DNA from: Roseibacillus sp.
GTDB taxonomy: Bacteria > Verrucomicrobiota > Verrucomicrobiia > Verrucomicrobiales > Akkermansiaceae
NCBI GenBank assembly: GCA_002686085.1
Contig: NZAC01000002.1
Span: forward strand, 185,368 to 232,615
Direction of reading: 5' to 3'
DNA length: 47,248 nt
Of this stretch, positions 1 through 47,248 are shown one piece after another. Below the pieces are notes generated by a model, which was not told where the DNA came from, searched no databases, and saw only the letters and a list, made by a program, of their open reading frames with translations. Every line of letters begins with the position of its first letter. Position 1 is the first letter of the stretch. The position numbers and the translations under genes were made by a program.

Positions 1-2315
1 GCTGCGGTAGTCCATACGGCATGCTGGACAGTATCGAGGCCCTCAGCAATCGGAGCTGTTCCAGTAGACACTAGTTCTTTTGCAGCAGCAGGGTTCGATT
101 GAAATTCCTGCGTCGCCATGGATACCAGATGCTTCATGATATGACGTTCCTTCTCATCCGGTTTTCGCGAAAGGGCCTCACGGTAGATGAACTCAAGGCG
201 GTCGTCGATGCTTGGCCCTCCTTCGGAAAGAATACGGGCGGAAAAAACGCGGGCAGCCTCTACGAAAGATGGGTCGTTGAGGAGGGTCATCGCGGCAATC
301 GGGGTATTGGAACGGGGGCGCTCGGCGGTACACTCTTCACGAGTGGGAGCGTCAAAGGCGCGCAGCATGGGGTGGAGAAACTGTCGTTGCCAATGCACAT
401 AGACTCCGCGGCGCCACTGGCGGTCATCAGCATGATGAGCATATTTGCGTCCGGGGAAATTGAGGTGCTTGTAGTAGCCCAGTGGTTGGTAGGGCTTTGC
501 ACTGGCACCGCCGTAGCTCGTCCGCAGGAGGCCCGAGATTGCCAGTGCGTTATCACGGATAGTTTCCGCAGGGAGGCGGTAACGTGATTGCCGTGCCAAC
601 AGTCGGTTGTAGGGATCTCGTTCTCGCAGCTCCACGGTTGCAAGTGAGCTTTGCCTGTAGGTCCGGCTAGTGACGAGAAGTGCCATCATATGCTTAATGT
701 CCCAACCGGACTGGTAGAATTCAACTGCGAGATTATCGAGGAGCTCGGGATGTACAGGGGCTTCTCCCTGCCCGCCGAAGTCATCAAGTCGCTTTGAAAT
801 GCCAGAACCAAATACGAGGTACCAGAATCGGTTGACCATGACGCGGGCAGTCAGGCCTCCCGTCCCGCTTGTTGGGTCCGTCAGCCAGTTTGCAAGGTCA
901 AGCCGGTTCAAACGCCTTGATTTGACGGAGTGTCCGGGTTTCTCCAGAAAAGTGGGGAACGCAGGCTCCACCACCGGGCCACTCTCATCGAGCCAGTCTC
1001 CTCTCGGAAGAATACGAATCGTACGCGGCTTGGTTGCGACCGTAATCATCGTCTTCCGTTGCGCTTTTTTCAGCACGGCCAGTTCCGCCTTGAGGCTTTC
1101 CTGCTCCTCCTGACTAGCAAATGATTGAGAAGACAGTTTGCTCTCGAGCTCCGCGAGGCGCAAGCGCTCGCGCTTCGAGTGGACATCGATTTCAGGGGGC
1201 CGCCTCGTTGGCAGATTATTGGTTCCAACCCGGAAATGCTGAGCTTCGTCGATATCAGCAAAAAAGGCCCCCAGCGCGTAAAAGTCTCTGGCGGTGTAGG
1301 GGTCATACTTATGGTCATGACACTGGGCACAACCCACGGTTGCACCCATCCAGACATTGGAGAGGTTCCGAACCCGGTCCGCAAAGTAGATGGCTAGATA
1401 TTCCTTGGCCTGAACTCCGCCCTCGTGTGAGGTCTGGAGAAGACGATTGTAGCCTGTGGCGATTTTCTGGTCGATTGTAGGGGATTCGAGAAGATCTCCT
1501 GCCAATTGCTCCCGGGTGAACTGATCGAAGGGCATATTGTCGTTGAATGCATCAATGACGTAGTCCCGGTAGGGAGAAATACTGTGATCCTGATCTCCAT
1601 GATATCCGCAGGTATCTGCGTAGCGCACAAGGTCGAGCCAGTACATCGCCATGCGCTCACCAAAATGAGGAGAGGAGAGAAGATCCTGGACTGTCTTTTC
1701 CAGGCAGGAGGAGGGGTCATGCTTCCAGGCTTTCAGGAAGCGTTCGACTTCTTGCGGTGAGGGAGGAAGGCCAATCAGGTCAAAATGAAGGCGTCGGACG
1801 AGGGTCACAGGATCAGTGTCCGGAGCGGGTTTCAGCCCCTCACGGTCGAGACGGTCCACAATGAAGTTGTCAATCCAGTTTGCGGGCCAATCAGAAATCC
1901 GGGCCTCCGGGACAGGGTGCGTTTCTGGAGGCCGATAGGACCAGGGCTCGGCGTAGCCGCCTCCCTGTTTAATCCATTGGCGGAGGAGAGTTCTCTGCTC
2001 AGCGCTGAGCGCCTTGTTCGCGTCGGGTGGGGGCATGACTTCCTCCGGGTCATTGCTGAAAATGCGGTGAATGATCTCACTGTCATCTGGCCTGCCGGGA
2101 ACGAGGGCATCACCAATGTCACCGCCCTTCAGCGCCCCCTCTTCTGTATCCAGCCGCAGTTTGCCCTTACGGTCGTGCTCGTCGGGGCCGTGACAGGCGA
2201 AACAGTGGTCCGACAGAATAGGGCGGATATCCCGGTTAAAATCGACCTCGGCGAAAAGTCCACCGGCCGAGAGGACAGCGGTGATCAGTTGAAGGGCCGG
2301 TGGGTTGCGGAACAT
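1..2315 (-). CDS. PSCyt1-DUF1549-DUF1553 protein, C-terminus cut by the window edge
   Basis: The reading frame is open from an ATG at 2315 to the window edge, giving about 771 visible residues and no stop. Residues 1-22 are a signal peptide. A c-type cytochrome motif CFACHG (C38-H42) follows, as in the planctomycete cytochrome C domain. DUF1549 comes next (conserved text such as SSPHFGERMAMYWLDLVRYA and a second haem-like motif CAQCHDHKYDP), then DUF1553 (LTARVMVNRFWYLVFG; HPELLDNLAVEFYQSGWDIK). The family is exported and haem-associated; its biochemical role is not established. It is the last visible gene of the minus-strand operon, 55 bases after the WD40 gene. Since these proteins usually pair with DUF1501, a DUF1501 gene may lie just left of the window. 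Family assignment is sure, function unknown. Confidence 0.9.
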   Translation of the reverse strand, partial: MFRNPPALQLITAVLSAGGLFAEVDFNRDIRPILSDHCFACHGPDEHDRKGKLRLDTEEGALKGGDIGDALVPGRPDDSEIIHRIFSNDPEEVMPPPDANKALSAEQRTLLRQWIKQGGGYAEPWSYRPPETHPVPEARISDWPANWIDNFIVDRLDREGLKPAPDTDPVTLVRRLHFDLIGLPPSPQEVERFLKAWKHDPSSCLEKTVQDLLSSPHFGERMAMYWLDLVRYADTCGYHGDQDHSISPYRDYVIDAFNDNMPFDQFTREQLAGDLLESPTIDQKIATGYNRLLQTSHEGGVQAKEYLAIYFADRVRNLSNVWMGATVGCAQCHDHKYDPYTARDFYALGAFFADIDEAQHFRVGTNNLPTRRPPEIDVHSKRERLRLAELESKLSSQSFASQEEQESLKAELAVLKKAQRKTMITVATKPRTIRILPRGDWLDESGPVVEPAFPTFLEKPGHSVKSRRLNRLDLANWLTDPTSGTGGLTARVMVNRFWYLVFGSGISKRLDDFGGQGEAPVHPELLDNLAVEFYQSGWDIKHMMALLVTSRTYRQSSLATVELRERDPYNRLLARQSRYRLPAETIRDNALAISGLLRTSYGGASAKPYQPLGYYKHLNFPGRKYAHHADDRQWRRGVYVHWQRQFLHPMLRAFDAPTREECTAERPRSNTPIAAMTLLNDPSFVEAARVFSARILSEGGPSIDDRLEFIYREALSRKPDEKERHIMKHLVSMATQEFQSNPAAAKELVSTGTAPIAEGLDTVQHAVWTTA

Positions 2316-2370
2316 CCATGCAAGGTTAGCTTCCTACCAGCGCGATGCAATGGAGGACTGACGAAAGAAG

Positions 2371-3444
2371 TCAGCTGACTGCTACCTTCAGGACCTTGAC
2401 CCTACCCCAATCAGACTTTTCGATGTCCTTCTTTTCCTTGGGTTGCCCCGAGCTTCCCCCGAGATAAAGCCGGGTCCCGTCTTCATTCCAGACGGCCTTG
2501 CTTACTCGCATCTTCGTGTCAGTGGATGCGAGGAGTGAGCCGGTGGAAAGGTCGAAAATGGCCGTGTTCCATTGGCCCTTGAATAGCCTTCCGGCCATCG
2601 CAAAGATTTTTCCTCCGGGGTGAATCGCGACAGTTTCCATGAGGCCCTGCCCGATTTCACTATCGTTGGCACTCGCGACTCGCTGAGCGGCATCGCCCTG
2701 CCATTGCCAACGCTCCCATAATTGCTTGCCGTTTCCGGCAGCGGGATCGCGGGTGCTACCCATTCCCGCGAGCAGGACTTCGGAATCGTCCGGTGAAAAC
2801 GCGAGTGAAAAAATGCCGCCGGTAAAATAGTGGCCCTTGATGATGCCCCAGCCGGTGAAATTCCCTGTCTCTATCCGGGCAACTTCCTTTGCAGTCTCAA
2901 GGCTCCAGATGCGGACTTCTCCCATGAGATTGCCTGCCGCGAGAAACCTTCCGTCATTGCTGAATGCCACGGATTCCACAGGTGGGATGTGAGCAAAGTG
3001 GTGAGCTTCTCTACCGGTAAGCACGTCGTAGACCCGGACCGATGGTTCTTTTTCAGAAGCAGGTTCGTATTTATAACCACCGCAGAGATATTGACCAGTA
3101 GTGGAGGCGATGAACCTGCCGTCCGGGGACATTGTACTCTGCCAGGACCAGAAGTCATGGGCCTTCACCTCGCGAGTCGTCTTCTTCGTTTCGGGATTAA
3201 TCCAGAGTAGACGGCCATCGTAACCTGCAGAAACCAGCTCCCGGTTTGCCGGGGACCAGTTTACCCCGGAGGCGTAATTCTTATGTTCAGCAAGCTTCAC
3301 CGGCTTACTCCACCGAATCTGTGGTAGAGAATAGATACCTCCGTCGAAGCACGCCGCGTAGAAGCGGTTGTCTTCACCCCGCGCCAGTGAAAGGCAGTGT
3401 GTGGGCAGCTTGAAGGAAGTGCTTTTGGCGATTTCGACTTTCAC
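2371..3444 (-). CDS. WD40-repeat beta-propeller protein
   Basis: This 357-residue protein is built of WD40-type blades. Recognisable units include YASGVNWSPANRELVSAGYD, PPVESVAFSNDGRFLAAGN followed by GEVRIWSLETAKEVARI, and IFSLAFSPDDSEVLLAG. WD40 propellers act as binding scaffolds, and no catalytic motif is visible. The N-terminus (MKVEIAKSTSFKLP) has no signal peptide or lipobox, so it is predicted to be cytoplasmic although its operon neighbours are exported. Its start overlaps the stop of the upstream DUF1501 gene by 4 bases (ATGA), which points to translational coupling. WD40 domains are known beside or fused to planctomycete cytochrome proteins, so a partner role is likely but inferred. 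Confidence 0.85.
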   Translation of the reverse strand: MKVEIAKSTSFKLPTHCLSLARGEDNRFYAACFDGGIYSLPQIRWSKPVKLAEHKNYASGVNWSPANRELVSAGYDGRLLWINPETKKTTREVKAHDFWSWQSTMSPDGRFIASTTGQYLCGGYKYEPASEKEPSVRVYDVLTGREAHHFAHIPPVESVAFSNDGRFLAAGNLMGEVRIWSLETAKEVARIETGNFTGWGIIKGHYFTGGIFSLAFSPDDSEVLLAGMGSTRDPAAGNGKQLWERWQWQGDAAQRVASANDSEIGQGLMETVAIHPGGKIFAMAGRLFKGQWNTAIFDLSTGSLLASTDTKMRVSKAVWNEDGTRLYLGGSSGQPKEKKDIEKSDWGRVKVLKVAVS

Positions 3445-4757
3445 GCAAGCACCTCCCTGATTGGCTCTGATTGATCCTCCACGTAGTGAAAATTTGGGAG
3501 GGTGGGTATTTGGAACTCCCCGTGAGGGTCGATCCCAAGTGCGGAAAAGATTGTCGCGAAGAGGTTCTGCTCGTTGAAGGCCTCGCCAGCAACGTCAAAT
3601 CCCAGCTTGTCCGTTGCTCCTACCACTGCCCCTTCGGCGATTCCGCTTCCAAACATGGACAGGCTCCAGGCGTTGGGATAGTGATCCCTGCCGCGTGCCG
3701 CGTTGAGCCAAGGGGTGCGTCCGAACTCACCCATTGCGATCACCAGGGTATCATCCAGCATGCCCCGGTCCTCGAGGTCACGGTGAAGCTGGTAGATAAT
3801 ATTGTCCAGGTCCGGAACGACCATCTGGTAAATCTCGTGGTTAAAGACATGGCAGTCCCATGGCATTCCATTGGCGACCATGACAAAGGGGGCTCCTTCT
3901 TCGACGAGGTTCCGAGCGAGGAGAGTGTGCTGACCGAAAGCGCCGGGCCCGTAGCGCTCCCGGTCTTTCTGTGGAAGGCGATCCAGATCAAACAGGTGGG
4001 CACAGCTCATGAGGCCCTTGACTCGCTCGTAGACAGCGTTGTGCGAGGAGGCGGCTTTACTCTTTGTATCGTTCTCGAACTTCTTGCTTAAGAACCTTCT
4101 TAGTTGTTCGCGAGCCTCGTGATCATCAGTTGTGATGGAATCAAGTTTGTCGACGTTCGGAATCCCAAACTCTCCGCCGGTTCGCACAGGAGAATACTCT
4201 GCGCCAAGCCATCCCGCCCAGTTTCCCGCCTTGAACCCCTTGAATTCATTTCCTTCCGGACAAGGGTCGAGGAGAATGAAGTTTGGAATCGGGCTATCCA
4301 GTTGTCCCAACTGCTGAGAGAGCACGGAGCCAAGAGTTGGACGGGTAAATGGAGGCCTGGGCGAGTGGCCCCTTTGAAGAAGATTGATGGCCTGCGTATG
4401 TTCGCGGGCGCTTGTTTTCATGGAGCGAATGACTGCGGTCTTGTGGGCGATGGACGCACATTTGGGCATGAGTTCGCTGAAGTGAATTCCGGGGATGGAA
4501 GTCGGGATGGATCCGAAAGGGCCGCTGGTCGTCGTGCCCGGTTTGGGGTCCCACGTTTCAAACTGACTGGGGCCACCGCACAGCCAGAGGAGGATGCACC
4601 GTTTTTGTGTTTTTTTTGCAGCCTCTGCAAAAGCAGGATTGGAAAACAGGCCCGCCCAGCTGAGCGAGGAAATGGCGCCTGCCGTCATTCCCTCGAGAAA
4701 ACGCCTCCGGTGAAGGCCATGCTCCGGATTGCCACAATTCTGTCGGGCCCCGTTCAT
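3441..4757 (-). CDS. DUF1501 family exported protein
   Basis: This 438-residue protein starts with a Tat-type signal: RRRFLEG at residues 17-23, then a hydrophobic stretch ending near AFAEA. DUF1501 signatures follow: LWLCGGPSQFETWDPKPG, an IRSMKTSAREHTQA stretch, then DTLVIAMGEFGRTP and GRDHYPNAWS near the C-terminus. DUF1501 belongs to the alkaline phosphatase/sulfatase fold superfamily, but no activity has been assigned, and I see no formylglycine-type CxPSR motif. The ATG shares one base with the stop of the upstream DUF1549/1553 gene (TAATG), so the pair is translationally coupled. Tat export suggests folding, perhaps with metal, before crossing the membrane. Confidence 0.92.
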   Translation of the reverse strand: MNGARQNCGNPEHGLHRRRFLEGMTAGAISSLSWAGLFSNPAFAEAAKKTQKRCILLWLCGGPSQFETWDPKPGTTTSGPFGSIPTSIPGIHFSELMPKCASIAHKTAVIRSMKTSAREHTQAINLLQRGHSPRPPFTRPTLGSVLSQQLGQLDSPIPNFILLDPCPEGNEFKGFKAGNWAGWLGAEYSPVRTGGEFGIPNVDKLDSITTDDHEAREQLRRFLSKKFENDTKSKAASSHNAVYERVKGLMSCAHLFDLDRLPQKDRERYGPGAFGQHTLLARNLVEEGAPFVMVANGMPWDCHVFNHEIYQMVVPDLDNIIYQLHRDLEDRGMLDDTLVIAMGEFGRTPWLNAARGRDHYPNAWSLSMFGSGIAEGAVVGATDKLGFDVAGEAFNEQNLFATIFSALGIDPHGEFQIPTLPNFHYVEDQSEPIREVLA

Positions 4758-6760
4758 TAGTGATTCATGCGGAATTCTGCGCTGTTGAAGAGGGCCCAGA
4801 GGATTTGCTGGATCGCGGAAGGTTGGCGGTCTGCTCTTTGTGTGAGATAGGAAACAGTGTGAGCACGTTCTTCCTCGTCGGGAAGTCTTCCGAGGGTTGC
4901 GAGGAAGAGCTCCTCGGTGATAGCTTCGTTGTCTCCGCGTTCGTTGAGGAGGGCTGCGAGTGGAAGTTCCGTCGAACTGAGGATCTTTTCAACGACTTTT
5001 CCGTTTGCGGCAAACATGGCCTGCTGCACGGAAGGAGAGAAAGTCTCGGCGAAGATGTCAGGGTAGGTTTTCACAAATTCGTTCCGGTAGGTATTTTCCT
5101 GAGCGACGGTTCCATCCTCCCGAGCCTCGCCCCCAAGGGCCACCAGAATTGATCGATAGAGATGTTCAGCGGGAAGCGGCTTATCGATTCCCCGTGCAAA
5201 ACTTTCCGGAGCGGGAGGGATTTCCGCCGGATGGTTCGTCGAGAGGGAGTATGCTTTGCTGTTTAGAATGGCCCGGCATGTCCTGCGGAGATTAAATCCA
5301 TTTTCAGCGAAGTCATTGGCCAGCCAGTTGAGCAATAAGGGATGGCTTGGAGGGTGAGCCGAGTTCATCTTGTCTGCCGGATGCACGATTCCGCGCCCTA
5401 TCAGTAGAGCCCAGAGGCGATTGACGATAGCTCTGGAGAAGGCGGGGTTATTGTCCAAGGCAAGGCGTGCGAGTTCCTTCCGGCGGGAGAATTTCGGGAG
5501 TGGGGCCTTTTCCACCTTCGTTGTAATCACTGGTTTGTCGCCTTTTTTCTTGGGTTTTGGAGGGTTAATCCAGTCTCCAGGAGGGCTTACGATGTAGTTT
5601 TTCAGATCGTCCTTGTCTCGGCGGCCCTCCGGCTCCACGACAGTTTGACCGGTTAGGAATACCAGTTCACTTTCACTACTCTCCCCCTCAAGGTTGGCGA
5701 ACTTGTTATAGCCACCCGCAGCGCGTTCTCCGAGTCCTGGGCCGTCACTGGTGGTGACGTTGCGAGTGCGATCGAAAAAGGCGACCAGCCCCCAGTAATG
5801 CTTCTGCTCAATTTCTGGAGCCACCGGATGGTCATGACATTGGGCGCATTGAAGCTGCGTTCCAAACAGGGCAGACGCAGTGGTGGTTGCCATTTTTCCT
5901 GCATCATTGTCTTGCTCGTAAAGAAACCATGATGCGCCTTGTTCCTCGGGGCTTTCCGGGCGAGCCACAATAAAATCATAGCCTACCTTGTTCCAAGGGC
6001 GGTTGGTCTGGAAGACCCAGCGCAAGTAGGGCAGGAAGTGTTTTTCCCGGTCGGTCCGTTTTGCTCCTCCAGATCCTGATCGACCGAGAAGCACAGCGTT
6101 AAAGATTTCTGCGAAGTGGCGTGCGTGAGCAGTACTATTAAGTAAATCATCAACCAAGGCCTGTCGCCGGTCAGGCCGTGTATCTGCGAGGAAACGAGCA
6201 CGCTCTTCTCTGGTGGGAATCCGTCCCAGCAGGTCAAGAGTGATCCGGCGTAGGAACGCTCCGTCATCAATGGAAGGAGAGGGCGAAAGATCTTGTTCGT
6301 CCCACTGTTTCCGGAGGAGAAAATCAATCGCCTGGTCAGGTGACAGGTTCGGTGGCAGTATTTCTACCAGATCCTCCGGAATGGGATCGTCGCTGGTGTT
6401 CTCCTGAGAGTGAAAGTGGGTGACCCATTCTCGCATGCGGCTGATTTCCGCCTGACTGAGCTGTCCTTTCGGGGGCATATGAGGATCAGCCCCGGGATGG
6501 AGTTGAGAGACTAGCCGGCTCTTTTCCGGCTCGCCCGGCACAAGGACCGGGCCGCCCTCTCCTCCTTCGAGAAGGCCCTTGAGCGAACGAAGGTCGAGGC
6601 CGCCTTTTTTCTTAGCCCCCCCGTGGCACTTGATGCAGTGCTCTTTCAGAAGCGGGGCAAGTTCATCGAACTGACCGGCCTCGCCAACCAAGGGCAGGAG
6701 CGCGAGGATCAGGTAGTTGATGGAGTGGAGTTTCAATGCTTGGCAACAATAGCGGGCCAT
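4757..6760 (-). CDS. PSCyt1-DUF1549-DUF1553 protein (short form)
   Basis: A 667-residue exported protein. A hydrophobic segment at about residues 13-28 is followed by CIKCHGG (C42-H46) and the MPPKGQLSQAEI stretch that closes the planctomycete cytochrome domain. DUF1549 follows (FLRRITLDLLGRIPTREERA; CAQCHDHPV), then DUF1553 (FSRAIVNRLWALLIGRGIVH; HPLLLNWLANDFAENGFNLR). Unlike the two other DUF1549/1553 genes whose middle region can be read fully, it has no lectin-like insert between the two domains, which accounts for its short length. It is coupled by a one-base overlap to the following DUF1501 gene and lies 59 bases downstream of another DUF1501 gene. Haem binding is predicted from CxxCH; the substrate is unknown. 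Confidence 0.92.
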   Translation of the reverse strand: MARYCCQALKLHSINYLILALLPLVGEAGQFDELAPLLKEHCIKCHGGAKKKGGLDLRSLKGLLEGGEGGPVLVPGEPEKSRLVSQLHPGADPHMPPKGQLSQAEISRMREWVTHFHSQENTSDDPIPEDLVEILPPNLSPDQAIDFLLRKQWDEQDLSPSPSIDDGAFLRRITLDLLGRIPTREERARFLADTRPDRRQALVDDLLNSTAHARHFAEIFNAVLLGRSGSGGAKRTDREKHFLPYLRWVFQTNRPWNKVGYDFIVARPESPEEQGASWFLYEQDNDAGKMATTTASALFGTQLQCAQCHDHPVAPEIEQKHYWGLVAFFDRTRNVTTSDGPGLGERAAGGYNKFANLEGESSESELVFLTGQTVVEPEGRRDKDDLKNYIVSPPGDWINPPKPKKKGDKPVITTKVEKAPLPKFSRRKELARLALDNNPAFSRAIVNRLWALLIGRGIVHPADKMNSAHPPSHPLLLNWLANDFAENGFNLRRTCRAILNSKAYSLSTNHPAEIPPAPESFARGIDKPLPAEHLYRSILVALGGEAREDGTVAQENTYRNEFVKTYPDIFAETFSPSVQQAMFAANGKVVEKILSSTELPLAALLNERGDNEAITEELFLATLGRLPDEEERAHTVSYLTQRADRQPSAIQQILWALFNSAEFRMNH

Positions 6761-6819
6761 TCGGACGGCGCAATCGCGTCTTCATGCGGCCAATGGAACC
6801 CTCTCCGGGAGCCACCCAC

Positions 6820-8283
6820 TCATGCTAGGATGGGGCTGACAGGCTGAACCTGTTCAACGCCCGTCAGGCGCTGGTCAAGACCCTGATGCCGGACGGTGAA
6901 GCGGCTGTGATCGATACCCATACAGTGAAGAATGGTGGCATTGAGCTCGTTGAGATGCACAGGATTTTCTGTGATATTATAGCTGAAATCATCGGTTTCG
7001 CCGTAGGTCATTCCGGCCTTGATCCCTCCCCCGGCCATCCACATGCAGAAGTTGCGCGGGTGATGGTCTCTACCGTAGCTCTCCCGGGTCAGTTTTCCCT
7101 GACAGTAGGCAGTACGCCCGAATTCGCCACCAAAGACAACAAGTGTGTCCTCAAGCATTCCCCGTTCCTTCAAGTCCTTGATCAGGGCTGCGGTTGGCTG
7201 ATCTACATCAAGACACTGATTCTTGATTTCCTTGGGCAGATTGCCGTGCTGATCCCAGCCCCTGTGAAGGACCTGAACGACTCGAACCCCTCGTTCAATG
7301 AGCCGACGGGTCAGGAGCGCAGAGTGGGCAAATGTGCCGGGCCTCTGAGAGTTTGGTCCATACATCTCGAGTGTCGCCTTACTTTCTCCCTTCAAATCAG
7401 TCAGCTCCGGCACGCTGCGTTGCATTCGGAACGCCATCTCATACTGGGCAATTCTCGTCTGAGTCTCCGGGTCTCCAAAACGTTCGAAGGACTTTTCGTT
7501 GAGTTGTCCCAGAGCGTCGAGCATGGTTCTCCGGTCGTCGGAAGACACCCCGGGGGGGTTCTTCACGTAGAGAACAGGATCTCCTGCGCTCCTCAGTTTG
7601 ACGCCGTCATATTTCGAGGGCAGAAAGCCACTGGTCCACATACGGCTGAATAGTGCCTGACTTGGGTTCTTCACCGTTGGTGTAAAGACAACAAATGCGG
7701 GTAGATTCTGGCTCTCGCTGCCCAGGCCATAGCTGAGCCACGAACCGAGACTTGGTCTGCCGGGGACTTCACTGCCCGTCATGACGAAGGTGCAGGCAGG
7801 GTCATGATTGATTGCCTCGGTATGAACCGATTTGATCATGGTGATCTCATCCGCAATACCCTTCATGTGGGGAACGAGTTCGCTCATGAGGATTCCTGAT
7901 TGGCCACAGCGTTCAAATCCAAATCTACTTGGGGCTACCGGAAAGCGTTTTTGCCCGCTGGTCATGGTCGTGATTCGCTGGCCGTTGCGGACAGAATCGG
8001 GGAGCTCCTTGTCGAAGAATTGCTCCATCTGTGGTTTATGATCGAAAAGATCCTGCTGCGCAGGGGCCCCGTTCATGTGCAGGTAAATGAGATTCTTGGC
8101 CTTGGGAGCAAAGTGGGGAAGACCGGGAAGTGCAGGATGAATATCGGTCTGCGTGGGGAGGTCTTTAGCGAGGGCTTTCTGTGAAAGGAGCTGAGCAAGG
8201 GCGATACCCCCTACTTTAAGTCCAGCGCCTTGGAAGAACTGGCGGCGCGACTGGTGCAAGTGGTATTCGAGAGCAGGATCCAT
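6820..8283 (-). CDS. DUF1501 family exported protein
   Basis: A 487-residue protein with a twin-arginine signal ([12 protein letters not shown]13-R14) and the usual DUF1501 blocks: [72 protein letters not shown] and [16 protein letters not shown] followed by [19 protein letters not shown]. This is the long subtype that pairs with long DUF1549/1553 proteins; the DUF1501 at 28793-30193 is of the same kind. It begins 7 bases after the stop of the 1025-residue DUF1549/1553 gene, so the two are almost certainly cotranscribed. The GEFGRT and GRDHHP histidine/aspartate clusters resemble metal-binding positions of the alkaline phosphatase superfamily; that role is inferred. Confidence 0.93.
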
Positions 8284-8290
8284 GAAGAGC

Positions 8291-11200
8291 TTAATTCTTG
8301 TTGACTACCTCATCGAGATTGAGGAGCAGGTTTGCGATCAGGGTCCATGCAGCCAATTCGCTGGCTACGATATCTGGGTCTGGCGGGCTGTCCCCAAAAT
8401 TGATGAGTTCGGTAGCAGCTTCCACGTCGTCCAAATAACGCTCCCGGTGTGCCTGTAGAGCGTTGAGTAGGATCTGAGCCTCTTCTGCAGAGGGGTAGCG
8501 GGCCGTTACGAGTCGCCAAGCCCATCGGGCGCGGTCCCCGGGATTGGCGCCTCCCTCCTTGAGAATACGCTGGGCTAGTGCCCGTGCCGCTTCGACGTGC
8601 TGGACATCATTCATCAGATGCAGAGCCTGCATGGGGGTGTTGCTCCGTCCTCGTATTGCACAGCTTTGCTCCCTGTTAGGGCCGTCAAACGTAGCCATGA
8701 ATGGAGGCGGAGCAGTGCGCTTGAGAAAAGTATAAAGGCTCCTCCGATACAAATCATCGCCTTTTCCCTGTTTGTAGTTTCGGGTGTTACTGGAGGCGAA
8801 GCCCACCGGCTCCCAGATGTTGGGTGGTTGGTAGGGGCGCACACCACGCCCTCCGATTCTTGAAACCATGAGGCCGCTGAGGTTCAGGGCCTGATCGCGA
8901 ATGACCTCGGCGTCCAGACGGTGACGGGGGCCCCTTGCCAGAAGGCGATTTTCGGGGTCTCGTTCCTGTAGTGCAGCTGAGGTAACAGAGCTCTGGAGGT
9001 AGGCGTGGCTGGTCATGATACGTTTTACGAGCTGTTTGATATTCCAGCCCTCTTCGACGAATTGGATCGCTAGCCAGTCCAATAATTCGGGATGACTGGG
9101 GAACTCTCCCTGAGTCCCAAAATCTGCACTGGTTTTGACCAGTCCGATACCAAAGAACTGTTGCCAGAAACGGTTGACTGCGACGCGCGCCGTCAGCGGA
9201 TGTCTGCCGTTTACCAGCCAGTCGGCGAGGTCGAGGCGATTGTAATCGCGGCCCTCTGGTTTTTCTGGAAGCGGGGGAAGGAAGGCGGGGACGCTGCGGG
9301 TGACCTTTTCGCCGGGGTTGTCATATTCACCCCGTTTCATGACGAAGCTATCTCGCTGCTTAGGTAGATCAGCCATTACAAAAGTCACTGCAGTCTGCTT
9401 CTTAAGGGCTTCTTTCTCTTGGAGCACCTTGGTCCTTTCCTCCTGGAGCGGTTTCAGCCCGGTAATTTCTCCAGCATAGATATGACCGAGCCAATGATGA
9501 AATATACGCTGAGTCTCGGATTCCAGCCATTGGGCAGGATCCTTGCCTTTCACGGTTTTCTGGAGCTCTCCGGGAAGGGTATTATTTCTCTCCTTTTCGT
9601 TCTGCGATTTCCACGCACTCCATGAAAAAGAGGGGTCAGAAGCAGGGTTGGTGTCGACCCTGCCACCGGATTGATCCCAGTATACTTTTCCATCGAATTG
9701 AGTGAAAGCCCAACCGTTGAGCTTGGATCCCGGTTTGAGACCGATCCTTGCAATATCGACTTCCAGACGGACCCACTTGCCCACTGCGGGGAGCTCGCCC
9801 ATGCGCTGACGGCTGGCTGTGTCTTGCTTGCCCCAATCTATGAGGTCTTCTCCCCAGTAGGCGCGATGCTCCCACGAGCCATCATTGAATTGCAGCATGA
9901 TTTGTCGTGGAGGGTTGTCGGGGTCGAGGTAGACATGGGTGAAAAGGCTCATGCCCCGCTCAATACCGAGGGGAGGGGTAGCACCGGTGAAGTAGTGCTG
10001 GCTCAATCCCTTCGCCTCCCGAACATGCGCGCGTTCACCGGTAAAAACGGGTTCCGGATGGGCAACGAATTTCCAGGGAGTATTACCAGCTGCGACGGCC
10101 TTGGGAGGTAGGCCGTCCTCGATCCAGACGATTGTCTTGTCGGCGGGGCTCGGTGGTTCCGGAAGTCCTGCCGGGTCCTTGTAATCGATAGATTGAACCA
10201 GCTCGGCGATACGTTTTCCAAGAGCTGCGATTTTGGTGTCCAGCTCAGCCAGCTTTGACTGAGCGCCCGGGGCGGGCACCTGAATGACAGGTGGGGTATC
10301 GAGCTTATTGCCATCGAGAGCCGGGTCGGCCGTGCTGTGAAAAAAGGAATACATGGAGTAGTATTCCTTCGTGGAAATGGGGTCAAATTTGTGGTCATGG
10401 CAGACTGCGCAACCGGCGGTCAACCCCATCCAAACCTCCACGGTCGTGGAAGTTCGTTCAACCGCATTGCGGTAGATCCATTCCTTGTTAATGCTTCCGC
10501 CTTCTCCAGTGGTGACATTGCACCGGTTGAATCCCGATGCGATTTTCTGATCGAGGGTTGCGCCGGGTATCAAGTCTCCGGCTAGTTGCCAGCGGGTGAA
10601 TTCTGCGAAACTAATATTCTGGTTGAATGCCCGTACCACCCAGTCCCGGTAGGGCCACATGGAGCGCTCATTATCGAGATGAAGGCCGTGGGTGTCCGCA
10701 TAGCGGGCCAGATCCAGCCAGTAACGTGCCATATGTTCGCCATAGGACGGGCGCTTCGTCAGGCTTTCAATCAGTTGCTCGATTGCTTCAGGAGACGGGT
10801 CTGCGAGGAAGGCGTCGATTTCCTCGGGACGAGGGGGGAGCCCGATGAGATCGAGATAAATTCGCCGGATGAGGGTTTCAGGCTGGGCGAGAGGGGCGGG
10901 TTCCAGTCCTTCGCTTTTGAGACGACGTTGCAAGAAGAAGTCAATGGGGTTGCGGGCGCCCTCCGGAACGGGAGATTTTTGAGGAGCAATAAAAGACCAG
11001 TGTTCCTCGTAGACTGCTCCCTGAAGGATCCATTCTTTCAAGAGGTCTTTTTCAGCGGCGGAAAGCTTCTTGTGGGAGTCGGGGGGCGGCATGACCTCGT
11101 CTGGATCCTGAGAAAGAATCCGGATCCACGCCTCACTGTTGTCGAGGTCGCCGGGCACGATAGCCTGTGCGCCGTTACGCTCTCCGAGAGCACCTTCATG

Positions 11201-11368
11201 GGTGTCGAGTCGCAGTTTTGCCTTTCTGGTGTTGGCATCCGGGCCGTGACAGGCAAAACATTTATCAGCGAGGATCGGCCTGATATCCCGGGTGAACTCG
11301 GGCGCACCAAAGGCAGCCCCGGTGAGAAGAATCGCGCTAACGAACTTGGCGATGATGGATCGGCTCAC
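8291..11368 (-). CDS. PSCyt1-DUF1549-DUF1553 protein with central beta-rich insert
   Basis: A 1025-residue exported protein, first gene of the operon. Residues 1-22 are a signal peptide, then CFACHGPD (C37-H41) and [12 protein letters not shown] close the cytochrome C-like domain. DUF1549 covers about 130-350 ([30 protein letters not shown]). About residues 400-620 are an inserted beta-rich module (for example [20 protein letters not shown] and [20 protein letters not shown]) that looks like a carbohydrate-binding or lectin fold. DUF1553 follows from about 720 ([19 protein letters not shown]). The start is GTG; no better start lies nearby, and a small hairpin directly precedes it. Next is DUF1501, 7 bases on. 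Family certain, activity unknown. Confidence 0.93.
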
Positions 11369-11386
11369 CTCTGAAATTTATCAGAG
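11369..11386 (-). promoter_or_regulatory. Hairpin between a purine-rich element and the GTG start of the DUF1549/1553 gene
   Basis: On the minus strand CTCTGA, a six-base loop and TCAGAG form a perfect 6-bp stem that ends immediately before the GTG at 11368. A purine-rich AGAAAGAAG, the best Shine-Dalgarno candidate, sits immediately 5' of the stem. Linear spacing to the start would be too long, but folding of the hairpin would bring the two together. Seen directly; the function is inferred. Confidence 0.35.
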
Positions 11387-11462
11387 CTTCTTTCTGGGTA
11401 AAGAGGGGACTGCTCAGAATCGCAAGGGGATGGTGTCCCTCGATAAGAGTAGGCCCAACCAG

Positions 11463-12341
11463 TTAAAGCTTCCCGGCGAGAGTTCGGAGATAGTCCGTTA
11501 GCTCTTTAGAAATATCCCCGTGGGTCAGACCGAGTTCGATATTCGTTTTAATGAAGTCGAGTTTGTTGCCGATATCGTAGCGCTTCCCGGTGAAGCAGAA
11601 GCCAAACATCTCATGACCTTTCATCATTGCTGCCATGGCATCGGTCAGCTGGATCTCATTGTTTTTTCCCCGGGGGGTCTCCGAGAGATAATCAAAGATT
11701 CCGGGTTGAAAAATATAGCGGGCGGCGACTGCCAGATTCGAGGGGGCTTCCTCGGGCGATGGTTTCTCGACGAGTTGATTGAGAGCGAGGATATTGTCGG
11801 AAACCTTGGTTCCTCCTGCGATGCCGTAGCGGGAAACTTTTTCCCGGTGGACTTCTTCGAGGGCGACCACGGAGGCATTCTTCGCTTCATGGATTTCCAT
11901 CATCTGCTGAAGGACCTGCTGTGAGGAATCACTTTCTCTCAAGATGGTGTCGCCAAGGAGAAGGGCAAACGGGTCGGTGCCAACAAAGGTTCTGCCATGA
12001 GACACAGCGTCTCCTAGGCCGTTGAGCTCTTTCTGCCAGACGAAGTGGATGTTCGCCATTTCCGAAATACGGCGAACCTTCTCGAGAAGAGGAAGCTGCC
12101 CATTCTCTTCGAGACGTTTTTCGACTTCCCTAGAGCTGTAGAAATGCTCTTCGAGGGCACGTTTTCCCTGTCCGATAACCATGAGGATATCGGTAATTCC
12201 ACTTTCTACACATTCCTCCACGACATACTGAATCGTGGGCGTGTCGACCACCGGAAGCATTTCCTTTGGGACGGCCTTTGTCGCGGGGAGGAACCGGGTG
12301 CCGAAACCAGCGGCAGGGATGACGGCTTTCGTGACAGGCAT
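11463..12341 (-). CDS. galU: UTP-glucose-1-phosphate uridylyltransferase
   Basis: This cytoplasmic enzyme makes UDP-glucose from glucose 1-phosphate and UTP, feeding glycogen, lipopolysaccharide, capsule and UDP-glucuronate synthesis. The 292-residue length is typical. The nucleotide-binding signature VIPAAGFGTRFLPATKAVPK lies at residues 6-25, followed by EMLPVVDTPTIQYVVEECV. LLGDTIL (the catalytic metal aspartate), QLVEKP and GKRYDIGNKLDFIKTNIELG also match the family. It lies 120 bases downstream of the glucuronokinase-like gene on the same strand, so the two may be cotranscribed. Some GalU-type enzymes accept other sugar 1-phosphates, which would let it also act on glucuronate 1-phosphate, but that is inference. 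Confidence 0.95.
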   Translation of the reverse strand: MPVTKAVIPAAGFGTRFLPATKAVPKEMLPVVDTPTIQYVVEECVESGITDILMVIGQGKRALEEHFYSSREVEKRLEENGQLPLLEKVRRISEMANIHFVWQKELNGLGDAVSHGRTFVGTDPFALLLGDTILRESDSSQQVLQQMMEIHEAKNASVVALEEVHREKVSRYGIAGGTKVSDNILALNQLVEKPSPEEAPSNLAVAARYIFQPGIFDYLSETPRGKNNEIQLTDAMAAMMKGHEMFGFCFTGKRYDIGNKLDFIKTNIELGLTHGDISKELTDYLRTLAGKL

Positions 12342-12461
12342 GGATCAAGAGTGGAAAGTGTGGAGTCCTCGTGGACGCCCTGTAGCAATATTGGAAAGCG
12401 GCATGAACAGCGAGGCAAGGAGGAACTGTGAAGCTCTTAGTGGTCTACTCGTGGAGAACGC

Positions 12462-13469
12462 TTAGAATGCTTGGGGCGTGATGATGGGTTTAAGCACCTT
12501 GACCCCGAGCGGGGTAAGCTTGGAGAGGATTCGCTCGAACATTGCCTCTCCGTCGTAGACCCCGACGATGGCGCCTCCGGAGCCCGTGAATTTAGCAGAG
12601 GCTCCCGCGGCGCGGGCGGCCTCAATCATGGCCAGGTTCCCCTGCGAGATGTGGTAGATCGACTTCCGCAAATCAAAATTACGGTCGAGGAGTGGTCCAA
12701 TCTCCTGCCCTTTGTCCTGGGACAGAAGGTCACGGCATTGTTGGGCGAGGCCGGCCCATTCTTCCATGGCGTCGATGATGTCCGGCTCCCCGCGTGCGAA
12801 GCGACCTTGGATATCGTTGTGGAAAATCTCGGTATTTTCAGAGAGTTGAGGGCTGTAGGCGATATACAGGGGGGGCAGGCTGGAGGGCTCGAGTTCTTCA
12901 TAGGCGCCATGGCCCATTTCCTCGAAGTGCTGTTGCGCAAAGTCCATAAAGACGAGGCCTTCGTAGGCCTGCACGACCCGATCTTGGAGGCCCGCGGGAA
13001 TATGGAGCTCCTCGGTCTCAACAGAGAGGACCAGATTAGCAAGGACTGGGTTCGCGATCCTGACCTCATAAAATTTCATCAGGGCTCGGAAGCAGGCCGT
13101 AATGATGGCACTTGAGCCGGCCATGCCAACATGGGGAGGAATATCACTTCTGTAACGGATCGTGAAATTTCGATCGTGCAGGGGCAATGCGTTCTGTGTG
13201 CAATGCTCGTGGAAGCGCTTCACCGAAGCCTTAAGCAGTCGGAGGCCCCCATAGTATCCAAATCTTCTGGTGTCCTGCACCAGATCATCGAGACTCTCGA
13301 AGGCCATTTCGTCTCGTCTCGCAGGCTGGATTTCCAGCTCGGGAGATTCCCATAAGGTGACTGAGGCCGAGAAGTTGCGGACGATGAAGGAAATTGCTTT
13401 CCCGTGATACCCGTCCGACGGGTTCCCGATAAGCCCCGCACGGGGGTAGGACGTGGTGTGAATGACCAT
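12462..13469 (-). CDS. Glucuronokinase-like GHMP kinase
   Basis: A 335-residue GHMP-superfamily kinase. The N-terminus YPRAGLIGNPSDGYHGKAIS, the block FGYYGGLRLL, the phosphate-binding loop PPHVGMAGSSA (residues 111-121) followed by IITA, the stretch IPAGLQDRVVQAYEGLVFMD and the late AKFTGSGGAIVG closely resemble plant glucuronokinase as I remember the Arabidopsis sequence. That enzyme phosphorylates D-glucuronate at C1 using ATP, the first step of UDP-glucuronate salvage. The protein has no signal peptide. It lies upstream of galU on the same strand, which fits a kinase plus nucleotidyltransferase pair. A different sugar or sugar acid cannot be excluded. The GHMP kinase call is sure, the substrate probable. 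Confidence 0.85.
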   Translation of the reverse strand: MVIHTTSYPRAGLIGNPSDGYHGKAISFIVRNFSASVTLWESPELEIQPARRDEMAFESLDDLVQDTRRFGYYGGLRLLKASVKRFHEHCTQNALPLHDRNFTIRYRSDIPPHVGMAGSSAIITACFRALMKFYEVRIANPVLANLVLSVETEELHIPAGLQDRVVQAYEGLVFMDFAQQHFEEMGHGAYEELEPSSLPPLYIAYSPQLSENTEIFHNDIQGRFARGEPDIIDAMEEWAGLAQQCRDLLSQDKGQEIGPLLDRNFDLRKSIYHISQGNLAMIEAARAAGASAKFTGSGGAIVGVYDGEAMFERILSKLTPLGVKVLKPIITPQAF

Positions 13470-13558
13470 GAACAGGGGGGTCTACATTGCAGGGCGGACA
13501 TTTGGAATCGCGAAAATTATTGGGTTTTTCGCAGGCGCTCTCCATGGCAAGAGAAGGT

Positions 13559-14350
13559 ATGAACCAAATGCTGCACTGGCAGGACAAACCTCTGATCGGG
13601 GTAGTGCACCTCAAACCCCTTCCGGGTGCTCCCCGTTTTGAGGGATCCATGAACGAGGTCTGTGCGGCCGCCGTTGCCGATGCGCGAGCCTACGAGGAGG
13701 GTGGAGCCCAGGCCATCATGATTGAGAATTTCGGGGACCTTCCCTTTGGGAGGCATGCAGTGGCGCCGGAGACCGTGGCCTCCATGGCGGTAGCGGCACA
13801 ATCCATCAGAGAGGCGGGATGTAAGCTTCCCCTCGGATTCAATGTTCTTCGTAATGACGTTTCTTCGGGTCTTGGCCTGGCCGCTTCCTGTGAGGGGGCG
13901 TTCGTCAGGGTCAATGTGCATACAGGAGCCGTGGAGGCGGATCAGGGAATCATTCAGGGCGAGGCTCATGACACCATACGGAAAAGGGCGGGATTATGCC
14001 CTGGGGTTGGGATCTGGGCAGACGTTCTCGTTAAGCATGCAGTTCCGATCGGGGACCTTGGAATCGAAGAGGCCGCGCGGGATACGTTTCAACGTGGTCT
14101 TGCAGATGCGCTCATCGTATCGGGAGTTGCGACTGGTGAGCCCACCGGAGTAGAGGATCTCCGCAAGGTCAAGGGTGCCTGTCCGGATGCGCCTCTGCTT
14201 GTGGGTAGCGGGGCCCGGGTGAGTAACGCAAGGGATCTACTTGAATATGCCGACGGTTTGATTGTGGCATCCTCTCTCAAGCTGGATGGGATTCTCAGTA
14301 ACCCGGTCGACGTCGATCGGGTTCGTGAATTGAGGGCAATAATGGACTAA
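13559..14350 (+). CDS. BtpA/SgcQ family protein
   Basis: A TIM-barrel protein of about 263 residues. Family marks are KPLIGVVHLKPLPGAPRFEG at the N-terminus, EGGAQAIMIENFGDLPFGR, LGFNVLRNDVSSGLGLAA, GAFVRVNVHTGAVEADQGII, ALIVSGVATGEPT and PLLVGSGARVSNARDLLEYA. BtpA was linked to photosystem I stability in cyanobacteria; in other bacteria its role is unknown, and SgcQ sits among sugar-metabolism genes. I chose the ATG at 13559 because the family starts close to the KPLIGVVHL strand and a purine-rich AGAGAAGG lies just ahead; an ATG at 13544 and a TTG at 13487 are in frame. It is divergent from the glucuronokinase gene. Confidence 0.88.
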   Translation: MNQMLHWQDKPLIGVVHLKPLPGAPRFEGSMNEVCAAAVADARAYEEGGAQAIMIENFGDLPFGRHAVAPETVASMAVAAQSIREAGCKLPLGFNVLRNDVSSGLGLAASCEGAFVRVNVHTGAVEADQGIIQGEAHDTIRKRAGLCPGVGIWADVLVKHAVPIGDLGIEEAARDTFQRGLADALIVSGVATGEPTGVEDLRKVKGACPDAPLLVGSGARVSNARDLLEYADGLIVASSLKLDGILSNPVDVDRVRELRAIMD

Positions 14351-14389
14351 GCTCCCGGGATCCTGAGTGGGTGCTTTGGATGAGGTCAC

Positions 14390-15382
14390 TTAATCCAGAG
14401 GAAAAGCCCGAGCGTTCGACCTGAGAGAAAGTTCCTCAGGACTGTAGAGCGTTGATGGACTGGTGTTTCCGATACCCGGGACAGAGATGGCTGACTGGGC
14501 AGGAGACAGGCGAACGACAGAAAGGCCGAGAGAAGCACTCACGGTGATGAAGAGAGCCGCTGCGACGATAAAGGGGTGGCCCTTACTGCGGCAGCGCACC
14601 ACCCGTTCGATACGGGCTCGGAGCGGGGCCCGTCCAGCCATCGCCATTGCTGCTGCAGGGAGAGCTGAGGCCTCTGCAATGTCACAAAGGGCACTTGCGT
14701 AATTACCGGGGTTGGTCCCTGCGGCAATCACTCTGGCATCGCAGGCGAATTCACACTGGGTGACAAGCTTGCCGCGCAACCACCATACGAGTGGGTTGAA
14801 CCAGTAGACGACACAGGCACATCGTGCGGCAAGATTAGTCCAGAGGTCGTGGCGGGCAACGTGACCAAGCTCATGCATGAGCACCATTCGAAGGGTGTCC
14901 CGCTCCCAGCGATGACAATACTCAGGGAGATAGATCACGGGACGGAAAAGCCCAGCTACGAAGGGTGTAGGAGTCTGTGGATGCACATGGATTCGAACTC
15001 GACGGCGGAGGCCTAATTGCGAGCTGCATTCCCTGAGAACCTGGGCGACCACAGGATCTTTCGAAGGAGCTGATTCGGCCCTGAATTGGCGAAGACCTCC
15101 CCAGTCCACCAGTATTCTCAGTGCAAAGAAGATCATTCCTCCGGCCCAGACCAGTGCGATAAAATGGATTGTCGGCGAGGAGGCTGAAGGCGAACCCGAT
15201 AGCGGCAAGGCCGACATCTCAAGATTGACTTTCGGAAGTAAGGTGAGGAGTGGAAGGGCAAGGAGGGTCATCAGGCTCCCCAAGGTTAGGAGGGGAGACT
15301 CTGCAGGGTCTCTGCGACCTGCGATCCAGACTATCACGCCCGCAAGGAGTGAGAGAGCCGCGCTGCTGAGAAGAAGAGACAT
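14390..15382 (-). CDS. M56 (BlaR1-type) membrane metallopeptidase
   Basis: A 330-residue membrane protein with hydrophobic segments at about 2-20, 33-50 and 72-92, the zinc-peptidase motif HELGH at 170-174, a third ligand region CEFACDARVI, and another membrane segment near 268-285. BlaR1/MecR1 peptidases cleave or inactivate a BlaI-type repressor after sensing a signal. Here the protein ends soon after the last membrane segment, so the penicillin-binding sensor domain of classical BlaR1 is missing. The blaI-like gene lies 34 bases upstream on the same strand, giving the usual repressor-peptidase pair. The signal sensed is unknown and need not be a beta-lactam. Confidence 0.9.
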   Translation of the reverse strand: MSLLLSSAALSLLAGVIVWIAGRRDPAESPLLTLGSLMTLLALPLLTLLPKVNLEMSALPLSGSPSASSPTIHFIALVWAGGMIFFALRILVDWGGLRQFRAESAPSKDPVVAQVLRECSSQLGLRRRVRIHVHPQTPTPFVAGLFRPVIYLPEYCHRWERDTLRMVLMHELGHVARHDLWTNLAARCACVVYWFNPLVWWLRGKLVTQCEFACDARVIAAGTNPGNYASALCDIAEASALPAAAMAMAGRAPLRARIERVVRCRSKGHPFIVAAALFITVSASLGLSVVRLSPAQSAISVPGIGNTSPSTLYSPEELSLRSNARAFPLD

Positions 15383-15416
15383 TGTGGTGGGCTGAGTTAT
15401 GAACGCCGCAGGAGGC

Positions 15417-15788
15417 TTACTTCTTGCGGATTAGTTCCCGGATACTGTCGATTTCACTCTTGCTGAGCTGCTGGTCGCGCGGATCGAGGAGAGCCGCCAC
15501 GAGGTTTTCGGGCTTTCCCTCAAAAAATGTGCGAAGGAGGCTATCTAAAGCAGTCCGCTTGGCTTTCTTGGGTGACTTCGCACGGTAGACGTAACGCCTT
15601 CCCTCTTTCAGGTGGCTCACCATGTCCTTGCCCTCAAGGGTAGCCAGAAGAGCTCGTACTGCAGAGTAGGATGGAGGGTCTGGAAGGTTTTCCTGCACTT
15701 CCTTGGCGGTGCCCTGCTCCAGTCGGTAAAGGATGTCAAGAATCTGACGCTCACGCCGCGAGACTTGGCCCTTTTCCAAACGATTCAT
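15417..15788 (-). CDS. BlaI/MecI/CopY family transcriptional repressor
   Basis: A 123-residue DNA-binding protein with the winged-helix pattern of the family: SRRERQILDILYRLEQGTAK, VQENLPDPPSYSAVRALLAT, then the wing LEGKDMVSHLKEGRRYVYRA. The C-terminal helical part (LDSLLRTFFEGKPENLVAAL) serves dimerisation. Family members repress their own operon and target genes until cut or released through the partner M56 peptidase, which is encoded 34 bases downstream. A 103-base gap separates it from a divergent lipoprotein gene, so that gene is a candidate target. I could not identify a convincing palindromic operator by eye. Confidence 0.93.
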   Translation of the reverse strand: MNRLEKGQVSRRERQILDILYRLEQGTAKEVQENLPDPPSYSAVRALLATLEGKDMVSHLKEGRRYVYRAKSPKKAKRTALDSLLRTFFEGKPENLVAALLDPRDQQLSKSEIDSIRELIRKK

Positions 15789-15891
15789 GGGGGGATCCTA
15801 GAGGAGTGCTATAAAACCTGCAATAGTTAATGTTGGAAAAGCAGCACAAAATAATTGACGGCCACCTTGAATTGCTGTTTTTCTAGCATCG

Positions 15892-16779
15892 ATGAAGGTG
15901 AAAGAGTCCAGTGTGCGTAACGGGGTGAGGGGTCTTCTCTTGGGACTGAGCGTGGGGCTGCCGATTTTTCTGAACAGCTGCGCGAATACCGATTCGATGC
16001 CGCACGGAGCTGCTTCAGGAGAGGTATCCCGCACTCTGCCAATCGGTGATTCGTCGAGCCCGCGTTCGTTGGGTGCTCCGGGGGATAATGCCCTTGCTGC
16101 TTCGCCGGAATATTTTCGCAAGCCGAGTCCGCGACCAGGCTATGCGACCGCATGGGGGCCCTCGCTCTCCTCGCGTATGACTTACACGAGTTTCCGGCGA
16201 TCCAATGATACTCCGCATGGAGGCATCGCCAGCGTCTACTACAACGACAAAGAGGGAGTCGCTGAGATGACCGGGCGCGACTACTATACTTCGACTGGTC
16301 GCAAGCGAGCTGCCAATGGGCTGGTGGAATGGGGTATGCGGAGTGGATTTGGTATCCTTCGAAGTTATCATTCGAAGGGAAAGCGTTACGTAGTGGGGCG
16401 CCGAAATGCGAAATATTCTATTTCTCTGAAGAATAATTCGCGCTCCCGCCTCGAGGTCGTCGTGAGTGTGGATGGGCTCGACGTGGTAGATGGAAAGCCC
16501 GCAAGCTTGCGCAAGCGCGGCTATATTCTGGCTCCGGAACAAACCGTTGAGATCAGGGGATGGCGATCCAGTGAGGAGGAAGTAGCTTCCTTCATGTTTT
16601 CCCCGGTAGGGGGCTCCTACTCCCATCTCAAACACGGGGAGACACGAAATATCGGGGTGGTAGGACTCGCGGTGTTTACCGAGAAGGGAATCGACCCATG
16701 GAGTGGGCGATCCGCCGATGGGCCTCGCCGGTTTTCAGCCTCGCCTTTTGCGGAATCCCCTCTTCGACAGGCACGCTAA
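15892..16779 (+). CDS. Hypothetical lipoprotein
   Basis: I do not recognise a family. The 295-residue protein has a lipoprotein signal peptide: basic start, hydrophobic stretch LLLGLSVGLPIF and lipobox LNSC with the acylated cysteine at residue 30. A Ser/Pro-rich linker follows to about residue 90. The rest looks globular and beta-rich (KYSISLKNNSRSRLEVVVSV; GYILAPEQTVEIRGWRSSEE), as in surface or periplasmic binding modules. It is transcribed away from blaI and may be under that repressor. The protein is probably anchored in the outer or inner membrane facing the periplasm. Confidence 0.75.
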   Translation: MKVKESSVRNGVRGLLLGLSVGLPIFLNSCANTDSMPHGAASGEVSRTLPIGDSSSPRSLGAPGDNALAASPEYFRKPSPRPGYATAWGPSLSSRMTYTSFRRSNDTPHGGIASVYYNDKEGVAEMTGRDYYTSTGRKRAANGLVEWGMRSGFGILRSYHSKGKRYVVGRRNAKYSISLKNNSRSRLEVVVSVDGLDVVDGKPASLRKRGYILAPEQTVEIRGWRSSEEEVASFMFSPVGGSYSHLKHGETRNIGVVGLAVFTEKGIDPWSGRSADGPRRFSASPFAESPLRQAR

Positions 16780-16845
16780 CGACGAGCGTGAAAACATGCC
16801 GACGGGCAAAGGATTGAAACCCTCTTAGGGCTATACGACTCCGGT

Positions 16846-17331
16846 TCAGGTCCCCGGTCTTGTCTCAGGCACCGGATCATTCTTTGTGTCATAAACTTCA
16901 AATCCGCATCGTTGATAATTGGCCAGAGCCCTGGGGTGATCCTGTTCGCAGGTGTGTAACCAGACATGATCTACTGCTCCAATAGTCCAGGAGTAGCGCA
17001 CTACCAGCTCGAGAGACGGTCCTCCCAGGCCTTTTCCGATGGAGGAGGGGAGGAGGCCAAAGCTGAGAATTTCTACGTCTCCGTCACGATTGATTAATTC
17101 TCCATAGCCGATTTCGTCTCCATCGAGAACTACCACAACGGTAGTTATGGGGTTGGATGTAAGAAACTCGTTCCAGTGCCGGGTGCTCCATGCGGCACAT
17201 GCATTCCAGTTCCATTCCTTGCCGACCTCTCGGTAAAAGCGTTGATTCACTGCCCCATCGGGGGGATCGATGATACGTAGGCACAGGCCTGCCCGGGGAG
17301 CGACCGGGACGAGATCGTCCGGTGAGTTCAT
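16846..17331 (-). CDS. GNAT family N-acetyltransferase
   Basis: A protein of about 161 residues with a GNAT fold: TTVVVVLDGDEIGYGELIN (strands 2-3), VEILSFGLLPSSIGKGLGGP (strand 4 and the acetyl-CoA pyrophosphate loop), VWLHTCEQDHPRALANYQRC and GFEVYDT at the C-terminus. Such enzymes transfer acetyl groups from acetyl-CoA to amines; the substrate cannot be told. I used the ATG at 17331; a GTG at 17352 is in frame, seven codons upstream. It stands alone, facing the plus-strand rnpB gene across about 150 bases and converging with the lipoprotein gene. Confidence 0.82.
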   Translation of the reverse strand: MNSPDDLVPVAPRAGLCLRIIDPPDGAVNQRFYREVGKEWNWNACAAWSTRHWNEFLTSNPITTVVVVLDGDEIGYGELINRDGDVEILSFGLLPSSIGKGLGGPSLELVVRYSWTIGAVDHVWLHTCEQDHPRALANYQRCGFEVYDTKNDPVPETRPGT

Positions 17332-17485
17332 TTGGAGATAATAAGTCCTCACAAGGTGCGAGAATGATTGGGATCTCGCGGGATTGCTAGTCTCGGGAAT
17401 GAGATCAAAGTGGGTTTTCTTTCCCGGGTGGTGAGCTTTTTGACTTTAGGCTTCCAGTTTCCGGTGGGCGCGGTCTACCGTGAAC

Positions 17486-17896
17486 GTCCACTTCCCGGGT
17501 GATCGCGGGGTTTTCGTTTCGATGAGGGCCTCGAGGAAAGTCCGGACACTACAGGGTGGCGCGCCTTGCGAAAGCGAGGGACGAATCGGCGAAAGTCGGT
17601 TCGGACGGAAAGTGCAGCAGAAAAAATACCGCTTCCTGCCTCGGCAGGGAGTAAGGGTGAAAAGGTGGGGTAAGAGCCCACCGCTCCAAGGGTAACTGAG
17701 GAGGCATGGCAAACCCCGCGTAGTGCAAGACAGAACAGGGGAAGGGTTACCCGCCCGCAGTATCCCCGGGTAATAGTCGCATCCTGCTTCGGCAGGATCC
17801 GCCCAAGGTGACGCGGGCGGAAGAGAAATGATTGCCACCCTGTGTCGGCCCAAGGTTCGACGCGGGGGACAGAATCCGGCTTACAGGGGAGTGGAC
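17486..17896 (+). ncRNA. rnpB: RNase P RNA, bacterial type A
   Basis: This is the catalytic RNA that trims the 5' leader of pre-tRNAs. The conserved 5' core GAGGAAAGTCCGGACAC lies at about 17532-17548, followed by CAGGGTG. Mid-molecule GTGAAAAGGTGGGGTAAGAG with the partner CCACCG is the P10/P11 region, and GGCATGGCAAACCCC follows. The 3' core GACAGAATCCGGCTTACAG ends the molecule. P1 is formed by GTCCACT (17486-17492) pairing with AGTGGAC (17890-17896). The length of about 411 nt is normal for type A. No clear terminator follows before the next gene. The exact ends are set from P1 and could be off by several bases. Confidence 0.95.
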
Positions 17897-17978
17897 TGTC
17901 TACGAATCGACAAGGAAATGGTGATGGCTTTGGCTGGGAGGCTGCGCTCTTCGTATTTCAGATCCGTATTGCGCCAGT

Positions 17979-19052
17979 ATGCTATCGGACTTAAGACGAG
18001 GCGTGCCTGAATTGGCTGAGACTTTGTTCAAGTCCCGGGATCTGCCGGAGCGTCTTGGGCCCATGACCGTGAAGGAGTTGCGGCAAGGGCTTCGTCGGGG
18101 TATTTTTATCTACCCCTTTATTGGAATTCACCTGCTTGCAGTCGTCGCCGTCGCGACTGAATTTCAGATGGACGAGGTCGAAACCTTCACCGAGTATGCC
18201 GGGCTTCTTAATCTCTGGCTCTTTTTTCCCGGGGACATGTTCTCAGGGGTCTTCTGGCTGGTGGCCGGCGTGGTGTGTCTTCTATTGATGCCTCTGGGTG
18301 GCCTTGCACTGATGGGGCAGGAGCTCGATGAGGGGAACCACGAGCTTCTACTTATGACGCCGCTCTCACGTTGGAAGGTGGTGCGTGGGAAGTTTTTTGC
18401 GCTCTGGGGCCTCTGCCTTCTCACAGCCTCCACCCTCTTACCCTATCTTATCGTTCGCTATCTTATCGGAGGTATTGATGTCTGGCGCAACGTGATCATG
18501 GCTCTGACCGTCGTTCTTTTTTCTGCGATGATGTCTGCTGGGGCAATCGGGGCGTCCTCCTTCAAAAAAATTTCACTGCGTATTCTCACGTTGCTCCTGT
18601 TCATGGGTTCCATGCTAATCTCCCTGTATATCGTAGAAACCGGAGCAGCACTTCAGACCAAGAGAGCAGGGGTAGTGTTTAACCTCAATGGGCTTTCCGT
18701 CGCTTTCTGCTACATCATTCTGGGGCTGGCCCTGGCCCGCTCACGGATCCGGCTTGTCGTGCATCACTATGAAGTCAAACCCAGCTGGATGATCTTCGGC
18801 ACTCTGCTACTCACGCCTGTGGTCGTTCTGATGGCGACGCCGATGACATTGGGTTGGGCCGGGGGATTGGCTTTAATCGGGATGGGCCTGGTGGGATGGT
18901 TCGCTGACCGTAGTCCCAAGGCCCCCAAGTGGGTTGAAGCGCCCATGGCGTCAATTCCTGTGGTCTCTCCTGATCGAGTGAAGGGCGAGCCTCCTCCTTT
19001 ACCGGGCACTTCGGTCCAAACTGGGCCGGAGAAGCGAGATTCCGGCGCCTAG
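17979..19052 (+). CDS. ABC-2-type membrane permease-like protein
   Basis: A 357-residue integral membrane protein with about eight to ten hydrophobic segments. The stretch MGQELDEGNHELLLMTPLSR followed by WKVVRGKFFALWGLCLLT matches the cytoplasmic loop of ABC-2 permeases, where an E-G-T/N-E-LLL-TP pattern contacts the ATPase. The C-terminus is a short proline-rich cytoplasmic tail. No ATPase gene lies beside it in the window, so either it uses an unlinked ATPase or it has another membrane role. It starts 82 bases after the end of rnpB and may share transcription with it. Confidence 0.75.
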   Translation: MLSDLRRGVPELAETLFKSRDLPERLGPMTVKELRQGLRRGIFIYPFIGIHLLAVVAVATEFQMDEVETFTEYAGLLNLWLFFPGDMFSGVFWLVAGVVCLLLMPLGGLALMGQELDEGNHELLLMTPLSRWKVVRGKFFALWGLCLLTASTLLPYLIVRYLIGGIDVWRNVIMALTVVLFSAMMSAGAIGASSFKKISLRILTLLLFMGSMLISLYIVETGAALQTKRAGVVFNLNGLSVAFCYIILGLALARSRIRLVVHHYEVKPSWMIFGTLLLTPVVVLMATPMTLGWAGGLALIGMGLVGWFADRSPKAPKWVEAPMASIPVVSPDRVKGEPPPLPGTSVQTGPEKRDSGA

Positions 19053-19135
19053 ATCGCAGTGGGGTGGCACGTTAGCCAATGAAGGGTTCACTATCAGTTC
19101 TATCGATCTTCGGGGTTTGAGAATCGATTTCCAGT

Positions 19136-19168
19136 GAGAGGAGGTGTAAGTTAACGTCCTTACAAGTG
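19136..19168 (+). promoter_or_regulatory. Shine-Dalgarno, hairpin, GTG start arrangement
   Basis: A strong Shine-Dalgarno GAGAGGAGG (19136-19144) is followed directly by a hairpin with stem TGTAAG/CTTACA (19145-19150 with 19159-19164; loop of 8), one base, then the GTG start at 19166. Linear spacing of 21 bases is too long, but folding of the stem would reduce it to about one base. The bases are seen directly; the spacer role is inferred. Confidence 0.45.
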
Positions 19169-21844
19169 CCACCCTCAGAACAGAATGAAAAGCAAGGCTC
19201 GGAAAGTCCGGGACCGGATCGCCGTAGCTGGCGATCGTTCTGGAGCCTAATGGGTCTCCAGTCCCAGAATGCATTCAATGACAAGGCCCTGCAGTTCACT
19301 TTGTTGCCAATGGGAATCTGGTTGGCTGCCGGAGCTGGATGGGGAAATTACCTGCAGCACATTCTCGCCCTGCTGATTCTTTTGCCGTTCATTCTCTTGG
19401 GGCCGCTAGCGGGATGGGCCTCCGATACCTTTTCCAAGACTAGAATCATCCGCCTCGCGTCCTGGATACAACTGGGAGTATTTGCGGTCGTTTTCTACTG
19501 CTTCAAGACCGAGTTCTTTCCGCTTGCGGTAGCTTGTTTCTTTTTTCTTGCGATACAGTCCACGATTCTAAGTCCAGCCAAGAGCGGGATTATCAAGGAT
19601 CTGGTCGGGTCCTCGCGCCTCGGATTTGCGAGTGGGATCATGCAGATGTTTACCATCGTTGCTATCCTGACAGGGCAAATTGTTATCGGGTTCTGGTACA
19701 CAGGGAGGGAGGCGCGTCTGGGAGACGGTTGGCAAGCGGGCTTTCTGCCAATTATTGTCATCGGTTTCGGAGCGGTGGTAACGCTGATCATGGCGTATTC
19801 GATCCATGTGATTCCGGCGCAGGCGAAACGTCCCTTTACCAAGGGGCTGCTCATTTCTCACTTTGGGCAACTTGGACAGCTCCTTAAATCGAGGCCGCTT
19901 CGGCTCACGGCACTTGGCATTGCCTATTTCTGGGCATTTGGCGCCTTCGTGCAAATGGTCTCAGTGACAATTTCCAAGGATCTTTATGACGGAGATCCTT
20001 ACTTTGCCACCTCACAGTCGTGGATGATGTGTGCGGCAGGAGGAGGTATCGCATTAGGAAGTATTCTGGGAGCCATGATCAACAAGCGGCACATCGAATT
20101 AGGGCTTAATCCGCTGGGAGGAATTATCATGATGGCTGCGAGCATTGGGGTAGCGTTTGCCGTCCCGGAGTCGGCCTTGTTTTATACGGCGCTTGCTGGG
20201 ACTGGCTTTGGAGCGGCCTTTTTCTTTGTTCCCATCAACGCCTTCTTGCAGGATGAATGCGACCCCGACCAAAGAGGAAATATCTTGGCGGGTTCTGCGC
20301 TTCTGAACTGCCTTGCCATGGCAGGCGCGGTGATATTGCAGGCTGTGCTGGTCAAGGCCGGGCTGACACCGAAGGTCCAGTTTCTCCTTGCTGCCGCCGT
20401 TTCAGTCGGAGTGACTTTTTACGTCATGCGGTTGCTCCCGCGGGCCTTCGTGAAGATGCTCGCGTTCAGCGCCCTGCGGGCCTTCTACCGGATCGAGACT
20501 ATTTACCCTGAAAGAATGCCTGAAAAAGGGGGCGTGCTTCTGACCCCGAATCATGTCAGCTACCTTGACGCCTTGATCCTCACTGCTGCCAGCCCACGGC
20601 CGGTACGATTCCTGATGGTGAGCAACTACTTTGAAAAACCCGTGGTAGGGAAGGTCGCCAAGCTCTTTGACACCGTGCCGATTTCAAGTAAACGCGCCAA
20701 GGATGCGATTCAAGTCGCAGCGGCGGCGGTAAAGGAGGGGACCGTTGTCTGCATTTTTCCGGAGGGGGAGTTGTCTCGCAGCGGGTTCATGGGAGAATTC
20801 AAGCGTGGAATGGAATTGATCGCCCGCAAGGCGGATTGTCTTATTCAGCCGGTGTATCTTGATGGTCTCTGGAAATCCATTTTCTCTGCTGAGAGGGGGA
20901 AATTTTTCTGGAAAAGACCGAGGGCCATTCCGTTTGGGGTGCGAGTGGCTTTTGGTGAGGCCTGGCCCGCAAAAGAGTATCGGGCCGGGGACGTCAGGAG
21001 GGAACTGAATTTGTTGGCTGGGGACGTCTTTGCAAGGCGGCGTGAGTCGGCCGGGAAGGTGAAGGACTTCCTCAGGCAACGGAAACCGGATCACCGCGCA
21101 CTGCACTGGGTCAACGGTGTCCAGGCCTGCTCTTGTACCTGGGGTGAAGTGCTGGAGCTTCTCGAACAGGGACAAGATCCCTCCGCCTTGGGCAATGGGC
21201 ATCCCGGGGCGGAGCAATGGCTGGAGGATTGGCGGGCCTTGGATGGATTGGACGAAGAGGAATGGGGTGAGCTTTTACTCAACGCCCATCAGTTGGCGGA
21301 TCCTTATAACCTTGGGGACGGAAAGGCTGCGGTAACCATCGACTCCTTGGCCCCCTTGGCGGTGCGGCGGGTCTGGGGCCTTTTGCTCCCGGCGATTACC
21401 GGAGCCGAGGCTGTGGTCCTTGGTCCGAACGACGGGGCCGCCGAACTGGGTCTTCTGTCCAGAGAGAAGGTCATTCTACGTGATCTTATCGGCACGGCTC
21501 GGATGCGTGAAGTTCACCGCGTCGCCGGGGCTGCAGGGGTTCCACTCACGCTCTATCTCTTTGGGGAGGGGCCGCAGAATGAAAGCGATGCGAGAAAGGG
21601 AATCTTCGTGGCCCACGAGTCATCGGGCCGTGTGCTTAGTTTTTCCATGCCACCTGACCCAGTGATCCACAAGGGAGACATAGCACATCCAGGCTGGATG
21701 GAAAAATCATACGGAAGGATGCTACCCGGGTTCGTAGTCCATGACATCGAAGGGGGTGTTGAATTGAGCGGAAAGATGCTGTCCCAGAACTTGGAATTGT
21801 CGGGTTGGTCAGTGGACGAGCGAGGGTTTCTCTCGGAGTTATAA
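19166..21844 (+). CDS. LplT-like MFS transporter fused to PlsC-type acyltransferase, with a degenerate C-terminal ligase-like domain
   Basis: An 892-residue membrane protein. Residues about 20-428 form an MFS transporter of the lysophospholipid transporter type (QNAFNDKALQFTLLPMGIWL; GPLAGWASDTFSKTRIIRLA). Residues about 440-640 are a glycerophosphate acyltransferase domain with the HX4D motif NHVSYLD (H463, D468) and FPEGEL (531-536). In Aas-type fusions a third, acyl-ACP synthetase domain follows; here only about 250 residues remain and I see no AMP-binding P-loop, although RRVWGLLLPAITGAEAVVLG echoes the ligase fold. The likely role is uptake and re-acylation of lysophospholipid at the inner membrane. 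The start is GTG. Confidence 0.9.
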   Translation: MPPSEQNEKQGSESPGPDRRSWRSFWSLMGLQSQNAFNDKALQFTLLPMGIWLAAGAGWGNYLQHILALLILLPFILLGPLAGWASDTFSKTRIIRLASWIQLGVFAVVFYCFKTEFFPLAVACFFFLAIQSTILSPAKSGIIKDLVGSSRLGFASGIMQMFTIVAILTGQIVIGFWYTGREARLGDGWQAGFLPIIVIGFGAVVTLIMAYSIHVIPAQAKRPFTKGLLISHFGQLGQLLKSRPLRLTALGIAYFWAFGAFVQMVSVTISKDLYDGDPYFATSQSWMMCAAGGGIALGSILGAMINKRHIELGLNPLGGIIMMAASIGVAFAVPESALFYTALAGTGFGAAFFFVPINAFLQDECDPDQRGNILAGSALLNCLAMAGAVILQAVLVKAGLTPKVQFLLAAAVSVGVTFYVMRLLPRAFVKMLAFSALRAFYRIETIYPERMPEKGGVLLTPNHVSYLDALILTAASPRPVRFLMVSNYFEKPVVGKVAKLFDTVPISSKRAKDAIQVAAAAVKEGTVVCIFPEGELSRSGFMGEFKRGMELIARKADCLIQPVYLDGLWKSIFSAERGKFFWKRPRAIPFGVRVAFGEAWPAKEYRAGDVRRELNLLAGDVFARRRESAGKVKDFLRQRKPDHRALHWVNGVQACSCTWGEVLELLEQGQDPSALGNGHPGAEQWLEDWRALDGLDEEEWGELLLNAHQLADPYNLGDGKAAVTIDSLAPLAVRRVWGLLLPAITGAEAVVLGPNDGAAELGLLSREKVILRDLIGTARMREVHRVAGAAGVPLTLYLFGEGPQNESDARKGIFVAHESSGRVLSFSMPPDPVIHKGDIAHPGWMEKSYGRMLPGFVVHDIEGGVELSGKMLSQNLELSGWSVDERGFLSEL

Positions 21845-21939
21845 TGGAGAGCTATCGTCCCCTACCTGTCAGTTTCCGGCAAGGTTTCTGGCTACGGCTA
21901 TCGCCCATAACTGCCTAAGAGGCTGACTGAGTATCTCGT

Positions 21940-22557
21940 TCAGGGGGCCGGGCGGTCGCGCAACTTCTGGACCATCTCGCTGATGACTTTCCCTACCTCG
22001 AACTCATCGGAAGAAAGATCGGCTGTAATCGCCTCTGAACTTGGACCGGAGTAGCCCTCAATGGTCCCTTCCTCTCCATTAATGATAATGGTGATTCCTT
22101 CAGCGGCAGGTTCTCCGCTAATTGTCTCTTTTATTGCGGCGACATTCGGATCGAGCACTCCTTTGATGGCCTCCGCTTTCTCGGGTGTCAGGCCATAAAG
22201 GACAACTGATGTGATCGGGTGGTCCGGAGCCACTATTTGCTTTCCGCGCATGCCTCCACCAGCTGAGCCCTCGCGTTCAGGTATCAGGAAAAAGGCGGCT
22301 ACTGCGATGAGTGCAACGGCAGCCATCGCCCCACTGAATTGAGGCTGGGTAAAGAGGCGCGAAATTCTCGCAATGAACGATTCGTCGTGGTTTGCGGAGG
22401 ATGCGCCGTGGGCAGCACTTTTCCTGCCGTATTGGTCCTGGATACGATCACGAATTTGATCGGGGATGGGCGGGATGTCCTCACCTTCTTCAGCGCTAAA
22501 GCTTTTTGAGAGCACTACTTTAAGCTCTTCATACTGGTCGGAGGGTTCAGATTTCAT
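21940..22557 (-). CDS. Single-pass membrane protein, possible anti-sigma factor
   Basis: A 205-residue protein with an acidic cytoplasmic N-terminal part (residues 1-72), one membrane segment at about 76-93 and a periplasmic C-terminal part that includes two short repeats of acidic beta-strand text (GITIIINGEEGTIEG). It matches no family I know. It starts 40 bases after the stop of the sigma-like gene, the usual place of an anti-sigma factor, and has the right topology, so an anti-sigma or signal-coupling role is inferred from position. I see no zinc-binding HxxxCxxC motif of the ZAS class. Confidence 0.65.
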   Translation of the reverse strand: MKSEPSDQYEELKVVLSKSFSAEEGEDIPPIPDQIRDRIQDQYGRKSAAHGASSANHDESFIARISRLFTQPQFSGAMAAVALIAVAAFFLIPEREGSAGGGMRGKQIVAPDHPITSVVLYGLTPEKAEAIKGVLDPNVAAIKETISGEPAAEGITIIINGEEGTIEGYSGPSSEAITADLSSDEFEVGKVISEMVQKLRDRPAP

Positions 22558-22597
22558 CGTCCTTTCCCCTTTCTACCGTAATCGATTTCACGCATTT

Positions 22598-23539
22598 TCA
22601 ACTTAACAGGCATTTTTGTAGCTTCGCGAGGGCCTCCTCCAGCGCCTCATTGAGAATTCGGCGTTTTTTGGATATAGAGTGAGAGGGTTCGAGGCCCAGT
22701 TTACCGAGAACTTCAGGATCCTCGCAGAGCTCGCCCATGGTTGCGCTCTGGGAGACATAGACGGTAAAGATCAGCTGCCATTGGCACTCGGTGAGGATTT
22801 CCCCACATTGGCGGTATATTTCGTCGAAACTCAGAGCGCCCAGGGACCGCCCGGGATCTGCGCTTTCGTCTTCGAACTGCATGGCGCCATCCTCTCTCTC
22901 GGTAAGATCCTCGAACGAACTCTGGGTGTTGGGTTGGTTTTTCAGTGCGCTCTGCCTGCGGCGCCAGTCAATGGCCCGAAACTGGACCATCCTGGAAAAC
23001 AGAGGGATCACTTCCTCGAAGACAACAATCGACTCAATGGGAGCCTTTCCGTCCTTGGCCCGCTCGCGGGCAAGCTCCGCAAAAGTTTCGAGGTAGACAT
23101 CCTCCGCGTCCTGGTTACCAAGCCCCTTGCGCAGGAGAAGATGAAATCCGAGGGGACGCAGGACAGGGTCAAGGTCGGTCCACTCACGATCTGAGAATCC
23201 CCCTTTGTTCTTCTTCTTCAGGCGCTCGAGGTTCAGGTTCCGCTCGTAGCGCGTATCTTCTGGATCGTGCCACAGCTGAGGATCTTCCTGCTCAGCTCGA
23301 TCGGATGAAACGTTATGGCGAGAGTGATCGTAGGCACCCTCCATCGCTTCGGCCGAGAATTCAGCATCCGAAGGACGGGACTTGTAGCGATCGAGGAGGT
23401 TTTCGAAGATCTCGGTGGTGAGGGATGCCGCCGCTTCCTCGGCAACAAGCACGCCCTCGACTGGCCTCTTGGCCCGGCGGTATGTCGCGCGCCAGAGTTT
23501 TTCGAAGAACTCAGGATCAACCTCGCCGGAGCGATTCAT
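22598..23539 (-). CDS. Sigma-70/ECF-like factor with an extra N-terminal region-2-like segment
   Basis: A 313-residue protein. Residues about 124-196 look like sigma region 2: GNQDAEDVYLETFAELARER, then VQFRAIDWRRR. Residues about 236-308 look like region 4 (ILTECQWQLIFTVYV and the helix SISKKRRILNEALEEALAKL). Residues about 8-52 (FFEKLWRATYRRA; VAEEAAASLTTEIFENLLDR) resemble a second region 2.1-2.2, so the protein may carry a duplicated half. The ATG at 23539 was chosen because upstream in-frame starts would run into the divergent TPS gene. The next gene downstream encodes a candidate anti-sigma partner. It may control the divergent gene and itself. Confidence 0.7.
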   Translation of the reverse strand: MNRSGEVDPEFFEKLWRATYRRAKRPVEGVLVAEEAAASLTTEIFENLLDRYKSRPSDAEFSAEAMEGAYDHSRHNVSSDRAEQEDPQLWHDPEDTRYERNLNLERLKKKNKGGFSDREWTDLDPVLRPLGFHLLLRKGLGNQDAEDVYLETFAELARERAKDGKAPIESIVVFEEVIPLFSRMVQFRAIDWRRRQSALKNQPNTQSSFEDLTEREDGAMQFEDESADPGRSLGALSFDEIYRQCGEILTECQWQLIFTVYVSQSATMGELCEDPEVLGKLGLEPSHSISKKRRILNEALEEALAKLQKCLLS

Positions 23540-23604
23540 AGCAAATTTCCCACTGGAAGGGACTAGGAAACAGTGCCTGTTCGCTAAATCAAGGACCGTT
23601 TCCG
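23540..23604. promoter_or_regulatory. Divergent control region with inverted GGAAAC elements
   Basis: These 65 bases separate the sigma-like gene and the TPS gene. GGAAAC at 23566-23571 on the plus strand and GGAAAC at 23598-23603 on the minus strand form an inverted pair. GGAAC-like sequences are typical -35 elements of ECF sigma factors. The minus-strand copy is well placed for a promoter of the sigma-like gene; the plus-strand copy would serve the TPS gene only if that gene starts at the ATG at 23692. No clear -10 is seen. Confidence 0.35.
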
Positions 23605-24927
23605 ATGGCAGAGGTCGAGAGCCTTCGCCATTCTGTTCAAAAAACTTGGAAATCATTTCCTGTGCCCTCCGGTTGGGATACCGTGCTTCAAATGTGGTCA
23701 GGAGGCCGATCCCTCAAATTCATTGCCTGTGCCGGGATTTTCACGGCATTACAGGGCAGTGTGACTGGTCAAACGCCCCTGTGTGATCAGCAGCATCCGG
23801 GCAATCCGGAGTTAATCTTGGGAGCGGCCTCCTGCTTTTACAATGAGGTGAATGGAGGCCAGACATTGATTCAACTAACCTCCGGAAGCATCATTCGCTG
23901 GGACCATCTGGGGTTACAGGATCCCTCGAGTAGCTTAGTCTTCGAGTGGCTTGGTGGTCCGGACACTGCCGGGGTGGTCTTGAACCACGTCGAGCAGGCT
24001 GGCAGGCAGGAAGCGGTTCTCGGGGGAAGCCTCTCTTTTCCGGATGGAAATCTGATTGTCACCCACCCCAATACAGGCCTGAATATTCAGGGGACGGTGG
24101 AGGCAGGATCGGTAACGATCGTTACTCAGAACCTCGACGCGCAGGCTTCAATCCAGCTCATGAGTGCGGAGGGTGCAAACTTCATGAACGCGGATCCCGG
24201 GAGTCGTCTCAATATTTTTGGAGGCAAAGTTTCCGCGACATCTGGGGATGTGATCCTGGGTGGTCCTGCGGTTCTTATCGGGGGCGGTAGTAGCGGAGGC
24301 AGCGAGATTCTTGCGCCTGCAGGGTCGGTGAGAATCTTTGGAGGGCAAAGTTTCAGACTCTTACCGGAGGGTGGGACAGCAGGCTCTGTCCGTATAGAAC
24401 GTTTGCCAGGTGGCGTTAATGGCAATGTTCTAAATACTCAGGAAATTCGTGCAGGGCAGATGGTGGAAATCACCAGTGAAGCGGGCATTAGTAACAGTGG
24501 CCTTCTTCAGGCAGACCAACTAGGTGGGGTTGTAATGATGAGGGTTGATGAAGGAGGGACGCTCATCAACGAAGAGGGTGCGCTCATTTCTGCGGATATT
24601 ATCATGCCCTTTCCTGCCCCGGGTCCCGGGGCGGTCCTGAATCCAGATCGAGGAGATGCACCCTCTTCGCTGAGCACCGGACTAAGCCGGATTCCAATCG
24701 TTTCGAGTCCCGGGCAGTCAAAGAGTTCAAGGCGAGTTGTCCTCCGGGAGTCGGCCCCGGTGACTGGGAGCGCAAGCTCCCAGAGACAAAGGGCCAATCG
24801 GGCACAAGGAGATTCCAAAGAGCGCAACGATGCCGTTGCAGGTAATACGGCGAGGAGAACCGGGCATCTGGCGCGGGGACAGAGTTTTTTCGGAACACGC
24901 GGCGGCTCGAAAGCAAAGAAGCGGTAA
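23605..24927 (+). CDS. Filamentous-haemagglutinin-type (TPS domain) exported protein
   Basis: A 440-residue protein with a hydrophobic export segment at about residues 36-50 and likely cleavage near GSVTGQ. The mature part has the TPS/haemagglutination-domain look: GGQTLIQLTSGSIIRWDHLG, FEWLGGPDTAGVVLNHV, FPDGNLIVTHPNTGLNIQGT, then beta-helix-like strands with GGPAVLIGGGSSGG. Such proteins normally leave the cell through a TpsB (FhaC-like) outer-membrane pore, which I do not see here. The C-terminal 60 residues are basic and Ser/Arg-rich, unlike a beta-helix. The ATG at 23605 gives a long pre-signal extension; the ATG at 23692 is the alternative. It is divergent from the sigma-like gene. Confidence 0.75.
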   Translation: MAEVESLRHSVQKTWKSFPVPSGWDTVLQMWSGGRSLKFIACAGIFTALQGSVTGQTPLCDQQHPGNPELILGAASCFYNEVNGGQTLIQLTSGSIIRWDHLGLQDPSSSLVFEWLGGPDTAGVVLNHVEQAGRQEAVLGGSLSFPDGNLIVTHPNTGLNIQGTVEAGSVTIVTQNLDAQASIQLMSAEGANFMNADPGSRLNIFGGKVSATSGDVILGGPAVLIGGGSSGGSEILAPAGSVRIFGGQSFRLLPEGGTAGSVRIERLPGGVNGNVLNTQEIRAGQMVEITSEAGISNSGLLQADQLGGVVMMRVDEGGTLINEEGALISADIIMPFPAPGPGAVLNPDRGDAPSSLSTGLSRIPIVSSPGQSKSSRRVVLRESAPVTGSASSQRQRANRAQGDSKERNDAVAGNTARRTGHLARGQSFFGTRGGSKAKKR

Positions 24928-24993
24928 GAGAAGGACTCGACACTGGTCCTACTCGTATTCGGATCAGGTGGTGCTGCCGGCATTAAAAGAGAA

Positions 24994-25017
24994 GGGGGAG
25001 AACCGAAGTTCTCCCCC
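24994..25017 (+). terminator. Intrinsic terminator-like hairpin after the TPS gene
   Basis: GGGGGAGAAC (24994-25003), loop CGAA and GTTCTCCCCC (25008-25017) form a perfect 10-bp GC-rich stem 66 bases after the TPS stop. The trailing sequence CTCTGTTG is only weakly T-rich, and an A-rich stretch precedes the stem. The hairpin is clear; termination is likely. Confidence 0.7.
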
Positions 25018-25356
25018 CTCTGTTGGGTTGCCTATGGAAATGGGTTTCTTGCTAAAGTTATGCTGGGTGGACAGCTTCAAGCAGTATCGGCTTCCGTCGC
25101 AGGGTGCGTCAACCTTGAAGTTGCGTGTTTAGTTCATCGGATATTACGTTTACCCGAATCAAAAAGGGCATGATTACGAGTCGAATGAAGCGGAAACACG
25201 CGCTAACTCGCTGACATTCCGGTATGGAGCGAGCATGGATGAAGTCTTGTAGAGATAAACGTCTCCGGACAACGCCTTATCGAAGGAGACGAAAGATTGC
25301 GGCAAGCTGCCTCTCACGTTACTACCCATCACGTTCCTTAAATCCTGAGACTCATT
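25018..25356. other. Non-coding gap and leader of the NIPSNAP gene
   Basis: No convincing gene lies in this stretch, and no tRNA cloverleaf was found by eye. A small hairpin, CGTCTCC (25260-25266) with GGAGACG (25285-25291), lies about 65 bases before the NIPSNAP start and could be part of its leader. Short open frames here have no recognisable protein features. Confidence 0.5.
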
Positions 25357-26118
25357 ATGAAACTTTTCACCTTTATGGCCGCCCTGATGACGTTGCTGGT
25401 AACGAGCTTGTGCGCTGCTGAAAACAGCAACCGTATTTTTGAGCTTAGAACATACTATGCCAACGAGGGAAAGCTTGACGCTCTGCACGCGCGATTTCGC
25501 GACCACACCTGTGAGCTTTTTGAGAAGCACGGAATGCGGAATATCGGATATTGGGTTCCTGTGAAGAACGAATCCAATGCATTGATTTACATTGTCTCAC
25601 ATGTGGATCGTAAAGCGGCACAAGAGTCATGGGGAGCCTTTCTTAAGGATCCAGCGTGGGTGGCGGCCTACAAGGATTCTACTAAAGGAGGAAAACTTGT
25701 GCGCAAGATTGACCGGGTATTCCTCACTGCTACGGATTACTCTCCTAGGCTCAAAGTTGCGGCCGAGAACCCCAATCGATTGTTCGAGCTCCGGACCTAC
25801 ACAACTCACAAGGGCAAGCGGGCCAACATCAACAAACGCTTTCGCGATCACACCTGCGCACTTTTTACCAAGCACGGGATTACCAACCTTTTGTATTGTG
25901 ACCTGATGGAAGATCAGCAATCCGCGGATGTCACCCTCACTTACCTTATTGCTCATAAGGATGACAGTGCTCGTGCTGCGTCGTGGGAGGCCTTTCGAAA
26001 GGATCCGGCGTGGGAGGCCGCCCGCAAGGCTTCTCAGGTAGACGGACCGATCCTGCTCAAAAAAGGAGGGGTTCAGTCGATCCTTCTTGTGCCAGTAGAT
26101 TACTCCGCAATGAAGTAG
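25357..26118 (+). CDS. Exported NIPSNAP family protein with two domains
   Basis: A 253-residue protein with a signal peptide (residues 1-21, cleavage near SLCAAE) and two tandem NIPSNAP/dimeric ferredoxin-like domains. The first starts with RIFELRTYYANEGKLDALHA, the second with RLFELRTYTTHKGKRANINK; each contains an FRDHTC segment followed by F-x-KHG and then a SWxAFxKDPAW block. NIPSNAP proteins are of unknown function, and in the PVC group many are exported as here. It is followed by a sulfatase gene on the same strand, 125 bases on, which suggests a shared role in extracytoplasmic polysaccharide use, but that is context only. Confidence 0.92.
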   Translation: MKLFTFMAALMTLLVTSLCAAENSNRIFELRTYYANEGKLDALHARFRDHTCELFEKHGMRNIGYWVPVKNESNALIYIVSHVDRKAAQESWGAFLKDPAWVAAYKDSTKGGKLVRKIDRVFLTATDYSPRLKVAAENPNRLFELRTYTTHKGKRANINKRFRDHTCALFTKHGITNLLYCDLMEDQQSADVTLTYLIAHKDDSARAASWEAFRKDPAWEAARKASQVDGPILLKKGGVQSILLVPVDYSAMK

Positions 26119-26243
26119 AGTAACCGGCATTTGGCGGGTTAGTAGTAATATCGCTCCGGGGGGAACAGGACGAGCTATCCCTAGAGCAAGTCTCTGCAGG
26201 GGGATCTTGTCTCACGATTCCAGAAGTGGTTAGCTTGTGCGCC

Positions 26244-27572
26244 ATGTTCCGTCTCCTTGTCGCCCTGTTTCTTTCTAGTTTCGTTTCGGCCGCAGATCTC
26301 CCCTCAAAACCCAATATTATCTGGATCATGTGTGATGATCTCGGATACGGAGATCTGGGATGCTTTGGTCAGGAGAGCATCGCTACTCCGCGGCTTGATG
26401 CATTGGCGAGGGAAGGAATGCGATTTACCGATTTTTATGCGGGATGTACGGTGTGCCGGCCTTCCCGGCTCTCTCTCTGGACGGGCAAGCACATGGGGCA
26501 TACCCCCATCTCCTCTAACGCAAATTATCACTTCAAGCCTGAGGATATTACGGTGGCCGAACTTCTCAAGACTGCAGGTTATCGTACCGGGGGGGTTGGC
26601 AAGTGGGCGATGGGAGGTGTGGAAACAAGTGGGTTTCCACTGAAGAATGGATTTGATTTCTGGATGGGCTATCTCGATCAGGGACAGGCTCACAACTACT
26701 ACCCCACTCACCTATGGCTGAATGAAAAGAAGTTTCCTCTCGCCGGTAACGTTATTTCTGAACATCCGGGTGCGCGTGGAAGGGTCGCTTCCCAAAAAGT
26801 TACCTGGTCTCACCCGATCATGACTGATCAGGCCATCGGCTTCATCAGGGAGAATCGGGATGAGCCCTTTCTCCTTCATGTGCACTGGACGATTCCTCAT
26901 GCGAACAATGAAGGGGGTCGCGTCCACGGTGACGGGATGGAGGTGCCAAACTACGGGATCTATGAGAAACGGGACTGGAAAAATACGAGCAAGGGGCAAG
27001 CTGCCATGGTTAGCTGGATGGATCGAGATGTTGGCCGTCTTGTCGATCTTCTTCGTGAGCTGAAAATTGATCACAGAACTCTTGTGGTCTTTACCTCGGA
27101 CAACGGACCCCATTCTGAGGGAGGGCACAAGCATGAGGTCTTTAATGCCAATGGGCCCCTGCGTGGATTCAAGCGGGATCTCTACGATGGAGGTATCCGT
27201 GTTCCTGCCATTGCGTGGTGGCCCGGGGTGGTAGAACCTGGGACAACCTGTTCGGAGCCGCTGGCGTTCTGGGATTTTCTTCCAACAGCCTGTGAGCTGG
27301 CTGGAGCGGAAGTGCCCCATCCTGTTGATGGTATTTCGTTTGTGAATGCGCTCAGGGGGAGGACGCAGAAAAGCCACGAGTATCTCTACTGGAAGTTCGG
27401 CAGCAAGGAGGCTGTAAGGGCAGGAAAGTGGAAGCTGGTTCAGAATAATCCTGAGAGGCAGCCAGAACTTTTCGACCTCCATCACGACCGGGGAGAGCAG
27501 CATAACCTTGCGGGAAAAGAGGGGAAGGTCCTGCAGCGGTTGCAGGGTTATTTGGCCGAGGCCGTGAAATAG
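26244..27572 (+). CDS. Exported formylglycine-dependent sulfatase
   Basis: A type I sulfatase that hydrolyses sulfate esters, probably on a polysaccharide in the periplasm. The ATG at 26244 gives a signal peptide (residues 1-17); a GTG at 26226 is in frame. NIIWIMCDDLGYGDLG supplies the metal-binding aspartates; CRPSR (C71-R75) is the CxPSR motif whose cysteine becomes formylglycine; GKWAMGG, HWTIPH and TSDNGPHSEGG complete the active site. The length of 442 residues is normal. The modifying enzyme (FGE) is not in the window. The closest subtype appears to be the arylsulfatase A-like group. Confidence 0.95.
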   Translation: MFRLLVALFLSSFVSAADLPSKPNIIWIMCDDLGYGDLGCFGQESIATPRLDALAREGMRFTDFYAGCTVCRPSRLSLWTGKHMGHTPISSNANYHFKPEDITVAELLKTAGYRTGGVGKWAMGGVETSGFPLKNGFDFWMGYLDQGQAHNYYPTHLWLNEKKFPLAGNVISEHPGARGRVASQKVTWSHPIMTDQAIGFIRENRDEPFLLHVHWTIPHANNEGGRVHGDGMEVPNYGIYEKRDWKNTSKGQAAMVSWMDRDVGRLVDLLRELKIDHRTLVVFTSDNGPHSEGGHKHEVFNANGPLRGFKRDLYDGGIRVPAIAWWPGVVEPGTTCSEPLAFWDFLPTACELAGAEVPHPVDGISFVNALRGRTQKSHEYLYWKFGSKEAVRAGKWKLVQNNPERQPELFDLHHDRGEQHNLAGKEGKVLQRLQGYLAEAVK

Positions 27573-27678
27573 CACTGGGGCGGAGCGTCACTCGATCGTG
27601 TCGCTGGAGTGATGCCGCAACCTTTCGTCCAGAACGGCAAGCTTGCCAAGTGTCTGCGAGGACTCTAAATCCCGGCTC

Positions 27679-28779
27679 ATGGCAGAAACATTGCGTTGGG
27701 GCATCCTTAGCACGGCAGGGATTGCATGTAAGAACTGGGAAGCGATCAGAAATTCCGGGAATGGGGTTGTCACGGCAGTGGCAAGCCGTGATGCGGCAAA
27801 GGCCCAGCAGTTTATTGATGGCTGTCAGGCCGAGGTCCCTTTTGAGGACGTGCCGCGGGCGATCGGGGGATACGACGAGATCATTGCCGCGGATGACGTG
27901 GATGCGGTCTACATTCCTCTGCCCACCGGCCTGCGCAAGGAGTGGGTCATCAAGGCAGCCAACGCGGGCAAGCACGTGATGTGTGAAAAGCCCTGTGCAG
28001 TCAGCCACGCAGATCTGATGGAGATGACAGATGCCTGCGCGGCCAACGACGTGCAGTTCATGGATGGAATTATGTATGTGCACAGTGACCGGATGCCCAA
28101 GCTGCGTGCGGCCCTCGATAATCCCTCCAATGTTGGTAAGATTACCCGGATTGCTTCGGCCTTCAGTTTCTGTGCTCCGCCTGAATTTCTGGCAGGAAAC
28201 ATCCGGCTCAGCAGTGAATTGGAGCCGGCAGGTTGTCTTGGGGATCTGGGTTGGTACACCATCAGGGCGACGCTCTTCGTGATGAATTTTGAGATGCCCA
28301 AGTCTCTTCGGGCCACCATGCTTTCCAGTGCCTCAAGAGCTGATAGCCCGAATCAGGTGCCGACCGAGCTGAGCGCCGAGCTGTTTTTTGACAACGGGAT
28401 CTCGGCTACTTTCTATAATTCCTTCCTGACCAATCACCAGCAGTGGCTGCACGTGAGTGGCGACAAGGGTAACATCCGCCTCGATGACCTTGTTCTCCCC
28501 TATCCTGATGGGGAACTCGACTTTCACGTCAATAACGCCGAGTTCGTGATTGAGGGCTGCAAGTTCACGATGGAGAAGCATCTCCGGCGTGAGTTTGTCC
28601 CTGAGCCCGGTGGCAACGACCCTGCGGCCCAGGAAACCAAGCTCTTCCGTAATTTCGGTGACCTTGCGCTGGGAGGAACACCGGATCTCTTCTGGGCAGA
28701 GGCGGCACTCAAGACCCAGCTGATCCTAGACGCCTGTCTTGAGTCCGCTCAGAATGGGAGCAAGATGATTGAGTTCTAA
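27679..28779 (+). CDS. Gfo/Idh/MocA family NAD(P)-dependent oxidoreductase
   Basis: A 366-residue cytoplasmic oxidoreductase. The N-terminal Rossmann fold shows LRWGILSTAGIACKNWEAIR and AVASRDAAKAQQF; YIPLPTGLRKEWVIKAANAG leads to the family EKPC motif (VMCEKPCAVS) with the conserved lysine. The C-terminal alpha/beta domain includes GCLGDLGWYTIRATLF. Such enzymes oxidise or reduce sugars and inositols; the GCLGDLGWY form is typical of dehydrogenases related to D-xylose 1-dehydrogenase and glucose-fructose oxidoreductase. The ATG at 27679 was chosen over a TTG at 27643. It lies 106 bases after the sulfatase and is convergent with the DUF1501 gene, 13 bases away. Confidence 0.92.
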   Translation: MAETLRWGILSTAGIACKNWEAIRNSGNGVVTAVASRDAAKAQQFIDGCQAEVPFEDVPRAIGGYDEIIAADDVDAVYIPLPTGLRKEWVIKAANAGKHVMCEKPCAVSHADLMEMTDACAANDVQFMDGIMYVHSDRMPKLRAALDNPSNVGKITRIASAFSFCAPPEFLAGNIRLSSELEPAGCLGDLGWYTIRATLFVMNFEMPKSLRATMLSSASRADSPNQVPTELSAELFFDNGISATFYNSFLTNHQQWLHVSGDKGNIRLDDLVLPYPDGELDFHVNNAEFVIEGCKFTMEKHLRREFVPEPGGNDPAAQETKLFRNFGDLALGGTPDLFWAEAALKTQLILDACLESAQNGSKMIEF

Positions 28780-28792
28780 GCGGGTCTGGGAT

Positions 28793-30193
28793 CTAGCCGA
28801 GTAGAGAATCGACAACCTCTCCAAATTCATCAGTGAGGCGAAAGTTACGGCCCTGATGAGAGAAAGTGAAGTCTCTGTGACGTAGTCCGAGGCAGTGGAG
28901 AAGAGTCGCATGGAGATCATGAACATGGACTTTGTCCCTTTCGGCGAAGTAGCCCAATTCATCGGTTGCCCCATGAACAATCCCCGGCCGAATCCCTCCC
29001 CCTGCCAGCCACATCGTGAATCCGTGTGGGTGGTGATCCCTGCCAGCCCCTTGCCCACTTCCCTGTGACATCGGGGTGCGGCCAAATTCTCCGCCCCAGA
29101 TGACAAGGGTTTCGTCGAGGAGCCCACGCTGGCGTAGATCGGTCAGCAGAGCAGCAATAGGTTGGTCCACTGATTGGCAGCGTTTCGCGTGCTCCTTCTT
29201 TATGGAGCCGTGGGAATCCCATCCCTTGTCGTAGAGCTGAATAAAGCGTACTCCCCGTTCGGCCAGTCTTCGTGCAAGGAGACAGTTATTGGCAAAAGAC
29301 GCTTCTCCGGGTTTCGCCCCGTAAAATTCACGTGCTGAGTCTGTTTCATTGGAGATATCAGTGAGTTCCGGGACGGCCACCTGCATACGGTATGCCAGCT
29401 CATACTGGGCAATCCGGGCGGAGATTTCCGGGTCATTGACAGCTGCGTGCCGCCGTTGATTCATCCATTTCAGGAGATTAAGCTGGCGACGGCGCTCGGA
29501 CCGGCTGATTCCGGGAGGATTAGCAATGTGGAGAACAGGGTCGCCAGAAGTACGGAAGGTCGTGCCTTGGTGTTCTGAAGGGAGAAAGCCTGCTCCCCAG
29601 TAACTGTCGAGAAGCGGTTGGCGATTCTGGCCCGAAACGAGGACCACGAATGAAGGAAGGTCGCTGTTTTCTGATCCAAGGCCATAAGACAGCCAGGAGC
29701 CCATCGAGGGCCGTCCGAAACGTACGCTTCCCGTGTTCATGAACATCACGGCAGGATCGTGGTTAAAGCTGTCGGTATGCAGGGAACGAATGACTGCGAT
29801 CTCATCAATAACCTTTCCAACGTGGGGAAAGAGGTCGGAGACTTCGGTTCCGCTCTGTCCCCGAGATCGAAAGTTCCACGGAGACCCTTTTATCTTGGGC
29901 CGATCCTCTTTGATCATTGCAAACTCATGGTTCCTGATGAGCTCCGGAGGCATTTCCTTTCCGTGTTGCCTCGTCAGAGTGGGCTTTGGATCAAAAGTAT
30001 CCACGTGCGAAGGCCCACCTGACATGAACAGGTAAATGACTCGTCGAGCTCGGGGGGCAAGATGATGAAGACCTGCGCTTTTCCCGCATTCTGCTTTGAA
30101 CATGGAGGCAAGGGCTAACGACCCAAGAGCGAGGGGAGCACTTCCAAGAAGTTGCCGCCTGGTTATCTCGTGGCTGACAGAGTCAAACATCAT
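28793..30193 (-). CDS. DUF1501 family exported protein
   Basis: A 466-residue Tat-exported protein: TRRQLLGSAPLALGSLALA gives the twin arginine (R12-R13) and hydrophobic core. Conserved blocks include [78 protein letters not shown] and VIWGGEFGRTPMSQGSG, then GRDHHPHGFTMWLAGGGIRP. The ATG at 30193 overlaps the TGA of the upstream DUF1549/1553 gene by 4 bases, so that start is preferred to the in-frame one at 30247. It is the last gene of a probable five-gene operon. Function unknown; the fold is related to alkaline phosphatase. Confidence 0.94.
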   Translation of the reverse strand: MMFDSVSHEITRRQLLGSAPLALGSLALASMFKAECGKSAGLHHLAPRARRVIYLFMSGGPSHVDTFDPKPTLTRQHGKEMPPELIRNHEFAMIKEDRPKIKGSPWNFRSRGQSGTEVSDLFPHVGKVIDEIAVIRSLHTDSFNHDPAVMFMNTGSVRFGRPSMGSWLSYGLGSENSDLPSFVVLVSGQNRQPLLDSYWGAGFLPSEHQGTTFRTSGDPVLHIANPPGISRSERRRQLNLLKWMNQRRHAAVNDPEISARIAQYELAYRMQVAVPELTDISNETDSAREFYGAKPGEASFANNCLLARRLAERGVRFIQLYDKGWDSHGSIKKEHAKRCQSVDQPIAALLTDLRQRGLLDETLVIWGGEFGRTPMSQGSGQGAGRDHHPHGFTMWLAGGGIRPGIVHGATDELGYFAERDKVHVHDLHATLLHCLGLRHRDFTFSHQGRNFRLTDEFGEVVDSLLG

Positions 30194-32733
30194 TCGCGTG
30201 TCAGCGTTTCGTCGAGATTCAGCAGGATCGCTGCCACGGATACCCATCCGTCGGCACCCTCATCCTCCTCCGCGAGAAAGGTAAGGAACATTTTGCGCTC
30301 TTCGGCATCAGGTGATCGGCTCAGACATGATCGAAAGGCATACTCAAGACGCTGTTCGCTACTTGGGTGAGAGGCGGTAATCCGCTTGGCGAAGAATTGG
30401 GCGCATTCGTGGAAGATAGGATCGTTCAGGGTGACTAGAGCCTGCCGTGGGGTGTTGGTTACTGAGCGGCTCGTGACGCAGACTTGGCGCGACGGAGCAT
30501 CAAAAGATGCCAGAGAGGGATGAAGCAGCATGCGTTTCCAGTAAGTGTACATCGACTTACGGTGGCGATCATCCCCGGTAGAATCTTTCCAGGTGAAGTT
30601 GGAATTCCCGGGTTCGTTCTGGCCGGTTTCCTCGTAAAGGCCCTCAGGTTGCAAGGGAAAAACCGGTGGTCCACCCACCTTGTGAACAAGAAGGCCGCTT
30701 ATCGCGAGAGCGTTGTCTCGAATTTGCTCTGCTGCATGGCGAGAGCGCGACATGCGGCCAAGCAGTTGGTTGGCAGGATCTGCCGCTCGCTGTCCGGGAG
30801 TCTGAGCAGAGGATTGCCGGTATGTCTCCGAGTTTACAATCAGGCGCACGAGTTCCTTTCGACTCCATCCGTTGCTTTCGAACTCAACAGCGAGCCAGTC
30901 AAGGAGTTCCGGGTGAGAGGGCTTTTCACCCATCAATCCAAAATCTGCGGGTGTCGCGACCAGACCTTTGCCGAAAAAATGTTGCCAGAGATAATTAACT
31001 GCTACCCGGGAGGTGAGGGGGTGTTCCGGTTGGAACAGCCAGCGGGCGAAGTCCAGACGATTAGCATTTTTACCACCGGCGATGGCTGGAAGAACGGCGG
31101 GGACCGCCGGGAAGACTCGCTGCCCCTTGTCCTTGTAGTTGCCCCGGATGAGAACATGCGTCTCGCGCGCGGTAGGGAGCTCGTCCATGACGTGGACTTT
31201 GAGAGGCTCGCTTTCCAGTGCAGCAAGTTCGGTTTCGAGCTTCTGGATTTCAGCACCTGCAGATCCGACCTGACCCGGGTCGGTGAGGGCTTTGCGGTAA
31301 ATTCTAACATTATGAAGTTCCTCTCTGAAGACGAACGCGTTGGGTGTTCTCGATTTCGTATAGCCTGCTCCTATGGCGAGGGGTCGCGCGCTCACGGAGA
31401 TTGACTGAGGTATGCGGCCTACCAGTCGCGCCGCCTTATCTTCGACGCCATCGATATAGAGTTTCAGAGATTGCCCTGCCTCGAAAACGACTGCGACATG
31501 ATGCTCGATGTTGTCATTAACAGGAATACTTCCATGGATCTCAGCTCCGTTCCACGTTTCATTAGTTGAAGAGATCCACGCAAAGAGATGTCCTGGGCGG
31601 CTGTGCTCCTGAGCCTCTCCACCGATGCCAAAGACGAAGCTGCGCGTGTTACTCTGCCAGTCATACTTGGATGCGATATCGGCTACTTTTTCCTGGGTTC
31701 TGATAACCGCAGAAATTGTCAGATCGCCAGTTGGCGCAAATTGGGTGGGATCGGCCTCGATGTGGCCTTTACTCCATGTTCCAAGAAGGGCCGGGTCTTC
31801 TGGAGAGCTCGCGTCTGGTAGATTTTTTCGAAGGGCTGCAATCCGGGATTTCAGTGTCTTGCTGCGCTCACTACCCCTATCCGGGACGAAGCTCATCAAT
31901 GGACCGTGGGTGTTATATCCCGATCCGAGGTGAGGCACGTTGTTAAAGATCGCGAAGAGCTGATAATACTCTTCCTTGCTGATGGGATCGTGTTTGTGAT
32001 CGTGACATTCTGCACATTCCAGAGTCAGCCCAAGCCAAGTTCGTCCAGTAGTCTTCAGGCGATCTACCACGGTCTTAACCCGGAATTCCTCCTTCCGTGG
32101 GTTGTTCCCCTTGGCCTGCATGGCGTTACGGTGGAAGCCTGTTGCTACTTTTTGAGATGCGCTTGCTCCAGGTAGAAGGTCGCCTGCTATCTGAGCGATA
32201 GTGAACTGGTCGAAGGGCTCGTCCCTGTTGATGGAATTGATGACCCAGTCGCGATAGACCCACATGTTGCGGGTCCGGTCGGCAGCGTAGCCTGAAGTGT
32301 CAGCGTAGCGGGCAAGGTCGAGCCAGTTCTGAGCGAGGCGCTCTCCGAAATGAGGTGATGCTAGAAAGCGCTCGACCAACTTCGACCAGGCGCCAGGAGA
32401 TGTGTCGGATCTGAAGCGTTCCACTTCTTCCTGAGTGGGGGGGATTCCTCGCAGGTCATAACTGAGACGGCGGACTAGGGTATGACTACGGGCTCGGGAC
32501 GAAGGGGACAATCCCGCCTTCTTGAGGCGTTCATGTACAAAGTGGTCGATAGGGTTGATTGCTCCGGGGAGGGAGGATTTCCGAGGTGGTAGAAACGCCC
32601 AGTGGTCGGTTTCTGTTTCCCCGATCGACCGGAGATGGGGCAGAAGGGCAAGAAACAGAAGCGCGGCTAATCTCAGAGAGAAAGGCGTAACGGAAGAATG
32701 GATACTCCCAGTGGTTTTGAATTTCTCCTTCAC
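30190..32733 (-). CDS. DUF1549-LamG-DUF1553 protein lacking the cytochrome C domain
   Basis: An 847-residue exported protein (signal near residues 20-38). DUF1549 starts almost at once ([40 protein letters not shown]), with one haem-like motif CAECHDHKHDP. A LamG/concanavalin-like insert lies at about residues 310-470 (DLTISAVIRTQEKVADIASK; EHHVAVVFEAGQSLKLYIDG). DUF1553 follows (LTSRVAVNYLWQHFFGKGLV). The N-terminal CxxCH cytochrome domain of its relatives at 4757-6760 and 8291-11368 is absent, apparently by architecture and not truncation, since a signal peptide is in place. The gene is coupled to DUF1501 by a 4-base overlap and follows DUF5069 by 5 bases. Confidence 0.92.
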   Translation of the reverse strand: MKEKFKTTGSIHSSVTPFSLRLAALLFLALLPHLRSIGETETDHWAFLPPRKSSLPGAINPIDHFVHERLKKAGLSPSSRARSHTLVRRLSYDLRGIPPTQEEVERFRSDTSPGAWSKLVERFLASPHFGERLAQNWLDLARYADTSGYAADRTRNMWVYRDWVINSINRDEPFDQFTIAQIAGDLLPGASASQKVATGFHRNAMQAKGNNPRKEEFRVKTVVDRLKTTGRTWLGLTLECAECHDHKHDPISKEEYYQLFAIFNNVPHLGSGYNTHGPLMSFVPDRGSERSKTLKSRIAALRKNLPDASSPEDPALLGTWSKGHIEADPTQFAPTGDLTISAVIRTQEKVADIASKYDWQSNTRSFVFGIGGEAQEHSRPGHLFAWISSTNETWNGAEIHGSIPVNDNIEHHVAVVFEAGQSLKLYIDGVEDKAARLVGRIPQSISVSARPLAIGAGYTKSRTPNAFVFREELHNVRIYRKALTDPGQVGSAGAEIQKLETELAALESEPLKVHVMDELPTARETHVLIRGNYKDKGQRVFPAVPAVLPAIAGGKNANRLDFARWLFQPEHPLTSRVAVNYLWQHFFGKGLVATPADFGLMGEKPSHPELLDWLAVEFESNGWSRKELVRLIVNSETYRQSSAQTPGQRAADPANQLLGRMSRSRHAAEQIRDNALAISGLLVHKVGGPPVFPLQPEGLYEETGQNEPGNSNFTWKDSTGDDRHRKSMYTYWKRMLLHPSLASFDAPSRQVCVTSRSVTNTPRQALVTLNDPIFHECAQFFAKRITASHPSSEQRLEYAFRSCLSRSPDAEERKMFLTFLAEEDEGADGWVSVAAILLNLDETLTRE

Positions 32734-32738
32734 GGCTT

Positions 32739-33179
32739 TCAGGATCGCCGTTCTTCTTCAATGTCATAGACATCAAACCAGACGTAGATGGGATGATCGG
32801 CGGGAACACATTGTGGGATATAGCCCTCGAGAAATTCCTGAAGCTGGATTGGAAGCTCGCAGATTCGCTTTGCCCGCATATTGTTATTCCACTGAATGAT
32901 TTCGCGGTGCTGGTGCGGCTGGGCGTTTTCGGTGATCCATTGTCCGACCGATTCGTCATCGGCACCGGTGGACACAAATTCCCTGAAGGACTCGGCTGTC
33001 AGTCCGGTAAAGTCGAAAAAGAAATTATCCAGTGGGCAGTCAAACTTGTATTCCCCAAGCGTGCCTGCAATCGCCGCGCGACATTTGTCGAGAGTTCGGG
33101 CGGCAATGACGTAGCCAGCAAGAGTTTCATGCGGGCTGCGGGGATAGTCACCTGCCTGGGTAAAATCAGAGGTGGGCAC
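32739..33179 (-). CDS. DUF5069 family protein
   Basis: A 146-residue protein with a GTG start. It opens DYPRSPHETLAGYVIAARTL then DKCRAAIAGTLGEYKFDCPL and DNFFFDFTGLTAESFREFVS, which I recognise as the DUF5069 pattern found mostly in Planctomycetota and Verrucomicrobiota. There is no signal peptide; the protein is likely cytoplasmic. Function is unknown. The gene ends 5 bases before the DUF1549/1553 start, so it belongs to the same transcript. Whether this linkage recurs elsewhere is not something I can tell from one window. Confidence 0.8.
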   Translation of the reverse strand: MPTSDFTQAGDYPRSPHETLAGYVIAARTLDKCRAAIAGTLGEYKFDCPLDNFFFDFTGLTAESFREFVSTGADDESVGQWITENAQPHQHREIIQWNNNMRAKRICELPIQLQEFLEGYIPQCVPADHPIYVWFDVYDIEEERRS

Positions 33180-33287
33180 GTTGATGATTCTTGCCGCCTC
33201 TCCAGCGGGGTCAAGCCACCGTTATTTCGATAGAGGCGCTTTGATGTCGGGGGCAGGAATGAAGCAGCGAATTGCCCTTCGATGGCT

Positions 33288-34133
33288 CTATTCGGTATCC
33301 AGTCTTTCCAGCAGCTTCTTCCACCCCTTCATGGATCGGCCGAGGTTTTCACGGGCGCTTCCGCGGATCCCATAGTGCTGCAGGCCAATCGGCCCCTTCC
33401 ACCTTAGAGTTCTAAGCTTCTGGAGAAGGGGGAGGACATCGTAAGTGCCTGTATCCAGAGGCTGGATAAGGGTATTCCAAGTCGTCCCTCCCATATCTGC
33501 ACCATTAATGGTGACCACGAAGAGATGGGGAGCGGCCTCCTCAAGCAGAGTGTTGAGATTTTTTCCGTCCACTTTCAGAAAGTGACAGAGGTTGAAGGTG
33601 ACTCCGAGGTTTCTTCGGCTAGCGGCCTTTACGAGCCGAATACAGTCCTGAACCCGGTCAGCATAGGCTCCGGCGTGAGGATATAGCGCGAGGCGGACTC
33701 CCGACTTGGCAGCGTGGTCGGCGAGGGCCTGCAGTTTCGCTACGACGGGAGTATCGGTCGCCTGAGGATTCGCAGGTCGCCGCCCTCCTACGTAGACCCA
33801 TATGATAGCTTCCCGCCCACTGGCCTCGGTGATGGCTTTCTCGAGGTTCGGGTTGTGAGTCACACCGTTGTCGCGGACCTCGATTCCATTGTAGAGTGGA
33901 GCGAAGCTGATCCCATGCTGCTTCACGGCAGCCAGCATCTCCGGGATGCGGGTTGCTCCGGTGTAGCCGATACCGGAAAAGCCGAGCTCCTTGACGAGTG
34001 CGGCCTGCTGTTCATAGGACCTGACCTCGGCATCCCTGGTGCCCGTATCCATGGCAAAGAAAGGCCATTTGGCTTGGCAAAGAGATGAGAGTCCGACGAG
34101 GCCGCAAAGGGAGAGGAGGAGGCAAAGCTTCAT
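33288..34133 (-). CDS. Exported sugar phosphate isomerase/epimerase-like TIM-barrel protein
   Basis: A 281-residue protein with a signal peptide (residues 1-21, ending near SLCQA) and an AP-endonuclease-2-like TIM barrel: ELGFSGIGYTGATRIPEMLA, AIIWVYVGG, RLALYPHAGAYADRVQDCIR, VTFNLCHFLKVDG and WKGPIGLQHYGIRG. Histidine and glutamate positions match metal ligands of xylose isomerase-like enzymes only in part. Intracellular relatives isomerise keto sugars, but this one is predicted to be secreted, as is common for PVC-group members. It lies between a secreted esterase and DUF5069, with gaps of 81 and 108 bases. Confidence 0.88.
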   Translation of the reverse strand: MKLCLLLSLCGLVGLSSLCQAKWPFFAMDTGTRDAEVRSYEQQAALVKELGFSGIGYTGATRIPEMLAAVKQHGISFAPLYNGIEVRDNGVTHNPNLEKAITEASGREAIIWVYVGGRRPANPQATDTPVVAKLQALADHAAKSGVRLALYPHAGAYADRVQDCIRLVKAASRRNLGVTFNLCHFLKVDGKNLNTLLEEAAPHLFVVTINGADMGGTTWNTLIQPLDTGTYDVLPLLQKLRTLRWKGPIGLQHYGIRGSARENLGRSMKGWKKLLERLDTE

Positions 34134-34214
34134 GGTATTTTTAGTGAAAGAGCTCCACGGAGGCGGTTCAAGCCTCGAGTCGCTCCGGGTAGGGAGCGTG
34201 GGAAGAAAGGGCCC

Positions 34215-35351
34215 TCATGGCAGGGGAGTATTAGGCTGAACCGCATTGTCCGGATACTTTCCGTTAAAAACCATCATCTGATCTCTGGTCTCGGTAATGA
34301 CGAACGATTCATCGATTTTCTTATCCTTACCTGTGACCGACTTGAGATCGAGGCGCAGGTGCTTGGCAAGAAAGGGATAAGCTGCCATGCGCTTGGAGGG
34401 GCCATAATCATGCTTTTCCTCCGAGAAGTGAGCATTGGCGACCTTGTCGGATGCGCCATAAAGCTTGTAGACGTGCTGAACGAAGGGAAACTCGACGCGT
34501 GGGGTGTTCAGAGTCCAGTCACTGCCGTTAGAGATAAGAAGCTGTGGGCGAGGAGCGGCCAAGGCGGCAATTTCCACATTGTTGGTCTTGTGGGTCGCGC
34601 TCCAGTGGATCGGCATCCCGCTTTCGCAATTGCAGCCACCGAAGAAGTGGGCAGAGACCTGACAGACTGGAATAGTGACCGCCACCCGCTCGTCGAGGGC
34701 AGAAAGGATAAAGGTCTGGGTTCCGCCCCCGGAACATCCGGTCATTCCGATGCGCTTGGAATCGACGTTGGGCAGGGTGAGAAGGAAGTCGAGAGCGCGC
34801 ATGCTGTTCCAAGTCTGCAGGCGGAGGATTTCGGGTGTAGCCCGGTGGTTCCAGCCAGCTTCTTTTGAGTCCCCATAGCCCATCATGTCATACTGGAAGA
34901 CCGCAGCGCCCATCCGGGCGAGGACCGCACAACGGATCTGGCGCGATTCTCGAAAGCGGCCTCCATGGCCATGCGGGCAAAGAATTCCGGCCAGCTTTCC
35001 CTTGAACCCGGTGGGACGGTAAAGTGTGCCGGTGACGTAGAATCCGGGCGAGCTTTCGATTGCAACGTTTTCGGCCTGATAGCCTTTGTGGAGGCGTTTC
35101 TTGACGAAGCGTGGGTTGAGGGGGGTGCGTTCTGGGAGGTTGGAGAGCTTGGCCCCGGCCAGGATGCCGGCCTTCACAGTCGCCTTGCGCTTTTCCCAGC
35201 TTTCGAGGTCGGGGGTGGTGGCCTGAATTCCGGCCAGCTCCTTCTTCGCCGCCTCCTGGTCGTGAGCGTGGCCCTTACGCAGTCCCTCAGAGAAAAGATA
35301 TGAATGAGCGAGGGTTCCCAGAAGAACCACTATGGCAAAAGGGAGTTTCAT
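34215..35351 (-). CDS. Exported alpha/beta hydrolase, acetyl xylan esterase-like
   Basis: A 378-residue alpha/beta hydrolase with an N-terminal signal segment ([19 protein letters not shown]). The oxyanion region [11 protein letters not shown] is followed by [20 protein letters not shown] and the nucleophile elbow [11 protein letters not shown] (serine in G-C-S-G-G). CNCESGMP is unusual and typical of the AXE/CocE-like family common in PVC bacteria. [11 protein letters not shown] supplies the catalytic histidine. It may deacetylate plant or algal polysaccharide. The ATG at 35351 was chosen for the signal peptide; an earlier in-frame start at 35435 would bury it. First gene of the five-gene minus-strand group. 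Confidence 0.88.
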
Positions 35352-35541
35352 TCCTTCAGGGTCGGGCTCAATCCCCGGCAACTCAAGAACGGAGATTAAG
35401 AGCTGGTTCCATGCTGAGATTCTCTGCAAATGCACTTAGGGGCACTTTCTCGCTGGTTGAGAGCGCTTCCTGTCTGACCGCTACACACAAGATTCTGTTA
35501 AAATCCCGGGCGAACCTTGCGAAGCTGTGATTCACTTAGTC

Positions 35542-37059
35542 ATGCATCGACTTTCTTTTGTATATTCGCTCTGCTTCAAGTTCCTCGCCCTTGCCACAAT
35601 CGGCGATTTGTCGGCTCGCGATCACGTCCTGACCATTGGAGGAGGCTATTCTCCGTCTGGTAATCAGATCTCATTGGAGCGGAATGTCATTTTCTTCGAG
35701 AAGCTCCGCGCCGAGAAGTTGGGAGGCGATATCAGGCATGACCTGTATTTTGCGGATGGGAATTCGCCTTTGCCAGATCTCCAGTTCGAGCCGGAAGGTG
35801 GAGAGGTGCCCCGAGCTAATCTTTACATGGCGGGGTTGTTCGGATCAGAGAGGGGCATCGCGAATCATTATCGCAACAACGAGCTGAAGAATACCCGGGA
35901 TCTTTCAAGCCCTGATGCGGTGGAGCGATGGTTTGAGGAGGAAGGGTCAAAGCTTGAGTCCGGGGATCGACTCATCCTTTACGTCACCTCCCATGGGGGC
36001 CGAAGCGGGAACAAGGATAATAAGTTCAACACGAAGATCTGGATGTGGAATCGTCGGACCCTCGAAGCATCCCGCCTTGCTGGTTGGATAGCGAATCTCC
36101 CCGAGGGAGTCAGAGTCATGACTGTGATGGTCCAGTGTTATGCGGGAGGGTTCTCTCATCTCATCTTTGATGAGAACGATGAGAAGAAAGACAGTGTTGA
36201 TCGTCGTGTATGTGGGTTCTTTGCTACGGTCTGTGACCGCGAAGCGGCTGGATGTACCCCAGATGTAAATGAAGCCAACTATGATGAATTCAGCAGTCAC
36301 TTCTGGGCGGCTTTGCGGGGTAAAACCCGCATGGATGAACCGGTGGGTCACTGTGATTATGATGGGAATGGGAAGATCTCATTCGAGGAGGCGCACGCGT
36401 ATGCTATTCTAACTTCCCGCAATATCGATATTCCCATTAAGACGAGCGGAGCGTTCCTGCGGGTCCACAGTCGCCTTCATTCCGAAAAGGAAGAAGAGGA
36501 GGGCCTGCTGGGTCTGGAAACCCCATATTCAGTGATTCTGGAGCGCGCCGGCAAAGTAGACAGAGCGGTTCTGGAAGGGCTCTCCAGGCGTCTCAATCTG
36601 AAAGGGGAAAATCGCGGGACACAGGCGCGAGATGGAGTTTCAGCTTTAGCCAAAAAAATCCGGAAGGTGGAGGAGGAGAAAAAAGCGCATAAAAAGAAGT
36701 TCGATTCGGCGCGGGGAGTGCTTTCGAGAGATCTCCGAAACCGTTGGCCGGATCTCGAGAACAGGTATAGCCCGGGAGCGGTACGCCTCCTCAGTAAAGA
36801 GAAGAGGCAAAGCCAATTCGTGTCAGCGGTTGAGGAGCACCCAAGGTTTGAGGAGTGGTCAAAGTTGAGGGCGGAGCGCTCCAAACTTAGCGATCGCGAC
36901 CTTCAGCTCTCCAAGGAGTATGCCAGTTGGCGGAGGTTCCTGCGGGCGTTTGAAAATGTGGCTTACGCGGCCAATCTTCCCGTCATTTGTGGGGAGGATG
37001 TGGTTGGGACCTATATGTGGATACTCGCGGCGGAGCAGGAGGGGTTTTCTGGTAATTAG
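35542..37059 (+). CDS. Exported caspase-fold (clan CD) protein with EF-hand loop
   Basis: A 505-residue protein with a signal peptide (residues 1-25). DHVLTIGGGYSPSGNQISLE starts the alpha/beta core; RLILYVTSHGG contains the catalytic histidine (H151) and VMVQCYAGGF the cysteine (C199), in the order and spacing of C13/C14 peptidases. Residues 272-283 (DYDGNGKISFEE) are a perfect EF-hand loop, so calcium may control activity. The C-terminal 200 residues are charged and predicted coiled coil (IRKVEEEKKAHKKKF). A GTG at 35527 is also in frame. The gene stands alone between an esterase (divergent) and a SenB-like gene (convergent). Substrate unknown. Confidence 0.8.
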   Translation: MHRLSFVYSLCFKFLALATIGDLSARDHVLTIGGGYSPSGNQISLERNVIFFEKLRAEKLGGDIRHDLYFADGNSPLPDLQFEPEGGEVPRANLYMAGLFGSERGIANHYRNNELKNTRDLSSPDAVERWFEEEGSKLESGDRLILYVTSHGGRSGNKDNKFNTKIWMWNRRTLEASRLAGWIANLPEGVRVMTVMVQCYAGGFSHLIFDENDEKKDSVDRRVCGFFATVCDREAAGCTPDVNEANYDEFSSHFWAALRGKTRMDEPVGHCDYDGNGKISFEEAHAYAILTSRNIDIPIKTSGAFLRVHSRLHSEKEEEEGLLGLETPYSVILERAGKVDRAVLEGLSRRLNLKGENRGTQARDGVSALAKKIRKVEEEKKAHKKKFDSARGVLSRDLRNRWPDLENRYSPGAVRLLSKEKRQSQFVSAVEEHPRFEEWSKLRAERSKLSDRDLQLSKEYASWRRFLRAFENVAYAANLPVICGEDVVGTYMWILAAEQEGFSGN

Positions 37060-37095
37060 GGACAGACACTTCCTTCGATCGCTTTGACAGTGCTG

Positions 37096-37120
37096 CCTGG
37101 CGATTCTCCCTGAGGCCAGG
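37096..37120. terminator. Hairpin between convergent genes
   Basis: CCTGGC (37096-37101) and GCCAGG (37115-37120) form a 6-bp stem with a 13-base loop in the 77-base gap between the convergent caspase-like and SenB-like genes. There is no T-tract, so it could act in termination for either strand, but only weakly. Confidence 0.25.
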
Positions 37121-37136
37121 ACTGGGGTTGAGTTGA

Positions 37137-38117
37137 TCAGACGGAAGCGGAGGGAAACAACTCCTCGAGAATGCTGCTCCAAGTTCCGTTGTGCGAGGCA
37201 CCCCGGTAGTTTCTCAGGTGATTTGTGGCATTTTCGAGGAGCTGACTGCAGAAGTGGGGTTCGGATTCGCCTCGATGGAGGAGGCTGCTGAGTGCTTTCG
37301 TGTCGCCAAAGGGGAAAAGCCCCGGGTAGTCCTCTCCCAGCAGGCTGGTGGAGGCATCGTTACGGGAGGCCACTATCGGGATTTGTGCGGCGGCCGCCTC
37401 GTTCATGGCGCATCCCCCCCCTTCCTGCAAAGAGGTGAGAGCGAAGAGGTTACTGGAAGCGATGAGTCGGAAGGCCTCCTCTGTTTCGAGAGGCCCAAGC
37501 CACTTGTAGCGCGGGTTTTCTGCCTCCTCGCGTTCGACCTCAGCAGCAAATTGTTCCTCCAGGATAGATCCGGCGTGGAGGACACGAATTCTTGAAGTAG
37601 GAGGGAGAAGTCTGGAGGCCCGGGCTGTGCGCATAGGGTCTTTCACGGCTCGAAGGTGGCCGACTACACATACCAAAAAATCGTTTCCACTCTGCTGGTG
37701 GCTTTTCCTCAGGGCAGGATGGTCGGGGGCGGAGAGGGGGATAACACGAGCCTTGATCTGATGATGTTCAGGGAGATGGGCAAGCGCTTTGTCGTGATAA
37801 ACCACGATACGGTCAGCCATCTGGAGTGAGGAAAGAGAGTTTGGTGAGAGGCTGGGGTAGAGATCAGTCCCCGTGAGGGCTACGACCACTGGAGTTTGGC
37901 CGTGGTTATGACACTGTGCCACGGCACGGTGGCTCTTCTCCGCGTTTAGGGCGACCAGGAGATCAACATTTTCGCTCTCCCATTCAGAGGCCATTCGTAC
38001 TTCGTGACCTAGAGCCGAGAGTTCAGCGGCCCAGCGTATCGCACTACTGGTGTTCCCGTTGTTCAGGGAGCCGGGAGACACGATAAGAATGTTCAAGACT
38101 CGCAACTTTAAGGCCAT
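37137..38117 (-). CDS. SenB-like selenosugar synthase family glycosyltransferase
   Basis: A 326-residue GT4-type protein. The N-terminus ILIVSPGSLNNGNTSSAIRW, then LSALGHEVRMASEWESENVD, LLVALNAEKSH, VVALTGTDLYPSL, VCVVGHLRAVKDPMRTARAS, SRIRVLHAGSILEEQFA, NPRYKWLGPLE and the late LLGEDYPGLFPFGDTKALSS correspond closely to the TIGR04348 family as I remember it. SenB in that family joins selenophosphate to a UDP-sugar, making a selenosugar for selenoneine. The partner genes senA and senC are not in the window, so the role here is unproven; an ordinary glycosyltransferase is possible. The ATG at 38117 was chosen over a TTG at 38132 because family members start close to the first strand. Confidence 0.8.
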   Translation of the reverse strand: MALKLRVLNILIVSPGSLNNGNTSSAIRWAAELSALGHEVRMASEWESENVDLLVALNAEKSHRAVAQCHNHGQTPVVVALTGTDLYPSLSPNSLSSLQMADRIVVYHDKALAHLPEHHQIKARVIPLSAPDHPALRKSHQQSGNDFLVCVVGHLRAVKDPMRTARASRLLPPTSRIRVLHAGSILEEQFAAEVEREEAENPRYKWLGPLETEEAFRLIASSNLFALTSLQEGGGCAMNEAAAAQIPIVASRNDASTSLLGEDYPGLFPFGDTKALSSLLHRGESEPHFCSQLLENATNHLRNYRGASHNGTWSSILEELFPSASV

Positions 38118-38318
38118 CCATGGGAGACGCAATCATGGAGGCAAGGTTCCCCGTAATGAGCTTACTCTGCGGCGGCTGTGAGCCCATCGGTAAGAGAGTC
38201 ATGCTGAGGCGCAGGGCAGGCCTGCCAGAGCGTCTCAACCCGTTTCCCATCCAATTGGGGCAGTCATATTCTGAGGCAATATTGACGAGGGATTCAGAAT
38301 TGGTTTTGGTGGTCCATC

Positions 38319-39314
38319 ATGAAATTTGAGTATCTTCGAGTCCTTTTCCTGGGGTTTATTCTGACTACTCCTATCTGCGGGGCGGAAGGGTTGCAGGTGA
38401 CCGAGACAGAGGAGGCCATAACGATAACCCGTGGGGATGTGATGGTTCTGACCTACCACAAGGCAGAGGTACTTCCTCCCGAGAAGGCAGACCCCATTTA
38501 TAAGAGGAGTGGATTTATTCACCCTCTATGCGCTCCGAATGGGGAGCCGGTAACTGGTATTCATCCTGCGGATCATTACCATCATCTCGGGCTCTGGCAT
38601 GCCTGGGTGAAGACCAAGCATGGCAAGGACACTCCAGATTTCTGGAATCTGAGAGGCAGGACGGGGCGGGTTCGGTATGTGAAGACGATCATTCTCCATG
38701 AGGGTTCGGACAAGGACTCCTCGGTTGGATTCGTGGTGGAGCAAGAGCAGGTGGCCTACAAGGGACAGCGCAAGGCGGAGACCGTTGTTCTCAAGGAGCA
38801 GTTTGGGATCCGGGTCGAGTATGTGGATGGGGAGAATCGGGTGAGATATCGTATCAAGCAGACCAACGTGAGCAGCGAGAGCCTGATGCTTCCTGCCTAT
38901 CGCTACGGAGGTGGCCTCGCCTATCGGGCGCCGCACCATTGGGACCGCACCAATAGTGATTATCTCACCTCCGAGGGGCTGGACCGCACCAATAGTCATG
39001 CCACCCGGGCCAGATGGGTGGCAATGTGGGGGCCGACAGCGAAGGGACTTTCCACCTTCACGGTCCTGATACATCCGGAGAATCGGGACTTCCCCCAGCG
39101 TCTGAGAACCTGGCCTCCGAGCAGTCACAACGGAGCGATTTTTTTCAATGTTGTTCCAACGCAGGAAAAGGCATGGGAGATCAGGCCGGGGGAACAGATC
39201 TCAGAATCTTATCTTCTTACCGTAAGTGATGGGAAGCCGGATAAGGGCAAGATCGAGAAGGCGTGGAAGGCTTGGGCGGGTGATGCCCTGAGGACCCTCG
39301 AGTCGCTGAAATAA
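38319..39314 (+). CDS. DUF6807 (PmoA-like) exported protein
   Basis: A 331-residue protein with a signal peptide (ending near PICGAEG). Family text includes YKRSGFIHPLCAPNGEPVTG, DHYHHLGLWHAW (a histidine cluster), WNLRGRTGRVRY, LPAYRYGGGLAYRAPHHW, YLTSEGLDRTNSHATRARWV and HPENRDFPQRLRTWP. Functions are unknown; the family is named after a gene next to methane monooxygenase in some entries but is widespread in PVC polysaccharide-use clusters. It is followed 39 bases later by a sulfatase on the same strand, so a two-gene operon is likely. A short in-frame repeat lies inside the gene. Confidence 0.9.
   Translation: MKFEYLRVLFLGFILTTPICGAEGLQVTETEEAITITRGDVMVLTYHKAEVLPPEKADPIYKRSGFIHPLCAPNGEPVTGIHPADHYHHLGLWHAWVKTKHGKDTPDFWNLRGRTGRVRYVKTIILHEGSDKDSSVGFVVEQEQVAYKGQRKAETVVLKEQFGIRVEYVDGENRVRYRIKQTNVSSESLMLPAYRYGGGLAYRAPHHWDRTNSDYLTSEGLDRTNSHATRARWVAMWGPTAKGLSTFTVLIHPENRDFPQRLRTWPPSSHNGAIFFNVVPTQEKAWEIRPGEQISESYLLTVSDGKPDKGKIEKAWKAWAGDALRTLESLK
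38942..38996 (+). repeat. Two identical 16-base units inside the DUF6807 gene
   Basis: The unit GGACCGCACCAATAGT occurs at 38942-38957 and 38981-38996, exactly 39 bases apart, so the repeat is in frame and gives DRTNS twice. The second copy sits in the conserved region next to TRARW. Confidence 0.8.
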
Positions 39315-39353
39315 TTTAGGTGTCCTTGATTTCGGTGTATTCGACAAGTCGAT

Positions 39354-40916
39354 ATGAAGACCCTCCTTTTTTTCCTCAGCCTAACAGTATTAACAGTGGA
39401 GCTCGGAGCAGCCCGCCCCAACATCCTGCTTATTCTCACTGATGACCACCGGTGGGATGCCCTCAGCGCTAAGGGGCATCCCTTCCTCGAGACTCCTCAT
39501 CTCGACCGGCTTCTCCAGGAGGGGGTAGATTTCACAAACGCCTTCGTCACGACTTCACTCTGCTCTCCCAGCCGGGCATCCATTATCACTGGACGCTATG
39601 CGCACAACCATGGGGTGGTAGACAACTACCACCCAGTCCGTGACGACCTGACCTTCTTCCCGGAGTTGCTGCAGAAGGTGGGATATGAAACGGCTTTTGT
39701 GGGGAAGTGGCACATGGGAGATACTGATGAGAAACAGCGGGGATTTGATCACTGGGTAAGTTTCAAGGGGCAGGGCGTATACTGGCCATTCGACGAGGGC
39801 CTCAAGGTAAAGGGGCGCTATGTGCCGCAAGCCAACCGGACCGGTTTCAATGTGAATGGAACTCGGGTGGCGCAGAAGGGCTACATTACCGACGAGCTCA
39901 CGGACTATGCCCTGGAGTGGATGCGGCCGCGTATTGAGACGGGAGGAGATCAACCGGAAAATCGCAAGCCTTGGTTTCTCTACGTCTCACATAAGGCAGT
40001 GCACGCCGACTTCCTTCCTCCCAATCGCCATGCGTTCAAATACGAGAAGGAGCCTTTCCAGCCTCCGTCTACGTGGGCGGACAAGCCAGAGGCCTTTCGG
40101 GATGTGCCCCGCTGGGTACAGAACCAGCGTAACTCGCGGCATGGTGTGGAATTTGCCTATTACATGAATCTCGATCTTGAGAAATACTACAAACGGTATT
40201 GTGAGACGATTGTTGCTGTGGACGAAAGTGTCGGCAGGCTGGTGAAAGCGTTGAACGCTAAGGGGGCTCTGGAAAATACCCTCGTTATTTATATGGGTGA
40301 TAATGGGTTTCTCTTCGGAGAGCATGGCCTGATCGACAAGCGCTGTGCCTACGAGGAGTCGATGCGTATTCCCATGATTGCTCGCTGGCCTGGAGGGCTC
40401 AAGTCCGGGGGAAAAGTGCAGCAAATGGTGGCTAATATTGATGTGGCTCCGACGCTTCTGGCAGCGGCTGGGAGTTCTATTCCTGACTCAATGGATGGGA
40501 GGAACTTTCTTCCTCTTGCGGCTCGGGCTCCTTCTGGAGAGAAGGTGGAATGGCGCCGGGAACTGCTCTATGAGTATTACTGGGAACGAAATTATCCGCA
40601 AACACCCACGGTGCATGCCCTCCGGGGAGATCGCTTCAAGTATATCCGTTACCATGGGGTCTGGGATGTTGATGAGCTCTATGACCTCGAAAGTGACCCT
40701 CGTGAGCAGAAAAATCTGATTAATGATCCGGCCTACAGGGGACAGGTGGAAGAGATGAACAAGAGGCTCTTTTCTCAACTTGGGGCTACCTCAGGAATGT
40801 CGATCCCTCTCTTGGGGGATCGAGGAAGGCAGTTCTACCATCGTAAGATCGATGGAGGGAAAGGCGCTCCTTTTCCCAGCTGGTTCTATCGGCCGGCGGG
40901 AACCGATGGGAAGTAG
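39354..40916 (+). CDS. Exported formylglycine-dependent sulfatase
   Basis: A 520-residue type I sulfatase with a signal peptide (residues 1-19). NILLILTDDHRWDA gives the metal aspartates; CSPSR (C70-R74), within TTSLCSPSRASIITGRYAHN, is the formylglycine motif; GKWHMG, SHKAVHADF and YMGDNGFLFGEHGLIDKR complete the active site. The layout and length resemble N-acetylglucosamine-6-sulfatase-like and heparan-type sulfatases. The likely role is desulfation of an algal or animal polysaccharide. Second gene after DUF6807, gap 39 bases. It differs in length and subtype from the sulfatase at 26244. Confidence 0.95.
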   Translation: MKTLLFFLSLTVLTVELGAARPNILLILTDDHRWDALSAKGHPFLETPHLDRLLQEGVDFTNAFVTTSLCSPSRASIITGRYAHNHGVVDNYHPVRDDLTFFPELLQKVGYETAFVGKWHMGDTDEKQRGFDHWVSFKGQGVYWPFDEGLKVKGRYVPQANRTGFNVNGTRVAQKGYITDELTDYALEWMRPRIETGGDQPENRKPWFLYVSHKAVHADFLPPNRHAFKYEKEPFQPPSTWADKPEAFRDVPRWVQNQRNSRHGVEFAYYMNLDLEKYYKRYCETIVAVDESVGRLVKALNAKGALENTLVIYMGDNGFLFGEHGLIDKRCAYEESMRIPMIARWPGGLKSGGKVQQMVANIDVAPTLLAAAGSSIPDSMDGRNFLPLAARAPSGEKVEWRRELLYEYYWERNYPQTPTVHALRGDRFKYIRYHGVWDVDELYDLESDPREQKNLINDPAYRGQVEEMNKRLFSQLGATSGMSIPLLGDRGRQFYHRKIDGGKGAPFPSWFYRPAGTDGK

Positions 40917-40942
40917 CTCGAGAGAGATCAGGCTTTCGGCCT

Positions 40943-42853
40943 CTAATCCGAGAGGCGTCTGATGATCTCATCCACGTCGTAGACGCTTCCTCCCCATGAC
41001 CCTCCTGAGGCATTCTGGAGGGCCGCCCAGAGCCTGGTGTCATCGGGAAGCCGGGGGTCAGGAGCAAGGTTGGGATGAATTTCTCGACTGAGAAATTCCT
41101 CTTGGTCACCCATATAATCGGCCGTGCCAACCAGCTTCCGGGTGTCGATATAGAGCTGGATGGGATCTCCGTCCCGCAATTTGCCGAGGGGTCCTCCGGC
41201 GAGTGCTTCGGGGGAGGCATGACCAAGACATGGACCGGTGGAAACTCCTGAGAAGCGGCCATCCGTGAGGACCGCAACGTTTTTTCCAATGGAGGCATAC
41301 CTCAAAGTCGAAGTCACCTGATAGGTTTCTGGCATGCCGGCTCCCAGTGGGCCCAAGCCCGCGAGAACCAGAACGTCTCCTTCCTTCACCCGGTCGTCCC
41401 CTGTGGACTTGAGGGCGGTGATGGCGGCTTCCTCGGAGACGAAGACCCGGGCTGGGCCCTCGTGGAGGAAGACCCCTTTTTCATCCAGAAGTTCAGGAGC
41501 AATAGCAGTACTCTTGACCACGGCACCATCGGGAACGAGGTTGCCTTGAACGAAGGTCACAGTACTGGGAAAGGCCTCGCTGGGAGCCTTGATCACATCC
41601 CCGGAGTCAATTCTGTCCAGAGTCATGAGCTTCTCCTTGTAGATCTGGCGTCGCTGGGATTGTTCCCACCATTCCAGGTTTTCACCCAGAGTTCTTCCCG
41701 AGACGGTTGGGGCCTCAAGTTTCAGGAGATCGTGATCCCTGAGGTGGAGCATCACCTCTGGAACTCCACCAGCGAGGAAAACCTGAACGGTCGCGTAGCC
41801 GTGAGGGCCATTTGGCAGGGCGTCTACCAGTCGGGGGACCTTCTGGTTGATATGTTGCCAGTCTTTTACGGTGGGCCGTGGCAATTTCGCAGCATGAGCG
41901 ATGGCGGGGATATGCAGGATCAGGTTGGTAGATCCTCCGAACGCTGCATGAAGGACCATGGCGTTATGGAGAGAGGCTTCAGTGAGAATGGAAGAAAGTG
42001 GGGTCTTGTTTCTGGTAAGGTTCAGGAGGGCGAGAGCAGAGCGCCGGGCCATGTCTCTCCATGCTTCTGACCCGCTGGGGGCAAGGGCAGAATGAGGGAG
42101 AGTCATCCCGAGGGCTTCTGCGACGACCTGAGTAGTGGCGGCGGTGCCAAGGAACTGACATCCACCTCCCGGCGAGCCGCAGGAGCGACAGGCGGTTTCC
42201 GAGGCAGCCTCGAGATCGATTTCGTTGTGAGCAAACCGGGCACCCACCGACTGTACCTTGGCGAGGTCCTCTCCTTCCTCGGAGAGGAGGGTAACTCCCC
42301 CCGGCACCAGAATGCCGGGCAGGTGACCGTTGCCTGCAAGAGCCATCATCATGGCGGGTAATCCCTTGTCACAGGTTGCCACCCCCAGCATCCCCTTTGC
42401 AGTCGGTAGCGAGCGGGTAAGGCGGCGAAGGACTGTAGCCGCATCATTACGGTAGGCGAGGGAATCGAACATCCCGGTCGTACCCTGCGACCGGCCGTCG
42501 CAGGGATCGCTGCAAAATACCGCGAACGGTATGGCTCCTGCGGACTTGAATACCTCTGCGGCCTCTTCCATGAGAAGAGACACCTCCCAGTGCCCGGTGT
42601 GCAGACCGAGAGCGGTGGGAGTGCCATCAGGCTTGCGGATGCCGCCTGAGGTTGAAAGCATGAGAAACTCGGGACTTCCAAGGGAAGAGGGATCCCAGCC
42701 CATCCCAGCATCCTGAGTCCATCCAAAAACGTCCCCGCTCGGCGAGGACTGCAGGAATGATCCTGTGAAGGGGAGGGCGCCCGTAGGCCCAGACGCAGTG
42801 GTCCGGATAACGAAGATATCCTCGGAGTTAGAATCAAGAATCGGATCGAACAT
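40943..42853 (-). CDS. Sugar-acid dehydratase of the YjhG/YagF (IlvD/Edd) family
   Basis: A 636-residue iron-sulfur dehydratase. The N-terminus [70 protein letters not shown] and [20 protein letters not shown] match E. coli YjhG, a D-xylonate dehydratase, as I remember it; [16 protein letters not shown] and [20 protein letters not shown] are also family marks. The cysteines in SDPCDG, TCDKG and GGCQF bind the cluster. The product would be 2-keto-3-deoxy-xylonate. The gene lies 129 bases downstream of a fumarylacetoacetate-hydrolase-family gene that could take the next step. Exact substrate inferred. Confidence 0.93.
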
Positions 42854-42982
42854 TGGGAGAAGAGCCGGCTCGTGTCCGGTTTCTAATAAGGTTTCCAGAA
42901 GTGTTCCCGTTGCTGAGAGAAGAATTCTGCAGATGTGGGTTAGCCGATGATGGGTGAAGGGTTACGAATTAGCGATTCATCT

Positions 42983-43846
42983 CTACCCGGATGACTGGAT
43001 GTCGCTGGCCATGGCGACGGTATTTTCCAGAGTCCCTATGCCGGAGATTGATATTCGGATGATGTCACCGGGCTGGAGGGTAAATGGATGGTCGGGAACA
43101 ATGCCAGTGCCGGTCATGAGCAAAGCCCCGTCAGGAAAATCGTTGTCCTGAAAAAGAAAGCCAGCCAGTTCCTCGTAGCTGCGCTTCAGCTGGGAGAGAG
43201 TCGTTGTTCCCTGAAAGGCATCATCTCCGTTCCTCGAGATGCGGAGACTAATTTCGGTTTCGGGTCCGGGTAGGCTTCCGACCAGGAGGCAGGGCCCAAG
43301 AGAGGCGGAGCCGCTGTAAACTTTTGCCTGGGGAAGATAAAGCGGGTTCTCTCCTTCAATAGAGCGCGAACTCATGTCGTTGCCTACGGTTGCCCCGAAG
43401 ACCTGCCCTTCCCTGTTGATGGCAAGGGTGAGTTCGGGCTCGGGAACATCCCATTCGGAGTCCGAACGAATACCTACCGGCTCTCCAGGATTCTGAATCC
43501 TTCTTGCAGTTGCCTTGAAGAAGAGCTCGGGGCGATCAGCGTCATAGACGAGATCGTAAAATCTATCGCCTCCAGCCTGCTCGCTCTCTTCCATGCGAGC
43601 GGTGCGACTACGATAGTAGGTGACTCCCGCTGCCCACACTTCCTGAGAGCCCACCGGAGCCAGAAGGCGGGAAGAGTCCTCGTCCGAGGCCTCCCCTTTT
43701 TCCCAAGCTTGCCCCAGAAGAGCAAGGGGGTCGGAGGAGCGGAATACTTCATCAATGGACAATGAAACATCCCGTAGAGCCCGCTCATGAGCGAGCCGTA
43801 TCCCCGATGGGGTTCGATAGAGGAGGAACATGCTGGTATCCTCCAA
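42983..43846 (-). CDS. Fumarylacetoacetate hydrolase family protein, probable 2-keto-3-deoxy-sugar-acid dehydratase
   Basis: A 287-residue protein. VWAAGVTYYRSRTARMEESE, RPELFFKATARRIQNPGEPV, WDVPEPELTLAINREGQVFG (metal-binding acidic residues) and VGNDMSSRSIEGENPLYLPQ followed by AKVYSGSASLGP mark the FAH fold of the type acting on 2-keto-3-deoxy-pentonates, which yields alpha-ketoglutarate semialdehyde. With the YjhG-like gene next on the strand it forms two consecutive steps of the Weimberg route for xylose or arabinose acids. It lies 51 bases downstream of the CHAT gene, so it may share that transcript, though functions differ. A dehydrogenase for the semialdehyde is not in the window. 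Confidence 0.88.
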   Translation of the reverse strand: MEDTSMFLLYRTPSGIRLAHERALRDVSLSIDEVFRSSDPLALLGQAWEKGEASDEDSSRLLAPVGSQEVWAAGVTYYRSRTARMEESEQAGGDRFYDLVYDADRPELFFKATARRIQNPGEPVGIRSDSEWDVPEPELTLAINREGQVFGATVGNDMSSRSIEGENPLYLPQAKVYSGSASLGPCLLVGSLPGPETEISLRISRNGDDAFQGTTTLSQLKRSYEELAGFLFQDNDFPDGALLMTGTGIVPDHPFTLQPGDIIRISISGIGTLENTVAMASDIQSSG

Positions 43847-43897
43847 TCTTAGCTTTCAGTTATCAAGTTCCAGATAGCTGACACAGATGGGGAAAGA

Positions 43898-46882
43898 TTA
43901 TCCTTTCTGCCACTTTCTTGTGGTCAGGAATACAACTACTGCGGCGACTGCGAGTAGAATTGCCCACCGGGTCCGGGAGGCTTCCCTGAATTCCGGCATT
44001 GCCACCAAGGGCTCGATCGGTCCTCGCTGGCAGAGGACGAAGCAACCGTATCGAAGAACAGCCTCCTCGAGAGCGGCATCATCGGTAGTATCGACACTAG
44101 ACAGGTTGCGTCTCTGGGTCTCCCAGACGGCTTGGCCAATACGGTCGGTAGTAAGGGCTAATTGATACATCTCCCTCATGAAGGAGGGGGTGCTTTCGTC
44201 CGAAACGGGCCAGAGACTCAGGAGAATCGCGGAACTCCCCGCCAGAGAAAACCCCCGCCTCAGGCCCAGGACCCCTTCTCCCCGAACCGATTCTCCCATT
44301 CCAGAGTCACATGAGGAGAGAGTTACCAGACGAGTTTCTGCAAGGGGGAGTCTTCTCACCTCATTCGAGAAAAGAATTCCATCCCGGTCGAAGGGGACGG
44401 AGACTCCCTGAGAGCGCTGGAAGTGGGCTCTTTTGGCTTCGGTAAGAACGAGTCCACTCCGGTAGAAGTGATCCGGAGCTTGGTCGTAATCCTGCAACTC
44501 GTTGAGGGTGGTTCGCTCCGAGGAAGGCAAAAGAAAGGCGTGGGTGGCAAGATGTAGAACGGCAGGGCTGCCAGACATGCTGCGGAGGTCCTGCTCGCTG
44601 GAATTAGTGAGTTTTTTGGAAGCTGCATTGGACGGCATGATTTTTTCCAGCATACCCAGCTCTCTCCGTACTCCGGGGATATCCGGAAGCGCATTAATAG
44701 TCTGGAGAATAATTTCACTGAGTTGGTCGGATGAGCGGTCCTTTGTTCTCGCAGGGAACTTCTGCGCTTCAAATTCCGGAACCCCGATCAAAGACCAGGC
44801 TCCCTCCCGGAGTGAGGGGCCTTCGCGTTCAACGAGAAGGTCCCTTGCGCTGGTGTAGTAAACGAGCTGTCGGTATTTTTCCGAGAGCAAGCGACCACTT
44901 TTGTCCATGAGGACTGCAAAGGAGAGGAAGTTGAGCTCGGCGTCAGGGGAGATCGCCACGGTCTGGATTTCGGTCGGCAGGCAGGCAGCAACAGGCGACC
45001 AGAACAGGTCGTGGAGGCGCTGGAGAGCGGAACTTAGGCGTAGAGAAGGTGGAGCGGCTGTGGGCTCCATCCCAAGAAGATGGGTCCGGTAGCGAAGTCG
45101 ACTTTTCATCACATCGAGCCAGGTCGTTAAATCCCTGTTGGTTCCCAGGGAAATCCATTTGGGAGGGCCCTCCGGGAGAATCAGGATCGCTCCGTAGGAG
45201 AGGCTGTCAGGACCGGTTTTGCCCAGGTCATTAAAGCGGACGTAATCAACGAAGGCCGAGCCCGGAGAAAGGCTCACCTGAATATCCTTCCAGCTGACTT
45301 GTGTGCTTTCCTTGGCCGAAAAGGCGGTGTGATTTCTGAGCCGTGTCTCGAGAGAAGTAATCTCATCATGGACAGCCGAAACCCTCTTCTGGTCCTCATT
45401 TCGGAAAAGGAGGTCATCAAGTTCTCTCTGCTTCTCTTCAAAATCCATCCGTAGCCGGGCAAGTTCCGGATTGCTCTCGGATGCCTGCTTTTCTTCCAGA
45501 AGGCTGTCGATGATACGGGCTTTCGTCTTGAGGATGGTATTGGCGATGAGTTCGGGATCCTGCCCCAGCGAACACGGAATCGTAAGAAGATGATTCTCGC
45601 GCAGCCAGTTGAGACGCTGACGCTCCGTCCCGAAGGAGATAATATCATCGAAGAGCTCTAGAGCGTGCGTGGTAAGCTCTTCGGTTTTTTCTGCAAGGGC
45701 GTCAGGTAACGAATTCGAACGGAAAAGGCTCTCCAGATAATTGAGTTCGGCCTCGATATAAGCCTGATGGTGCACGCCAACGGACTCACGGTAAAGATCC
45801 GCTGATCTTCGGTAATGACGCTGTGCTTTGTGGTGATTCCCGAGCTGCTGCTGGGCGAAGCCGAGATTGGTGTGGTAGGGCCCGAGCGAGGGGTGCCGCT
45901 CGCCCAGTAACTCGAGGGAGATTGTCAGTGCTTCCTCGAAGAGGTCCCGGGCTCTGGCCGGTTGGCGATCCTCCAGTTCAAGGGTGCCGAGGTTCGAGAG
46001 GTGCGATGCCAGAGTCAGGTCATTTACTCTGGAGCGGTTCATTTGCCTGGTGAGCAGAGTTGCTTCCTCGAGATAACCGCGGGCGACATCAAAGGACTGG
46101 GCTCCAAGGCGCAGGAGCGAAAGGCCGATCTGACCTGTAAGGCTTACAACGTCGGGGTGTTCTTTCCTCAGGGATCCGCCCGCAAGCGCGTGCTCTCGGG
46201 CGCGCTCCAGATGCTCAGCGGCCTTGGCGTAGCTGCGCATGACGTAGAAGTAACGGCCAAGGCATTCGTGCTGGAACCGGAGAGCATCCCTGTCGTTTCC
46301 AGCCTGGCCCAGAGTTTCATGGAAGATTCGCCCTGCCTCCTCATAGCGACCAGTGGTGAGATAGATCAGTCCCAGATGATTCTGGCTGGCCGAGAGCCAC
46401 GGCTCTCTCTCAGACTCTTCAACTTGTTCGTGCTGCTCGATTGCTCCAAGGAGGGATTGCTGAGCCTCCTGATAGAGCCCGGCTTTTCCCTCGGCCCTTC
46501 CAAGCTCGTCAAGAATACCGGCGAGAGCCTCGGCGCCGAAGTTACCTTCGGTTGCGAGATCACGGGCGAGGCGCAGGTGCTCGAGGGCCGAGTCGAACAG
46601 CTGGAGTCTAGCCTCCACGCTCCCTCTGCCCTGAAGGGAGAGAGCCCAGGTCAGGCGAGCCTCCTTCGTTTCACTCGTGCGGACCTCTTCACGCCATTGT
46701 TGTTCCAGCTCCACCAGTAACGGGAGAGCCTTCTCGAATTTGCCGAGGGCGAGGAGCTCACCCACTTCAAGAGGATCCTCCGCCATCGAGAGCGGGAGCG
46801 AGGACATCAGCCCGGCGAAGATCCAGCCCTGGAGCTTCGTCGGGTGGGCCCTTACGGGTGGACAAGAATCTGGTAGAAGCAT
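43898..46882 (-). CDS. TPR-CHAT protease-like protein with C-terminal membrane anchor
   Basis: A 994-residue protein. Residues about 40-400 are TPR repeats (for example YLTTGRYEEAGRIFHETLGQ and QQQLGNHHKAQRHYRRSADL). About 640-960 is a CHAT domain of the caspase superfamily with the histidine in LHLATHAF (H781) and the cysteine in LSSCDSGMGE (C858), followed by GVLGLRRGF. A single membrane segment at 973-987 followed by a short basic tail (TRKWQKG) makes it look tail-anchored. The N-terminus has a possible signal peptide (IFAGLMSSLPLSMA). The start overlaps the end of the upstream truncated gene by 31 bases. TPR-CHAT proteins are proteases in signalling or defence; here the partner is unknown. 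Confidence 0.9.
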   Translation of the reverse strand: MLLPDSCPPVRAHPTKLQGWIFAGLMSSLPLSMAEDPLEVGELLALGKFEKALPLLVELEQQWREEVRTSETKEARLTWALSLQGRGSVEARLQLFDSALEHLRLARDLATEGNFGAEALAGILDELGRAEGKAGLYQEAQQSLLGAIEQHEQVEESEREPWLSASQNHLGLIYLTTGRYEEAGRIFHETLGQAGNDRDALRFQHECLGRYFYVMRSYAKAAEHLERAREHALAGGSLRKEHPDVVSLTGQIGLSLLRLGAQSFDVARGYLEEATLLTRQMNRSRVNDLTLASHLSNLGTLELEDRQPARARDLFEEALTISLELLGERHPSLGPYHTNLGFAQQQLGNHHKAQRHYRRSADLYRESVGVHHQAYIEAELNYLESLFRSNSLPDALAEKTEELTTHALELFDDIISFGTERQRLNWLRENHLLTIPCSLGQDPELIANTILKTKARIIDSLLEEKQASESNPELARLRMDFEEKQRELDDLLFRNEDQKRVSAVHDEITSLETRLRNHTAFSAKESTQVSWKDIQVSLSPGSAFVDYVRFNDLGKTGPDSLSYGAILILPEGPPKWISLGTNRDLTTWLDVMKSRLRYRTHLLGMEPTAAPPSLRLSSALQRLHDLFWSPVAACLPTEIQTVAISPDAELNFLSFAVLMDKSGRLLSEKYRQLVYYTSARDLLVEREGPSLREGAWSLIGVPEFEAQKFPARTKDRSSDQLSEIILQTINALPDIPGVRRELGMLEKIMPSNAASKKLTNSSEQDLRSMSGSPAVLHLATHAFLLPSSERTTLNELQDYDQAPDHFYRSGLVLTEAKRAHFQRSQGVSVPFDRDGILFSNEVRRLPLAETRLVTLSSCDSGMGESVRGEGVLGLRRGFSLAGSSAILLSLWPVSDESTPSFMREMYQLALTTDRIGQAVWETQRRNLSSVDTTDDAALEEAVLRYGCFVLCQRGPIEPLVAMPEFREASRTRWAILLAVAAVVVFLTTRKWQKG

Positions 46883-47248
46883 CTGGTTTTCACCAAGGGG
46901 TCAATATCACTATCGAATCTGATCATTACTGCCGATCCTTCCTCTCCCGTCTTCTGGAGATTCTGGACTTCGTCCGTGCAGTCGACCCAGGTTTGCAGGT
47001 CGCTACTTTTCCGGATTGAGAGAGTAGTGCCATCTCGCAAGCGGTAGGGGGCGGAAAGGGTCGAGTTCTGATAGAGAAGACAGGAAAGAGAAAACTCAAA
47101 GGAAGCAGATGACTGGGAGCTTGCCACCATTGTCAGGTTCTGGGTCCGCGGTATGCCCGCTAAGTTGGGGTCAGATCCGAGGAAAAAGTATTCCTCCTTG
47201 TCGGACCAGCCGTCTCCGTCCTGGTCCGTGTCCATGCCATTCGGAGCG
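46852..47248 (-). CDS. Calcium-repeat (thrombospondin type 3-like) protein, C-terminal fragment
   Basis: The window edge cuts the N-terminus; about 131 residues remain. The text APNGMDTDQDGDGWSDKEEY then FFLGSDPN is the Asp-rich calcium-binding repeat found in large secreted PVC proteins. The rest (PYRLRDGTTLSIRKSSDLQT) resembles a C-terminal beta module following such repeats. The frame is open at the edge, so the ATG at 47235 is internal and not the start. Its end overlaps the CHAT gene by 31 bases, which implies joint transcription and coupled translation. Confidence 0.75.
   Translation of the reverse strand, partial: APNGMDTDQDGDGWSDKEEYFFLGSDPNLAGIPRTQNLTMVASSQSSASFEFSLSCLLYQNSTLSAPYRLRDGTTLSIRKSSDLQTWVDCTDEVQNLQKTGEEGSAVMIRFDSDIDPLVKTRCFYQILVHP

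Follow-up and report, generated by a model that had tools for sequence, protein, structure and literature searches.

A SenB-type gene without its partner in Roseibacillus: probable retention of a selenosugar synthase after loss of ovsA

The pathway to selenoneine is encoded by senA-senB-senC (Kayrouz et al. 2022, as summarised in PMC9814287). The DNA analysed here, a stretch of 47,248 nucleotides from Roseibacillus sp. (the window), carries a senB-like gene among other neighbours, which raises the question of what a SenB might do without its usual partners. The first-pass annotation had offered three options, namely a split pathway, a selenosugar made for another purpose, or a relative with a changed substrate. 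We consider the second of these to be the best supported. The partner was lost, the protein falls in the SenB clade and SelD is present. The gene probably encodes a working selenosugar synthase that was kept after the loss of the downstream enzyme. The features concerned are:

35527-37059, plus strand: 'caspase-like' gene, convergent with senB, named by motif only
37060-37136, no strand: 77-bp junction, the site of ovsA (about 1.28 kb) in sister species, placed by synteny with the loci L055 and L056
37137-38117, minus strand: senB-like Se-glycosyltransferase gene (GT-B fold), assigned from the open reading frame, TIGR04348, PDB matches, AlphaFold2/Foldseek and the active-site table
38319-39314, plus strand: DUF6807 gene (PF14100, 175.5 bits), divergent from senB

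The reading frame of senB encodes 326 amino acids from an ATG at 38117, or 331 amino acids (37137-38132) from a TTG at 38132. The first-pass annotation had recognised the TIGR04348/SenB pattern over most of the protein, and indeed the profile is matched with 266.9 bits (E 2e-79), from residue 15 to 321 of 331 and over profile positions 1-307 of 310. This score lies under the curated equivalog cut-off of 300, as does that of an OvsA-linked sister SenB (278.7 bits, L055), and by these profile scores we place the protein within the SenB clade without treating it as a certified TIGR04348 equivalog. Only three of the 62 SenB homologues in the family Akkermansiaceae pass this cut-off, so that most of them are probably named just glycosyltransferases in public annotation. 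The second NCBIfam model, NF038229 (GPMC system family 4 glycosyltransferase), matched the protein over its whole length, but with 98 bits versus 267 for TIGR04348 and far below its own cut-off of 400.

The PDB sequence matches were SenB entries only (8k5u, 8jjn, 8jjq, 8fbx; E about 1e-36). The AlphaFold2 prediction, based on 32 relatives (mean pLDDT 91.8, pTM 0.88), was compared with known structures by Foldseek, where the first 15 matches were all SenB (E 4e-26 to 8e-22), followed by BshA (1e-14), and by VIA-align, with Z 33.8-37.7 to SenB structures versus 30.2 to BshA and the best value for SenB with UDP-Glc and phosphate. Both comparisons favour SenB over BshA, and the protein thus stands out from generic family 4 glycosyltransferases. 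SenB of Variovorax paradoxus (8jjn, 8jjq, 8jjt, 8fbx) and RsSenB (8k5u) share the length and the GT-B fold of the window protein, with alignment at Z 37.7 over 309 residues (2.1 A, 31% identity). The window protein differs from both in sequence (~30% identity), in scoring under the TIGR04348 cut-off and in having neither senA nor senC adjoining its gene.

In V. paradoxus SenB, the sugar donor is bound by N20, T23 and E231, with E239 at the ribose, and selenophosphate by N20, H58, R61, T83, T85 and R155; K158 serves in Se-P cleavage, and H58 mutants keep partial activity (PMC10891094). The comparison with a characterised SenB proposed in the first-pass annotation finds the key residues kept: the window protein is identical at N20, T83, T85, D86, R155, K158, E231 and E239, the equivalents of K158 and R155 being K164 and R161 in the numbering of the 331-residue frame. 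Three positions are changed (T23S, H58N, R61K). The donor and ribose set N20, T23, E231, E239 thus reads N, S, E, E, and the selenophosphate pocket, in the order given above, N, N, K, T, T, R, with four of six residues identical. No SenB group compared deviates at K158, R155, E231, E239 or D86, and R155 and K158, like E231/E239, are the same in 135/135 proteins of the groups in the tree set. T23S is conservative and occurs also in OvsA-linked SenB, and T23A is found in 17 of 43 SenA-linked proteins. H58 is retained in all 43 SenA-linked SenB and replaced by N in 3 of 12 OvsA-linked ones, among them that of another genus (G582). The published donor-binding motif EGGAHV reads EGGGCA in the window protein; its H is N in 41 of the 43 SenA-linked SenB, so the published motif is not general. 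Because the nearest relatives have H and T, the H58N and T23S substitutions must have arisen on the branch leading to the clade of the window.

Of the neighbours named in the first-pass annotation, DUF6807, for which we know of no link to selenium, was confirmed, whereas the name 'caspase-like' goes back to short stretches resembling motifs (YVTSHGG, QCYAGG) that were picked out by eye in a protein with no Pfam or NCBIfam match. Both are conserved locus markers in Roseibacillus: the caspase-like gene cluster adjoins senB in 10 of the 13 Roseibacillus genomes that have SenB, and the DUF6807 cluster is common to 12 genus genomes. A CHAT-domain protein with tetratricopeptide repeats (43898-46882), adjoining a YjhG-type xylonate dehydratase locus, likewise belongs to the gene arrangement that is conserved around senB in this genus.

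In six genomes of the same genus (G544, G550, G551, G552, G553, G554) a SenA-like gene lies directly after senB, and in G544 it overlaps senB by a few bases. The order in G544 is DUF6807, senB, ovsA, caspase-like, and that of the window is the same minus ovsA. The sister loci of G544, G552, G553 and G554 are orthologous to that of the window and have the same flanking genes, with 61-62% identity between the window SenB and those of G544 and G553, but they carry beside senB the ovsA that was deleted in the clade of the window. The next branch, G545, also lacks ovsA and has a gap of 66 bp. No ovsA remnant was seen by eye in a six-frame translation of the 77-bp junction. A clean loss of ovsA in the lineage of the window, either one loss before the split of G545 or two losses, would explain this pattern. 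An apparent SenB fusion in G551 (a 1,057-aa frame) was discarded, the extra part being an unlikely upstream frame extension in GC-rich DNA.

The SenA-like protein of the relatives scores about 427-432 bits against the NCBIfam SenA model, near the cut-off of 420. In the PDB comparison, OvsA (8u41, 'selenoxide synthase') gave 470 bits for the protein of G544 and 425 for that of G582, versus 185 and 169 for SenA, and by these scores the partner appears closest to OvsA, not SenA. Among 51 SenA-like proteins adjoining senB, the G551-like ones differ at a set of conserved positions, for example near the C terminus, with RQAYYP versus RNFFTP in the others. EgtD (PF10017) was absent from the OvsA-like genomes tested and present in three genomes with the other type, which would fit an enzyme not needing hercynine. 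The reported substrate of OvsA is histidine, on a route to ovoselenol. Because the partner in the relatives is OvsA-like and EgtD was not found, the gene most likely descends from a senB-ovsA pair, with ovoselenol and not selenoneine as its pathway of origin. The model NF041186 (SenA, selenoneine synthase) gives OvsA-type proteins of the Akkermansiaceae 398-432 bits, five of them above the cut-off (examples are L049 5664-6941, L055 8182-9462 and L047 963-2243), and annotation based on it would label ovoselenol-type enzymes selenoneine synthases.

The genome of the window (G000; 73 contigs, 96.5% completeness, the window in contig 2) was searched by profile or protein query. A selenoprotein SelD (at C20, 368.8 bits), whose gene holds a single in-frame TGA in a CAGU motif, is encoded on a contig other than that of senB, and a SelA (503 bits) elsewhere. 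Since the SelD gene is there, selenophosphate should be available to the window SenB, and by gene content the selenocysteine route is very likely in use. The first-pass annotation was right that SenC does not lie within the window, although a SelD predicted to do its job is encoded on another contig; the genome search that it had suggested for selD succeeded, and a genome devoid of any selenophosphate source, which it had named as evidence against its reading, was not found.

On the tree, the protein lies among SenA/OvsA-linked SenB, not outside the SenB clade as the first-pass annotation had considered. The six species of the window's clade group with 100/100 support and join G545 at 90/88, and both are nested in a 12-member Roseibacillus clade (100/100), the other five members of which are OvsA-linked. 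The stem branch of the six-species clade, next to these OvsA-linked sisters, measures 0.41 changes per site, and given its length some shift may have occurred around the time of ovsA loss. Against the reading of a retained selenosugar synthase stand this branch, which is also compatible with a change of function, the score below 300 bits, and H58N and R61K in the selenophosphate pocket with T23S in the donor set. A change of acceptor after the loss of OvsA, to thiophosphate, phosphate, a small thiol or an alcohol in place of selenophosphate, could account for the long stem and the altered pocket; SenB prefers selenophosphate over thiophosphate by a factor of only 10-20 (PMC10702425), and the predicted fold is a general GT-B one, where BshA and others follow SenB among the structural matches. 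We nevertheless consider it unlikely, since R155, the Se-P-cleaving K158 and E231/E239 are identical in the 135 proteins, H58N also occurs in the OvsA-linked SenB of G582 and H58 mutants are partially active (PMC10891094), and SelD is retained in all better genomes of the clade.

A pathway split over the genome was the first option of the earlier annotation. Ovoselenol or selenoneine would then be made from the selenosugar by a SenA/OvsA that has diverged, or by a different C-Se bond-forming enzyme, encoded in another part of the genome. As that annotation had stated, SenA is not within the window; nor did the SenA profile (NF041186, E 1e-40) match anything in the rest of the genome, which is 96% complete, or in the other five species of the clade. 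A tblastn-type search of G000 with the OvsA of a relative returned as its best match an FGE-type protein with 70.6 bits only; against the SenA profile, the best candidate of this type reached 130 bits, its match being limited to the C-terminal half of that profile. EgtD (PF10017, E 0.001), the other gene for which a genome search had been advised, was absent from G000, while the controls (E. coli, Methanosarcina) and a further three genomes gave matches; the model TIGR03438 matched nowhere, controls included, and being uninformative alone was replaced by PF10017. Other genomes do hold a SenA/OvsA-type gene off-contig or far from senB (G579, G580, G583 and G586 of a related genus, and G527), and G000 encodes FGE-fold proteins, but with the whole clade devoid of a SenA profile match, a best candidate confined to the FGE half and no EgtD, a split pathway is very improbable. 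The genome resembles the selenoneine pathway in having SenB and a selenophosphate source, and differs from it in lacking SenA and EgtD and in using as selenophosphate synthetase a selenoprotein SelD from another contig.

Among the six species, each represented by a separate species genome, dN/dS of senB is 0.12-0.27, compared with 0.34-0.41 among the OvsA-bearing sisters G544, G552 and G553. The gene is under purifying selection after the loss of its partner, no weaker than in the sisters that still have it. That senB is a functionless, decaying relic of a lost senB-ovsA operon is the least probable reading of all, for although the partner is gone and two relatives (G546, G548) have SelD and no detected SenB, the gene is intact in six species under this constraint, and most SenB genomes of the family have no SenA/OvsA and retain the gene all the same. 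In the Roseibacillus genomes G546 and G548 themselves, senB may have been lost or may lie in the missing part.

Under the preferred reading, in which a working selenosugar synthase outlived its partner, SelD, a selenoprotein of the genome itself that also serves selenocysteine synthesis, would turn selenide into selenophosphate, as the presence of its gene suggests. The window SenB, judged by homology and residues, would couple this selenophosphate with a UDP-sugar; the Se-P bond would then be cleaved by the lysine corresponding to K158, giving a 1-seleno-sugar. In the OvsA-bearing sisters OvsA would take the selenium onward, whereas in the clade of the window no known enzyme would do so. The clade ancestor would have lost ovsA cleanly and retained senB under selection, and the selenosugar would either be an end product, serving as a reserve of selenium, a buffer or an antioxidant, or be used as substrate by a still unrecognised enzyme; no partner gene using the selenosugar was found. 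We infer the catalytic activity, the product and its use, and on this footing it is likely that the window SenB makes a selenosugar. To our knowledge, SenB-made selenosugars have been described solely as intermediates toward selenoneine and, by gene context, ovoselenol.

The situation is not confined to this clade. Among 260 genomes of the family, SenB was detected in 62 (E 1e-30), SelD in 74 and both in 54; a SenA/OvsA-type gene was present in 15, all of them within the SenB set, and SenB with SelD but without detected SenA/OvsA in 42. The co-occurrence of SenB and SelD (54/62; Fisher p 3e-30, kinship ignored) is mostly a genus-level signal, genera such as g2 (probably Akkermansia) having neither gene. 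In a GTDB-wide scan, 30 SenB genomes outside the family were checked for SenA and 18 were without a full-length one; 17 of these 18 carry SelD over the selD cut-off, seven as oxidoreductase-SelD fusions, compared with a SelD rate of 28% in the family (binomial 7e-9, kinship ignored). The label 'fusion_not_SelD' for seven SelD frames of 741-806 aa was rejected, as they score below the cut-off of that model and above those of SelD and the oxidoreductase partner. The planctomycete genomes of loci L193-L199 have SenB, no full-length SenA, and a SelD that carries a pyridine nucleotide-disulfide oxidoreductase domain (TIGR03169) as fusion partner.

On the wide SenB tree, in which two GT4 proteins of the same genome served as outgroups on branches too long to root it, the label 'no SenA' needs 19 changes, of which starred branches force 11 or more. 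Partnerless SenB therefore arose many times, a statement to be taken with caution as many genomes are incomplete. It found no mention in the literature searched, which left out Kayrouz et al. 2022 and 2024 (the latter Nat Chem 16:1868, cited in PMC13188914). It is possible, though we put it forward only tentatively, that SenB and SelD form an independent selenium pathway, widespread among Verrucomicrobiota and Planctomycetota, with a selenosugar, or a selenometabolite of an enzyme unrelated to SenA/OvsA, as end product, at which the clade of the window would have arrived recently via OvsA loss. Should the retention of SenB together with SelD, in genomes that lack SenA/OvsA, prove to be regular, either the selenosugar is functional itself or a third selenometabolite awaits discovery. 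The clade of the window is a useful test case, with a recent loss, an intact locus and sister species that still have the pair. Moreover, Roseibacillus persicicus KCTC 12988 is cultured and has SenB and SelD, with SenA/OvsA not found, and the product can therefore be sought directly.

Neighbour clustering revealed no new partner gene common across genera beside partnerless SenB; the neighbours are lineage-specific, g204 having cysS and an APH-type kinase at this place, g202 alaS and g203 others. Two Verrucomicrobiales loci, L117 (1987-6969) and L133 (3285-6981), have a selA, selD cluster with senB adjoining and divergent, and in the genome of L133 there was no SenA match. In L117, the selA frame reads through a TGA and on into the putative substrate-binding protein of a selenate ABC transporter (TIGR04553). 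In g204, a second, diverged SenB group lies in a tight run of cysS, senB and an APH-type kinase (PF01636), with overlapping gene ends in several genomes (L088 258-3768, also L072, L073, L090, L093 and L094); it is speculation that this kinase supplies a sugar phosphate.
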